Positions 1-51,327 of a DNA stretch of 51,327 nucleotides are shown here, piece after piece. The number at the start of each line of letters is the position of its first letter. Within the stretch, counting starts at the first letter, position 1. This stretch comes from a virus. Made by a program: the position numbers and the translations under genes. The notes under the pieces were generated by a model. It was not told the DNA's origin, did not search any database, and saw only the letters and a program-made list of their open reading frames with translations. The stretch covers positions 1 through 51,327 of IMG/VR virus record IMGVR_UViG_3300013372_002875; one strand, 5' to 3'.

Positions 1-938
1 AGATGTTGTGTTCTAATGTCTATCACATTTGTCAATGACTTTAATTCAGTCATTATTTGATTAACTTCTGAATGTGGTGTGTTTGTTATACGCAAACGAA
101 TTGAATTATACTTTGTCCACTTTGTTGGCAACTTTTTAATTTTACCATTTTCAACATCAATCGTATGATATGACCAATCATTTTCAATTTCAATAAATTT
201 TGATTTCTTATTTTTAATATCCCATTCAATTATACCATGAACCAACCCTTCGCCGTAATTTTGTTGTATGAGTGAACCTGCATAAGCAAACTTTCCATCA
301 ACATCGAGATATTGAAACTTATGAATATCACCAAACATTCCATAGTCAAACCCATCGAACATTTCAATCTTTACATCATTGTGTTTCATAAGAACACCGG
401 CATCAGTTGATGCCCTATCAACAGGTCCGTGATACAATACTATTTTTGTTCTATCACCTTGAACATCATTTGCTAAAATAAAGTCTTTTGGATTTTCATA
501 AACAGAATTAAGAATAAAATCAACATTCTCCAATGAGTATACACCACTTTGTTTCAAATAAAATAATTCATTAAAATCACTATCAATCATGGAAACAATT
601 GGTGAAAGCGCATCCATTCTACTCATATTATTTAGGTTACAATCGTGATTACCAGCAATCAAAATTGTTGGTGCAATCTTGGAAAGAGTATCAAGCAATT
701 CCGTTACCATATCAACAAGTTCTGGTGTCATATCTGTTTTAGCATGAACAATATCACCAGCAAGATATATGATAGTATTTTTATTTTGTTCTACTTTATT
801 TTTACAAATTACATAGAGTTTTTCAAATACACTACGATATTCTTCGTGTCTTTTCAGATTACGAATATGAACATCAGCAATGTGTAATATGGTATCAACA
901 CGGGAAAGTCCGCCTGCCCATAGTGTTTCTTTAAGCAT
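1..938 (-). CDS. SbcD/gp47-like recombination nuclease subunit (partial, runs off window)
   Basis: Calcineurin-type metallophosphoesterase, the nuclease half of an SbcCD/Mre11-Rad50 or T4 gp46-gp47 complex that processes DNA ends in recombination and replication. I translated it from the minus strand: 312 residues are present and the C-terminus lies beyond position 1. The metal-binding motifs are in order: DVH (residues 22-24), GDIVH (61-65), GNHD (96-99), then YHGPVD (about 174) and FGDIHK (about 204). The ATG at 938 overlaps the primase stop by 8 nt, so the two are translationally coupled. The partner ATPase (gp46/SbcC) would be expected just outside the window. The family is clear; assignment as gp47 rather than a generic SbcD rests on the primase neighbour. 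Confidence 0.88.
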   Translation of the reverse strand, partial: MLKETLWAGGLSRVDTILHIADVHIRNLKRHEEYRSVFEKLYVICKNKVEQNKNTIIYLAGDIVHAKTDMTPELVDMVTELLDTLSKIAPTILIAGNHDCNLNNMSRMDALSPIVSMIDSDFNELFYLKQSGVYSLENVDFILNSVYENPKDFILANDVQGDRTKIVLYHGPVDRASTDAGVLMKHNDVKIEMFDGFDYGMFGDIHKFQYLDVDGKFAYAGSLIQQNYGEGLVHGIIEWDIKNKKSKFIEIENDWSYHTIDVENGKIKKLPTKWTKYNSIRLRITNTPHSEVNQIMTELKSLTNVIDIRTQH

Positions 939-1884
939 ACAATATCCTCTGTTTAATTATGTCATAACTGTCTGTTGGTGGTGTTACCGATTTCAAATTT
1001 GAAAAATCTTTGAAACCCATTTCATTTATATCTTTGCTTTTCATTTGAACAATAGATACATTTATACCTTCTGAAATTAGAGAAGAAGATATTTTTATGG
1101 CATCCGAATACGCATCACTATCAAGTGCAACAATTACTTTTGGTGGTTTACGCAACAAAATCTTTTCTCGAAGTTTTGGTTGGATAATTTTGCCGAAGAG
1201 TGGAACTGCATTATATCTTGCCGTGATTGCATCAAATACACCTTCAACAAGTGTAACAGGTTCATCCCAATCGATAAAACATTCAAAACCAATAACATCC
1301 TTACTCCATTTTGGATTTTTATATTTTAGGACATCTTCTTCAAAGATAGAACGAGAAACAAAAAAGTTTAGGTTGAAGTTTTCATCATGGGATGGGACAA
1401 TTATTCTACCAGAATAACTACCGTTAGGACAATAGCCAATTCCATAACGAAGTATATCAGTTCTACCAATTCCTCTTGATTTCAAGTAACCCAACGCTTG
1501 TTTCATTTGCATCTTTACTTGAATGTCTTTTATCTTTGGAAATTCATATAATTTGATGTATTCTCTCGGTAAAACTAATTCTTCTTTTATTTCTGTTTTG
1601 TTCTTGATGTATAGGTTTTTTGTTTTAAGAATTTTATTGAGGTCATCGATATATTGTTTACCGGCTTTTACTTTTTTGAAAAGGGAAACTATACTTCTAC
1701 CCTTAGCATTACTAACCCAACAATGCCATGGATTTTCACCGTTGTTATTTACGGTCAAATCTATTTCGAGTTTTGGTTTGTAATGACTGATGAACGGTGA
1801 GAAGAACGAATAGTTATTGCCAGATGTTCTTCTACCTTTACCGAGAACTTTCTCAACGAGAGATAATAAATCGTAGTTTATCAT
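931..1884 (-). CDS. DnaG-type DNA primase with degenerate zinc domain
   Basis: RNA primer synthesis for phage DNA replication. Numbering is from the GTG at 1890. The TOPRIM catalytic signatures are clear: VEGVFDA with Glu216, the DSD triad at 257-259, and KDINE at 286-290. The N-terminal part (residues 28-75) keeps the shape of a CHC2 zinc-binding domain (SPF, W-H-C-W, then a glycine and SIVSLFKK), but only Cys57 and a His remain of the metal ligands, so zinc binding is doubtful. An in-frame GTG at 1890 is an alternative start; neither has a strong ribosome binding site. No helicase domain is fused. A Bacteroidota-type promoter lies directly upstream. Confidence 0.85.
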   Translation of the reverse strand: MINYDLLSLVEKVLGKGRRTSGNNYSFFSPFISHYKPKLEIDLTVNNNGENPWHCWVSNAKGRSIVSLFKKVKAGKQYIDDLNKILKTKNLYIKNKTEIKEELVLPREYIKLYEFPKIKDIQVKMQMKQALGYLKSRGIGRTDILRYGIGYCPNGSYSGRIIVPSHDENFNLNFFVSRSIFEEDVLKYKNPKWSKDVIGFECFIDWDEPVTLVEGVFDAITARYNAVPLFGKIIQPKLREKILLRKPPKVIVALDSDAYSDAIKISSSLISEGINVSIVQMKSKDINEMGFKDFSNLKSVTPPTDSYDIIKQRILYA

Positions 1885-1915
1885 AACCACACTTCATGTA
1901 AAATAATACTTGTAA

Positions 1916-1948
1916 CAAATATAAGAAAAATTTGCTACAATTACAAGC
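1916..1948 (-). promoter_or_regulatory. Bacteroidota-type promoter for the primase
   Basis: On the minus strand, GCTTG (1948-1944), a 20-nt spacer and a perfect TATATTTG -7 box (1923-1916). The upstream box is built from the last codons and stop of the upstream endonuclease gene. GC-to-TA distance is 25 nt, the same as in the plus-strand promoters of this window. Confidence 0.55.
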
Positions 1949-2348
1949 ACTCTTTTAACCATTCCTCTGGTATGTCTTTCTTTGCCCAACGCCACCCTTT
2001 CTTATCACAGTATTGAGCATAGGTTGTTTTACTACCCTTGTATAATTTGGCATTAGGATTTTGGAATACAAAACGAATGTCTATATCGGGATATTGTTCA
2101 AATATCAAATCAAATTTTAATCGGTCTGTCTTTACCCATCTACCCTTTGTTTCAACATACATTTTACCGCCAACTATTTTGTTTAGGACAAAATCTGGAG
2201 TATAATTGTGTTTGGTTTCCGGTTGTATGTAAGATATTTTTTCACTTTCGTAGGAGAATGATTTGTTGTTTTCTTTCAACATATCATTTACAGTATCTTC
2301 TAAACCACTACGAAACCCATGTTTTATTGCAACTTGATTTCTACGCAT
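1941..2348 (-). CDS. T7 endonuclease I-like Holliday junction resolvase
   Basis: Structure-specific nuclease that cuts four-way junctions and branched DNA, used in phages to debranch DNA before packaging or to break down host DNA. The 135-aa protein aligns almost end to end with T7 gp3. FRSGLED carries Glu17, YTPDF carries Asp52, and VETKG carries Glu66 and Lys68, which correspond to the T7 catalytic set E20/D55/E65/K67. The later segments RFVFQNP, KLYKGS and the tail IPEEWLKE also match. Start ATG at 2348 shares its base with the stop region of the upstream structural gene. T4 itself uses endonuclease VII, so a T7-type resolvase is a different solution in this T4-like genome. Confidence 0.92.
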   Translation of the reverse strand: MRRNQVAIKHGFRSGLEDTVNDMLKENNKSFSYESEKISYIQPETKHNYTPDFVLNKIVGGKMYVETKGRWVKTDRLKFDLIFEQYPDIDIRFVFQNPNAKLYKGSKTTYAQYCDKKGWRWAKKDIPEEWLKECL

Positions 2349-4075
2349 TACATATCAAACCTTATGATAACATTCATATCTACATCATCTCTTTTTTCAA
2401 GAGGATTTGCTAATTTAGCAACAGCAAGAAGATTACTGTCATCATCATACAAACCAACCGTTGTTATGTATGGATTGAAATACGATGATGTTACATAGTT
2501 TTCCAAATCATTTGAAAATGCAGCTCTATCAATTCGTATTGATGGATTTTGTGTAAAATTAAATTCACCCCTTCGTATTTTACAAATTATTTCATACTCA
2601 TAAAAAGTAACAGTAGATCTAAATTGACCTCTAAATCCATTTGTTATGCCATTGTAATCAAAACTTCCCGATTGTCCTAAAAATGCATTGGCATATTTAG
2701 GTCTTGGATCAGATATTACAAAAAACCCAGTTCCATAAAAAACATTACCAACTCTTGATGTTTGATATGCATAACCAGCATCAAGTGTGTTTTGATAAAG
2801 ATATGGTATTTTATCAGAAGAAATTGCCGTATTGTATATCCGTATTTCATCGAGTGTTCCATGAAATAAACTGGCTGTATTTGGACTACCACCTATAAAA
2901 AATATGTTATCATTACCAACATCCATATCCATAGAGTTTGTTATCTCTGCATTTAGACTACCATTTAACCATATCTGATATACACTACCTGTCTTTTGAC
3001 ACACTACGTGGTGCCATGTATTACTTGATAATGCAGATGATAAAACTTCTACTGTCTGAAAAGTAGAACTTTGTCTAAAAGAAAGTTTACCAGGATTATC
3101 AGAATACGAATTATTATACGATATATCAAATGGATATTGTTTTGATTCTTTTTCAGTTTCTTCAAAATTATGAACAAGAGTTGTATCGTTTACTGTGTAA
3201 ACTTTTTTTATTAAATTTTTATTGAATAAATAGTTTTTACCATTTATACCATTTGGTTGATTTGATTTTGGATTTATCCAAAAACTAAATGCAAAATCTT
3301 GTATTTTATTAAAATTAAAATTTACATTTGAATCTACTCTTAAATGAGAACCACTAAAATAAGCAGCAACACCAGTATTTTCTAATGTATCGGATGTTGG
3401 TATTCCGGGAACATAATTCATTTTTTTTGTATTGTATAAACTTACGGTATTTCTACGTGATGACATATCCAACACATAATCTAATTTGTTATTTTTTATA
3501 TTGTATTCACGATATTTTTCGTTAAAACCAATATAAAGTAAACAGTTACCAACATTTACAAATTTATTTTCATCAAATATGGCATCTCTTAAATTACCAA
3601 CATTATCATCTATCAAGTTATATTCATATGGTGATCCATAATTTGACAAACTCACTGAACCTTTTTTTATACCTTCACCAAATACACCAACCGGAATCAT
3701 AAATATAGATGCAGATTCTGCTAAATATGTTATCTGATCATCAGTTGTAATAAATGATGGTTGTTTTTCACTCTTATATTCAGTATAATAGTTGTGATCT
3801 AAATAATACCAAAGTATTTTTGGATCTAAACTTTGTGTTGTAAAAATTCTTTCATATAACGATGATGATATATTTGCAACATTTCCAAAATACTTATGAT
3901 TTTCTGGATAAAAAGCACGATACACTTTTATACCATAGTTATCCAAATACTCAACTTCTGGCATATAAGATGAAAATTTCCAAACTTTATTAACTTCAAA
4001 TGGACGAATTGTAAAATCGCCAGCTTTTAGTCGTTTGTGTGTAAAACTTAAATTATTTCCTTTTTGAAATGACAT
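2348..4075 (-). CDS. Tail/baseplate structural protein with LamG-like domain and shared C-terminal module
   Basis: 575 aa. Residues about 240-420 read as a concanavalin A-like (LamG/laminin G-3) jelly roll: AFSFWINPKS, a stretch with NTWHHVVCQKTG and IWLNG, and the closing GTLDEIRIYNTAIS typical of LamG proteins. Such domains bind glycans, so a role in host-surface contact is plausible. The last roughly 110 residues (YITTVGLYDDD, LLAVAKLANPLEK, then a beta strand at the C-terminus) are the module also found in the next four structural genes. First-transcribed members of the block lie upstream at higher coordinates; a 1-nt gap separates it from the next gene. The exact virion position cannot be told. 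Confidence 0.72.
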   Translation of the reverse strand: MSFQKGNNLSFTHKRLKAGDFTIRPFEVNKVWKFSSYMPEVEYLDNYGIKVYRAFYPENHKYFGNVANISSSLYERIFTTQSLDPKILWYYLDHNYYTEYKSEKQPSFITTDDQITYLAESASIFMIPVGVFGEGIKKGSVSLSNYGSPYEYNLIDDNVGNLRDAIFDENKFVNVGNCLLYIGFNEKYREYNIKNNKLDYVLDMSSRRNTVSLYNTKKMNYVPGIPTSDTLENTGVAAYFSGSHLRVDSNVNFNFNKIQDFAFSFWINPKSNQPNGINGKNYLFNKNLIKKVYTVNDTTLVHNFEETEKESKQYPFDISYNNSYSDNPGKLSFRQSSTFQTVEVLSSALSSNTWHHVVCQKTGSVYQIWLNGSLNAEITNSMDMDVGNDNIFFIGGSPNTASLFHGTLDEIRIYNTAISSDKIPYLYQNTLDAGYAYQTSRVGNVFYGTGFFVISDPRPKYANAFLGQSGSFDYNGITNGFRGQFRSTVTFYEYEIICKIRRGEFNFTQNPSIRIDRAAFSNDLENYVTSSYFNPYITTVGLYDDDSNLLAVAKLANPLEKRDDVDMNVIIRFDM

Positions 4076-4076
4076 A

Positions 4077-5357
4077 TCAATTTAACCTTAATCTAACTTG
4101 AATTACGTGTTCTTCGTTTGGTTTTTTTCTTATTGGTCTTGGTAATTTACCAACAGCAACAAGTTCAAAATTATCATTATACAATCCAACACTTGTTATG
4201 TATGTTATTGGAAAATCTACAAATGATTCATATTTGAAATGGCCATAACTACCAGATAAATAGGTATAATTGTTACTGTAATTAAATTCGTATTCCCGCA
4301 ATCTACAAAAATAAGTTTGTGTTTTAACTTCTTCGGATGCTCTAGCAAACCAAGAACCAGTTATAGTTCTATTTGTTGTTGTATTACAAGAAGCACTTAT
4401 AGACGTAAAAAATTTTTGTATATTATCACCTACCATAGATGCAGTTACGGTATTCAATGAACAAGATTGATCTAAAATAACTCCATCCAAAACTATTATG
4501 CCTTTTTTTGGAAAAATTATACCCCATGCATCATCGGTATCTTCTCCATATTTACCGTCATTGAGAGAACCCGATACTAAATAATAATACTCTCTTAATT
4601 CTTTTCTTAATGTATTTACATCTGCCAAATCTTCAGAATCGTCAATTAGTGTATAAATTTTATTAGATGTTGGGTGTGGGTAAAAATTACTACCTGTATT
4701 GTATAATTGATTTGCACTGGAAGAAATTGGTGCAAGAGTTATTTGTATATTTCCTGGATCAATTAACTCCGGATAAAGATTTCTATTAAAATTTATAGCA
4801 TAAAAATAATCACCATTTTTTCCATTCTTAAAAGGTATTTTTCCAGTAGTTGAATGAAAATGCTCCATCAGATAATTTTTATGAATAATTTTTGATGGAT
4901 GTATTTGCGTATGTTGATCTAAATTTTGTAATGAACCAGATCCGTTTATATGACCATATGTAATATCAAACATAAAAGTATCATCTTGTTCACCTTCTTT
5001 GTTAGATAATACTCTTAAAAAATAATTAGAATCACCAAAAGTAGAAGATGTGTGGAATGTGTTTAATTTTTCTCCTTCACACGGGAATAATCCTTTTTTT
5101 CTATATTTTGTTTGAACAATAGAAAAATCTCTTGGTGCCTTAAATTTTTTGAATGTTCTTGATTTTAATGTAGTTAAAGGAACAGGTGGTGGTGCGGGTG
5201 CAGATTCTGGTCGTTGTATTAAAAATGTAACAACTTCATTATTAACAACTGCACGGTATCTATCTTTTGAGGGAAATCCATTTGCTATTTGAAAGTCAAT
5301 ATACCCTTTTAACATTTCAAGTAGATATTTGTTTATTTCAAAACTTAATACTTTCAT
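4077..5357 (-). CDS. Virion structural protein with shared C-terminal module (copy 2)
   Basis: 426 aa. It contains the full form of the repeated module: LNTFHTSSTF, then FDITYGHINGSGSL, a middle region with YLVSGSLNDGKYG and GIIVLDG, and the closing YITSVGLYNDN, LVAVGKLPRPIRKK. The first 70 residues are unique (a helical start and a proline-rich linker) and may anchor the module. It lies between two other structural genes with 1-nt gaps, so it is almost certainly cotranscribed and translated with them. Function beyond virion structure (baseplate, fibre or tail decoration) is not recognisable. Confidence 0.68.
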   Translation of the reverse strand: MKVLSFEINKYLLEMLKGYIDFQIANGFPSKDRYRAVVNNEVVTFLIQRPESAPAPPPVPLTTLKSRTFKKFKAPRDFSIVQTKYRKKGLFPCEGEKLNTFHTSSTFGDSNYFLRVLSNKEGEQDDTFMFDITYGHINGSGSLQNLDQHTQIHPSKIIHKNYLMEHFHSTTGKIPFKNGKNGDYFYAINFNRNLYPELIDPGNIQITLAPISSSANQLYNTGSNFYPHPTSNKIYTLIDDSEDLADVNTLRKELREYYYLVSGSLNDGKYGEDTDDAWGIIFPKKGIIVLDGVILDQSCSLNTVTASMVGDNIQKFFTSISASCNTTTNRTITGSWFARASEEVKTQTYFCRLREYEFNYSNNYTYLSGSYGHFKYESFVDFPITYITSVGLYNDNFELVAVGKLPRPIRKKPNEEHVIQVRLRLN

Positions 5358-5358
5358 A

Positions 5359-5802
5359 TCATTCTATTAAAGTAGTTGTTAAAATAGTTGGTATGTTTGC
5401 AGTAAGTTTGAATAACTCTGCCAATCTTGACCTTTCTTGTATTAAAACTGTTCTTAATTCTGGAGTAACGGCTATACCGGTTGGTGTTGTTTCTAGTGTT
5501 TCCGCCTCTAAAATAAACGGAAGTTTTTTTACTTGTTCTGGCAACAAAACATCTACCAAATTATTAAGATTTGCCAGTGCTTGTTCTATTTTTGTTCTTT
5601 GTGTTAATGCAAGTGCACTTGGATTTGCATTTATCATTTCATAAAATAAAATAGAATTTACACTTCCATTTACATCTATATCCAAAATTTTTTTGAATAT
5701 GTCAAGTGCATGTAAACGAGCAGTTGATTCATCAAGAACAGCAGGATAGTCTCCAAGCATTGATCCAGATAGAGCAGTTATTATTTCTGATTCTGTTATC
5801 AT
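5359..5802 (-). CDS. Hypothetical helical protein in the tail block
   Basis: 147 aa, no family recognised. It is predicted mostly alpha-helical from its composition, with repeated amphipathic stretches (IEQALANLNNLVDVLLPEQV) and no cysteine or catalytic signature. It sits between two genes that share the repeated C-terminal module, with 1-nt gaps on both sides. That makes it probably a small structural or assembly partner of the 1160-aa protein encoded just upstream. Confidence 0.6.
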   Translation of the reverse strand: MITESEIITALSGSMLGDYPAVLDESTARLHALDIFKKILDIDVNGSVNSILFYEMINANPSALALTQRTKIEQALANLNNLVDVLLPEQVKKLPFILEAETLETTPTGIAVTPELRTVLIQERSRLAELFKLTANIPTILTTTLIE

Positions 5803-5803
5803 A

Positions 5804-8800
5804 TCACCAATTCAAACGGATTTTTATTAAAACGTCATTTTCTCTTGTTTTTTTGATTGGTTTACTTAACTTTGCAACAGCAATCAATTCTCGTTTTGTA
5901 TTGTATAATCCAACTGTTGTAATGTATGTCATTGGATTATCTACAAAACAAGCATTTTTTATCTTACCCTTTTCTACACCAGTATCTACTGTGTATGTTG
6001 GGTTATTACTGTAATTTGCTTCTCCAGATGGTATTCTAACAAAATAATGATTTGTTGTTTTGAACTTAACATTACGAGCACGCATTGGTTTACCAACAAC
6101 AGCAGCACCACTTATTGCAGTAAATAGTTTCCAAGAGTTATCACCTGTGGTATTACTACCACTAACTGAATTAAATGAAGCAGATACGTTTAACTTACTT
6201 CCATCCAAAACAATTACGCCTAAATTTGGATATACTTTACCGTATGTTGTCAATACAGGATTTTGTTGTAAACTTCCAGTTCCACTACTATGTATACCAT
6301 TTGTAAGTGAACCACTAACTATATCATAATAATAATTAGGATCTTCATTGGCACAAACGTTTTCGTCATCAAAGATTGCAGAATTATCTATCAACGATAG
6401 TATCTTTGGATTTGATCCAGAAACTTTAACATTACTTCCAGTGTGAACATTATTTGCAATTCCACTTCCACTTAATTCTGCAATGTTTATTTCAAAGTTA
6501 CCAATATCAAGTTTGTCACTTAATCCATTTCTATAATAATTGATAACATATATGTCATCTGGAGTTTTTAATGATCCAGAATCATAGAATGTAAAATACT
6601 TTTCACTTGGATCAAGTGTTAATAATCTATATTGTGAATAAATGGCACGACTTGGACTGTCATTTGATTCATAACCACTTGATAGTGATCCAGAACCTTT
6701 CCAATTACCATAAGCAAGTGCAAAGTATGCATTTTCAGAACAATTATCACAATCAGTTACTTCATAATAATAATCTTTTGAAGCAGCATTTTGATTTGAT
6801 GATGTATGAACACAATCTAATGATTGGGATAAATTGAATAAACCTTTTATAGATTTTTTACGCAATCCTGGTAAAATATCAGTTCCATATAAAAATGGAT
6901 GATGTAATCTTCCAATTCCCGTTCCTTCAAAACAATCTACTTTTTGTCTACGATTATCTGTTAATTGTTGTCCAATTGTTAATCCATAAGCAGCCCCACG
7001 TGATTCTGGTTCTGGTGCTGGAAAAGTATTGTCTAATTCTTCTTGTTCACGAAATTCTGATATTTGACCACTTAATGGATCGGTATATGTTATTGCAGGA
7101 TATACTAAATAATGAGTTAAAACTTCAACTTCATCACAACCACAAGGATTATCTACATCAACTCTCCAGGTAGAAATAACTTTTTTCTCAGCAGAACAAT
7201 TAGGACCTTTTTTTCTTTGAACAGATGAATAACTTGAAAAATATACACCAGGTTCACCAGAAAATCTTGGAATTATTGGCACAACTTCATCAAGTGGTTG
7301 ATAATAATAACCATCGGTTGTTGTTAAAAGTTTTCCATTTAGATCAGTTGCAGCACCAGATCCCGGTCTTGCCAAATAACTTGTTATGTATTTGTATATT
7401 TCTGTGCCAGGATTTCTATAATTTATTTCAGTTGTTCCACAATACATTTTAATAGGAATTTTCTTTGTTCTCTTGATTCCCCATTGGTAATCTGTTTTAA
7501 TACCTTCCAAACACGGTTGACCTGGTATTTCTGTAACAAGATTTGTTGTGGAATTTTTCATTGGCACTAAACCATTTTGCAATAGTCTAGTAAACTGTGC
7601 AGAATTTCTATCACCACGCAAAATATCAATTATAGCGCCTGTTATTTCACCACCGGTAGTTTCTGTTATTAAACCACGAATTGCATCGGGATATAAAGAA
7701 TCTTTTGGATTTTGAAAATCTGGTCCAAATTGCCAATTAAATCCTGTTTCGGCTTTTGCAGAAGAACAATCATTTGAAATCTTAAACTTCCAAGAAATAG
7801 ATCCATAGTAAGGATTTTGGGTGTTTATTGTTTCACCATATTCATCGCCACCTATTATTGTGGGTCCACCATCAGGACCACCTGTTGGTGTTTGAGTTGG
7901 TTGGTTTCCTTCGGCACCTACTACTGAACCTTTGTTTTCTACGGTCTCCTTTATTCTTGAAGTTATTATAGAAGTTATTCCAGTAATTGCAGGATGTGAT
8001 GTTGGTAATTCAGATTGAACATTTGTATTTAATTTTACATCATTATATGTTATAGAACCGTAATTAGTTGAACCCATAAAAAAGAAGTTTTCTATTACGT
8101 TCATTTCTGTGTTATTTATAGTATCATTATACCATGATATTCTTGGTGCATTAGGAGTTTGACCAAGTGGATATGTATAATTTTTTACTGGAAGAGGTAA
8201 TCCTTCAATAAAACCAGTTGGCGGTGTTTTTCCATCATAGAATGATGTATTTCTCAACATTCCTGGAGTAAGTCCCATAGTTGGACCAAAGTTATCAACA
8301 AAACAAGGTTTTGAATTTACAGATTCAAGTTGATTTTTTATATTTTCATATATTGTTTCTTGTCTATCATTTATTTGAATTACAGATATTTCATCAAATA
8401 TCTTCTTCATTATATTCTGCATTTCATAGTAATACTCATAGGTTATTTTACCAATAGATTTTCTTAAAGAATCCATTGGTTGTATTACTAAATTTCCTTC
8501 TGAATCTGGAGTTATATTGTAATAGATATTTGAATCTATTGTTGTTGTAAATAATGGAGTAGGTGAACCATTAGGACAAGCAGCAAACATTGTTATATCT
8601 AATCTTGGATTGTTTTTTATTACAAATCCAAAAAAAGATTTTGTAGTTGGTTTTAAGGGATCATACGACTGTGTTATTCTAAATGTATATTTTGGATCAC
8701 AATTACCAACATTTACTCTACGACCAGTTGTAGTTGGAGTGGCAGTTATTCCTCCAGATCCGGATTGAACATTACTAGCACCTTGAACTAAACCTCTTGC

Positions 8801-9286
8801 TGCTCTATAAAGCAATGCGTCTGGTGTTGGTGAATTACTCCAGTTTAATGGTTGTCCAGATGGTGTGTATTCTGGAACAATTTCTTCTGGAACACCATCA
8901 TTATCTTGGTCTCTAGCAACATACCAAATTGGTTGCAATGAGTTCAAATAAGCAGATGGTGTTCTGCCGTTAAAAGGTGCATTTGAATTAACTTTATTAA
9001 ACCAAGGTCCATAAGGTTGTATTCCACTTGTTTCTGTTAGATATGATTCATAAATTTTGAATACATATAAAAAATTTGAAATAAGATCTCTTGTTCTACT
9101 GTTATCCAATAAAATTTCATCATTCATTGAAAATTGAGGATCTTCAAGAACTGCATTTAATCTTGCAATGTCTGTATCAATTACATCTATTGTTGATATT
9201 ATTTTATTTAGATCTTTTTCTCGTATTCCATTCATTCCTTCTTGTATTGATCCAAAAAGAAATGAACTTAAAATTGGTAGATTCAT
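5804..9286 (-). CDS. Large virion protein with shared C-terminal module (copy 3)
   Basis: 1160 aa. The first about 840 residues are unlike other genes here: a helical N-terminus, a long beta/coil-rich part with many Gly, Pro, Thr and Asn, several paired cysteines, and a stretch with DQDNDGVPEE that resembles a calcium-binding loop of the DxDxDG type. From about residue 845 the repeated module begins (DCVHTSSNQNAASKDYYYEV, FALAYGNWKGSGSL) and ends with YITTVGLYNTK, LIAVAKLSKPIKK. The start ATG at 9286 follows AAGGAAAA. Its size and the C-terminal sharing suggest a fibre-like or baseplate-peripheral protein; this is inference. Confidence 0.68.
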   Translation of the reverse strand: MNLPILSSFLFGSIQEGMNGIREKDLNKIISTIDVIDTDIARLNAVLEDPQFSMNDEILLDNSRTRDLISNFLYVFKIYESYLTETSGIQPYGPWFNKVNSNAPFNGRTPSAYLNSLQPIWYVARDQDNDGVPEEIVPEYTPSGQPLNWSNSPTPDALLYRAARGLVQGASNVQSGSGGITATPTTTGRRVNVGNCDPKYTFRITQSYDPLKPTTKSFFGFVIKNNPRLDITMFAACPNGSPTPLFTTTIDSNIYYNITPDSEGNLVIQPMDSLRKSIGKITYEYYYEMQNIMKKIFDEISVIQINDRQETIYENIKNQLESVNSKPCFVDNFGPTMGLTPGMLRNTSFYDGKTPPTGFIEGLPLPVKNYTYPLGQTPNAPRISWYNDTINNTEMNVIENFFFMGSTNYGSITYNDVKLNTNVQSELPTSHPAITGITSIITSRIKETVENKGSVVGAEGNQPTQTPTGGPDGGPTIIGGDEYGETINTQNPYYGSISWKFKISNDCSSAKAETGFNWQFGPDFQNPKDSLYPDAIRGLITETTGGEITGAIIDILRGDRNSAQFTRLLQNGLVPMKNSTTNLVTEIPGQPCLEGIKTDYQWGIKRTKKIPIKMYCGTTEINYRNPGTEIYKYITSYLARPGSGAATDLNGKLLTTTDGYYYQPLDEVVPIIPRFSGEPGVYFSSYSSVQRKKGPNCSAEKKVISTWRVDVDNPCGCDEVEVLTHYLVYPAITYTDPLSGQISEFREQEELDNTFPAPEPESRGAAYGLTIGQQLTDNRRQKVDCFEGTGIGRLHHPFLYGTDILPGLRKKSIKGLFNLSQSLDCVHTSSNQNAASKDYYYEVTDCDNCSENAYFALAYGNWKGSGSLSSGYESNDSPSRAIYSQYRLLTLDPSEKYFTFYDSGSLKTPDDIYVINYYRNGLSDKLDIGNFEINIAELSGSGIANNVHTGSNVKVSGSNPKILSLIDNSAIFDDENVCANEDPNYYYDIVSGSLTNGIHSSGTGSLQQNPVLTTYGKVYPNLGVIVLDGSKLNVSASFNSVSGSNTTGDNSWKLFTAISGAAVVGKPMRARNVKFKTTNHYFVRIPSGEANYSNNPTYTVDTGVEKGKIKNACFVDNPMTYITTVGLYNTKRELIAVAKLSKPIKKTRENDVLIKIRLNW

Positions 9287-9297
9287 GTGAATTTTCC

Positions 9298-10401
9298 TTA
9301 ATAGTCAAGTTTTACTTTAACAACAACTTCTCTGTCAAAAGACTTTTGTATTGGTTTACTTAATTTTGCAACCGCAACAAGATTGTTTGAATCGTCATAC
9401 AAACCAATACTTGTAATATACACTTTAGGATCCATAATCATACTTTCGTATTTTAATACATTGTTTTGATTAAAGAAACTTGGATTATTGGTATAATTGT
9501 ATTCGTCTGAATATACCCTTACAAAATAATATGTAGATGCAACAACTTCACTTGTTCTACCTTGAAATGAATATGAAGCGGTGTTATACGCCATTGCACC
9601 ACTTATTGATGTAAATAACCTATAAGCATTATTATCGCCAAAAAGACTACCTGTATAGTTCTCTGTTGCGGATGTAACTCTACTTCTTGTAGTATAGAAC
9701 GATGCAGATGCATCTAATGCCTTACCATTTAATACAATAATGCCGTGGTCAGGATAATAAAGTCCCCAAGGAGTTGAAGCGTAAGAACCAGTATGTTTTC
9801 CATTTGCCAGTGTGCCACTAACAACATTGTAAACTCTACCACCTTGAACTGTTAATTCTGTTGTTGTTGTTCCGGAATCATCAATAAGTGTTATGACATC
9901 AGCTGCAGTTGATATACTACTGGTTCCAGTTGAATTTAATTTTGATAAAGATAGTTGCCATGTGCTTGTGTCCATTCTATCTTTATATCTTGAACGATTT
10001 ACATTGACAACATATATGTGTTCTGATGTTTCTGACACAGTTCCGTTAGTAAATTCAAATGCATTTATTCCTGTTGATAATAACATTTGTTTATATTGAG
10101 AATAAATTGCTTTAGTTGGATAATCATAATCTTGTGCACCATAAGATCCAGTTGATGAACCACTACCTTTTGAATCACCATATGCTACGCTAAATTGAAC
10201 TTCAGCATTTGGAAAACTAGATTGACTATTGTATACTTCATAAAAATATCTTTTTGTTCCATCAGATTGATCAGAAGAAGTAAAAGCGGTAAATAGAGCA
10301 ACATTATTTCCTGACCATAATGGAGCTGTAACCAATTCTCTACGATTTCTTCCTATTGCATCGTTAGAAAATCTTTTTAATACAAAGGGTGTAGTAGCCA
10401 T
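9298..10401 (-). CDS. Virion structural protein, module-only paralog (copy 4)
   Basis: 367 aa from the ATG at 10401. A TTG at 10410 would add three residues but lies too close to the GGAG. It is almost only the repeated module: ALFTAFTSSDQ, YFYEVYNS, FSVAYGDSKGSGS, ATKAIYSQYKQML-type middle, HIYVVNVNRSRYKDRMD, GLYYPDHGIIVLNG, and the end YITSIGLYDDSN, LVAVAKLSKPIQK. It overlaps no neighbour but follows within a few bases of the next paralog. Compared with copy 5 it looks like a tandem duplication that has diverged, not a recent copy. Confidence 0.7.
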   Translation of the reverse strand: MATTPFVLKRFSNDAIGRNRRELVTAPLWSGNNVALFTAFTSSDQSDGTKRYFYEVYNSQSSFPNAEVQFSVAYGDSKGSGSSTGSYGAQDYDYPTKAIYSQYKQMLLSTGINAFEFTNGTVSETSEHIYVVNVNRSRYKDRMDTSTWQLSLSKLNSTGTSSISTAADVITLIDDSGTTTTELTVQGGRVYNVVSGTLANGKHTGSYASTPWGLYYPDHGIIVLNGKALDASASFYTTRSRVTSATENYTGSLFGDNNAYRLFTSISGAMAYNTASYSFQGRTSEVVASTYYFVRVYSDEYNYTNNPSFFNQNNVLKYESMIMDPKVYITSIGLYDDSNNLVAVAKLSKPIQKSFDREVVVKVKLDY

Positions 10402-10406
10402 AACAA

Positions 10407-11537
10407 TCAATACTCCAATTTTATAGTAACTGATAATTCACTTGTAAATGATTTTTTAATTGGTTTACTTAATTTTGCAATAGCAAGTAAACTTTGATTT
10501 CCGTTTACATCAGGACCATAAAGACCAATAGATGTAATGTAAGTTGTTGGATTATCTATAAATTTACTATTTTTAATCAAACCTTTTTCAGTTCCATCAG
10601 AATAAGTCCATGTTGGATTACTTGAATAGTTACATGAGAAATTATTTATTCTACAATAGTAATATGAACAATGTTTAACGTCAATAGCTCTTGCAGTAAA
10701 TCCATTTCCACTAACAGAAGCAGCACCACTTATTGCCGTAAATAATTTATAGGAATTATCGCCATCTATATTACTTCCCGTAACTGTATTAAATGATGAT
10801 GAATGATTTAACGCCTTAGCAGATACTAAAATAATGCCTTGACTTGGATATACTTTTCCATAATAATGTCTGTTTGCATTTGAGTAAATACCATTTTGTA
10901 AACTTCCACTAACTAAATTTCTAACATAAGAAGTTTGAGCTGCATTTTCTATTAAATCTGATGCATCACCTGAATCATCAACCAGAGTAATAATTGACGG
11001 ACTTGATTTTACAGAAACATTACTTCCGGTATGAACATTATTTGCCTTACCACTACCACTTAATTCTGCAATGTTTATTTCAAAATTTCCTGGATCCATT
11101 TTATCACCAAACTTATCTCGATTTATGTTTATTACATAAAAATCTTCAAGAGGTTCTGTTGATCCTGATAGATAAAATCCGTGTTCATCGCCGTCTAAAC
11201 ACATCAATCGGTATTGAGAATAAACTGCACGTGATGGGGTATCATTTGCATCACCACCTTCGTTCATGGAACCTGAACCACTGACATGACCATATGTAAC
11301 TGAAAACATACGTTCTTCTTCACAAGAAAGTGATGCAGATCCCCAAACTTCATAATAATAATCTTGTGAAGCAGTTGTTTGGGTAGAACTTGTAAAGAAT
11401 GTAAGTAATTCTCCAGTTCCAGCTGCCCACAAACCTCTTGCAGTTCCAGTTGTTGTTGGAGCTGGTTGTATAGGTGGGAATTGAATAAAATAACTTGGAA
11501 ATCCCGATCCGTCAAAATATCCTGGTCTTTCTGCCAT
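10407..11537 (-). CDS. Virion structural protein, module-only paralog (copy 5)
   Basis: 376 aa. Clear sister of the 9298-10401 gene: LTFFTSSTQTTASQDYYYEV, FSVTYGHVSGSGSM, SRAVYSQYRLMCLD, FYVININRDKFGDKMDPGNFEINIAE in pieces, KVYPSQGIILV, and the closing YITSIGLYGPD, LLAIAKLSKPIKK. The middle segment LSGSGKANNVHTGSNV is nearly the same as in the 1160-aa protein (LSGSGIANNVHTGSNV), so those two are the closest pair in the block. The N-terminal 45 residues are a short proline-rich leader. Function is inferred from its place in the tail block only. Confidence 0.7.
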   Translation of the reverse strand: MAERPGYFDGSGFPSYFIQFPPIQPAPTTTGTARGLWAAGTGELLTFFTSSTQTTASQDYYYEVWGSASLSCEEERMFSVTYGHVSGSGSMNEGGDANDTPSRAVYSQYRLMCLDGDEHGFYLSGSTEPLEDFYVININRDKFGDKMDPGNFEINIAELSGSGKANNVHTGSNVSVKSSPSIITLVDDSGDASDLIENAAQTSYVRNLVSGSLQNGIYSNANRHYYGKVYPSQGIILVSAKALNHSSSFNTVTGSNIDGDNSYKLFTAISGAASVSGNGFTARAIDVKHCSYYYCRINNFSCNYSSNPTWTYSDGTEKGLIKNSKFIDNPTTYITSIGLYGPDVNGNQSLLAIAKLSKPIKKSFTSELSVTIKLEY

Positions 11538-11574
11538 GTCTAACCTCTATAACTAAATTGTTTGATAATATAAA

Positions 11575-12264
11575 TTAAGTGTTACTGAAAGAAACTGGAA
11601 CAACAAAACGTGAACCATATCTTGTATTCGTAATAATCAATTTTGTTGATTTTCCATCAAGAGCAGTTGGCAGCCAAGATCCATTTATACCAATTACAAA
11701 ATCAAGTCTTGGAACAATGTCACTTGTTGTATTCCATGTTTTTGATTTGCCGGACATTGGAAGTTCTGTAACGCCAACACCACCTGTGCTCAATACTGTA
11801 AAATATGTTGTATCTAAAAGAGTAAATGTATACCCGCCTGGATTTTCTACAATTACAGTTGGACCGTTACCAGTGCTTGACCATTGTTTTAATTCAAAAG
11901 TTAAGTTTGGTTTAGATTGTCCTGTAAGATTTCTTGCTCCACCTGTTTCTGTCAATACAAGTGAACTTGGTGTAGCTTCAATATAAGGTATTGATTTTGT
12001 TCCTTCGGATAATGTAATCAATTTATACTTCATTGATTGTGTTTCATCTGGAACTGCCTCTGTTATAGGCAAGTTTTCTATAACAATACCCATTTTGTCA
12101 TCACCGAGAGGATGACTTTGATTCCATAAATCATAATCGATTTCATCATCGGCAAGAGCAAATTGTGTAATGTTAAAAGATGATGCTCCTTTTGCCAAAA
12201 GTTCTCTACCTTTTTTTGTGAGGATTGCGTCTACTGTAACTGTTGCGTTATTTAAGTAACCCAT
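11575..12264 (-). CDS. Phage structural protein of the YLNNATVTVDAILTKKGRELLAKG type
   Basis: 229 aa. The N-terminus (TVDAILTKKGRELLAKG, then FALADDEIDYDLW) is a sequence type I recall from virion proteins of marine T4-like phages; no biochemical role is known to me. The C-terminal half is beta-rich (GPTVIVENPGGYTFTLLDTTYF, VPRLDFVIG). It is separated from the 1344-aa gene by a 77-nt gap holding an AT-rich promoter-like element, and has a good GGAG ribosome site, so it may start its own transcript with the five module genes downstream. Confidence 0.65.
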   Translation of the reverse strand: MGYLNNATVTVDAILTKKGRELLAKGASSFNITQFALADDEIDYDLWNQSHPLGDDKMGIVIENLPITEAVPDETQSMKYKLITLSEGTKSIPYIEATPSSLVLTETGGARNLTGQSKPNLTFELKQWSSTGNGPTVIVENPGGYTFTLLDTTYFTVLSTGGVGVTELPMSGKSKTWNTTSDIVPRLDFVIGINGSWLPTALDGKSTKLIITNTRYGSRFVVPVSFSNT

Positions 12265-12300
12265 GTTAAAACTCCTTGTTAGAAAATTAGTTGTATACTA

Positions 12301-12311
12301 CTATAAATATA
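12301..12311 (-). promoter_or_regulatory. Candidate late-type promoter element TATATTTATAG
   Basis: Minus-strand TATATTTATAG placed 36 nt before the ATG at 12264. No good -33 box lies upstream. The same 11-mer precedes genes at 37305 and 45024, and shorter variants precede 34337 and 39573. Confidence 0.4.
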
Positions 12312-12341
12312 ATCATTATTCAAAAATACAAAATTATTTTA

Positions 12342-15300
12342 TTATTGTCTATTTTTACGAACTTGTTGTAACCATTCTGGCAATACTTCAAATGGTAAAA
12401 TTAAAAGTATTACTGCACTTGGATCAGTATTTATATCCAAATATGTATAATTTGGTGTATAGTTTGGATATGATATTTTATTTATTACATCTCCACCTGG
12501 CAATTTACAACCCTCAAATCTTATGCTTCTAACAGACTTTGTATAATTGTTCATATTCATTTGACTTGAAGTTACATATTGATATGATGAATAGTTTGAA
12601 CTTTCAGAATTTAATGATGCTGAATAGTAAAAATAATATGATTTATAGAAATTGTCATGTCTATTATTACCAATCATTGTATAAACTGCAGTTTTTTTAT
12701 CATAATGATTTGATGCAGTATACCAAGTTTTAATAGCACCAACAGAACTACCGTGTATGTAATTATCACGGTCAAACGTATTTGTAAACCCTAAATCTAA
12801 ACTTCCAAATACATCAAGTATTGTATTATTCTTACCAACTATTTTTCTTAAATTTTTTATGTTTAGAGGAATAAGATAATTGTTGTTAATAATTCCTGAT
12901 AAATCATTTATACTTGAATTTATTATACCCATTTTATCAACTACTTGACCAATTATCTCTCTTGGTCTAGAATAGATACTTGATGTAGTTGCCGATGCAA
13001 CTGATATAAATGTTGTATTTATATCAATATCATCTTCATAATTTTGTGTATCTGATTCTATAACAGTCTCAATATCAAATTCACCGCTAACATTTGTAAA
13101 TTCACTTTTTATGTCTTCATCAAATCCAATAAAAATTGTTGTCTTTTTTGCAGAGTTTACATCACCAGAGATAACTGCAGATGCAGATATTTCAGTTGTA
13201 TCTCTTACAAATTTGTCAGAAGGCAATCCACCAAAATCTCTTGAAGTTTTTACTCTTGAACGTTCAAGTATATTTGGTTCAATAACAACACCAAGTATTT
13301 CATTTGTTCGTAATGGTAATGTTTGACGAATTTGATCAAATACACTAAAATCAAAAAGTGAAACTAATCTTAAATAAGCAGTAAAATCATTTCGTGTTGT
13401 ATATTTTTTCCAATACTCTCTTGCAAATTTTTTCAATGATGGATATTCGTCTTTTTTTGTATTTGAGTATTCACCCAAATAATCATCAATTTGAGTATTA
13501 CCTATTGCCTCATATATGTCTTCATTTATTATATGTTGTGGTGAAAATGCAACCATCAACTTATTCGAGTCTATTGAAAATCTATCAAATGCCGTTATGA
13601 CGGATGATTCGTCTTTTAATAATGCACCTTGAAGCGAGGCAGAATCTATCCTAATTTTTTCTGTAAATGGTGTATTGTTACCAACCGTTGCAACTTCCAT
13701 ATTGTAAACTTCAACAGTAGACTCAAATGAATCTCTTGTAAGTTGGTAAAAATATGCATCTTTTGGGGAAGTATAAAAATTAGACTTTATTTGATCAGGA
13801 TGCATACTCTTTATGCTAGAAGTTGATTCAGCATTAAAAGGTTGCCAAAATTTCCATTGTGCCTGTAAATCATAGAACGATGATGTTGGTGTATTACCGT
13901 TGTAAGCACGTGGAGATAATACATGATTATCAAAAGAAGATGTAATTAACTGTTTTGTCCAATATCTCAATTCAAAAATAGATCCAGATAATGCAAAGTT
14001 GGTTTGCACATTTGATCCTGAACCTATAAATAATTGTCCATCGGATGACCAACCTCTATTGTAATTGGGTTCGGTTGAACCGGTTACACTTATACTTGCA
14101 CTTCTTTCAACTACAATTTTTCCGTATTTTGCAGTCTTTAATATAAATTCATAAGTTTGATTAGTTGATAGTGTGTCTAACGATGAACTTCTGCGAAGCA
14201 TTATATTCAAAGGAATATCATCATACAGATATTCATTTTTAATTGATGCGGATTTGTAATTAGTTCCATCACCCAAATAAAAAGTTAAATCACCTTTTTC
14301 ATTTGATCCCGTTCTATTAACTGTAACAAACCAATCGACTCTGCTACCAGTTGTTTGTTTTTGTAAAACGGTTTGTATTTTATTATCAGCATAATCATAG
14401 TATTCTGTTGGATTCATTTTCCAACGAAATGTTAGAGTATCTGGATATTGCCAATTATTATTTTCATTATTTATTTTTTCCCAAGGAACACGAACATAAC
14501 TTGAAGTAACTGGTTGTTGTAAACTACCAGGAAAATTCAAATAATATGTATGTTTTTCCCATTCTGCTCTCGGTATAATACCCAAATCAGCATTGTCAGG
14601 ACCACCAAATTCTCGTATTGATAAAAGTGTTTGAGGTATACCATACGCCGCTAACAATGCCTTTACACCCCTAGCAGTTCCCTTTGATTTGTAAATATAT
14701 GGGAGATTATTTAATACCCTTCTCCAAACTTCTTTTGTTCTTTCTTCTTCACTCTTTGAATACTCTTTACCAACCGTTGTTCTACCGGTCCAAAGTGGTT
14801 CACCGCTTCCACTTAATCCAAGAGCATATTCCCACAAATCTTTTGTTTTTGTTCCACTTGATAAAGTCCAACCCAAATTTCTTGTTGCCTCATATATCAA
14901 ATCTTGGGACAACCCGTCTTTTGGATGTTCTTCTCTTAAATTCTTTTTAAGTATGTGGTCTGTATAGAAATACAAAATATCAAAATGCTGACCAATCATA
15001 TTAACAAATGTGAGTATTTGTTCATTGTCAGTATTTTCATAGATATGAGTTGGCAAAGATTTTACAAGTGCAGAATCATTTACCATATCATAATCAGTTG
15101 CTAAATCAAGTATATTGTTATACCAATTTTGAACTTCATCGCTTCCAGTTGTATACAAATTGAACTTACCTTGTTTGGTAATTAAATTGTAAGAACTTCC
15201 AGTAACTTCATATTTTGGAAAAGGTTGGATTGATGCAGTTAATTCAGAAGTATATCTTAAACTAGCAGAAGTTTCATAGTATAACCATTTTTCAAAATTA

Positions 15301-16376
15301 TCAAATCCAGAAACAACTTTATCCCGCAACATTTTAACTCTTGTTTTATTACTTTCAAGAGAGCCAGTGTATATTTCTAAATTTGATAACTCTTGATTAT
15401 ACGTTTGTATAAGTCTTACTTTGTAATAAAAATTTTCTATTCTTTCTTCAGCAGATGAATAAAAAACAAAATTTTCAAATGATGTATAATCAAAATTTAA
15501 CTCTACACTTGAACCAGAAACATTTACATACTTGTCTAAAATTTGTTGAGAAGTTTGTAAATTACTTGATAGTAAATCATTCCAATTTTTATATTCAGTT
15601 GTTCCAGTAATAAACCTATCATATTCTACTTCAAAATTTGGACCTTTAATAAATTTTGGTTGTAATTTTTCAAATTCTTTTTCTACTTGAATGTTATCCA
15701 AGTATGGTTTCATTATTTGACTTGCAATCCAACATTGATAATACAAATCAACATCAAACGGTAAAGGTTCTGCCAAACGAACATAAAAATATGAAGGATT
15801 ACCGTCAGATGTTACATTAACTACATCTACTAAATTATTTTCACCAAAATTTATTACAATTGGTAGTTTGAAACGAGAACCTTTCATATATTCAATTACA
15901 AAATCTTGCAATTGTATAACTGACTCTACATGACTTGGGTTTGTTAATGTCAATCGAAGTTCTTTTCTATCACTTGATATATCAGAAACAAATAATCTAT
16001 TTTCGGTATTATTACCACCAATTAAATTTCTTAAAAAATTGTAAACAATTCTATACGGTCCTGGAACTAAATTTAATTGAGAAATGTGGTCATGTATTGG
16101 TAAAATTACATATCTTACTGGTTCACCAAGTTCATTTAATCTTGGATCTATATTATAGTTAGCAGAATATAATGTATTTACATATGCAGCATTTGGTAAA
16201 AATATATGAAGTTCTACATTTGTTCCAGGAGATGAAGGATCTTCTGGATTATTTAATTTTGAAAATTTTGGAACAATAAGTCTACCATTCAAATTTGAAT
16301 AAGTAAATCTATTGCCTCTAATAGGATTATTAGTTGCAAGAATATCAGAAAGATTTTTGTATAAGAAATTTGGCAT
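12342..16376 (-). CDS. Large baseplate wedge-type protein (possible gp7 counterpart)
   Basis: 1344 aa. Around residues 510-580 it has WRRVLNNLPYIYKSKGTARG followed by VKALLAAYGIP and LLSIREFGG, a segment I recall from large baseplate proteins of T4-like marine phages and reminiscent of tail protein I family folds. A jelly-roll, LamG-like region follows (about 640-830; SGSIFELRYWTKQL). The remainder is mixed helix and beta. It lies in the gp25-gp6 operon in roughly the place of T4 gene 7, which is why I suggest a wedge role; sequence alone does not prove equivalence. The start at 16376 has no visible Shine-Dalgarno. Confidence 0.65.
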   Translation of the reverse strand: MPNFLYKNLSDILATNNPIRGNRFTYSNLNGRLIVPKFSKLNNPEDPSSPGTNVELHIFLPNAAYVNTLYSANYNIDPRLNELGEPVRYVILPIHDHISQLNLVPGPYRIVYNFLRNLIGGNNTENRLFVSDISSDRKELRLTLTNPSHVESVIQLQDFVIEYMKGSRFKLPIVINFGENNLVDVVNVTSDGNPSYFYVRLAEPLPFDVDLYYQCWIASQIMKPYLDNIQVEKEFEKLQPKFIKGPNFEVEYDRFITGTTEYKNWNDLLSSNLQTSQQILDKYVNVSGSSVELNFDYTSFENFVFYSSAEERIENFYYKVRLIQTYNQELSNLEIYTGSLESNKTRVKMLRDKVVSGFDNFEKWLYYETSASLRYTSELTASIQPFPKYEVTGSSYNLITKQGKFNLYTTGSDEVQNWYNNILDLATDYDMVNDSALVKSLPTHIYENTDNEQILTFVNMIGQHFDILYFYTDHILKKNLREEHPKDGLSQDLIYEATRNLGWTLSSGTKTKDLWEYALGLSGSGEPLWTGRTTVGKEYSKSEEERTKEVWRRVLNNLPYIYKSKGTARGVKALLAAYGIPQTLLSIREFGGPDNADLGIIPRAEWEKHTYYLNFPGSLQQPVTSSYVRVPWEKINNENNNWQYPDTLTFRWKMNPTEYYDYADNKIQTVLQKQTTGSRVDWFVTVNRTGSNEKGDLTFYLGDGTNYKSASIKNEYLYDDIPLNIMLRRSSSLDTLSTNQTYEFILKTAKYGKIVVERSASISVTGSTEPNYNRGWSSDGQLFIGSGSNVQTNFALSGSIFELRYWTKQLITSSFDNHVLSPRAYNGNTPTSSFYDLQAQWKFWQPFNAESTSSIKSMHPDQIKSNFYTSPKDAYFYQLTRDSFESTVEVYNMEVATVGNNTPFTEKIRIDSASLQGALLKDESSVITAFDRFSIDSNKLMVAFSPQHIINEDIYEAIGNTQIDDYLGEYSNTKKDEYPSLKKFAREYWKKYTTRNDFTAYLRLVSLFDFSVFDQIRQTLPLRTNEILGVVIEPNILERSRVKTSRDFGGLPSDKFVRDTTEISASAVISGDVNSAKKTTIFIGFDEDIKSEFTNVSGEFDIETVIESDTQNYEDDIDINTTFISVASATTSSIYSRPREIIGQVVDKMGIINSSINDLSGIINNNYLIPLNIKNLRKIVGKNNTILDVFGSLDLGFTNTFDRDNYIHGSSVGAIKTWYTASNHYDKKTAVYTMIGNNRHDNFYKSYYFYYSASLNSESSNYSSYQYVTSSQMNMNNYTKSVRSIRFEGCKLPGGDVINKISYPNYTPNYTYLDINTDPSAVILLILPFEVLPEWLQQVRKNRQ

Positions 16377-16403
16377 ATAAAAACATCACATATTTAATTA
16401 GTA

Positions 16404-17198
16404 TTAACCACCAGTTCCGGCAGTTCCAGCAGTTCCGGCAGTTCCGGCAGTTCCAAAGTAATCATTTTTTATTAGGTCTGACATTCTACTTAAACCTGAA
16501 ATTGGGTTTTCTTTGATAAAATCACTCTTGAAATTCTTTAACGAATCTACATCTTTTGCCAATGTAGTCAATGTTTCATTTGTTCTTTCAGACATTGCTG
16601 TTAATATATTTTCTGTTCGTATTTTATCAGTTTCAATTCTAGTTGACAAATCTGTAAGTATTTGTTCTTGTTGAGCAGACAACTCTGTATTCATTCTTTC
16701 CATAGCATCAGCACGAATTGCTTGATTTTGATATTGATTTGCCCAAATATCAACTCTATCTTGCCATCTTAATTCATTTGTAGCCCAATCTGCTAATTCA
16801 TTATTTTGTCTTTCAATTGTATCTTGCAATTCTTGTATTTTTTTATTCAAACTTTCTATTGAATTTGGATTATTTTCCGCAATGTTTTGTAAATTTTGCA
16901 ATAATTCATTTTTTGCAATGCTTTGTATATTTTGTATATCATTTGGACTCAAATCTCCAATTGGAACTCCTCTCAATAAGCCAGTTTGTATTGTTTCTAT
17001 TTGATTAAATACACTTTTTTCTGCATCCATTGCATCTTTTAATGATGAAAATTTTGTTTTAACTATAAAATCAAAATCACTTGACAAAAATCGTTCATCA
17101 ACAACCGGAACTTCAATTTGTCCTTTATTTTCAGAAGATCTTTCATCTAAATAACTTATTATTCTATTTGAAACACTATCTCTTACAATTTCACTCAT
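16404..17198 (-). CDS. Coiled-coil baseplate-region protein with Gly-Thr-Ala C-terminal tail
   Basis: 264 aa. Residues about 85-235 are strongly heptad-like and rich in Glu, Gln, Leu and Asn (long parallel coiled coil expected, probably trimeric in a tail). The extreme C-terminus is a Gly-X-Y tract of five G-T-A/G triplets encoded by a 9-nt DNA repeat. The start overlaps the end of the upstream gene by 4 nt (ATGA type). It is likely a rod-shaped fibre or connector bound to the wedge. No enzymatic signature is seen. Confidence 0.65.
   Translation of the reverse strand: MSEIVRDSVSNRIISYLDERSSENKGQIEVPVVDERFLSSDFDFIVKTKFSSLKDAMDAEKSVFNQIETIQTGLLRGVPIGDLSPNDIQNIQSIAKNELLQNLQNIAENNPNSIESLNKKIQELQDTIERQNNELADWATNELRWQDRVDIWANQYQNQAIRADAMERMNTELSAQQEQILTDLSTRIETDKIRTENILTAMSERTNETLTTLAKDVDSLKNFKSDFIKENPISGLSRMSDLIKNDYFGTAGTAGTAGTAGTGG
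16407..16454 (-). repeat. In-frame 9-nt repeat coding a collagen-like Gly-Thr-Ala tail
   Basis: Four and a half units of (plus strand) AGTTCCGGC, one carrying AGC. They encode GTA triplets ending in GTGG at the C-terminus of the coiled-coil protein. Such short perfect repeats can change copy number by slippage. Confidence 0.7.
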
Positions 17199-18373
17199 CT
17201 AGTAACCTTAAAGTAATGATTATTGTCAAAAATTTGAACATGGTCGCCACCATCTCTTTCAACTTTAACTACAATTCTATAAAATCTTTCTGGTTGAAAA
17301 GAATCCATCCAAAGATTAAAATAACTACTTGTTCCATCACAACTAATTTTTGATCCAGTATAGTCAAAAGGAAGTATTATTTCATCACTATGTGCATCGC
17401 GAATTTCATAATAAGATGATGATGGTAAATAATGATTTACAGTTTGATATGCAGTTGTTGTATAATTTTTTTGTGGATAACGAGAATATGCATATATTCT
17501 AATTTTTGCCTTTTCTTTTTCTGCATAAAACTTTTTTAATTTTACATTTAAGTTAAGGTTATCTTCCGAAGCAGCCGATAGACTTCCTGTAATAAATTCT
17601 GAATCATCCCATACAATGTTTAGTCTTGGAACATATATTGTATTACTATCTGTTCCAAAAAATTTCAAACTATTTATTAAATTATCAGGTGAACTTTCCA
17701 TTTCATTGCTAAATTTAAGAATCATCCCATCATTATCAAATCTTCCAGAACCAGTTATCCATTTTTTAACAATGTTTGTTACATCCATATAAATGTCTGT
17801 TGATTGAAATGAAAACGATTGTGTGCATTCTAAATTAGCATAATCCCACCAAGTTCCGCCACCCTCATGTGTAAAATACGATGATGTAACTGTTGCAGAT
17901 AAGTAATTAGTTCCAAATAATATATTAGAGTCTACCCATGTCTGGGATATATTATCCCATTCAAATGAAGAAGTTCCAGGAGGTATATCCCATTCTGTTC
18001 CGGTTATTTTTGATGTTCTATATCGCCAAGAAACACCATCAGTTGTATAAGGTAAATTTGTAAATCTTCCAGTTCCATTTACCCAAGAAGAACTTAAAGG
18101 ATACGCATAAACAGTATATTCTTGTGGTATTTCTCTAATATCAGCAGTTACTAATGATAAATAGTATTTTGCATTTTGTGAAATTTTACCAGTATTTACT
18201 CTATTTTCAATATCGGATGTGTCAAATTTTAGAAGTATTCTACTGTTGTAAATAGATGAACCAGATCCAGGAGTTTCATGTGATAACTCTAACAAAGGAT
18301 CTATGCCAGTATTCATAGTATACTGTCTTTCATAAATTGTTGCATCTCTGTTGGCAAAAATAGAATATATCAT
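17195..18373 (-). CDS. DNRLRE-like beta-sandwich protein in the baseplate operon
   Basis: 392 aa. The N-terminal 250 residues resemble the DNRLRE/CBM96-type beta sandwich: FANRDATIYER, a line with SRILLKFDTSDIE, then YYLSLVTADIREIPQEYTVYAYPLSSSW and WITGSGRFDNDGMILKF. In bacteria this domain is found in secreted adhesin-like and carbohydrate-binding proteins. The C-terminal part (from about 290) is a second beta-rich domain. It overlaps both neighbours by 4 nt, between the gp6-like and the coiled-coil genes, so it is likely a baseplate component with a surface-binding module. Confidence 0.66.
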   Translation of the reverse strand: MIYSIFANRDATIYERQYTMNTGIDPLLELSHETPGSGSSIYNSRILLKFDTSDIENRVNTGKISQNAKYYLSLVTADIREIPQEYTVYAYPLSSSWVNGTGRFTNLPYTTDGVSWRYRTSKITGTEWDIPPGTSSFEWDNISQTWVDSNILFGTNYLSATVTSSYFTHEGGGTWWDYANLECTQSFSFQSTDIYMDVTNIVKKWITGSGRFDNDGMILKFSNEMESSPDNLINSLKFFGTDSNTIYVPRLNIVWDDSEFITGSLSAASEDNLNLNVKLKKFYAEKEKAKIRIYAYSRYPQKNYTTTAYQTVNHYLPSSSYYEIRDAHSDEIILPFDYTGSKISCDGTSSYFNLWMDSFQPERFYRIVVKVERDGGDHVQIFDNNHYFKVTR

Positions 18374-20259
18374 CCGAATGACCTCGCTCTTCCAACAATA
18401 TCATTGTTTGGATATTTTATTTCAAAAATAGAAGGATCTAAAGAAGGAAATAAAACACCATCTTTTATAGATTGGTCTATATTGTAAGCATGGGGAGAAT
18501 ATCCCAATGTTGGATCAAATAAATTTTTTAATTTTACATTTATTACGGTTTGAACACCAGGCACTCTATCTAATTCTGTATAGATATTACTGATAATTAT
18601 TGGTTGATTTATTTGCCATTTTTTTATATCAAAATAATTTTTCAATCTGTCTATACAACGAAGAACAACTTGATTTGAATTTTCATCCGGTAAAGTAATA
18701 ATATCAAATTCAACGCCTATATTGATAACATATGCATCTCTTATGTTTATTGCATCGGTTAGCATTCTATACCAATTTAAGTATGTTTTAAGATTTTCTT
18801 TTGTTGCATCATTAACCGAAGTTAATTTACCATTTATATCATACCCTAAAACATAAAAATTTAATGCAAGGTCATTTTGAACCCTATCACTATTGAAAAT
18901 GGAATCTTTTGTTAATTGTGTATCTTTTGTTATGTATGCCTTTGCTATTGAACCGTATCTTGGCGGTAAACTATAAGCACGAATTATGTAATCTTCTTTT
19001 GTTACTGCTCTGTTTTGAGCAGCAAAAGAAGCAACTGCATTAAATCTTATTTCGTTTATATCTTCTTCAAATTTACCACCAGTAGCAGGTTCTGGATTGG
19101 TTACTGCTAAACTTGATATTGCCTGTGCATACATAACAGGATCCAGTCCTTCTTGATCCAATACAGCATTTCTTCTTAATATATTTGTGAGAACTTCACT
19201 TGGAACATTATCAGAGCTGCCTTTACCAATTGTATAGTAAAATGTCAATGTTGTATTATTTGGAGCAAGTCCATATGTTTTTGTATAAAGAAAATTTGAT
19301 GGATCAATATCTATTGAAAGATTTGGATTTGTCATAGGTAAAGAACCACCTACTAAATCTGGATTTGGTATCAATAATTCATCATCAACATCAGAAATAC
19401 CTGCACCAAATTGTATTTCAAAAGTTCCATTTGAAAATTGTCTACTTGTAAATCGTCTTGGAACTTTTTTTAATTTTAACAAATAAGGTGTTTCTAATCT
19501 ATATTTACTTAACTTACTATCGTTTCTTGGGATATTTAGGACTGGCTCAAAAACAGTATCTTGTGAAAGATACGGAACATGAGTCCACACATTACCTTCT
19601 GTATCAACTGCATATAAAATTTCTATTATATTATCATCATCTATCGTAATTTTATCATAAGGTTTTGGTTCGTCAAAACTAAAAGTTACTGTTCTTATAT
19701 CACCCGATGTTGCTTTTGTTGATTTTTTTAATAACCAATATGTTACTTCACCGGTTGTATCGTCTATCTCATAAGGAGTTATTTCTGTTGGATCAAAACT
19801 ACTACTTGTTTTGAAATCAATATAATCAACTGTTCTAAAACTAATTTCACCATCAGTAGTAGGTGATACAACCATTCCAGGTTCTATAGCAAATGCATAA
19901 TCAAAATCAGGAACTATATTTCCACTTATAGATTTTGCAGGAACAACTTGAAAAATATCAAGAACAACATTTGCAGAAATTCTATTTTTAGGTTTATATC
20001 CCATAGATTGAGCCAAGTTAAGTATGTTTTGACGTTCATTAGCAAATAATATCATCGACTCTTGTAGAGTAACATCAGTGTAAAAAGACAAAACATCACC
20101 AACATAAGCAGACATTTCCAAAAACATCATACCAGGAGATGCTTCATTAAAATCTTGGTAAGTATCAGGAAAATAGTTTTTACTGAAATCTATCAATGCC
20201 TTTTTTAATGAATTAAAATCTCTGTTTACATAACGAATATCTTTGTTTATCAAAGCCAT
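18370..20259 (-). CDS. Baseplate wedge protein, T4 gp6-like (baseplate J family)
   Basis: 629 aa. The N-terminus (INKDIRYVNRDFNSLKKALIDF, then FNEASPGMMFLEMSAYVGDVLSFY) and the middle segment with FNAVASFAAQNRAVTKEDYI are standard for gp6/gpJ wedge proteins, which form the ring of the baseplate that links wedges together. I chose the ATG at 20259, which has AGGTGAG 8 nt upstream, over the GTG at 20271 that lies within the previous gene. It follows the gp25-like gene directly, the order typical of contractile tails. Confidence 0.88.
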   Translation of the reverse strand: MALINKDIRYVNRDFNSLKKALIDFSKNYFPDTYQDFNEASPGMMFLEMSAYVGDVLSFYTDVTLQESMILFANERQNILNLAQSMGYKPKNRISANVVLDIFQVVPAKSISGNIVPDFDYAFAIEPGMVVSPTTDGEISFRTVDYIDFKTSSSFDPTEITPYEIDDTTGEVTYWLLKKSTKATSGDIRTVTFSFDEPKPYDKITIDDDNIIEILYAVDTEGNVWTHVPYLSQDTVFEPVLNIPRNDSKLSKYRLETPYLLKLKKVPRRFTSRQFSNGTFEIQFGAGISDVDDELLIPNPDLVGGSLPMTNPNLSIDIDPSNFLYTKTYGLAPNNTTLTFYYTIGKGSSDNVPSEVLTNILRRNAVLDQEGLDPVMYAQAISSLAVTNPEPATGGKFEEDINEIRFNAVASFAAQNRAVTKEDYIIRAYSLPPRYGSIAKAYITKDTQLTKDSIFNSDRVQNDLALNFYVLGYDINGKLTSVNDATKENLKTYLNWYRMLTDAINIRDAYVINIGVEFDIITLPDENSNQVVLRCIDRLKNYFDIKKWQINQPIIISNIYTELDRVPGVQTVINVKLKNLFDPTLGYSPHAYNIDQSIKDGVLFPSLDPSIFEIKYPNNDIVGRARSFG

Positions 20260-20267
20260 TTTATATC

Positions 20268-20783
20268 TCACCTATAATTGTTTGGTTGTATTGCGGCAAT
20301 TTCTATTCCACCGGTAACAGATATAAATATCCGAATGGGTAAATATATCGTTGTTTCTCGGACTTTAACTGTAAAATCTATCTTAATGGCATGATCATTT
20401 TCTGCTAAATCAGAAGCATTTGGGTTTATATCAACTGTTAATTTTTCCAAAGTTAAGAATGGCATCCACTCATTAAATGCATCTGCAATATCACTTTTTA
20501 TTGCTTCTACAAAAGTTTCTTCACTTGTAATGTTTTCAAATAAAATATATCTCAAATTTGTCCCAAAATCAGGAAGCATATATCTCTCACCCTTTGAAGT
20601 CAATAAAAGATTTCTAATGTTTGAATATATTTGTTTTTTGTTTGTAGAACTTTGATTAAATACACCGCGAGGATTATTAAAAGGTAAAGTTACACCAACA
20701 AATTTGTTACTATTAACTACATTGCCTTCATTCACAGGTTGTGTATAATACTGCCATCTATTTCTACCAAGTCTTTTTTCCAA
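20268..20783 (-). CDS. Baseplate wedge protein, T4 gp25/GPW-like
   Basis: 171 aa. The conserved gp25 core is present: IYSNIRNLLLTSKGERYMLP, PDFGTNLRYILFE, and ITSEETFVEAIKSDI. gp25 is the sheath-initiator-proximal wedge component that starts sheath polymerisation in contractile systems. The protein is a little longer than T4 gp25 (132 aa), with extra N-terminal residues containing NNPRGVF. It ends just before the gp6-like gene, and its neighbours confirm the assignment. Confidence 0.9.
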   Translation of the reverse strand: MEKRLGRNRWQYYTQPVNEGNVVNSNKFVGVTLPFNNPRGVFNQSSTNKKQIYSNIRNLLLTSKGERYMLPDFGTNLRYILFENITSEETFVEAIKSDIADAFNEWMPFLTLEKLTVDINPNASDLAENDHAIKIDFTVKVRETTIYLPIRIFISVTGGIEIAAIQPNNYR

Positions 20784-20786
20784 TTA

Positions 20787-21215
20787 TTATCTCCCTTTCT
20801 TTTCATCAATTTTTTTCATAAGAGCAGAATAATCTCTTGTTAGAGCAGACATTACTTCTGTTGGTATTTCTTGTTGTGAAAATCCTTGTGGAATTGCTGC
20901 ACCGGCACGTTCATACCCAAATCCTTCTGCCATATCTGCAGTAAAACGAAATTCGTCTTCCATTTCAGAACTTTCTTGAAGACTACGTTTTGTTTCTGCA
21001 AGTAATTCTTGTATAGAACCAAATTCAGTTTTTTGTGTTTTTGGTTTGACAACTTTTTTTGGTGTTTGCGTTTCATTATACATAGAAAGACCATGTTTAA
21101 GCGTAGAAATATCGTCTTTTTTTGGTTGTGATTGTGTCACTTTCTTTTTAAGAGCATATTCTATTTCTTCCCTTATTATTGAACGTATTTCTTGTAAAAA
21201 TTTCTTTGTGTCCAT
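20787..21215 (-). CDS. Small charged hypothetical protein in baseplate operon
   Basis: 142 aa, charged and helical (FLQEIRSIIREEIEYALKKK at the N-terminus, ETKRSLQESSEMEDEF in the middle). No family recognised. It sits between the 787-aa hub-like protein and the gp25-like gene with gaps of 3 and 12 nt, so it is part of the same operon. Proteins of this size and charge in this place are often assembly chaperones or minor baseplate parts; that is only a positional guess. Confidence 0.6.
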   Translation of the reverse strand: MDTKKFLQEIRSIIREEIEYALKKKVTQSQPKKDDISTLKHGLSMYNETQTPKKVVKPKTQKTEFGSIQELLAETKRSLQESSEMEDEFRFTADMAEGFGYERAGAAIPQGFSQQEIPTEVMSALTRDYSALMKKIDEKKGR

Positions 21216-21227
21216 AAAAATAACTCC

Positions 21228-23591
21228 TTATCCAGGTTCTATAATTTGATCATATAATGTATTTTTCAAAGTTCCTAAAATTCCTTTTTGTCTATTAACA
21301 ACGGCTTTCATATAATTATCAACTAATTCAGTTCTTCGGAATATACCGTTCATTGTTGGTTCTATTTTTTGTGAATCTGGTGAACTTTTACTATTTATTA
21401 ACTTATGAAATGCAATATGATCACCTACGCCATCATCTGCAAAATCCCATATTTTTCCTGGTTGGGAACAAAATCTCCAACCGGCACCCGAAACTTTACC
21501 CACAGCTGCATTTCCAGAAATTGCATTACTAGTAGTATTTCCACCAATTCTCCACATTGATCCATCTGGATTTAAGTAAGGACATACTTCAACATGACTT
21601 CCTCTTGTTATTATTGATGTTTCCCATCCTCTTTGACTTAAAAAATGTTCCATTAACTTTTTACCCATATCAGTCATTCCGCCTTTTGTAAAATGAACTC
21701 CACGTATAAAATAAACAGAAATAGGATTTGCCAACATTTGTTCATATACTTTAATTTCTATGTCTTTTTTTGTTACAATTTCTTTATTAACAACTTGTGG
21801 CTTACCTTTTACTATTTTTGTAGTAGTTTCTATTTTTGTTTCCTTTTTAGTATATTTTGTTTGTTTGTAAAATTTGTAAAAATGACAATGTGTTCTGGCA
21901 TCATCACCACCCTTTACGGGACAACCTAAATTTTGTAAATCAGGATCAACTTCCATTTTACCCGTATCTGGATTTACAAACATTGGTAAACTTGCATAAG
22001 TTCCTTCTGATTCTGGTGTTAAAGGTTTTGGTGTTTGTTCAGCATATACTATACTTGCATTATGTGCACCCGCAGGATTTGTTAGATCATATTTTGTTGT
22101 ATATCCACTATGGTTGAAACAAAACGCTGTAGAATAACCGCACCAATGTGAACGCTCACCCCATGATGAAAATGTCTCCATTGTCCCAATACCCCAACCA
22201 CCTTTATTGTGAAATCCTCCAGTTACCATCATATGTTGTTCTGTTTGATTTTCTGCAACATAAGGAATCGCCTTATTCGGAATACCAACTTCTGGAAAAT
22301 TCATTATTATTGGATAATTTGTTATTTTTAGATTCTTTCCAGAATCTATTTTTACGCCTAAAATTGCACTTTTTGTGAGTCCTGCCCATGTTCCTCTTGC
22401 TGCACCATACTTGACTGCTCCAGTAATAGAACTTTCTTTTATCTTAAATTCATTTGCAACAATACCTTGCCCTATTGTTTTATTTACATTTGATCTAAAT
22501 GCCCAATATCCCTTTGATGTTGCACCAGCATAAATTCCACCAGGAATATGTGCATCACCTGGACCAAAAACAGGTTTAATAAAAGATTCAATTCTCATAG
22601 AAACAGGAACACCCTCTGTTTTTTCATTTAATGCACGTAATTTTGATTCTGTTAATGCCTTACTATTTTCTACCTGTGCAGGTGCTCCTTCCGGAGAAGC
22701 ATTTGATTTTTCTTTTGGTTCAAATTTTTGTTCAGGATCCTGTGGATTAGTTGCTGGGTTTTCATCCTTTGGTGTATCTGTTTGTTCGGGTTCAACTAAT
22801 CCCAATGCAGTGTTAAACAATTCTATTCGTTCTGAATCTGTTTTAGCAAAATACTCTAATAAAGTTATTTCTGTTTCACCAACTTTAACAGTATCATCTT
22901 CCCATGCTTTACTTCCAGCATCAAGTTCATCAGTTGTTCCTTTTCTATCAATAGTATATTTGACACCCTTATATTCTATATGAAGACCTTTACTACGATT
23001 TCTTCCTTCAGCAACAAATGTTGGTGGTTTAACTTCTCCTGGTTTTTCTTCAACTGGTTTTTCTTCAACTGGTTTTTCCTCAGCAGGTGGATTGGTTGTT
23101 CCACTGCCAAATTCACCACTTCTATCACCACCAGTATTTTTTTCACCAGTTCCTTCATCTTTATCTATAAATTCATCATCTTTTGGTTTATCGGGTGGTG
23201 TGTCTGTTCTTCCTCCAGTTTCTCCGCCGGTTTGACCTCCACCGGTTCCAGTATTAGCTCCTTTATCTTCTTCATCATCACCCGAAGTATTACCAAAAGT
23301 TCCATTAAGTAATTTCTGTATAAAACCAGAAATTGCATTATCATCATTTGTTTGTTCTTCTCTTGGTGGATCTTTTTTAACATCTTTATTACCGGATGAA
23401 ACAACGGCACCACCAGATGTTGTATCTCGTTTATGACCACCATCAGTATCTTGCCTCGTATTACCCAATTCTTCAGCAGTATCATCATCTACATTATCCC
23501 TTTTGGTATTAGTTCTATTTGTAGTATTGACAGACCGCCGAGTTTTATCATCTCTTGGTGCTTCATCTTGTTCTATATCATCTAATGGCAT
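21228..23591 (-). CDS. Tail hub-associated protein with candidate CHAP-like peptidoglycan hydrolase domain
   Basis: 787 aa. Residues 1-330 are disordered, very rich in Asp, Glu, Lys, Thr, Gly and Pro, with a three-fold VEEKP repeat. After about residue 340 a folded part begins. It contains HWCGYSTAFCF (Cys near 484) and GSHVEVCPYLN (His near 667), the arrangement of Cys then His seen in CHAP/NlpC-type cysteine hydrolases that cut peptidoglycan peptides, with YLNPDGSMWRIGGNT after the His as expected. A tail-tip enzyme for wall penetration would fit. The spacing between Cys and His is longer than usual because of an insertion containing a Lys/Thr-rich KKETKIETTTKI hairpin. Confidence 0.6.
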   Translation of the reverse strand: MPLDDIEQDEAPRDDKTRRSVNTTNRTNTKRDNVDDDTAEELGNTRQDTDGGHKRDTTSGGAVVSSGNKDVKKDPPREEQTNDDNAISGFIQKLLNGTFGNTSGDDEEDKGANTGTGGGQTGGETGGRTDTPPDKPKDDEFIDKDEGTGEKNTGGDRSGEFGSGTTNPPAEEKPVEEKPVEEKPGEVKPPTFVAEGRNRSKGLHIEYKGVKYTIDRKGTTDELDAGSKAWEDDTVKVGETEITLLEYFAKTDSERIELFNTALGLVEPEQTDTPKDENPATNPQDPEQKFEPKEKSNASPEGAPAQVENSKALTESKLRALNEKTEGVPVSMRIESFIKPVFGPGDAHIPGGIYAGATSKGYWAFRSNVNKTIGQGIVANEFKIKESSITGAVKYGAARGTWAGLTKSAILGVKIDSGKNLKITNYPIIMNFPEVGIPNKAIPYVAENQTEQHMMVTGGFHNKGGWGIGTMETFSSWGERSHWCGYSTAFCFNHSGYTTKYDLTNPAGAHNASIVYAEQTPKPLTPESEGTYASLPMFVNPDTGKMEVDPDLQNLGCPVKGGDDARTHCHFYKFYKQTKYTKKETKIETTTKIVKGKPQVVNKEIVTKKDIEIKVYEQMLANPISVYFIRGVHFTKGGMTDMGKKLMEHFLSQRGWETSIITRGSHVEVCPYLNPDGSMWRIGGNTTSNAISGNAAVGKVSGAGWRFCSQPGKIWDFADDGVGDHIAFHKLINSKSSPDSQKIEPTMNGIFRRTELVDNYMKAVVNRQKGILGTLKNTLYDQIIEPG
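23041..23085 (-). repeat. 15-nt direct repeat coding VEEKP x3
   Basis: Three tandem 15-nt units, the first two identical (plus strand GGTTTTTCTTCAACT) and the third diverged, in frame within the disordered region of the 787-aa protein. Confidence 0.75.
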
Positions 23592-23612
23592 ATTTTTTCT
23601 CTGTTAAATTTG

Positions 23613-26435
23613 TTATTTGTTATCCCATGCAATCAATATAGGTATTGGTCTACCTCCACCGCTAAGTTGTCTTCCGTTTAATGCAAATGATCTTGAAGCG
23701 CTACCGTCTGAAAATCCGCAAGCTTGGACTGGATCCTTCTTTTGATTATAGTAATCATTTATTGCATTGGCAGCTTTTCCAACATCTGCAACAGAATTTT
23801 CTCCCGCAAACCATTTTCCACTCTTTGTATAACCTATAAATGTGGTAGCACTATCAAAACCCAATTTGACTAATTCTTCAGGTGTCCATGATTTAGCAAC
23901 CCCGTTCTTGATAGCAAGTGCTGAACCAGGAGCACCATATTTTATAGTTTTTGCTGTTAATACGGCTTTTGTAGAATCGACTTCAGATCCTGCACCATCT
24001 GACCAAAAATCTTTACCAAGTCCTAATTTTGGTCCGCTTGGTGTTATTGCAAAAAATGAGGCGTATTTTCTTGCTCCTTCAGCGGTTTTAGCACCATAAT
24101 TTACACCATTTACAATAAATGCACCGGTTGGTTGTGCCCATCCCCAACCCGCGTCTCCTCTTTCAAACATACTCCAATTTATGAAATTTCTTAATCCAGA
24201 ATTAAATTGATCCCAAGTTCTAAAATTACCAAATGGAGATTTTCTACCTTTAGCATATTTTGCAGTCCATGTAGAATTGTAGGGATTTGTTCCAGGATTA
24301 CCAATTCCTCTAAAACATTCAAATTCCCAATGAGTTGCACCTTTTGCATTTGTATACTCACCCCTAATGTTGTAAATAATTTTGAATGATGCGGGATTTA
24401 TTGATTCAGTAAATTGTATTCCAAATACACCCAATTTTATCAATTGTCCTGAAGTTGAGACATTAAACTCAAATGTAGTATTCATTTCTGGTTTTTTGTA
24501 TATTACATTTATATCATATATTTTTACATTCCAAGAACCTTCGGATGTAATAAAATCACCGTCAATTTTTACTATACGGTTTCCAGCATCTTCTTCAAAT
24601 CCACCTCCAATTTTGAAACGGTCTTTTCCAATAGATTGATTTGTAAGTTTTTTACCATTATTACCAGAACAATCAAAATTACCATATACTTGTTTTGGTG
24701 CAAAAGAAAGTGATGACAAAGATAAACCAGATGCCTTAAAGTCATCAACTTCTATATCTGCCATAGATGTTGGGAAAGAAGTAATATCCTTGTTACCACT
24801 AATATCGTAGTTACCTGGTTTGCCGGTTTTGGCATCTTTAACTGTTTTTGGTGCACCAACTAATGATGTTAATACATTTTTAGAACAATCAAATCTTGTT
24901 ACACCGGTTGTAGTGACAACACCTAATCCACTTAAACTTGTAATTTTGTTATTACCACAATTAAAACCACCAGGACCAAAAGATGTAATTCCATTTCCAT
25001 CCAATGATGTTAGAGCACAACTTGATACATCATATATGTGTTCTTTTTGACTTTTTGCGGTATCGGTAATACCATTTATTTTTTTAGGACCACCAGTAAG
25101 TGATGCAAGTGATTTATTATTATTTGCAATAAAAATACCAACTTCATCAGGTGCACCAGCAAGTGTAGTTATTTGGTTATTACTACAATCAAATGTTCCC
25201 TTAACAACCTTTGGACAACCAACTAATGTTGTTAAACCAACTTTACGGCATAAAAAATTACCTTCTATTGTTCCAAATGGGATTGCAAACTTTCCATTTT
25301 CAATAAGTTTAACCTTATCCGATTTACTCGGAATGTTTATTGTAACATCACCTTTAATTGATACATTTCCAGAAGCATCTATTGTTACTTCTGCTGATTT
25401 ACCCAAACTAATTTGTGGATCCTTATCAACAACAATAGGATTACCTTTCTTATCTTTTTGAACTTGACCATCATCACTTACTTTCCAACCACGTAATCTA
25501 CTTATTTTTTCCATTAGTGAAGAATTTGCAGTAGTATTTGCAACTTCGTCTGCAGTTGCATTTGTTGGTTGTTCTTCACCGTCTTCGGCTTGTGGTGCTT
25601 CTCTTTCTCCTCCTTCTTCTGGAGTTACTGGAGTTGGAATATCTGATTCTGATAATCCCCAAGCATCAATTAGTCTATCTAAATCTGGATCTTTTCTATT
25701 ACGAAGTGATTGTAATGCGGTCAATGATTCGTCTGGAGAGATTACTTGTATAGCAGAGTATTTAATTCCACTAACTGTAATATAACCAAAAGCATCAAAT
25801 GTAAATGAGGTTGAACTATTAAAGTCATCATCTGGACCCATTTGACTTTTTTGAAAAGATCCATCAGGTTTTGTATAAATTTCAACACCAGCACTTGCTT
25901 GATTTGATCCTATTTGTGGAGACCAAGTTGTTGCAAATGCAACTTTCAATTTTTTAATAGAATTATCGGTGCCTTCTGGTGGTATTGTTGTATTTACAGT
26001 TCCACCTGCACCTTCTAATCCAAGTTGAACATCAGCGGGTGTTATTCTTCTTTCTGCCGGTCTTGTTACTTTTTTAGTTTCAACAATTGGTTCTGTTCCA
26101 ATTTGATTACCATTATCGTCATACAATGGCCCACCACCTGAGGTTATTATCTCATAATCTTCCAGTGGAGCTTGAAAGTCTGAAATATAAATTGGATTTA
26201 TTAAAGTTGTATTGTAATTAGAATTTTTCTTTTTCTTTTTTATCTCCATAATAGATTCGGGTGTAAAGTATTTATCATTTTCACCGTTATCCATACGAAT
26301 ACCTAAACGAGCAAGTGCACGAAGATAATTGGTATTTTCCTTTTCTTGTAAAAAATTAAAATCACCGCTAGCAAATGCATATCGATACTTTAATTCTTTT
26401 ACAAGTCCTTTTTCTTTTCTTTCATCTTCTTTCAT
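23613..26435 (-). CDS. Baseplate-region protein with internal leucine-rich repeats
   Basis: 940 aa. Residues about 380-600 hold irregular leucine-rich repeats with the phrases GTFDCSNNQITTL, AGAPDEVG, FDCSKNVLTSLVGAPKTV and GNFDCSGNN; the unit is near 20-22 residues with a Cys or Ser at the strand and N-N on the turn. This is the type seen in other phage LRR proteins and suits protein or glycan binding. The N-terminal 370 residues include a TolA-like acidic linker. The C-terminal 270 residues are unrecognised (contains WNVKIYDINVIY and an Ala/Gly-rich part). It lies between two other baseplate genes, so an LRR displayed on the virion is likely. Confidence 0.65.
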   Translation of the reverse strand: MKEDERKEKGLVKELKYRYAFASGDFNFLQEKENTNYLRALARLGIRMDNGENDKYFTPESIMEIKKKKKNSNYNTTLINPIYISDFQAPLEDYEIITSGGGPLYDDNGNQIGTEPIVETKKVTRPAERRITPADVQLGLEGAGGTVNTTIPPEGTDNSIKKLKVAFATTWSPQIGSNQASAGVEIYTKPDGSFQKSQMGPDDDFNSSTSFTFDAFGYITVSGIKYSAIQVISPDESLTALQSLRNRKDPDLDRLIDAWGLSESDIPTPVTPEEGGEREAPQAEDGEEQPTNATADEVANTTANSSLMEKISRLRGWKVSDDGQVQKDKKGNPIVVDKDPQISLGKSAEVTIDASGNVSIKGDVTINIPSKSDKVKLIENGKFAIPFGTIEGNFLCRKVGLTTLVGCPKVVKGTFDCSNNQITTLAGAPDEVGIFIANNNKSLASLTGGPKKINGITDTAKSQKEHIYDVSSCALTSLDGNGITSFGPGGFNCGNNKITSLSGLGVVTTTGVTRFDCSKNVLTSLVGAPKTVKDAKTGKPGNYDISGNKDITSFPTSMADIEVDDFKASGLSLSSLSFAPKQVYGNFDCSGNNGKKLTNQSIGKDRFKIGGGFEEDAGNRIVKIDGDFITSEGSWNVKIYDINVIYKKPEMNTTFEFNVSTSGQLIKLGVFGIQFTESINPASFKIIYNIRGEYTNAKGATHWEFECFRGIGNPGTNPYNSTWTAKYAKGRKSPFGNFRTWDQFNSGLRNFINWSMFERGDAGWGWAQPTGAFIVNGVNYGAKTAEGARKYASFFAITPSGPKLGLGKDFWSDGAGSEVDSTKAVLTAKTIKYGAPGSALAIKNGVAKSWTPEELVKLGFDSATTFIGYTKSGKWFAGENSVADVGKAANAINDYYNQKKDPVQACGFSDGSASRSFALNGRQLSGGGRPIPILIAWDNK

Positions 26436-26461
26436 TTTATGTTCCGTAAATTTATTTATAC

Positions 26462-29400
26462 TTATGGACCAGGTGGTTTTGGTAACGATGTAGCAGATTT
26501 ACTAACATCTATATCCCAATTTATCGCATTCTTATCATACACAAATCCAGGTGGTGGTGTCCCAACTAGTATTATTTCACCAGTATTTGAATCTTGAATT
26601 ATATCAGTAACCCAATCATATGTATAAATACTATATGTTCCATAATTTAGTGCTCCGGTAACGCCACCAGGTGGAGCAGTTTGACCATCAATAGTAACAA
26701 CATACTTTTCAGGAACCTCATATTTTTCTCTCCAACTTTCATCAACTAAACCTGTTTTTGATGCATTATCTAATAAATCTGCATATGGATCAGCAGTTAA
26801 AGCAGCTGCACTATCATAGATGTTGCTTAGTATTCCTTCTTTCTCTATTTCCTTTCTTGTATCTATAACATCGTCATATACTCCCATTAACGCCGCTTCA
26901 TCAGTCAATATGTCTGGATTATTTTTTATTTTTTCATATTTTTGTAATAATTTATTTTTTAAGTCAATACCAGCTGCTAAATTTTGTCTAAACTGCAATG
27001 CTTTATCAATAACAATACCACACTTTATTATGCTTAGACCTTTTAATTCAATGTGTGTAACTTCCTCTAAAATATCATTTCCTTGTGCGTCTTTTACAAC
27101 TTTACCATCTGCACCAATTTTCTTTTTCTTTTCAAGTGGTGGTTTTAATTCTTGAATGTCTGTAAAACCAAGAGTTGTTGCAAGAGTTTGTTTTATTTTT
27201 GGATCTAATGGTCCCGCTCCAGGAATAACTTTTCTAACCATTCTTCCAGAACTTGTATCTCTAACCATTTTTACATCATTATATTTTTCCCATGCTTCAA
27301 AATTTAGACCAACTTTATTCAATAACGATTGACCAACTTTCTCAAAAAGACCTTCAAGATATTTTTCTTTTTCTTCAGCTGTCTTAAATCTTTTTCCTGT
27401 TGCCATGTCAGTTAAATCGCCGGCAAGTGGTATTAACGTTCCAAGTGTATCTTCACTAACACCCAATTGTTTTGATATTTTTGCCTTTAATTCAGGCGGT
27501 AATGTATTGTAATGTTGAAATCCTTTTGTTGATAATTCATAAAGATTTTTAGCACCACTTAATACTTCATAGTATCTGATTATTTCTGATTGGTCGATTC
27601 CAACCATACCACCTATACCAATTATCAATGTTTGCACAGGAGCTGGTAAATTCTTAAAATCTACTGCATCAAATATAGAAAGAAATTGTTTTTTCTTGTA
27701 GATATTGTAAACTGCAAGTGCATTTACACCAATGTTTGCTGCTTCAAAATACTTTTGATTTGAATTTTGTTTTTCTACATCAGCATAAGATCCATCAATT
27801 ACCCCATTAAATGATATGTTTTCTTCAGTCTCATTACCTTCTTCAAGTAAAACTCCTGCTCTTTCTCTTATTGTTTCCCAAACTTTTTTTTCTGGATTAT
27901 ATTTTCTTACATCTTCACCAGGATTTGTATTACCAACATAATGATATTTGAATTGAAGCGGAATATATCCTTTTTTTATTTTATTTTTACCTTTGTATTC
28001 AAATCTTGGATCAAATTCTGAATTATCCAATTTTATAGTAATTGTATCTTTACCACCCGGAAATATACCACCTGCTAAAAATTCAGTTCCTGTCTCAGGA
28101 CCAATTGCACCAAGATAAACAATTTCACATAGTTTTCCTTGATCTTTTATTTGAACACCATCTCTAAATGTATTTGGATTAAAATTTGTTCCTGCAGATC
28201 CACCTAATTTTATATTAGATGTATTTGTCACTTCTTTTATTGGAATAAATGTTTCATCTTCATCTTCTTCAATTGATGTAATTTCTATTCTTGAAAGTAT
28301 TAAATTATTACCATATACTTTTTTGAATGTAGGGTTATCAAATTCTACCGTTACTGTATCTTTATTAACTACTGTATATTTTTTTGAAACAACCGAACCC
28401 ATAACGGCATCAGAAAATGCTTCTCCTGTAACAAGACTTTTTAATTCTGGATCCAATTCGTCTACCGACTTTTTACCCATTTCTGCTATTGCAAATTTTT
28501 CAAGTTCATCATAATTTCCAGACTTAACAAGTTTTTCAAGTTCAATTATTTTTCGTATAACATATGTAATTTTACTCAAAACTTTTGGATTTACACCTAA
28601 AAATTTTGCAATCAATGCTCTTTTTCTTTTATCCAATTTATCAAAATCTAACAAATTTGTCAAATTTGCTAAAAGTTTTGCAGTTACAAATGCAGTTTGT
28701 CCTTGTGTATATGCTCGATATAATTTTGCTGCTAAGGATAATGCCTTTAATCCAGACTTAACAATTGCTGTATTTTGTTCCGATGTTAAAAAATCTAAAG
28801 CAGCAACGGGATAACCAATAACTGTTGAAAATAAACTTGCTTCTCTTTCTTTTTCTTTTCTTAATTTTTCGGCTGCAGCTTCTTTTGTTAAGACCTTTGG
28901 CATAACACCACCTAACAATGATGATACACCTGCGGATGCCCAACTTACACCTTCACCAATATAACCCATAGCACCACCAATGGCACCAGTTACATAGTCC
29001 ATTGCATCGGTAACATACTTATCAACAGAACCGGTTATAGAATTTAATAAACCACCATCACCCAACAATGAATTTGATTTAATTGTTACAGTAAGATATT
29101 CTATATTTAATTCATTTTCTGCAGGATTATCACTTGTTGGATCTTTTAGTGCAAATTCTGCCGCTTGTCTTCCCCAATTGGGCCAAATTTTTAGTGTCAT
29201 ATTTACAATAACACCCGTTTTGGATGTATCAAGCACGCCGTATTTATCAACTAATAATCCACCAAGTCCTGGTGGAATAACTGGAACACCACCAACTTCG
29301 CATTTCCATGTTAATGCATACTTTGATGCATATTGACGGATTTCCGTGTCATCTGCAAATTTTTCTTTATATTCTGAAAATGCAGTTGGACTGCTAACAT

Positions 29401-29602
29401 CATTATCGGTATAGTATGCCGCATTTACAAGAGTTTTTTTCCAAATGTCTAATGAATCTTGATTTGTTTCTTTTGTAAATTCAATATAATCCAAAAGGTC
29501 AATACTATCTCCTTGAAAAACCTCAATAGCATATTGATTTAATTCTGTTGGAGATGTGCTTGCCTTATACTCAACTTTATTTTTTTTCCATTTAATTGCC
29601 AT
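26462..29602 (-). CDS. Large hypothetical structural protein in the baseplate operon
   Basis: 1046 aa, no family recognised. An N-terminal beta part (residues 1-180) ends with a Gly/Ala-rich segment (about 190-225; GAIGGAMGYIGEG) that could be amphipathic or membrane-interacting. Helical regions follow, with Lys/Glu-rich stretches (ALRKEKEREASLFS-like, LEKLVKSGNYDELEKFAI). The C-terminus is Pro/Gly-rich. The ATG at 29602 overlaps the stop of the spike-like gene by one base. Given position between spike and LRR protein it is probably a hub or tail-tip protein. Confidence 0.62.
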   Translation of the reverse strand: MAIKWKKNKVEYKASTSPTELNQYAIEVFQGDSIDLLDYIEFTKETNQDSLDIWKKTLVNAAYYTDNDVSSPTAFSEYKEKFADDTEIRQYASKYALTWKCEVGGVPVIPPGLGGLLVDKYGVLDTSKTGVIVNMTLKIWPNWGRQAAEFALKDPTSDNPAENELNIEYLTVTIKSNSLLGDGGLLNSITGSVDKYVTDAMDYVTGAIGGAMGYIGEGVSWASAGVSSLLGGVMPKVLTKEAAAEKLRKEKEREASLFSTVIGYPVAALDFLTSEQNTAIVKSGLKALSLAAKLYRAYTQGQTAFVTAKLLANLTNLLDFDKLDKRKRALIAKFLGVNPKVLSKITYVIRKIIELEKLVKSGNYDELEKFAIAEMGKKSVDELDPELKSLVTGEAFSDAVMGSVVSKKYTVVNKDTVTVEFDNPTFKKVYGNNLILSRIEITSIEEDEDETFIPIKEVTNTSNIKLGGSAGTNFNPNTFRDGVQIKDQGKLCEIVYLGAIGPETGTEFLAGGIFPGGKDTITIKLDNSEFDPRFEYKGKNKIKKGYIPLQFKYHYVGNTNPGEDVRKYNPEKKVWETIRERAGVLLEEGNETEENISFNGVIDGSYADVEKQNSNQKYFEAANIGVNALAVYNIYKKKQFLSIFDAVDFKNLPAPVQTLIIGIGGMVGIDQSEIIRYYEVLSGAKNLYELSTKGFQHYNTLPPELKAKISKQLGVSEDTLGTLIPLAGDLTDMATGKRFKTAEEKEKYLEGLFEKVGQSLLNKVGLNFEAWEKYNDVKMVRDTSSGRMVRKVIPGAGPLDPKIKQTLATTLGFTDIQELKPPLEKKKKIGADGKVVKDAQGNDILEEVTHIELKGLSIIKCGIVIDKALQFRQNLAAGIDLKNKLLQKYEKIKNNPDILTDEAALMGVYDDVIDTRKEIEKEGILSNIYDSAAALTADPYADLLDNASKTGLVDESWREKYEVPEKYVVTIDGQTAPPGGVTGALNYGTYSIYTYDWVTDIIQDSNTGEIILVGTPPPGFVYDKNAINWDIDVSKSATSLPKPPGP

Positions 29603-31101
29603 TATAGTGGTCCTCCAGCATTTCCATCTCCACCTGGAACAATAGAATCACCATAATCAAATGTAGGATCAGTTTCACCTAAAATATCATCAAGTAATTT
29701 TACTTTTTCTAATTCAAGTTCAGACATTTCTTGAACTAAACCTAACGCATCTTCATATAATGGTAATTCAAATTCATCTGGATTTGCCAAAACATTTTCA
29801 CCATCGCCTATTGTTGAAACTTTACTTTCTTTAATAAAATCATCTGCATTCGCAACATCAGCTTCTGACGGTCCACCTGGTTTTTCATTTACGAATGCTA
29901 ATTGGCTTGGTAACGTTTTTATATCAGCTTTTAATTTATTTAAGTTTGCATGAGCAGTAGAAAAATTTGCAACATTTATTGGTATTCCAGATGGTCCTGT
30001 TCCTGTTGGATGTGTTTGATTTGTTATAGCTTTTGTTATGTCTAATAATATCTGACATAAATCATTTAACCAATTCATGGTTCTTTTACCTAAAAGAACT
30101 GGTTCAATTGCATTAACTCCAAGACTTATCTTCTGCTCGGACTCAAATTCAACAACTTGTTTCCCATCAAGCGAAATACCTTTTTCAGAAGAAAACCCAA
30201 TCCCTTCTTTACTAAATCCAATGATTTCTTGTCTTCTTGCATTAAAAACAATTCTATCAGAAGCAATCATTACTGCATTTCCACCATACTCATTTTTGGT
30301 AAAAAGATTTATACTCTTATTTGTTATTGATGGGGTAAATGTAGAGGCCGGTTCAAACTTAACATATTGACCTGATGTTAGCCATATAGTAGAATCATCT
30401 TTATCTATTTCTTCTAATATAAATTCATTTCTTGGTTTTTTATCTGGATTAGTTCCGTTGGATATTATCAGTATAGGATTACCCGTTTCACCCAAACCTT
30501 TTTTCCATGTTGGAACTTGCGGATAATTTCTTCTTTCATCTATTGTTGAACCAAATCGAATAGATTGTCCCCATCTTCCTTCAAGTATTATGTCTCCTGA
30601 ATAAGGTTGTATTGGGTAAACATCGTTTCTTTCAACAAATATAGGATCAATAGTATAATTTGGTGTAATGTTTCCTTGTGAGGATTGTGGCATACCATCC
30701 CTTGCTTCTTCTCTAGCATCAGGATTTGATGGATTCATTAGTGTCATCCAATCGGTCATTCCAGGAAGTCCGTTGTGGTGAACGGATGATTGGATGGAAA
30801 CGGGATTAGAATAATAATACTCTTGTGAAATAGCAGCAGCACTAGCATGGGGTGACGGTGCTTTTGTAACAAGTATTATTTCACCCCGTATGGGTATATT
30901 TTTTATATTTGCATCTAGTGCACGAGCACGAATAACATCTTTTCTATTGTGTCCAACTGCACCAGCATATCTACACAAAACAGTATAAAGTGCGTTTTTA
31001 TCCTTACCTTCAAAATCTACATCCAATACTTCAGCAGGAAACCATTCTCTAGGTTTCCCATCTAAAATAGTGGTTTGTGGATTAAACGTCTCTACTGCCA
31101 A
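29602..31101 (-). CDS. Baseplate spike/hub protein (gp5-like, without lysozyme)
   Basis: 499 aa. The first about 120 residues look like an OB-fold (AEVLDVDFEGKDKN, ARALDANIKNIPIRGEIILVTKAP). Then come GDIILEGRWGQSIRFGSTIDERRN and successive beta strands (SINLFTKNEYGGNAVMIASDRIVFNARRQEIIG in pieces, IGFSSEKGISLDG), the pattern of phage spike proteins whose C-terminus forms a triple-stranded beta helix. No T4L-type lysozyme domain is inserted, unlike T4 gp5. The start is a TTG at 31101, with GAGGAG upstream, lying inside the preceding gene; no early in-frame ATG exists. Confidence 0.72.
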   Translation of the reverse strand: MAVETFNPQTTILDGKPREWFPAEVLDVDFEGKDKNALYTVLCRYAGAVGHNRKDVIRARALDANIKNIPIRGEIILVTKAPSPHASAAAISQEYYYSNPVSIQSSVHHNGLPGMTDWMTLMNPSNPDAREEARDGMPQSSQGNITPNYTIDPIFVERNDVYPIQPYSGDIILEGRWGQSIRFGSTIDERRNYPQVPTWKKGLGETGNPILIISNGTNPDKKPRNEFILEEIDKDDSTIWLTSGQYVKFEPASTFTPSITNKSINLFTKNEYGGNAVMIASDRIVFNARRQEIIGFSKEGIGFSSEKGISLDGKQVVEFESEQKISLGVNAIEPVLLGKRTMNWLNDLCQILLDITKAITNQTHPTGTGPSGIPINVANFSTAHANLNKLKADIKTLPSQLAFVNEKPGGPSEADVANADDFIKESKVSTIGDGENVLANPDEFELPLYEDALGLVQEMSELELEKVKLLDDILGETDPTFDYGDSIVPGGDGNAGGPL

Positions 31102-31444
31102 TGTTATTCTCCTCTTGTTCTTCTTTAATTTCTTCTATACCTTTTAATAATGCTTCTTTTTCTTCATCGGTTAAGAACGAGGAGGATTCTTCACCACTAT
31201 TAGCCATAGCTCGTTGTATAACCGCTGCCAGTTTAACCAAGTGTTCATCATTCTTAACACCAACTTCCATAAAGTCTTTTATTGCAGGCACCAAAATAGC
31301 AGCATCACTTATGTTGTTTAACATAGGTTTTAAGTCAGCAATAAGTAAGTTTATCTGACGATCTTTTTTCTTCTGATTATCGTAGATGTCTTTCAACAAA
31401 TCAGAGAATTTTTTACTACCAAAAATTTCTTCGTTTAAGTTCAT
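31082..31444 (-). CDS. Hypothetical helical protein upstream of spike gene
   Basis: 120 aa, almost all helix, acidic C-terminus (EEKEALLKGIEEIKEEQEENN). No family recognised. It overlaps the TTG start of the spike gene by 20 nt, which implies translational coupling, so it is likely needed together with the spike (assembly or a structural partner). Confidence 0.62.
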   Translation of the reverse strand: MNLNEEIFGSKKFSDLLKDIYDNQKKKDRQINLLIADLKPMLNNISDAAILVPAIKDFMEVGVKNDEHLVKLAAVIQRAMANSGEESSSFLTDEEKEALLKGIEEIKEEQEENNIGSRDV

Positions 31445-31455
31445 AATAATAAATA

Positions 31456-32190
31456 TCAGTTGTTGATAATATGTTGTATATCATACCAATTCATTTTTTC
31501 TATGTTTATACCATTTTGATATTGTTCATACATCTTGGAATATATCAGTTTTATTTTGTTAATTACACTTGTAATATATTGTGAATTTACACCAGTTCTT
31601 TCTCGAACAAGTATGTAAATTGCCTTTTTATTGTAATTTTCTATGTTATCTCTTGTCTTAAAAAGATATAGTATTGCATCAGCAACTTGAATATCTCTTT
31701 GTTTAGTAAAAAATAAAGATAGATTCTTTTCAACAACATTGACAAAAATATCTATGTAATCACGTTTTTCTTCTATTAAATCCATTCTTATTTTTTCGTT
31801 TACTATATTTCGCTCAGTATCTATTGCACCAATATCTTGACTACGTTTGAAGTGATAATAGTTTTTATTATTTTCAGCAATTAAATAATTTTTAGCAACA
31901 ATAGAAAAATAAGAAAATGCTTTACCATTTTCAGCCTTATACTTTCCAATTTTTTCGTGAAGAAATGCAATAACTTCATGTTTTACATCTTCGTGTCCTA
32001 CATCAAAATTGTAAAACTTAAAACGATGTATCATTATTTCTGCAAGTTTGTAAAATGCAGGATGTATTTTTTTTGTATAAAGTATGTTTTTTTGAAATTC
32101 GTCTTCCATAGTATTATACATTACTATTGCATCTTCTGTTTCTTGGGTAAAGTAAACATTTGGTTTTTTGGGACTACGTTTTTGTTTCAT
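31456..32190 (-). CDS. Late-transcription sigma factor, T4 gp55-like
   Basis: 244 aa. The segment around residues 60-115 (AEIMIHRFKFYNF, VKHEVIAFLHEKIGKY, AFSYFSIVAKNYLIAENNK) matches the sigma region 2-like core of gp55-type phage sigma factors, which bind host RNA polymerase core and recognise AT-rich late promoters lacking a -35 box. The C-terminal part is a helical region that may be a weak DNA-binding unit (RERTGVNSQYITSVINKIKLIY). It is longer than T4 gp55 (185 aa). Its presence predicts late promoters, for which the TATATTTATAG motif here is a candidate. Confidence 0.8.
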   Translation of the reverse strand: MKQKRSPKKPNVYFTQETEDAIVMYNTMEDEFQKNILYTKKIHPAFYKLAEIMIHRFKFYNFDVGHEDVKHEVIAFLHEKIGKYKAENGKAFSYFSIVAKNYLIAENNKNYYHFKRSQDIGAIDTERNIVNEKIRMDLIEEKRDYIDIFVNVVEKNLSLFFTKQRDIQVADAILYLFKTRDNIENYNKKAIYILVRERTGVNSQYITSVINKIKLIYSKMYEQYQNGINIEKMNWYDIQHIINN

Positions 32191-32552
32191 AAATAATCCC
32201 TTTCAAATTTTGCATCAAATTTTGGTTTTTCAAAAATAGAACTCCGTTGATCATCCAAAGGAGGTTCGCCAAAATAAACTGCAATATCGTTAATAATATC
32301 TTTCATTTCTTTGAAAAAATATCCAGTTTCATCATCTGCTTCAAATGCACCAATCCTATCTAATTGTCTTAAATAGGATTGTTGTGATAAAACTCTATTT
32401 TTTAATTCTGTTAAAAACTTTTCATTCTCTAAAAGTGTATCAACAGATGTCTCAGCCATTTCTTCCAACTTATCAAACTTCTTATACAAATTTATATTCA
32501 CATAAACAGATGCAGTTAATAAAATGGATAACAAAACTATTCCAATTAACAT
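32187..32552 (-). CDS. Small membrane-anchored hypothetical protein
   Basis: 121 aa. One transmembrane helix at residues 2-20 (MLIGIVLLSILLTASVYVN), then a coiled-coil (KKFDKLEEMAETSVDTLLEN, FLTELKNRVLSQQ) and a soluble tail. It overlaps the sigma factor gene by 4 nt and follows the ClpP-like gene by 1 nt. No family recognised; the layout fits an inner-membrane anchored regulator or spanin-like component, but no lipobox or paired outer partner is next to it. Confidence 0.65.
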   Translation of the reverse strand: MLIGIVLLSILLTASVYVNINLYKKFDKLEEMAETSVDTLLENEKFLTELKNRVLSQQSYLRQLDRIGAFEADDETGYFFKEMKDIINDIAVYFGEPPLDDQRSSIFEKPKFDAKFERDYL

Positions 32553-32553
32553 A

Positions 32554-33213
32554 TTAACCTCTCTTATGTTTTGGTGGAATTATAGCATCAATTACACCCA
32601 TATCTAATGCATCTTTTGGTGTGATATAATAATCTTTGATAGTTACATTTTTCCAATAATCTTTTTCTTTATTTGAATTTGATTTCAGAATTTCCAAAAG
32701 TATTTCTTCCAATTTTTCCATGTGTTGAACATTAGCTTTCATATCAGAAGATTTACCGTAAATGTCTGAACTTATTTCGTGGAACATGATTGTAGAGTAT
32801 TGTGAAGCGGCACGAACACCGGTTCCAGCACAAAGAATAAGAGCAGCAGCGGACATTGCCCTTCCTCTACAAATTGTATTTACCTTAACATCAAGACTTT
32901 GCATATAATCAATAATGCCAAGTGCCTCATAGACAGAACCACCATCGGAATTGATAATTAAGTTGATAGGATCATTTTTATGTTCTTCTGTTCTCATATG
33001 AAGTATTGCACGAATACGAGTAATAATATCATACAAACTACCATCCATGATTTCACCAAATAACAATACCGATGATGCTTCAACATCAATTCCGTAATCC
33101 ATTTGTGTAGTTGCTTCTTTCCATCTAACTGGAATATCGTTTTCACTTTCTTTTGATTTATTTGTTACTAATTTTTCATCAGCAACTTCTTCACCATCAT
33201 AAAAATCGTTCAT
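32554..33213 (-). CDS. ClpP-like serine protease
   Basis: 219 aa. ClpP/crotonase fold protease with the full triad visible: Ser121 in GRAMSAAALIL, His145 in IMFHEIS, Asp194 in IKDYYITP. The strand LINSDGGSVYEALGI carries the substrate-binding Gly-Gly. ClpP-type proteases in phages are used as prohead proteases or act on host proteins. No ClpX-like ATPase is next to it, and the capsid genes are outside the window. The N-terminal 40 residues are an extra charged leader. The start at 33213 has AAGGAG 6 nt upstream. Confidence 0.85.
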   Translation of the reverse strand: MNDFYDGEEVADEKLVTNKSKESENDIPVRWKEATTQMDYGIDVEASSVLLFGEIMDGSLYDIITRIRAILHMRTEEHKNDPINLIINSDGGSVYEALGIIDYMQSLDVKVNTICRGRAMSAAALILCAGTGVRAASQYSTIMFHEISSDIYGKSSDMKANVQHMEKLEEILLEILKSNSNKEKDYWKNVTIKDYYITPKDALDMGVIDAIIPPKHKRG

Positions 33214-33248
33214 GTCAGAACTCCTTGATAAAATATGATAATGACATT

Positions 33249-34337
33249 CTAAAAAGATATACCCCTCCTATATCCTAAATCAGGTTTAGGTGGTTCTTCA
33301 TAGAATGCCCTTTGTTCTTCTTGTTGATCTAATATACCAATTTCTTCCGTATTTGCCAAAACTTTTTTTTCTTTTTTAACTTTGTTTGGTTTTATTTTTT
33401 TAATTACCGTAACTGCATCTGTTATTTGTGTTTCTACTTTTGTTTTTGGTTCTTCGGTTGGTATCACAACATCTATAACTTCTTTAACTTTTTCTTTTTT
33501 ATTTGGTGGTGGACTATTATCATCTTCCGGTGGTAAGTCCAGTTCCTTATGACGAAGATGATTAGCAGCAATAACCAAACTAACCGCAAGTGGATCAAAA
33601 ACTGAAACTAGTATTAGTATAAACCAATTAACTATTATGTCCATAGGAGCACCAGTTAATCTACTTAAATACAAAAGAGGACCTATTTCTGATGTAAATG
33701 TGGAATTTTCCAAACCCAATTTTTCTTGTTCCAATTTTGCAATACTATCAGATAAACCAATAGATTTTTGATTTAGTTCCGATATTTCTTTATTTAATGT
33801 TTGTGTTGAATTATCAACAGATTGGATATTTCTCTGCAATCCTTTTGTTCCTTTTTTGGAACTCAATTGTGTATTGAGAGAATTTTCTTGGGTAAGTCTT
33901 AATTGATCGTAAGATGATATTCTTTGTGATTTTTGTTTCACAAGAGTATCAATTTGGGATTTTTGTTCAAGGTAAATATCTTTTTTCTTATCAATCAATA
34001 CAATCTTGTTTTGAGTTTCATATATTGATTTTGCAGTTTCTTGATAGGAATTAGTAAGATAACCATATACACCAACCGATGTCAATATCATAAGGACAGC
34101 GGCGGCACTCATAAGATAAATCTTAAATGTAGTTTTTAGGGTTTTATAGTGGTCATGTAGGAAGGTAATAACCACCAACTTTGAAAATTCCAACATTCCG
34201 GCCATTCCAACAATAGACCAAGAACCGCCAGAAAATAGTTTGGATATGCCGTAAACAGAATAATATCCTGAAAATACTGCCAATCCGATAGCACAAAACC
34301 AGATTAGATTTTTCAGAGAGAGTAATTTACTTGACAT
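33249..34337 (-). CDS. Multi-pass membrane protein with central coiled coil
   Basis: 362 aa. Hydrophobic helices at about 10-33, 38-60, 70-92 and 232-256, separated by a coiled coil at 100-205 (KSQIDTLVKQKSQRISSYDQL, TQTLNKEISELNQK). The C-terminal cytoplasmic tail is Pro/Lys-rich (PPNKKEKVKEVI, IKKIKPNKVKKEKK). The layout is similar to DUF4407-type bacterial proteins, but I cannot confirm membership. It lies between UvdE and ClpP genes. It may act in lysis timing or superinfection exclusion; this is speculation from topology. Confidence 0.7.
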   Translation of the reverse strand: MSSKLLSLKNLIWFCAIGLAVFSGYYSVYGISKLFSGGSWSIVGMAGMLEFSKLVVITFLHDHYKTLKTTFKIYLMSAAAVLMILTSVGVYGYLTNSYQETAKSIYETQNKIVLIDKKKDIYLEQKSQIDTLVKQKSQRISSYDQLRLTQENSLNTQLSSKKGTKGLQRNIQSVDNSTQTLNKEISELNQKSIGLSDSIAKLEQEKLGLENSTFTSEIGPLLYLSRLTGAPMDIIVNWFILILVSVFDPLAVSLVIAANHLRHKELDLPPEDDNSPPPNKKEKVKEVIDVVIPTEEPKTKVETQITDAVTVIKKIKPNKVKKEKKVLANTEEIGILDQQEEQRAFYEEPPKPDLGYRRGISF

Positions 34338-34340
34338 TTT

Positions 34341-34391
34341 AATCCCATTGTGTTCATAATCATGTAATCATAAATATGAACTTTTGGGATT
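34341..34391. other. Two-part stem-loop between UvdE and the membrane protein gene
   Basis: Nested inverted repeats: AATCCCA (34341-34347) with TGGGATT (34385-34391), and inside it GTTCATA (34352-34358) with TATGAAC (34375-34381). No T-run follows, so it is not a standard terminator. It falls just after the UvdE stop and in the leader of the next gene; the late-type ATATTTATG element is inside it. Confidence 0.45.
34369..34378 (-). promoter_or_regulatory. Candidate late-type promoter element CATATTTATG
   Basis: Minus-strand CATATTTATG, a variant of TATATTTATAG, 32 nt before the ATG at 34337. Weaker match than the copies at 12301 and 37347. Confidence 0.3.
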
Positions 34392-34396
34392 TTAGG

Positions 34397-35302
34397 TTAG
34401 ATGCCGTATTCGGTTAGATATTGTTTGAGGGCTAATTCTTTTGCTTTACATTCCAACATAATATCAACATCATGTCCGTATGTATTGATTTTTTCTAATA
34501 TGTAATCAGCGTGTGCCTGTGGTTTTTCTTTTGGATTGTTTGTTTCTTTTAGTCTTGATGATGAATAATGAACAACAGGTGTAATACCTTCTGGCCATGT
34601 TGAAATGGCAAGATCAAGAGCTTGTTGTTCGGATAAGTCACCGGTGCAGAATTGGTGGTGATGATAGTCAAATACAATAGGAATACCCACACATTCATGT
34701 ATTTTCATAAGGTCTTTGACTGAATACATACTGGCTTTGTCATCGTTTTCAATAGTCATTCTTGAACGAACACTATTGGATAATAGGTGGAAGTTACGGC
34801 ACCAACGGTCAAGTGAAGCAATTTTGTCACCATAAACACCATTGCAATGTATATTGATTTTGTTGTAAGGTGTATGTGACAATCCCATCATATCGAATAC
34901 TTTACCATGTAGTTCTAAATCAATTATGGTATTCTTAACAACATTGTCATTTGGTGAACATAAAACATTGAAAGGTCCAGGATGACATGATAAACGAACA
35001 CCATTTTGATTGGCATAATCACCTATTCGTTTAAGGACAGTTTTTATTTCATCAATATCTGGTAATGTTTCCAAGTCATATTCGGATCCCCAAGGAAATA
35101 CATTTGATGATGTTCGGAAGAAATAAATACCGTTTTCAACATTCCATTTGAGTATGGTTTCCATATCACGAACATTTAGGAGAGCGAGTTCGGAACAATA
35201 ATTGATACCTTTTTGTAGAAAGGTTTTCTTAATCATTGAACGATTGGTGGTGATCTTATCTTTGGATAAGGTCATATTGATACAGGCATAGCCGAGTTTC
35301 AT
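34397..35302 (-). CDS. uvsE: UV DNA damage endonuclease (UvdE/UvsE family)
   Basis: 301 aa, about the usual size of bacterial UvdE. TIM-barrel endonuclease that nicks 5' of UV photoproducts and starts an alternative excision repair. The family sequence is clear from the first residue (KLGYACINMTL, ELALLNVRDM, FFRTSSNVFPWG) through RLSCHPGPFNVLCSP, KINIHCNGVYGDK, IENDDKASMY, VFDYHHHQF and VVHYSSSR, which carry the metal-binding His, Glu and Asp residues. Phage copies are less common than T4 DenV. It probably protects the phage genome from sunlight damage. Confidence 0.94.
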   Translation of the reverse strand: MKLGYACINMTLSKDKITTNRSMIKKTFLQKGINYCSELALLNVRDMETILKWNVENGIYFFRTSSNVFPWGSEYDLETLPDIDEIKTVLKRIGDYANQNGVRLSCHPGPFNVLCSPNDNVVKNTIIDLELHGKVFDMMGLSHTPYNKINIHCNGVYGDKIASLDRWCRNFHLLSNSVRSRMTIENDDKASMYSVKDLMKIHECVGIPIVFDYHHHQFCTGDLSEQQALDLAISTWPEGITPVVHYSSSRLKETNNPKEKPQAHADYILEKINTYGHDVDIMLECKAKELALKQYLTEYGI

Positions 35303-35371
35303 AGTAGGTTGGCGTTAATGTGTAATGTATAATCAAATACAATATACGGATCTTTCCTATAAGATCAAAAT

Positions 35372-36055
35372 TTATTTTACCTTATGTCCATAAAACTCTG
35401 CTAAACTATCATACATGCCATCCATAATGAATTGGCCATCAACTATTTGTTGGCATCTTTTTTGGAATAATTCTATATGGTCTCCCCATCTACTTTCAAA
35501 AAGATGATAAGTTTTATTTTCATATACAGTCCCTATACCATAGTAACCATAATTAGATAATCTCCATACACCATCTTTTTTTGGAACACCGTCAAATTTT
35601 GTTGGGTAAAGACATCTGTATCTTTTACCCATTTCTTCTGCAATATGACTTATCTCTTCGGCAACATCTGAACGCATTGTTGGGTAGAATGTTGGTTTTC
35701 CCAATTGTTCATAGCATGATTTTGTTATTGCTAGAAATGAAGGTGCAGCAAATACATGAGTTTTTGGGTGGATATGGTTTGATACTTGTGCATTACCGAA
35801 TAAACTATTATTTTCTGTAACATAGTTTATTGCTTCATCATAGACTTCTCTGTTGAGTGGAACACAATCAATATCAAAAAATACATAAACATCAGCATCA
35901 GTATTACGGCAAACTGCATTCATCCATAACCCATGTTCTATATTCATATTATGATATTCAACCGGAATATCAAAGTGTTTCATAACCATTTTATGTGATT
36001 CCAGTATTCTGGTATCAACATTATCCCAATGTAGTGTATTCACAGAAATTTTCAT
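35372..36055 (-). CDS. Glycosyltransferase-like protein with DxD motif
   Basis: 227 aa from the ATG at 36055, which has AAAGG 8 nt upstream; the frame stays open further upstream, across the terminator hairpin, and is not used. VYVFFDIDCVPLN with DID at 61-63 is the nucleotide-sugar/metal site of GT-A type glycosyltransferases, and the flanking pattern (HKMVMKHFDIPVEYHN, AAPSFLAITKSCYEQL) fits. Phage enzymes of this kind modify DNA bases, capsid proteins or host glycans; the target here is unknown. Separated from the upstream lipoprotein gene by a terminator, so it likely has its own promoter or relies on read-through. Confidence 0.65.
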   Translation of the reverse strand: MKISVNTLHWDNVDTRILESHKMVMKHFDIPVEYHNMNIEHGLWMNAVCRNTDADVYVFFDIDCVPLNREVYDEAINYVTENNSLFGNAQVSNHIHPKTHVFAAPSFLAITKSCYEQLGKPTFYPTMRSDVAEEISHIAEEMGKRYRCLYPTKFDGVPKKDGVWRLSNYGYYGIGTVYENKTYHLFESRWGDHIELFQKRCQQIVDGQFIMDGMYDSLAEFYGHKVK

Positions 36056-36072
36056 AACATAACCTTTAATAT

Positions 36073-36113
36073 AAAAAACCCACCGGTTTACATTTCTGCA
36101 GTGACGCGGTGGG
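36073..36113 (-). terminator. Intrinsic terminator after the lipoprotein gene
   Basis: Minus-strand hairpin with a perfect 7-bp stem, CCCACCG (36113-36107) and CGGTGGG (36085-36079), followed by six Ts (36078-36073). It ends transcription of the 36144-36671 gene. Confidence 0.8.
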
Positions 36114-36143
36114 AATAAGATACCCATTCCGAACAATAGGTAA

Positions 36144-36671
36144 TTACGGTTTAACTCTATCACATGGAATTTTGCCGGTTGCCTTCCATAAATTCCATAG
36201 AGTAAGTTGATCTTTTCTTAAAATAGCTTCAATGAAAACAAATGTATTTTTTACACATTGTTCCATTTTTGTTCTATATTCTTTTTCCAAGTCTCGTTGT
36301 GTTTGACGAAATTCAAATGTAAGTATTTCAATTTCTTTTTTTATTTCAGCAGTTTTTTCTACACCACGATACTTTTCTATTTTGACTTTGTAATCTTCTT
36401 GAAGTGCCTTAATACCTTCATTCAATTCTTTTTTACATTCCATTGAACAAATCTTTTCTTCACGAAGAATAGTATCGATTACCAATCTCTGTTCTCTTGT
36501 TAAGTTAAGACACTCTAATGCCCTTTGAAGTGGAACACGATTTTTTACACTATCACGATTTGTAACCGGTGTTCTTTTTTCAAACATTGTAATATCTTGT
36601 GGTTGGTTGATATTTTCATTGCAACCAACAAACAATACAGATACAAATAATAAACCAATAAACTTTTTCAT
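36144..36671 (-). CDS. Lipoprotein, helical (Spy/CpxP-like layout)
   Basis: 175 aa. Signal sequence MKKFIGLLFVSVLFVGC with a lipobox ending at Cys17, so it is lipid-anchored in the host envelope. The mature part is helical with repeated Arg/Glu/Lys heptads (LNLTREQRLVIDTILREEK), reminiscent of Spy/CpxP LTxxQ proteins, but no such motif is strict. Possible roles are superinfection exclusion or envelope-stress relief. It has a terminator right after it and follows the FISUMP gene by 13 nt. Confidence 0.7.
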   Translation of the reverse strand: MKKFIGLLFVSVLFVGCNENINQPQDITMFEKRTPVTNRDSVKNRVPLQRALECLNLTREQRLVIDTILREEKICSMECKKELNEGIKALQEDYKVKIEKYRGVEKTAEIKKEIEILTFEFRQTQRDLEKEYRTKMEQCVKNTFVFIEAILRKDQLTLWNLWKATGKIPCDRVKP

Positions 36672-36684
36672 ATAACTCCTTTAA

Positions 36685-37305
36685 TTAGAAATCCATATTT
36701 GGATTGTAGTCCATACTACCAGTATAAGTTCCACTATTGTAAACTAGTCTAATAGCAAGTCCCATATCCATATTAGCTGATATATTTGTAACTTGTTTAT
36801 TACCCCAATATAATCTAACAGAAGTTGCTTCTAATGAACCACTATCAGCTGTCCAAAAATTTCCACTCCAACCGTGATCCCAAAAATCACCGTTTTCTTT
36901 TATGAACCCACTTGGGTTTCCAGTAAATTTTGATTGATTATCACCATTACCATTTTGTCTTTTTAATGTATTCCAATTTTTAGTATTTTTTAGTTTATGA
37001 CCAGCAAGACTATTACCCCCAAAAGCAGCAGATAATGTATTGAAGTCAGACAAATATGGAACTCTAAACCCAACTGGTGCTATATTTTTTGAAGAAGATA
37101 TTACATAATAATTGTAAAGTTTTCCATATTCTTCTTCAAGTGATGGATCAAAATTGTAATAACACCATGCAGGTGTGTTTGTTGAAGCAAGTTCCACCCA
37201 TTGTTCTGAACTTGAACATTCAGTTATTGGTGTGCCGTCTTGGAATGATTCAACTGCTAAATTCTCTTTTGACCAATACTGGGAACCGATTTGAACGACT
37301 GCCAT
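36685..37305 (-). CDS. FISUMP-domain protein (Fibrobacter succinogenes major paralogous domain)
   Basis: 206 aa. The pattern is typical: VQIGSQYWSKENLAVESFQDG, WCYYNFDP, YGKLYNYYVIS, PVGFRVPYLSDFNTL, then FWTADSG and AIRLVYN. The domain is frequent in surface proteins of Bacteroidota and Fibrobacterota; C-type-lectin-like fold is assumed for it. No signal peptide is present, so it should be a virion part (tail fibre tip or decoration) that mimics or binds host surface material. A TATATTTATAG element lies 42 nt before its ATG. Confidence 0.8.
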   Translation of the reverse strand: MAVVQIGSQYWSKENLAVESFQDGTPITECSSSEQWVELASTNTPAWCYYNFDPSLEEEYGKLYNYYVISSSKNIAPVGFRVPYLSDFNTLSAAFGGNSLAGHKLKNTKNWNTLKRQNGNGDNQSKFTGNPSGFIKENGDFWDHGWSGNFWTADSGSLEATSVRLYWGNKQVTNISANMDMGLAIRLVYNSGTYTGSMDYNPNMDF

Positions 37306-37346
37306 TAAATTCTCCTATGATTTGACTAAACTTATAGATAATCTTG

Positions 37347-37357
37347 CTATAAATATA
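37347..37357 (-). promoter_or_regulatory. Candidate late-type promoter element TATATTTATAG
   Basis: Perfect copy of the 11-mer on the minus strand, 42 nt before the ATG at 37305, in the intergenic region after the small membrane protein. No -33 box is seen. Confidence 0.4.
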
Positions 37358-37368
37358 AATCAATAACA

Positions 37369-37641
37369 TTAAACACTTTGTTTTTTGTATTTTCTTTTAG
37401 GTGTTTCTGTTGTTTTTTTAGCAACCTTTTCTTTTTTAGCTACCTTCGCATTATGCTCTTTTGCATATTGTTTAACATTTTTTCTTTCGATTTCATCAGC
37501 ATGTTGGTGAATTGTTTTGATAATTACTTTTTTATCTTCAAGTTCAGTTAATACTTCCGTAAATTTATTACGGTAATATAACCACAAAGCAACTCCACCT
37601 AATACTAAACCGCCAACTGCGGTAATTAACAGTTCTGTCAT
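37369..37641 (-). CDS. Small membrane protein with basic tail
   Basis: 90 aa from the ATG at 37641, which has AAAGGAG at the correct distance; the longer frame beginning at 37668 lies inside the previous gene. One transmembrane helix (LLITAVGGLVLGGVALWLYY) then a charged helix (LEDKKVIIKTIHQHADEIERK) and a Lys-rich tail. Could be a holin-like or spanin-type protein, but nothing proves this. Confidence 0.68.
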   Translation of the reverse strand: MTELLITAVGGLVLGGVALWLYYRNKFTEVLTELEDKKVIIKTIHQHADEIERKNVKQYAKEHNAKVAKKEKVAKKTTETPKRKYKKQSV

Positions 37642-37652
37642 AACCGTCTCCT

Positions 37653-38186
37653 TTAATTGTTTATACAAAAAATATATTTTCCATCCTCAACCTTTTTTAC
37701 AGTAATTTTATGATATAATTGATTGAAGTGTTGAAATAAATAAACTATACTATACTTGTAAACAGGCGTTGCCTGTTGTGATATTGTAAAAATAACATTA
37801 TCAGAAAATTCCATACAAGAACGAATAACAGTATCAATAAATTGATATTGTCTTTCACTATAAATGGGTTTATCGAATACACCAGTTATTACAGTCCAAT
37901 TATACCGTTCACCTTCGATGTCATCGATATATTCTTGCATTGGTTGATTTACAGTAATCCAAGCGTGTGTTCTAGCAATTGGTTCAAATCTTGTAAATAA
38001 TGTTTCTATTTCTTCTTTAACATCAACTGCGGTATACTGTATATCCATATCATGTTCATCTAATGTTTCTAGGAAATATAAATCATTGTCACATGCACCA
38101 AAATGTAAAACACTTTCGTGATTTCCTATTCCACAATACATTATTTCTTTTGCAACATTTGATTTTGTTTGATATTCTTCTATCAT
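37653..38186 (-). CDS. Methyltransferase-like (Rossmann-type) hypothetical protein
   Basis: 177 aa. SVLHFGACDNDLYFLETL, then YTAVDVKEEIETLF and WTVITGVFDK look like motifs I, II and III/IV of class I SAM methyltransferases, with the glycine-rich loop reduced to FGACDND. That reduction makes catalysis uncertain; it may be a methyltransferase-derived scaffold. It overlaps no neighbour and is followed by the small membrane gene. Function unknown. Confidence 0.5.
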   Translation of the reverse strand: MIEEYQTKSNVAKEIMYCGIGNHESVLHFGACDNDLYFLETLDEHDMDIQYTAVDVKEEIETLFTRFEPIARTHAWITVNQPMQEYIDDIEGERYNWTVITGVFDKPIYSERQYQFIDTVIRSCMEFSDNVIFTISQQATPVYKYSIVYLFQHFNQLYHKITVKKVEDGKYIFCINN

Positions 38187-38195
38187 TTTATTTCC

Positions 38196-38867
38196 TCAAT
38201 TATTTTTCCAATTTAATGCTTCCGAAATGTTCGGAAATTGATTAACGAAAATTGATTTTATACCTTCGGCTATTTTTCTATGTTCCAATTGTGTATCCAG
38301 TGAACACCGAAGTTCAAGATAATGAATCCAACTACGAACAGAACCTTTCATATACATAGTTGTTTCTGTTGAAAGTGGAAGAACATCACGGGCAGTTTCT
38401 CTTGAAACTCCTTGTTTTATTAACTTATCATATAACATTTTTGAATTTGCAAAGTGCTGTTCGATGTCTCTTTGTAGTAAAAAATCTGGCATTGGTTCTT
38501 CACTACTCTGTCTGTTTGTTTTTCCTTGTTTTCTCAATTCAACAGGTTGTATCTCTGTTGCTGTTGAATACCTTTGTGAGAATTCCTGAAATGAAAATGA
38601 TTTGTGACGAAGAATTTGAGCAGCTATACTTCTACGAGTGACTATCTCAAATGTAACATCAACAAATTCAAATGGAGACCAGTGTTTATGCTTAATCAAA
38701 TAGTTTATCAATTTAGGAGCAGTTTCCATATTCATCTGATTAGATGGGTTACTCACTCTCGCAATATAAACTATCAATTCTTCCGGTGATATTATATTAA
38801 AATTACCATTAAAATCACCTTCCATTAACGAGGTTGGTTCTGTGAACGAAACTAATTTTACGGACAT
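38196..38867 (-). CDS. thyX: Flavin-dependent thymidylate synthase ThyX
   Basis: 223 aa, normal size for ThyX. Converts dUMP to dTMP with FAD and methylene-tetrahydrofolate and so supplies thymidine for an AT-rich genome. The signature region reads LRHKSFSFQEFSQRYS; R87-H88-K89 is the RHR motif with Lys in the third place and the catalytic Ser region is kept. The next conserved part (LPLSTETTMYMKGSVRSWIHYLELR) supplies the substrate-binding arginines. It lies next to two small genes in a tight minus-strand run. Confidence 0.93.
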   Translation of the reverse strand: MSVKLVSFTEPTSLMEGDFNGNFNIISPEELIVYIARVSNPSNQMNMETAPKLINYLIKHKHWSPFEFVDVTFEIVTRRSIAAQILRHKSFSFQEFSQRYSTATEIQPVELRKQGKTNRQSSEEPMPDFLLQRDIEQHFANSKMLYDKLIKQGVSRETARDVLPLSTETTMYMKGSVRSWIHYLELRCSLDTQLEHRKIAEGIKSIFVNQFPNISEALNWKNN

Positions 38868-38870
38868 AAC

Positions 38871-39341
38871 TTATTTTTTACCTTTATTTATCTTTACCAA
38901 TTTTATATTGATACCATTTTTATCTTCTGTAATTATTACTGAATGGTCACCTGTATAAAGTATCATAGTAAGCCATTTCAAAAATTTATTTATATCAGTA
39001 TCTATTGGATCATTAAAGTTTTTTTCTTTATCTTTTTTACTACCAAAAAAATCTTCTGGATTATTCATCATTTCATTTTCAAATGTTCCATCATCTATTT
39101 CTGGTAATTCTTTTGGTGGCATCATAAAGTCTTTATCTTCTTCTTCGCCATCTATTTCTTCTTGTCTCTTTTCTTTTATTTTCTTCATTATATCTTGCAA
39201 CATATAAAAATCAAGAATTTGATTAAAGGTGTCTAAAAATCTTTGTAATTCTTTTTTAGACATCTTTTCATCTTTCTTTCCACCCATGTTTACTTCATAG
39301 TAATTTAACATGGATTTCAATTTATGTTCTTGTTTTGTCAT
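38871..39341 (-). CDS. Acidic hypothetical protein downstream region of thyX operon
   Basis: 156 aa, first helical and charged (ELQRFLDTFNQILDFYMLQD), then a disordered acidic stretch (GEEEDKDFMMPPKELPEIDD) and a short C-terminal beta segment (DHSVIITEDKNGINIKLV). No family recognised. It precedes thyX in transcription by 3 nt and overlaps the gene before it by 20 nt, so all three are coupled. Confidence 0.62.
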   Translation of the reverse strand: MTKQEHKLKSMLNYYEVNMGGKKDEKMSKKELQRFLDTFNQILDFYMLQDIMKKIKEKRQEEIDGEEEDKDFMMPPKELPEIDDGTFENEMMNNPEDFFGSKKDKEKNFNDPIDTDINKFLKWLTMILYTGDHSVIITEDKNGINIKLVKINKGKK

Positions 39342-39573
39342 TACTATTCCTTTTTATTATGTCTATGACTTCTACATATTCATAGTTTCCGTTCTTTATT
39401 TGTTCTATGGAATAATTTTTCAATTCTTTACAAATTTTTTGATTATTACCATATTGTGTTGCCATTTCAATTATTGTATCTTTTATTTGAACTTTACTTG
39501 GCTTCATAATATCAAGTCTAAGCACAAGCCACATTGATACAAACCCTAATAAAAATGATGATATTATTTCCAC
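39322..39573 (-). CDS. Small membrane-anchored hypothetical protein
   Basis: 83 aa. One N-terminal transmembrane helix (IISSFLLGFVSMWLVLRLD) and a soluble helical tail. No family recognised. The start at 39573 is preceded by GGAGAG. A TATTTATC element lies 31 nt upstream. It begins the three-gene run ending with thyX. Confidence 0.62.
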   Translation of the reverse strand: MEIISSFLLGFVSMWLVLRLDIMKPSKVQIKDTIIEMATQYGNNQKICKELKNYSIEQIKNGNYEYVEVIDIIKRNSNDKTRT

Positions 39574-39603
39574 TATACTCTCCGTTATGGATAACTGTTT
39601 AGA

Positions 39604-39611
39604 GATAAATA
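39604..39611 (-). promoter_or_regulatory. Candidate late-type promoter element TATTTATC
   Basis: Minus-strand CTATTTATC, 31 nt before the ATG at 39573; it matches the core of the TATATTTATAG motif less well than other copies. Confidence 0.28.
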
Positions 39612-39619
39612 GAATGTTT

Positions 39620-39659
39620 ACGAGAGAAAAATGGTCGGTATGTAAAAAAATTCTCTCGT
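39620..39659 (-). other. 3' hairpin after the transglycosylase gene, with loop complementary to the 5' leader
   Basis: Perfect 9-bp stem ACGAGAGAA (plus 39620-39628) and TTCTCTCGT (39651-39659) with a 22-nt loop. In the minus-strand RNA the loop contains AUACCGACC, complementary to all nine loop bases of the hairpin at 40245-40267. The hairpin starts 16 nt after the stop codon. The T-run is in the loop, so it is not an ordinary terminator. Confidence 0.6.
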
Positions 39660-39675
39660 TAGGATATAATTGTTA

Positions 39676-40179
39676 TTATACCTTGTAACCCCTTTCTTTC
39701 AGGTCTTTATAGACCATTTTTGAAACTTTATTCCAATAGTGCCGAGTAGCACCTTTTTTGTGTCCATTGGGACCGCCATTCCACTTTCGTGCAATGATTT
39801 CCATATCACTCATTGTGATGGTTTCCCAGTTAATGTTGGGATTGTAGAAATTCTGAAAAATCCAAAACATTTGTTCAGACTTTTCAGGATTTAGCCTATC
39901 TTGTAAATTAAAAGATTTGTTAATGCCTTTCATTTTACAGATTCGGTTCACTTCCTTCACCATTACCGGTAAAATTTGTACTATACCAAGTGAACCATCC
40001 TTTGATCGTGCGGTTGCATTGCCTTTTGACTCAACCCAAACGATAGATGAATATAACACTTTCTTCATTGTTGCTGATTTAGTTTCAGCACCTTTATTAA
40101 CAGTAGTTGTAAATGCTACCATAGGGAAATAAAAGCCAATCAAGAACAATGCTATAACCCGTTTACATTTGTTAGTCAT
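39676..40179 (-). CDS. Secreted lytic transglycosylase (SLT-like), candidate endolysin
   Basis: 167 aa from the ATG at 40179 (GAGGACAGG upstream; a longer reading from 40215 is less likely). The signal peptide is KRVIALFLIGFYFPMVAFT. The mature part has the SLT core: SSIVWVESKGN with catalytic Glu50, SKDGSLGIVQILPVMV, and the later RKWNGGPNG. It would cut the peptidoglycan glycan strand after Sec export, either for lysis or wall remodelling. Its transcript is bounded by the two complementary hairpins and has a host-type promoter with an inverted-repeat operator. Confidence 0.83.
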   Translation of the reverse strand: MTNKCKRVIALFLIGFYFPMVAFTTTVNKGAETKSATMKKVLYSSIVWVESKGNATARSKDGSLGIVQILPVMVKEVNRICKMKGINKSFNLQDRLNPEKSEQMFWIFQNFYNPNINWETITMSDMEIIARKWNGGPNGHKKGATRHYWNKVSKMVYKDLKERGYKV

Positions 40180-40244
40180 AATCCTGTCCTCATTTATGGA
40201 TAATATATTTAACACACCATAATGTTGATTTCAACAAAATGGTT

Positions 40245-40267
40245 AAAACATATACCGACCATGTTTT
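40245..40267 (-). other. 5' leader hairpin of the transglycosylase transcript
   Basis: Perfect 7-bp stem (plus AAAACAT 40245-40251 and ATGTTTT 40261-40267) with a 9-nt loop. In the minus-strand RNA the loop is GGUCGGUAU. It lies between the predicted start of transcription and the ATG at 40179. Complementary to the loop of the 3' hairpin. Confidence 0.6.
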
Positions 40268-40278
40268 CAAAGAACGAA

Positions 40279-40297
40279 CTTTGATTATCTATCAAAG
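40279..40297. promoter_or_regulatory. Inverted repeat operator at the transglycosylase start of transcription
   Basis: CTTTGAT-TATCT-ATCAAAG, a perfect 7-bp inverted repeat overlapping the -7 box. A third half-site TCAAAG lies at 40267-40272, giving three alternating copies of the CTTTGA/TCAAAG hexamer. Likely a repressor or sigma-related binding site. Confidence 0.5.
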
Positions 40298-40325
40298 ATA
40301 GTGAAAATATAAATATAAAGCAAGC
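40293..40325 (-). promoter_or_regulatory. Host-type promoter for the transglycosylase gene
   Basis: Minus strand GCTTG (40325-40321), 20-nt spacer, TATCTTTG (40300-40293). The 15 bases around the upstream box (AAAAATTGCTTGCTT) are the same as in the divergent plus-strand promoter at 41680. Confidence 0.5.
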
Positions 40326-40335
40326 AATTTTTAAT

Positions 40336-40827
40336 CTAAAATTTTCTATAAATGCCAATCGAATCATGCCAAACCGGATCAATATCACAGATATATGAAT
40401 TTATCAGTGAGATATTGGGGGTTGATTTTTCTAGTGCCATCCATGAATCTTTTAGAAAACGCCAACAATCTACGGGATATCCGTGATAGAACCCCTGTGA
40501 TGGTGCGCAGACATATAATAAACCACCAGTTTTTAATACTCTAACCATTTCTTTGAATGTTATCCAAAATGCAGGATCATGTTCAAACGCAGAAGAAGAA
40601 CAAACAACATCGAAAGAATCATTATCAAATGGAAAAGGATCTCCAGGTTTTGAAATTACATCTACACCAGGACCTTCACTCTGATCTAAACCAATATACA
40701 TTTTATAGTCATTTACAGAATCTCTCAAACTACCATTTACATTGTATGATCCAACTTCCAAAAAAGTTTTGTTAGATGGGACCATTTTCAAAAATAATTC
40801 AAAATTATATTTTGCCGATGGGTGCAT
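40336..40827 (-). CDS. Class I SAM-dependent methyltransferase
   Basis: 163 aa. Motif I is TFLEVGSYNVNG (about 19-30), followed by YIGLDQSEGPGVD, then PFDNDSFDVVCSSSAFEH (motif IV region) and WITFKEMVRVLKTGGLLYVCAP. This is methyltransferase type 11 architecture. Such enzymes in phages act on small molecules, sugars or proteins; the absence of a DNA-recognition domain argues against a DNA methyltransferase. Its leader contains the AGATCT array and tandem 17-mers described separately. Confidence 0.8.
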   Translation of the reverse strand: MHPSAKYNFELFLKMVPSNKTFLEVGSYNVNGSLRDSVNDYKMYIGLDQSEGPGVDVISKPGDPFPFDNDSFDVVCSSSAFEHDPAFWITFKEMVRVLKTGGLLYVCAPSQGFYHGYPVDCWRFLKDSWMALEKSTPNISLINSYICDIDPVWHDSIGIYRKF

Positions 40828-40863
40828 ATAAATTTCCTCAAATTTATCAATATAGTTTATATT

Positions 40864-40894
40864 AGATCTATAGATCTATATTAGATCTAGATCT
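40864..40894. repeat. Four AGATCT palindromes in 31 bp
   Basis: AGATCT occurs at 40864, 40872, 40883 and 40889; the two outer halves share the 13-mer TATATTAGATCTA (40858 and 40877, 19-bp period). It lies in the leader of the methyltransferase gene. The run is A/T-rich and self-complementary, so it could form a cruciform or bind a dimeric protein. Confidence 0.7.
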
Positions 40895-40898
40895 AATC

Positions 40899-40932
40899 AC
40901 TTTCTTTGTGTTCACACTTTCTCCGTGTTCAC
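40899..40932. repeat. 17-bp tandem direct repeat
   Basis: ACTTTCTTTGTGTTCAC followed directly by ACTTTCTCCGTGTTCAC, differing at two places. It is at the predicted start of the methyltransferase transcript, just downstream of the -7 box at 40936, and looks like a pair of protein-binding sites. Confidence 0.65.
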
Positions 40933-40935
40933 TGG

Positions 40936-40968
40936 CAAGATAATACATTTTACCTATATGATCAAAGC
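40936..40968 (-). promoter_or_regulatory. Host-type promoter for the methyltransferase gene
   Basis: Minus strand GCTTTGATC (upstream box, TTTG at 40966-40963) and TATCTTG (40942-40936). The upstream box is identical to those of the plus-strand promoters. The spacing is 20 nt instead of 19, or 19 if the box is read as TTATCTTG. Confidence 0.45.
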
Positions 40969-40976
40969 AATATCTA

Positions 40977-41630
40977 CTACCAAGCAAGAACATTCGGATA
41001 TTTTCTCATTTTTTTAATTGGCGATTGAACATAATCATATTTGTTACCACGATATAAAAATGTTGAACCACCACCGTCCATGTTGATGGCATCTTTACAA
41101 CCCAACTCTAATAATCTTTTTGGCAAATCCACCACTCTGATACCATCATTGATGTAGATAAACACACTATCTTGATGATGACTGCCAAACACCGTTCTCG
41201 GCCGTCTGGCTGTTGTAAAACTGTTATTTGGTATCTTTTGTGGTAAACTATCCTTAACGAGTAATGGCGTTCCTGCAAAGATGTATTTTGACCATATAGC
41301 AGGCACTCCATAACGATCGCTGAAGTGTAAATGTGGTCTTAAATTTGGAACACCGAAATCATGTGGATCATCAATTGAAACAAATGGCCAACTGTGTGGA
41401 TTGTTTGGTTTGATGTAACCATGATTCTTAAACGGTGGAACTACATCTTTTGTTGTAAAAAACGAAAGGTTTATCATATTTCTTAATTTATACTTTACAG
41501 AATACCATGATGGGTGGCGTAGTGTATCTGATGAATAAACATGAACTTTGGTGAGTGGCAACTTAATCACCCATTCTTTCCCCAATATCATAGGTGATGC
41601 CAACAACAATACTAAAATAAATCTCAACAT
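40977..41630 (-). CDS. Secreted phosphodiester glycosidase (NAGPA-like)
   Basis: 217 aa. Signal peptide MLRFILVLLLASPMILGKEW, then TVFGSHHQDSVFIYIND and the family signature AINMDGGGSTFLYRG near the C-terminus, found in N-acetylglucosamine-1-phosphodiester alpha-N-acetylglucosaminidase-like proteins and the phage/bacterial phosphodiester glycosidase group. It should remove sugar phosphodiester caps from polymers in the cell envelope. In a phage this suits receptor or capsule removal, or superinfection exclusion. Its promoter is not clear, but SD GAGGG precedes the ATG. Confidence 0.82.
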   Translation of the reverse strand: MLRFILVLLLASPMILGKEWVIKLPLTKVHVYSSDTLRHPSWYSVKYKLRNMINLSFFTTKDVVPPFKNHGYIKPNNPHSWPFVSIDDPHDFGVPNLRPHLHFSDRYGVPAIWSKYIFAGTPLLVKDSLPQKIPNNSFTTARRPRTVFGSHHQDSVFIYINDGIRVVDLPKRLLELGCKDAINMDGGGSTFLYRGNKYDYVQSPIKKMRKYPNVLAW

Positions 41631-41679
41631 CGGTTTCCCTCAATGAAAATAATAACTATACTAAAAAAATTCAAAAATT

Positions 41680-41712
41680 GCTTGCTTCGTATTTAACAAT
41701 TTCATATATTCG
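41680..41712 (+). promoter_or_regulatory. Host-type promoter for the plus-strand island
   Basis: GCTTG (41680-41684), 20-nt spacer, TATATTCG (41705-41712), one mismatch to TATATTTG. It is 45 nt before the ATG at 41757. Divergent from the minus-strand glycosidase gene. Confidence 0.45.
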
Positions 41713-41756
41713 TATCAAATATAATCATTTTATTTCACATTTCCAAAGGAATTGTT

Positions 41757-41963
41757 ATGGCGTTCTACCTCGCAAAAGTTCAATTTGAAATCACAAATGA
41801 ACAAGGTAAAGTAAAAAAGCACAACCGCACTTATGTTGTTGATGCAGTTTCAGTAACCGATGCAGAAGTTTTGGTGAACAAGTATCTTAAAGATAGCACC
41901 GAACCATTTGAAGTCAAAACTATTGCAGAATCAAAAATTGTGGATTGTATCTATGAGAAATGA
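41757..41963 (+). CDS. DUF4494-like small protein
   Basis: 68 aa. AFYLAKVQFEITNEQGKVKK, then YVVDAVSVTDAEVLV and FEVKTIAESKI match my memory of DUF4494, a family almost limited to Bacteroidota and their phages; function unknown. SD AAAGGAATTG precedes the ATG. It is the first gene of the plus-strand island and overlaps the next by 11 nt, so they are likely translated together. Confidence 0.78.
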   Translation: MAFYLAKVQFEITNEQGKVKKHNRTYVVDAVSVTDAEVLVNKYLKDSTEPFEVKTIAESKIVDCIYEK

Positions 41964-42396
41964 ATTTGATAAAAAACTTAAAGAGTTTTCTGAAATCTTT
42001 GGTGTTGCAAAATCTTCTAAAAATTTGGAAGAATTGAAAGATAACTACATTGATTTTGAAGCCAAACGAGAGGAAATCTTTGAATGGATAGTTAAAACAT
42101 TTCAATCTGATGAAGATAAAAGTCAGTATCTAACCGAATTTGCCAACTATGAACATGGTCTATGGGTGGATAGTAATACAAGCACACTCATTGGTGAAAT
42201 ACCTATATTCGATGATACTATCTTTTTTGAGGATATTGAACAAATGTTTGAAGATTATGGATCATATTTCCAAAGATACGGGTGTCTTATTCCTGATCAG
42301 ATTGTTTCGTGGGACAAAGAGAATGTTCTTTTCAATGATGAAATGGGTAATGTTGAAATCATCAAGCGTCCAGATGTTATTGTGAACGGACTATAA
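41953..42396 (+). CDS. Hypothetical acidic protein
   Basis: 147 aa from the ATG at 41953 inside the end of the previous gene; the longer frame from 41908 would overlap it by 56 nt. Acidic, with aromatic-rich mid part (FQSDEDKSQYLTEFANYEHGLW, TIFFEDIEQMFEDYG). No family recognised. A terminator follows 30 nt after the stop. Confidence 0.65.
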   Translation: MRNEFDKKLKEFSEIFGVAKSSKNLEELKDNYIDFEAKREEIFEWIVKTFQSDEDKSQYLTEFANYEHGLWVDSNTSTLIGEIPIFDDTIFFEDIEQMFEDYGSYFQRYGCLIPDQIVSWDKENVLFNDEMGNVEIIKRPDVIVNGL

Positions 42397-42425
42397 CGAT
42401 AAAATCGGTTAAGTCTTTTATTTTC

Positions 42426-42465
42426 AAGGATTTACGTCATTTCCGGCGTAAGTCCTTTATTTTTA
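42426..42465 (+). terminator. Intrinsic terminator after the first two plus-strand genes
   Basis: 11-bp stem (one G-U pair) AAGGATTTACG (42426-42436) with CGTAAGTCCTT (42447-42457), 10-nt loop, then TATTTTTATAG. Confidence 0.7.
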
Positions 42466-42519
42466 TAGACTTAGCGTAACTCCTTACAAATCAACGGTTT
42501 ACAAATTTTTTTTATTATT

Positions 42520-42552
42520 GCTTTGATCTTACAAAATAATGCCTTATATTTG
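42520..42552 (+). promoter_or_regulatory. Bacteroidota-type promoter, tandem copy 1
   Basis: GCTTTG (42520-42525), 19-nt spacer, TATATTTG (42545-42552). It shares GCTTTGATCTTA and AATGCCTTATATTTGTA with copy 2 and, with small changes, with the promoter at 43907. The 42397-42689 gap holds no convincing gene. Confidence 0.75.
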
Positions 42553-42615
42553 TAGTATAAAATGATGACAACCAAACAAACAAATATGAACATTTTTACA
42601 ATTATTTCAAAAAGT

Positions 42616-42648
42616 GCTTTGATCTTAGTTGGCAATGCCTTATATTTG
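42616..42648 (+). promoter_or_regulatory. Bacteroidota-type promoter, tandem copy 2
   Basis: GCTTTG (42616-42621), 19-nt spacer, TATATTTG (42641-42648), 96 nt after copy 1 and 42 nt before the ATG at 42690. Sequence after the box is also alike (TGATGACAACCA and TGATAACAACCA), suggesting a duplicated promoter block. Confidence 0.8.
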
Positions 42649-42689
42649 TATTGTAAACTGATAACAACCACATATTCAAGGATCTCACA

Positions 42690-43022
42690 ATGAGAAAAGT
42701 AACACAGCTCGCCGTATCAAATTGGTTAATGCGTAAGAAATTCCGCAGAGACAATACCCACACAGACGGCACAACCTTATACCTACATGGCCATGCCATT
42801 GCAAAGATTGACGATACTGACGGCATGGTTTATGTTCGTTCTGCAGGTTGGGAGTCAAAGACTACAAAAGAAAGATTGAACGGTATTCCCGGTGTCCGTA
42901 TTCATCAGAAAAATTGGATGTGGTTCTTGAATAACCAACCTTGGCCTGATAGCCGGGATTGGACACCTATCGGTAGATATTCTTCTGAAAATGGTGGTAT
43001 GGTAATTACAAACCATATTTAA
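42690..43022 (+). CDS. Conserved phage hypothetical protein
   Basis: 110 aa. WESKTTKERLNGIPGVRIHQKNWMWFLN with W-P-D-S-RDW is a pattern I know from uncharacterised proteins of many large phages; no function is known to me. SD AAGGA. It is driven by the tandem promoters and leads into the Lys-rich protein after 54 nt. Confidence 0.72.
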   Translation: MRKVTQLAVSNWLMRKKFRRDNTHTDGTTLYLHGHAIAKIDDTDGMVYVRSAGWESKTTKERLNGIPGVRIHQKNWMWFLNNQPWPDSRDWTPIGRYSSENGGMVITNHI

Positions 43023-43076
43023 TCAACCATGTCACCCGTATTAAGAAATAATTTATTAAGATAAGGAAATAAAATT

Positions 43077-43637
43077 ATGAGACGCAAAGGAACAACAAAA
43101 AAACAAACAAGAAATCTTGAAAATATCAAGATGAAAACAGTAACTTGTGAGGGCGGTGATCCAAATAGTAAATGGTATTCTGGCCGTGACTGTAACGAGA
43201 AATTGCGTGTTATGGAAGGCATAGTCTCTGCCACTTGTTGGAAATGTGTTGCTTCAAAGATTCCAGGTCCTACTCTGAATGAGAAAACGGTTTCCACTGG
43301 GTTTCCTCGCGGTTGGAAATTCTTTAAGGAATTTGTCCATGAGAACGGCAAGGTATATCATAAGGGCGTAGAGAAGCCAGAATTGTTTGGAACATTACCG
43401 GTAACGGAAATCAAACCACCTGCACCAAACAAGAAAAAGAAAGTGACGCTCGATGATAAAATTTCTGCAGAGATAACGAAGAAGTTGCAGAAGAAAAAGA
43501 CACCTGCAAAGTCGGCTACCAAAACAACAAAGAAGAAAACGGCTAAACCGAAGACTGCTAAGGTAACGAAGAAAACTACAAAGAAAACAACAACCAAATC
43601 TATTAAACCAACCAAAACAACCAGGAGAAAGAAATGA
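43077..43637 (+). CDS. Basic protein with Cys motif and histone H1-like Lys/Thr tail
   Basis: 186 aa. The first 110 residues have Cys at four places (VTCEGG, GRDCNEK, ATCWKC) that could form a zinc site. The last about 65 residues are Lys, Thr, Ala and Pro (KTPAKSATKTTKKKTAKPKTA-type in pieces), like histone H1 or HctB-type tails that bind nucleic acid without sequence preference. Overlaps the HTH gene by 4 nt (ATGA). It might coat phage DNA or compete for host DNA. Confidence 0.7.
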   Translation: MRRKGTTKKQTRNLENIKMKTVTCEGGDPNSKWYSGRDCNEKLRVMEGIVSATCWKCVASKIPGPTLNEKTVSTGFPRGWKFFKEFVHENGKVYHKGVEKPELFGTLPVTEIKPPAPNKKKKVTLDDKISAEITKKLQKKKTPAKSATKTTKKKTAKPKTAKVTKKTTKKTTTKSIKPTKTTRRKK

Positions 43638-43924
43638 TTGACACACCGCAAGGCAAATGGTACACAGTACCCGAAGTTGCAAAAATTCTCGGATGTTCGT
43701 TTCAGTATGTCCGCCGTCTGACAAATGGAAGAACCCGAAAATACCAAAGTTACAAAATCCATGAGAAACCAGTAGTTGATCAAACTCTTGTCCTCAAAGT
43801 CCAGAAAGAGAACCAAAAGAAAGTAAAATATCTGGTTCACGAAGATGCGGTTAAGTTATTGGTAAACAAGAAGTTATCGAAAATTGACAAAAAAAATGAA
43901 AATAATGCTTTGATCTCTCAATAA
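43634..43924 (+). CDS. Small HTH DNA-binding protein (MerR/excisionase-like)
   Basis: 96 aa. WYTVPEVAKILGCSFQYVRRLTNG is a helix-turn-helix of the HTH_17/MerR-like type followed by a wing-like beta stretch (LVLKVQKENQKKVKYLVHED). Coupled with the basic protein by a 4-nt overlap. The last codons, NNALISQ, are written in the promoter of the next gene, so the gene could regulate that operon (inference). Confidence 0.72.
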   Translation: MIDTPQGKWYTVPEVAKILGCSFQYVRRLTNGRTRKYQSYKIHEKPVVDQTLVLKVQKENQKKVKYLVHEDAVKLLVNKKLSKIDKKNENNALISQ

Positions 43925-43939
43925 AATGCCTTATATTTG
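43907..43939 (+). promoter_or_regulatory. Bacteroidota-type promoter for the AAA+ ATPase gene
   Basis: GCTTTG (43907-43912), 19-nt spacer, TATATTTG (43932-43939), starting inside the HTH gene's last codons and 47 nt before the ATG at 43986. Confidence 0.78.
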
Positions 43940-43985
43940 TATATCTTAAAAAACAACCTTATTCATTTCTTACAGGAATTGTTCT

Positions 43986-44933
43986 ATGTCTAGAACCAAA
44001 ACAACCAAAACCAAATCACAAAATTTGTCTGTTGCAGACATTATTTCAACCGCTCCATCATTTCGCCCGGAGTCTCTAATTCTTTCGGACATAAAATGGA
44101 AATATCTTGTCCGTAGTGTTCTTCGTGGTCAAAATCTTATGATAACTGGTCCTGCCGGCTCCGGTAAAACTCTTGCCGTCCGAACCGTTGCAGATGCTAT
44201 GGACAGACCGTTCTTCTATTTCAATTTAGGTTCAACACAGGATCCAAGAACGGCTCTCATTGGAACCACTCACTTTGACAAAGAAAGTGGAACATATTTC
44301 AATCAATCCACCTTTATCAAGGCAATTCAAATTCCTGATGCAGTTATTCTGCTTGATGAATTGTCCCGTGCTCATCCAGAGGCGTGGAATATCTTGATGA
44401 CCGTTCTTGATGACGGACAAAGATATGTTCGTGTTGATGAAAGTCCTGATGCTGAAGTTATCAAGGTTGCACCCGGTGTTTCTTTCCTTGCTACCGCCAA
44501 TATCGGTGTTGAATATACATCAACCCGTGTAATTGACCGTGCTATCCAAGACCGTTTCCTTATTCTTGAAATGGACTTGTTGGACAAAACACAACAAGGT
44601 AAACTTATCAATTATGTTTGTCCAAACCTTAACGAACAAACAGTTGATATTTTGACCTCAATCTATACACAAGTTTACAACGAAGTTCTTTCTGGTCACG
44701 GTAAAGTTTCCACCAGTATTTCAACCAGAACAATTCTTCGTGCCGCTTCTCTCATTTGTGACGGCTTTACTATCGGTGAGGCACTTGAAGTATGTGTATT
44801 CCCATATTTTGCCGAAGACGGTGGAACCGATAGTGAAAGAACCTTTGTTCGTCAAATTGTTCAGAAATTCATTCCTATTGAAAGTCTTGACAATGAAAAT
44901 ATGTTCGATGAAGGCGATACTGCTAAATCTTGA
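43986..44933 (+). CDS. MoxR/CobS-like AAA+ ATPase
   Basis: 315 aa. Walker A GPAGSGKT (55-62), Walker B VILLDE with D124-E125, sensor 1 in FLATANIG, and the arginine finger region VIDRAIQDRF. It is of the MoxR branch (helix-2 insert), and nearest in feel to CobS-type proteins found in phages, though no cobalamin genes are here. MoxR proteins act as chaperones together with a VWA protein; the gene for such a partner is directly next, after a strong terminator. SD AGGAATTG. Confidence 0.85.
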   Translation: MSRTKTTKTKSQNLSVADIISTAPSFRPESLILSDIKWKYLVRSVLRGQNLMITGPAGSGKTLAVRTVADAMDRPFFYFNLGSTQDPRTALIGTTHFDKESGTYFNQSTFIKAIQIPDAVILLDELSRAHPEAWNILMTVLDDGQRYVRVDESPDAEVIKVAPGVSFLATANIGVEYTSTRVIDRAIQDRFLILEMDLLDKTQQGKLINYVCPNLNEQTVDILTSIYTQVYNEVLSGHGKVSTSISTRTILRAASLICDGFTIGEALEVCVFPYFAEDGGTDSERTFVRQIVQKFIPIESLDNENMFDEGDTAKS

Positions 44934-44952
44934 AATGAACCACTCCGGTGAT

Positions 44953-44980
44953 AGTGCGGGGTTCGCCCCGCACTTTATTT
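44953..44980 (+). terminator. Strong intrinsic terminator with UUCG loop between ATPase and VWA genes
   Basis: Perfect 9-bp stem AGTGCGGGG (44953-44961), TTCG tetraloop, CCCCGCACT (44966-44974), then TTATTT. The T-tract runs into the promoter-like element at 44980. Confidence 0.88.
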
Positions 44981-44990
44981 ATATTTATAG
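44980..44990 (+). promoter_or_regulatory. Candidate late-type promoter element TATATTTATAG before the VWA gene
   Basis: Perfect 11-mer on the plus strand, 34 nt before the ATG at 45024, directly against the terminator T-tract. No GCTT box 25 nt upstream, as this place is the hairpin. Confidence 0.42.
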
Positions 44991-45023
44991 AAACAACCAA
45001 TAACAACCATAAAGGGATTATGT

Positions 45024-47186
45024 ATGAGTATTTTCAAAAAATCAGTAAAAAGTGTTCTTGCAGAAGCAAGTGCAAGAACAAACCAATTTTGGAACAAATA
45101 TGCTTCTGACTATTCAGACGAGTATTCAGCCGGAACCAATTACTGGCTCAAAGGTGGTCTGTTTGACAAACGGGAATCCATGTTCCACGATGAATATGGC
45201 TTCAAAGAAGAAAAACATGATTACTTTGCACTTGCTCAGTATCAACGAGCCGTTGCAAACTTTGTTCACATTATGACCGGTGATCCAAAAATTCGTGTCA
45301 AGTATAATAGTGCCAATCAAAATATGACCGATGGCAAAACCGTTCACCTTTCTGCATCCGTGAATGAAAAAGACTTTGACTCAAATGTTGGCCTTGCCCT
45401 ACATGAGAGCAGTCACATTCTCTATACAGACATGAAGAAGTTTCGGGATGCTGTGTCTGACTTGACATATAATGCACATAACTTTCTGAAAGATGAAAAC
45501 GGTAATTTAATTTTTACAGATTTCCATGAAGTTGAAAAACTGTTTGAAAATTATTCCGAGAAAGTAGAATTTTTCAAATCTGTTGTTAATATCATCGAAG
45601 ACTTGTATATTGATGCCATGACCTATGCTGCTGCTCCCGGTTATCGTATCTATTACAAATCACTTTACAACAAGTTCTTCGGTGACGAAAAGATTACCCG
45701 TGCCTTCTATGACGAAGAATTTATGAAACCTACTGCACACAATTATCTTTTTCACTTGTGTAATTTCCGTAGTCCTTTCCGTAACCTTGATGCCCTCCCT
45801 GCATTGCAATTAGTTTGGGACACACTTGACTTACAAAACATTCGTAGATTGAAGACTGACGAAGACCGTATCAACCTTGCTTGCACAATTGCAGGTATTA
45901 TCACGAAACACTTAAAGGAAGTTCCAAAGGATGATGATACTGACCACGAACCTATTGACCAAGACGGCGATGATGCTGGTGACGACGGCGATGGTGACGG
46001 TATCGGTTATGACTATGAACCAATAGGTTACAATCCTGGTCCTCAAATACCAGACGGCGTTAGTGACAAACCACTAACAGACAAACAGAGAGAACAAATT
46101 GAAAAGTTGTTCAAGAAACAAATAGACCTTATCAACGGTGACACTAAAAAAACAAAATTGACAAAAACAGAGACACAGAAAGTTGATGCTATTGCATCTG
46201 TTGATTTTGATGAACAAGTGGTTGCAAAGAATTTCATCGATGGTTATGGTAACATAACTCGCGGTATCAAAACTGTTATTATTCGCAATATCAATAGTTC
46301 ATTCATGGATAGTGAAGTATCTATACCTTTCGGCGTCAATAGGAAATATAACGGTTGGCGAAGACGCGATGTGTCCAGATATATTGCTCTCGGTAAAATG
46401 CTCGCTAAGAAGTTACAAATTCGTAACGAAGAAAGAGTAACTACATCTACCCGTCTCAAAGCTGGTAAAATTGATGCGAGATTATTACATGAAATTGGTA
46501 GTAGTAACTACGAGATATTCAAACAAATCAATGTTCACGAATATCAACCGTCATTCATTCACCAATCAATTGATGCATCCGGTTCAATGAGTGGTGACAA
46601 GTTTGAAGAATCAGTCAAACTTGCTGTAATGTTTGCTGTTGCTGCTAAACAAATCAAAAATCTTCATGTTGTAGTTAGTGCTCGCTCTGTGTATTCAGAC
46701 AACATGGGGTATGGTAGTAGAACCAAATCATCCTTACATGATACACCATACCTTGTTTATCTGTATGATTCAAACAAACACAACCTTGCACACATTCGTC
46801 ATGTCTTTGAAAGTATCTACACCACAAACACAACACCAGAAGGCCTTTGCTTTGAGGCGATTATGGGTGAGATTATCAAACAATCCGCTAACACCGATGC
46901 TTACTTTATCAACCTTTGTGACGGTGAACCGTTTATGACACATGATAAACAACATTTCCGTTATGCTGGTGCTGAGGCACAAATACACTCCAGAAAACAA
47001 GTTGAGCGTATGCGTTCTCGCGGTATAAATGTTCTCACATATTTCATCGGCGGTAAACATGACTTCCAAACTGTATTGAACACATACAAAACAAATTGTG
47101 TTCATCTAAACCGTGCTGATGAAATTCCAAAAGTTGTGAAGGCCATGAATGATCAACTACTATCCGCGGCGAAGAAGAATGGTTAA
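45024..47186 (+). CDS. VWA-domain protein with N-terminal HExxH metallopeptidase-like domain (CobT/DUF2201-like)
   Basis: 720 aa. Residues 127-131 read HESSH, a zincin HExxH motif in a helix (GLALHESSHILYTDMKK). After an acidic linker (about 300-345, rich in Asp and Gly) and a middle domain comes a VWA fold with the MIDAS metal site DASGS at 517-521. This arrangement (putative metallopeptidase plus VWA) is known in CobT and DUF2201-type proteins that pair with MoxR ATPases. Catalysis is not proven, since the third zinc ligand is not obvious. SD AAAGGGATTATGT. It overlaps the next gene by 8 nt. Confidence 0.78.
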   Translation: MSIFKKSVKSVLAEASARTNQFWNKYASDYSDEYSAGTNYWLKGGLFDKRESMFHDEYGFKEEKHDYFALAQYQRAVANFVHIMTGDPKIRVKYNSANQNMTDGKTVHLSASVNEKDFDSNVGLALHESSHILYTDMKKFRDAVSDLTYNAHNFLKDENGNLIFTDFHEVEKLFENYSEKVEFFKSVVNIIEDLYIDAMTYAAAPGYRIYYKSLYNKFFGDEKITRAFYDEEFMKPTAHNYLFHLCNFRSPFRNLDALPALQLVWDTLDLQNIRRLKTDEDRINLACTIAGIITKHLKEVPKDDDTDHEPIDQDGDDAGDDGDGDGIGYDYEPIGYNPGPQIPDGVSDKPLTDKQREQIEKLFKKQIDLINGDTKKTKLTKTETQKVDAIASVDFDEQVVAKNFIDGYGNITRGIKTVIIRNINSSFMDSEVSIPFGVNRKYNGWRRRDVSRYIALGKMLAKKLQIRNEERVTTSTRLKAGKIDARLLHEIGSSNYEIFKQINVHEYQPSFIHQSIDASGSMSGDKFEESVKLAVMFAVAAKQIKNLHVVVSARSVYSDNMGYGSRTKSSLHDTPYLVYLYDSNKHNLAHIRHVFESIYTTNTTPEGLCFEAIMGEIIKQSANTDAYFINLCDGEPFMTHDKQHFRYAGAEAQIHSRKQVERMRSRGINVLTYFIGGKHDFQTVLNTYKTNCVHLNRADEIPKVVKAMNDQLLSAAKKNG

Positions 47187-47655
47187 AACCAAATATCTAA
47201 AACGATTTGCAATGGCTCCGCCGGTAAAACCAATACCGGCGGAGACTATGTATCTATCCAAGAACAACGTGGATGATGAAACCGTTGATACCATAATTGA
47301 CTATACAATGGATTGGTGCGTAGAAAAATTTGGTATGAACGAACAAAGAGGTCATCCGTATGTTTGTTGGGAATGGAACACTCTTGACGGTGAACGGAAT
47401 AAAGATTGTCTTGCTTACTTTGAAGATGAAACCAACACAATTATCATCAGAGCTCGTGGTCATAGAACCGTAAAGAATTTTATCAGGACTCTTATCCATG
47501 AATACATACACTACCTACAACCCACAAAGGGCGGTTGGTATGAACGATGGAATGAACAATATGGTTATGAGAAGAACCCGTATGAAATTGAAGCATACTA
47601 TTTGAGTGATATGTATGCACAAACAGCAACCAATTCAGTTATGGAGAAATTATGA
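47179..47655 (+). CDS. Zincin-like putative metallopeptidase
   Basis: 158 aa from the ATG at 47179. H107-E108-Y-I-H111 in LIHEYIHYLQP is a good HExxH helix; NPYEIEAYYLSD further on offers a Glu as third ligand, the pattern of ImmA/IrrE or SprT-like proteins. No signal peptide. It overlaps both the VWA gene (8 nt) and the TlpA-like gene (4 nt), so it belongs to the same translation unit. Second HExxH protein in a row. Confidence 0.72.
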   Translation: MVKTKYLKRFAMAPPVKPIPAETMYLSKNNVDDETVDTIIDYTMDWCVEKFGMNEQRGHPYVCWEWNTLDGERNKDCLAYFEDETNTIIIRARGHRTVKNFIRTLIHEYIHYLQPTKGGWYERWNEQYGYEKNPYEIEAYYLSDMYAQTATNSVMEKL

Positions 47656-48173
47656 AAAAGATTATTTTTTTCTTGCTTATATCTTGTAATTTTATTATAT
47701 TTGGTAAAGATACAACAAACATAAAAACTGTTTTACCGAGTGCAACAATAAAGAACATAAAAGGTGAAACAATAAATGCATCAACAATAAACAACGGAAA
47801 AAATCTTATCTATCTTTCATTTTGGGCAACCTGGTGTAAACCTTGTATTCAAGAGTTGAATGAATTGAATGAAGTATATGATATATGGCGTGATGAATTT
47901 GATGTTAAGATAGTTGTAATTTCTGTTGATGATGTTCGTAATTCTGCAAAAGTTGCACCGTTTGTTAATGGAAAAAGATGGGACTTTGAAGTATATCTTG
48001 ATCCTAATGGTGATTTGAGAAGAATGATGAATGTAAATAATGTTCCACATTCTTTTCTTATCAATGATAGTGGTGAAATCATCTGGCAACAAAACTCACA
48101 TACGGTTGGTGATGAACATAGAATATATGAAATTATCCGTAGATATGAGTTGAATGGAGGACAAAGTGAGTAA
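47652..48173 (+). CDS. Exported TlpA/ResA-like thioredoxin-fold protein
   Basis: 173 aa. Signal sequence KKIIFFLLISCNFIIFG, with LISC (Cys12) giving a possible lipobox, although Sec cleavage after FG is the other reading. The active site is WATWCKPC (Cys62, Cys65), followed by VVISVDD and VPHSFLINDSGEIIW with the cis-Pro. TlpA-like proteins reduce disulfides in the periplasm; this class is very common in Bacteroidota. Presence in a phage operon is unusual. It overlaps its neighbours by 4 and 8 nt. Confidence 0.85.
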   Translation: MKKIIFFLLISCNFIIFGKDTTNIKTVLPSATIKNIKGETINASTINNGKNLIYLSFWATWCKPCIQELNELNEVYDIWRDEFDVKIVVISVDDVRNSAKVAPFVNGKRWDFEVYLDPNGDLRRMMNVNNVPHSFLINDSGEIIWQQNSHTVGDEHRIYEIIRRYELNGGQSE

Positions 48174-48450
48174 CGAAGAAAACTACAAAGTTAATATGGG
48201 GTGTCTGTCTGTATTATGGACAGGTCTCAAAGGTTTCGTGGTTGTTTCCCTTGTGGTTGTGTTAATCTTCGTTGCTTTACTTTTTCTTATATGGTTTTTC
48301 TTTTGGTATATGAACCTCATGTTATCATCGCCATTGTGGCTGACTATGGTATTACTTGCACTACCGATAATAGTGTTTATAGGACTTTACCTAAAATTAC
48401 TACAATGGATTATGATAAAGTATGTAGAGACACAAGATACAGAAGAATAA
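48166..48450 (+). CDS. Membrane protein of unknown function
   Basis: 94 aa from the GTG at 48166, which has GGAGG 5 nt upstream; the ATG at 48154 would overlap more and lies over that SD. Two or three transmembrane helices (FVVVSLVVVLIFVALLFLIW, WLTMVLLALPIIVFIGLYL). Last protein gene before the tRNAs. Role unknown; could be membrane partner of the exported TlpA-like protein. Confidence 0.68.
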   Translation: MSNEENYKVNMGCLSVLWTGLKGFVVVSLVVVLIFVALLFLIWFFFWYMNLMLSSPLWLTMVLLALPIIVFIGLYLKLLQWIMIKYVETQDTEE

Positions 48451-48455
48451 CGGTA

Positions 48456-48527
48456 GGTCCCATCGTCTAATGGTTAGGACACCGCCCTTTCACGGCGATA
48501 ATAGGGGTTCGAGCCCCCTTGGGATCA
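48456..48527 (+). tRNA. tRNA-Glu (TTC)
   Basis: 72 nt. Acceptor GGTCCCA/TGGGATC with one G-T pair, D arm GTC...GAC, anticodon loop CTTTCAC with TTC at 48489-48491, T arm AGGGG-TTCGAGC-CCCCT. The bottom pair of the anticodon stem (C27-A43) is a mismatch. CCA is not encoded. Confidence 0.92.
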
Positions 48528-48533
48528 CAAACA

Positions 48534-48607
48534 GGACTTATAGCTCAATCGGTTAGAGCAAACGACTCATAATCGTTAGGTTGCAGGTTCAAGTCCTGCT
48601 GGGTCCA
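48534..48607 (+). tRNA. tRNA with CAT anticodon (Ile2 more likely than Met)
   Basis: 74 nt. Acceptor GGACTTA/TGGGTCC, D arm GCTC...GAGC, anticodon stem AACGA/TCGTT, loop CTCATAA with CAT at 48568-48570, T arm GCAGG-TTCAAGT-CCTGC. The anticodon arm and T arm are closer to tRNA-Ile2 (lysidine-modified CAT) than to elongator Met as I remember ileX. CCA not encoded. Six nt from tRNA-Glu. Confidence 0.88.
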
Positions 48608-48622
48608 CAAATGGAGGATAAT

Positions 48623-48769
48623 ATGAATAACAAAGAAAAATTAGAACAAATGATTGAAATTGCTAATCAAGTTCTGAAAGAAAACCCGAATGATACATGG
48701 GTTCAAAAGGGATTGGAAGCAATGCAAAAAGAAGTTGATAGATTGAATGAATTGGAACGAAGAAAATGA
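48623..48769 (+). CDS. Small helical protein
   Basis: 48 aa from the ATG at 48623, with GGAGG 5 nt upstream. The frame reaches back into the tRNA, so the long reading is false. Highly charged helix (NQVLKENPNDTWVQKGLEAM). No family. ATGA overlap with the next small gene. Confidence 0.6.
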   Translation: MNNKEKLEQMIEIANQVLKENPNDTWVQKGLEAMQKEVDRLNELERRK

Positions 48770-48849
48770 CAAAGGAAAGACTTTACATATACCGTATGTT
48801 TTTACTATCAGTTTGGTATTGGATAGTAGATAAAATAAAAAATAGATAA
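48766..48849 (+). CDS. Tiny 27-aa protein, overlapping start
   Basis: 27 aa, too short for usual gene finders. ATG overlaps the previous stop (ATGA). One hydrophobic, aromatic stretch (MFLLSVWYWIVDKI) flanked by basic residues, so it may insert in the membrane. The tight coupling is the main support. Confidence 0.4.
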   Translation: MTKERLYIYRMFLLSVWYWIVDKIKNR

Positions 48850-48885
48850 TTACTCCCTACATACTCCTCCCCGGAGTTTGCTATC

Positions 48886-48930
48886 GGGGCACCGTTTTCG
48901 TGGTTGTTTTCGGTGCCCCACTTTTTATTA
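48886..48930 (+). terminator. Intrinsic terminator after the tRNA operon
   Basis: Perfect 9-bp stem GGGGCACCG (48886-48894) with CGGTGCCCC (48911-48919), 16-nt loop, then ACTTTTTATTA. A small second hairpin (ACTCC/GGAGT) lies before it. Confidence 0.8.
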
Positions 48931-48947
48931 ACCAACCGAATAACACC

Positions 48948-49100
48948 ATGATTAAAGGAAATGATTTAACACTTGTAGAAGAAGCGTATAACGAGGGATA
49001 TGAGTCCGGTATTATGGACTTTATAGAAAGATTGAAAACAGTATTCCCCATAGACGAAGAACACTTTATTGCTATTGCAAGAGACTTACTTGACCAGTGA
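48948..49100 (+). CDS. Small acidic hypothetical protein
   Basis: 50 aa from the ATG at 48948. The frame upstream lies in the terminator and is not used. MIKGNDLTLVEEAYNEGYES with a helical end. No family. Its stop overlaps the end of the convergent minus-strand gene by 15 nt. Confidence 0.5.
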   Translation: MIKGNDLTLVEEAYNEGYESGIMDFIERLKTVFPIDEEHFIAIARDLLDQ

Positions 49101-49670
49101 TTGCATGAATATCTTGTAACTATCCAAATCCCTTACTTCAATACCACCTGATTGTTGTGACCACTTCTCTCTGCTTGGAAACAAGAATGTTGGAATACCT
49201 GCACCAGTTGCAGTCTTAATAAGTGTCTCGAACTTAAAACCTGTTTTACATTGTCTGCTCACATCCAAATCCAATCTCTTAATATAACCAATTGCATTGG
49301 GAACATACATATCCATAGAATACAATCTATCTTCATATTCCTCATAGTCATCTTTACCATGTTGGTCTTTCCAAAAGTTGTAAGCACCACCTTTCATAGT
49401 GTTTGACAATTTACCACCATCTAATTCTAAACGAACAAAGAAACATTCTGATGTGGACAACCACTTTGTATATGCTTCCGACTTTGTTCTTGTTAGAGAC
49501 ATATAATATCCCTCACGGTATTTCTTACCAGGATCAACATTGGAATCTACTGGAACAGGATTAAGTCTAAAACGATTTGTTTCTATAATGTTTGTTGCTC
49601 CCTTCATTGTGGTGAAGTGATATACTACATCGGATATTCGTTCCATCAATATGTCTTTGAGTTTAATCAT
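49086..49670 (-). CDS. ADP-ribosyltransferase-like fold protein (candidate)
   Basis: 194 aa. VVYHFTTMKGATNIIETNRFRL followed by YYMSLTRTKS and an acidic YEEYEDRLYS resembles the shape of small ART-fold proteins (His/Tyr-x-x-T at the NAD entrance, an S-T strand, then a Glu). I cannot confirm catalytic residues. The N-terminus KLKDILMERISD is a form I recall from T4-like phage proteins of the head/tail region. ATATTTATAG sits only 2 nt before the ATG, so M9 may be the real start. Confidence 0.5.
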   Translation of the reverse strand: MIKLKDILMERISDVVYHFTTMKGATNIIETNRFRLNPVPVDSNVDPGKKYREGYYMSLTRTKSEAYTKWLSTSECFFVRLELDGGKLSNTMKGGAYNFWKDQHGKDDYEEYEDRLYSMDMYVPNAIGYIKRLDLDVSRQCKTGFKFETLIKTATGAGIPTFLFPSREKWSQQSGGIEVRDLDSYKIFMQSLVK

Positions 49671-49693
49671 GTCTATAAATATGTGGTTATGAA

Positions 49694-50545
49694 TTAACCC
49701 GTGCCTACTTTAGCACGGCCAATTCTACGAGAAAATATCTTATTTGGTTCAATAAGTAAGTCAGTAACGTCTGTGACAAGAATCCAAGGTATGTATATTA
49801 CATTAACCAAAAATGTAGGTGGTTCATCTGGCGATATTGATGGGTTTGATGTAACAATTTTGTTTGTCATAACACACTCAGCTACCGTTACTCTTGTCAA
49901 TGGTTTCATAATAGGGGGATCAACCGATGTGTCCATGACTCTTACTTGATATTTATTATAGTATTTTTTAATATCTTCCGGACTTGAAAGAAAGTATAGT
50001 TGGTCGCTATAAGGCGAAACAATTAGTTTACCAGTATTCTTAATTTGAGCAACCTTCGTTACATCATCTATTAAATAATATAACTTAATTGTATCTGTTT
50101 GTTGTGGATCAGGTGTATTTGTTTTATTTGGATTCAATACTGATTTTAGTGCACGATATAATTCATATTCTTCTGATGATTGGTCTAACTCACCAGTGTG
50201 AATTAACTCATTGAATATCTCTGATGGAAGTTTTTGATAGTGATTACTGTAACTGTTTGCCCAAAAAACATAGTCAGTAGAACTCTCTGTTAGGAATATG
50301 TAATACATCTCAAATCCCTTAACAAATTGTTCCATAACCAACTTTCTTTTGTTTTCCTTTTTAACAAGTGGGTGGTCATTATCTAACATCATATTGTATA
50401 TTAGATTTTGTAATTGGTCTTCTATTCTCACAATCTCGTTTTGTAACACTGCAAGTGCTTGTGATAGATTTGATATGTTCTTATCTCTAATAGCAATACC
50501 TGCCGTCTTAATTATATCTATTATAGACCTTTGAAAATAGTTCAT
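49694..50545 (-). CDS. Hypothetical protein with ART-like strand pattern
   Basis: 283 aa. Helical N-terminal half (residues 1-140, RIEDQLQNLIYNMMLDND), then KLYYLIDDVTKVAQIKNTGKLIVSPYSDQLYFLSSPED, which reads like the first strands of an ART or related fold (Y-x-x-D, then a Y-F-L-S-S strand). The evidence is weak. It overlaps the next upstream gene by 4 nt. Confidence 0.45.
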   Translation of the reverse strand: MNYFQRSIIDIIKTAGIAIRDKNISNLSQALAVLQNEIVRIEDQLQNLIYNMMLDNDHPLVKKENKRKLVMEQFVKGFEMYYIFLTESSTDYVFWANSYSNHYQKLPSEIFNELIHTGELDQSSEEYELYRALKSVLNPNKTNTPDPQQTDTIKLYYLIDDVTKVAQIKNTGKLIVSPYSDQLYFLSSPEDIKKYYNKYQVRVMDTSVDPPIMKPLTRVTVAECVMTNKIVTSNPSISPDEPPTFLVNVIYIPWILVTDVTDLLIEPNKIFSRRIGRAKVGTG

Positions 50546-51312
50546 CGTGTATTTCCCTTACGAATTGGTTTCTCCCATCCAATTGCTTTACGGTATTGAT
50601 CATAATTATTAACTACCCAATTAACAGCATCCATGTGATCATTAAATGTAATCAATTCTTTTCTTTTCTTTGAATAAATACGAAGTGAACCCATCATATC
50701 ATATATCGGAACAATGTCTGTTGCAGTCTTACCATTGAATATAGTTTGCATTTCATCATCTGCGGTATGTAAACTGCGTATACCTGAAGCACGGAATACC
50801 AATATCGTTCCATCACCATATTTAACCGAACTACCATCCAAACCATACCCTGCAAAGTCTTCTACTGTATATGCAAAGTTATATCCACCAAGTTTCTTTT
50901 CTGCACTCTTACCATCAAACCATGTGGTCAATCCTAACTTCCTCCAATCCTTAACACCACGAATGAATCCTTGTTTAGCCATAAACATTGCATCAGTTTG
51001 TGATGTTCCATGAACTAACCATTGATTCTTTACCAATTCGGGTTCTTCCATCCAATACCATGAGGGGATGTTCTCCGAACCTATATCTAATGAGTTATAC
51101 AGACTTTCAAGACCCATGCCCGCCATTCGTAGAAGATAGAACTTGAAGATTGCTCCATAATCTTCTTTATTCTTTACTCTCATAACATCAAAGGAACCAT
51201 ATGGATCCCATTCATCTTCTTTCATCATCTCTTCTTCATCGGTTTTCCAACCCTTTCTGACATCAGAGTTACCAACATAATACTCTATCATTGCATCATA
51301 TCCAATAGTCAT
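50542..51312 (-). CDS. ADP-ribosyltransferase-like protein
   Basis: 256 aa. WLVHGTSQTDAMFMAKQGFIRG (His-Gly-Thr as in PARP/diphtheria-type ART), then FAYTVEDFAGYG, TILVFRASGI and DDEMQTIFNGKTATDIVPI with a Glu placed like the catalytic one. This is the best ART match in the window. T4 uses three such enzymes (Alt, ModA, ModB) to change host RNA polymerase and other proteins; a similar role is possible. The N-terminal 90 residues are a separate domain. SD AGGGAG precedes the ATG at 51312. Confidence 0.6.
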   Translation of the reverse strand: MTIGYDAMIEYYVGNSDVRKGWKTDEEEMMKEDEWDPYGSFDVMRVKNKEDYGAIFKFYLLRMAGMGLESLYNSLDIGSENIPSWYWMEEPELVKNQWLVHGTSQTDAMFMAKQGFIRGVKDWRKLGLTTWFDGKSAEKKLGGYNFAYTVEDFAGYGLDGSSVKYGDGTILVFRASGIRSLHTADDEMQTIFNGKTATDIVPIYDMMGSLRIYSKKRKELITFNDHMDAVNWVVNNYDQYRKAIGWEKPIRKGNTR

Positions 51313-51327
51313 CTCTAACTCCCTAAA

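Follow-up and report, generated by a model that had tools for sequence, protein, structure and literature searches.

Pairing between the 3' and 5' ends of a single mRNA has been described for the hok, aapA and icaR transcripts (PMC6733600, PMC3868564; review PMC5502269). The full-length mRNA of the aapA/IsoA system of Helicobacter pylori contains a 5'-3' interaction that is removed by trimming of the 3' end and is conserved between relatives (PMC6733600), and in icaR of Staphylococcus aureus a UCCCCUG motif of the 3'-UTR pairs with the Shine-Dalgarno sequence and makes a substrate for RNase III (PMC3868564). For phage T4, the portion of PMC3014915 that deals with post-transcriptional control describes RegB, RNase LS/Dmd and RegA, none of which is a 5'-3' UTR pairing. 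The open-access literature yielded no phage example of 5'-3' mRNA end pairing, in line with an earlier note on this DNA that knew of none. Here we analyzed a 51,327-nucleotide stretch of viral DNA (the window), in which the leader and trailer of a transglycosylase mRNA carry complementary elements, termed L and T. We read the L:T pairing as a conserved 5'-3' long-distance interaction that works like those of the hok, aapA and icaR mRNAs without being homologous to them.

The gene between the two elements is the following.
39676-40179, minus strand: coding sequence of an SLT transglycosylase with an N-terminal hydrophobic segment, from Pfam, PHROG and PDB matches.

The Pfam SLT match (E=3.7e-7) is above the curated cut-off, and the matches to a PHROG endolysin (6.8e-6) and to lysozyme chains in the PDB (E=1.6e-4) are weak. 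The product of ~167 aa starts at the ATG at 40179 (-) and ends at the stop codon at 39676-39678; the listed open reading frame starts at 40215, a GTG upstream of this true start. The hosts of the phage family are probably Bacteroidota. Directly downstream of the transglycosylase in relatives, the gene at 39322-39573 (-) encodes a small protein that is conserved and has a hydrophobic segment at its N terminus; no family match was found for it, and it is a candidate holin or spanin partner. A Fib_succ_major domain protein is encoded at 36685-37305 (-) (Pfam E=1.4e-30), and the same phage has contractile-tail baseplate genes.

The leader and trailer of this gene contain six elements, some of them best seen in the two clades of relatives described below.
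40252-40262, minus strand: leader half L, AUGGUCGGUAU (RNA sense), with a core that is the same in all 23 aligned relatives (alignment A4, columns 91-100).
39631-39641, minus strand: trailer half T, AUACCGACCAU (RNA sense), which pairs with L in 23 of 23, in one of them with a G-U.
40245-40267, minus strand: leader hairpin AAAACAU[GGUCGGUAU]AUGUUUU, 7 bp, possible, not the predicted minimum-energy fold.
39620-39659, minus strand: trailer hairpin ACGAGAGAA...UUCUCUCGU, 9 bp, seen in the sequence, with T in its loop, starting 16 nt past the stop codon.
40215-40244, minus strand: second leader hairpin AACCAU..GUUG..CAAC..AUGGUG, from stem covariation and folding.
40183-40203, minus strand: UUAUCCAUAAAUGAGGACAGG, containing the conserved strand S (UUAUCCA) that adjoins the Shine-Dalgarno sequence, from alignment and folding; in clade A, S and T are competitors for L.

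Exact copies of ATGGTCGGTAT occur in the 51,327-base record only at 39631-39641 (+) and 40252-40262 (-), the places that the earlier note had given for its complementary sequences, and L is located ~85 nt upstream of the start codon and ~70 nt upstream of the Shine-Dalgarno sequence. The 9-bp trailer hairpin that the note described 16 nt after the stop codon is present as well. Its 7-bp leader hairpin can form, yet the predicted minimum-energy fold of the leader pairs the L motif with AUAUAUUAUCCAU just upstream of the Shine-Dalgarno sequence instead. The note had also called the chance of an 11-mer match small, which proved too strong for the window alone: comparing a 200-nt leader with a 150-nt trailer in dinucleotide shuffles (n=2000), a match of at least 11 nt appeared in 43 of 2000 (~2%; this window alone). 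Judged from the window alone, the match is thus evidence of moderate strength, and the case for L:T is strong because the pair is conserved across relatives, not because of the single-window odds. In the second leader hairpin, which has a predicted mean probability of 0.87 in clade A, GUUG/CAAC becomes GAG/CUC in two loci (L011 and L013).

Two neighboring sequences are recorded in passing. The strand immediately before the Shine-Dalgarno sequence (40197-40203, -) is TTATCCATA or TTATCCAAT in clade A and TTATCCACA in clade B; the latter is an exact DnaA-box consensus, probably by coincidence. Just upstream of L, GTTCTTTGA (40267-40276, -) can pair with the Shine-Dalgarno sequence GAGGAC, is found in clade A only, and resembles a Bacteroidota boxA antitermination element.

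Relatives were gathered by protein searches of viral contigs, and 23 loci in two clades were aligned (alignment A4). Clade A holds close relatives with transglycosylases 75-93% identical, and for clade B the figure is ~54-64% (~55-60% between clades); one related locus lies in a Flavobacteriaceae MAG labelled Baikal-deep. Both elements are at the same places in every clade A or clade B locus that has both flanks present, and most clade B members match UUGGUCGGUAUA to UAUACCGACCAA. What surrounds the elements is not the same in the two clades. Clade B has a different 5' region (promoter surroundings) from clade A, its leader hairpin is UUAUAC[UUGGUCG]GUAUAA against ACAU[GGUCGGUAU]AUGU in clade A, and its trailer stem, itself covarying, is GGGGnnGAAGAA/UUCUUCnnCCCC against ACGAGAGA/UCUCUCGU. 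Most clade B members have a terminator-like trailer hairpin with T inside and a U-rich tract after it, and in several members of clade A the trailer contains an additional inner hairpin of ~30 nt that leaves T undisturbed.

The best-conserved 9-column windows of the alignment are GGUCGGUAU in the leader and AUACCGACC in the trailer, and these are exactly complementary. Across the 10-bp L:T helix, 230 of 230 cells (100%) are standard pairs, the single change being U-A to U-G in locus L003. In the tested structure 99% of cells are paired, a share that falls to 18-46% once the 3' partners are slid by 1-3 columns. When all mRNA columns were scanned against one another for helices in which 90% or more of the cells pair, L:T was the longest conserved helix, at 10 bp, followed by one of 7 bp. 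Nine of the ten core pairs are invariant; since the core varies so little, the support from covariation is confined to the edges. At one flank, clade A has A-U, replaced by U-A in five of the seven clade B members; at the other, clade B, L063 and L134 have A-U, L009 and L014 have G-C, and the remaining loci have no pair. Of the compensatory changes that the earlier note proposed to look for in relatives, pair-preserving flank changes (A-U/U-A and A-U/G-C) are seen across the two clades. The invariance of the core, for its part, implies some constraint beyond pairing, to which L and T are likely subject. We consider it highly probable that the L:T pairing is real and selected.

The likely extent of the transcript is indicated by two motif regions.
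40293-40331, minus strand: promoter-like region in the sequence, TTG...TATCTTTG (Bacteroidota type) plus TATTTAT.
39605-39612, minus strand: CTATTTAT, a conserved motif past T that resembles a promoter and would belong to the next gene, from alignment and motif search.

TTG...TATCTTTG and TATTTAT are upstream of L in clade A, and in most of clade B TATTTAT stands just before the L hairpin. At the other end, CTATTTAT or a near variant follows ~10-35 nt past the trailer hairpin, ahead of the next gene, in most members, and in L063 and most of clade B a U-rich tract comes after the trailer stem. The positions of the promoter-like motifs, together with the terminator-like, U-rich trailer of these loci, suggest a transcript with its 5' end a little before L and its 3' end a little past T. 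TATTTAT occurs repeatedly before minus-strand genes where the intergenic gap is short (49681, 40315, 39611, 37355, 34376, 31455 and 12309, -) and is possibly a phage promoter element.

With transcript ends placed near the elements, full-mRNA partition functions gave L:T a probability of 0.84-1.00 in clade A. Extending the 5' end reduces the value for the window to 0.28, as strand S (AUAUAUUAUCCAU) then becomes a further partner for L. Most clade B trailers place T within a strong terminator-like hairpin, and nested folding does not allow this hairpin and L:T in one structure. The net pairing energy, estimated roughly by adding opening energies to duplex energies, is predicted to be negative in 23 of 23 loci, at -5.7 to -10.5 kcal/mol in clade A and -1.8 to -8.6 kcal/mol in clade B; for the majority of clade B, where T is partly covered by the trailer hairpin, the estimate is small (-1.8 to -4.1 kcal/mol). 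The window mRNA is 4.5 SD more stable than its shuffles in predicted folding. Of the end-to-end kissing interaction proposed in the earlier note, the pairing of the ends is well supported by the 23 of 23 loci, the flank covariation, the longest conserved helix and the clade A folding; the kissing form is less secure, as folding often gives a plain closing helix. When L is blocked, the predicted accessibility of the Shine-Dalgarno sequence rises for most clade A members, falls for three and is almost unchanged in clade B. Because L is clear of the Shine-Dalgarno sequence and the access changes are inconsistent, no consistent translational effect is predicted, and the idea that L:T blocks translation via the Shine-Dalgarno sequence was dropped for want of consistent support from these shifts.

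Two stretches of the coding sequence are constrained at synonymous sites in the between-clade comparison.
40156-40179, minus strand: codons 1-8 (ATGACTAACAAATGKAAACGGGTT).
40009-40053, minus strand: codons 43-57 (TATTCATCTATCGTTTGGGTTGAGTC...), complementary to codons 1-5 with bulges.

The wobble bases of codons 1-8 and 43-57 are identical across clades, and most other codons are at background. Codons 1-5 can form a bulged pairing with codons 46-51, in which L085 has one A-U to G-C double change. This constraint and this capacity to pair are signs that translation initiation may be under the control of mRNA folding. The helix between codons 1-5 and 46-51 is itself not claimed, its mean folding probability being only 0.28 in clade A and 0.03 in clade B.

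The reading that we prefer, and hold to be rather probable, is that the transglycosylase mRNA is closed by the selected L:T helix, and that this closed form is a regulated one, which restricts or times translation and shields both ends. L (UGGUCGGUAU) in the leader would pair with T (AUACCGACCA) in the 3' hairpin, closing the mRNA, and the closed full-length form would limit or time the translation of a potentially lytic enzyme, its two ends being shielded by the closure. In clade A, L may switch partners between T and the S strand beside the Shine-Dalgarno sequence, and the closed form could be opened by 3'-end processing, ribosomes or refolding. In our judgement, repression is a more likely direction of the effect than protection or activation. 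A more specific version, a lysis timing switch, is conceivable and we advance it only tentatively: the end-locked mRNA would be inert, with its start buried by pairing of codons 1-5 with 46-51, and would be set free late, when its 3' end is processed or S takes the place of T on L. As far as the searchable literature goes, such an mRNA would be the first 5'-3' locked one in a tailed phage.

It is also conceivable, though unlikely, that the pairing is real and serves mainly mRNA stability, the 5' end and the 3' hairpin being protected from nucleases without a direct effect on translation. The distance of L from the Shine-Dalgarno sequence, a start-site access effect that differs between clades and the location of T within a 3' hairpin would all suit such a role; constraint on the leader adjoining the Shine-Dalgarno sequence, on the first eight codons and on codons 43-57 suggests, against it, control of initiation.

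Whole-contig searches bear on a reading in which L and T are opposite-orientation sites of one sequence-specific protein, binding DNA or RNA, with complementarity as a by-product. Each of 11 pair-bearing contigs searched whole (up to 177 kb) has one inverted pair, at this gene, with two exceptions: the trailer half of L003 has the G-U change and a 137-kb contig has one extra stray copy. The leader or trailer pattern alone was found at 136 loci or more, and among the matches listed the inverted pair occurs in nine, all of this gene family; at other genes, the matches listed from the viral-contig pattern scans contained no L/T pair, only single hits. With no further genuine copies in the contigs, there is no regulon for such a protein, and that idea was rejected, as the contigs held only the pair plus the stray copy. 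A 10-nt core with almost no variation, alongside other stems of this RNA that covary freely, is what a protein site would predict, as are promoter-like motifs near both copies, but the flank positions vary while preserving pairs, and relative to their promoters the copies sit on opposite sides, within covarying RNA hairpins. We therefore regard protein sites as improbable.

Complementarity alone does not separate action in cis from action in trans, and T might act as part of a trailer-derived small RNA or a second transcript that binds the leaders of other copies of the mRNA. Terminator-like hairpins are a common source of 3'-derived small RNAs, and the clade B trailer is a compact hairpin of this type. 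Since T lies between the stop codon of this gene and the promoter-like motif of the next, where a separate promoter was not seen, and the cis helix is favored by folding in clade A, there is little likelihood of a trans role.

The two elements also come and go as a unit. L and T are present together or absent together across the relatives examined; the earlier note had named a gene kept with its loop match lost as counter-evidence, and in the sense intended this was not encountered, the relatives having both halves or neither. Both are absent from L083 (a 123,972-base contig), a close relative that groups weakly with L085 in the protein tree; a short plain leader and an ordinary terminator replace the whole leader and trailer there, possibly a natural loss of the system. 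Both are likewise absent from the Microcystis phage Mel-JY01, whose gene order is syntenic, and from the remaining distant homologues that were tested. A mobile element was considered and rejected, given that the downstream neighbors are the same in relatives and that Mel-JY01 is syntenic without the elements. A nucleotide search of annotated phages gave no match. Rfam searches of the window and four relatives returned only tRNAs; the transglycosylase region has no match above the gathering score, and one further hit is at chance level (E=0.55).

A DNA-level role, as short inverted repeats for segment inversion or as cruciform sites, would fit repeats that flank the gene downstream of its promoter-like region; it is very improbable, as the orientation of the gene relative to its downstream neighbor is identical in all aligned contigs, and the G-U pair of L003 and the covarying stems indicate RNA. 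A chance match in AT-rich phage DNA, for which the 2% of shuffles with an 11-nt match (one 200 x 150-nt comparison) could be cited, is scarcely credible, being refuted by the alignment tests, the same-place conservation in both clades and 32 more distant homologous loci, among which none has a conserved pair.

The preferred reading, a closed and regulated mRNA, would, if true, add a post-transcriptional lock to the means by which phages restrain wall-degrading enzymes. The contact covers 10 bp, the mRNA is ~0.7-0.75 kb long and the flanking pairs vary naturally, which makes the idea directly testable.

The leader/trailer complementarity that marks 5'-3' UTR interactions in general is kept across the relatives (23 sequences). 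As in hok/Sok, the 3' end of the mRNA pairs with its own 5' leader, coding elements near the start are structurally constrained and the product is potentially harmful to the cell; unlike hok/Sok, there is no relation in sequence or gene, and L lies ~85 nt from the start codon. The product also sets the locus apart from both hok/Sok and aapA/IsoA, being a ~167-aa SLT transglycosylase rather than a short hydrophobic toxin peptide, and an antisense antitoxin RNA was not seen among Rfam matches in the region. Like that of aapA, the long-distance interaction is conserved between relatives, but the 3' element of aapA is an anti-Shine-Dalgarno sequence, whereas T pairs upstream of the Shine-Dalgarno sequence. 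With icaR the locus shares pairing of the 3'-UTR and 5'-UTR within one protein-coding mRNA; the icaR arrangement, a 3' motif on the Shine-Dalgarno sequence, is not found here, as T pairs with L, and the helix is upstream of the Shine-Dalgarno sequence, longer (10-12 nt) and has its 3' half in a hairpin. Like T4, which has several layers of control at the mRNA level in the portion of PMC3014915 that covers them, this is a contractile-tail phage. If the preferred reading holds, fold-back control of the hok kind would extend beyond toxin-antitoxin mRNAs.
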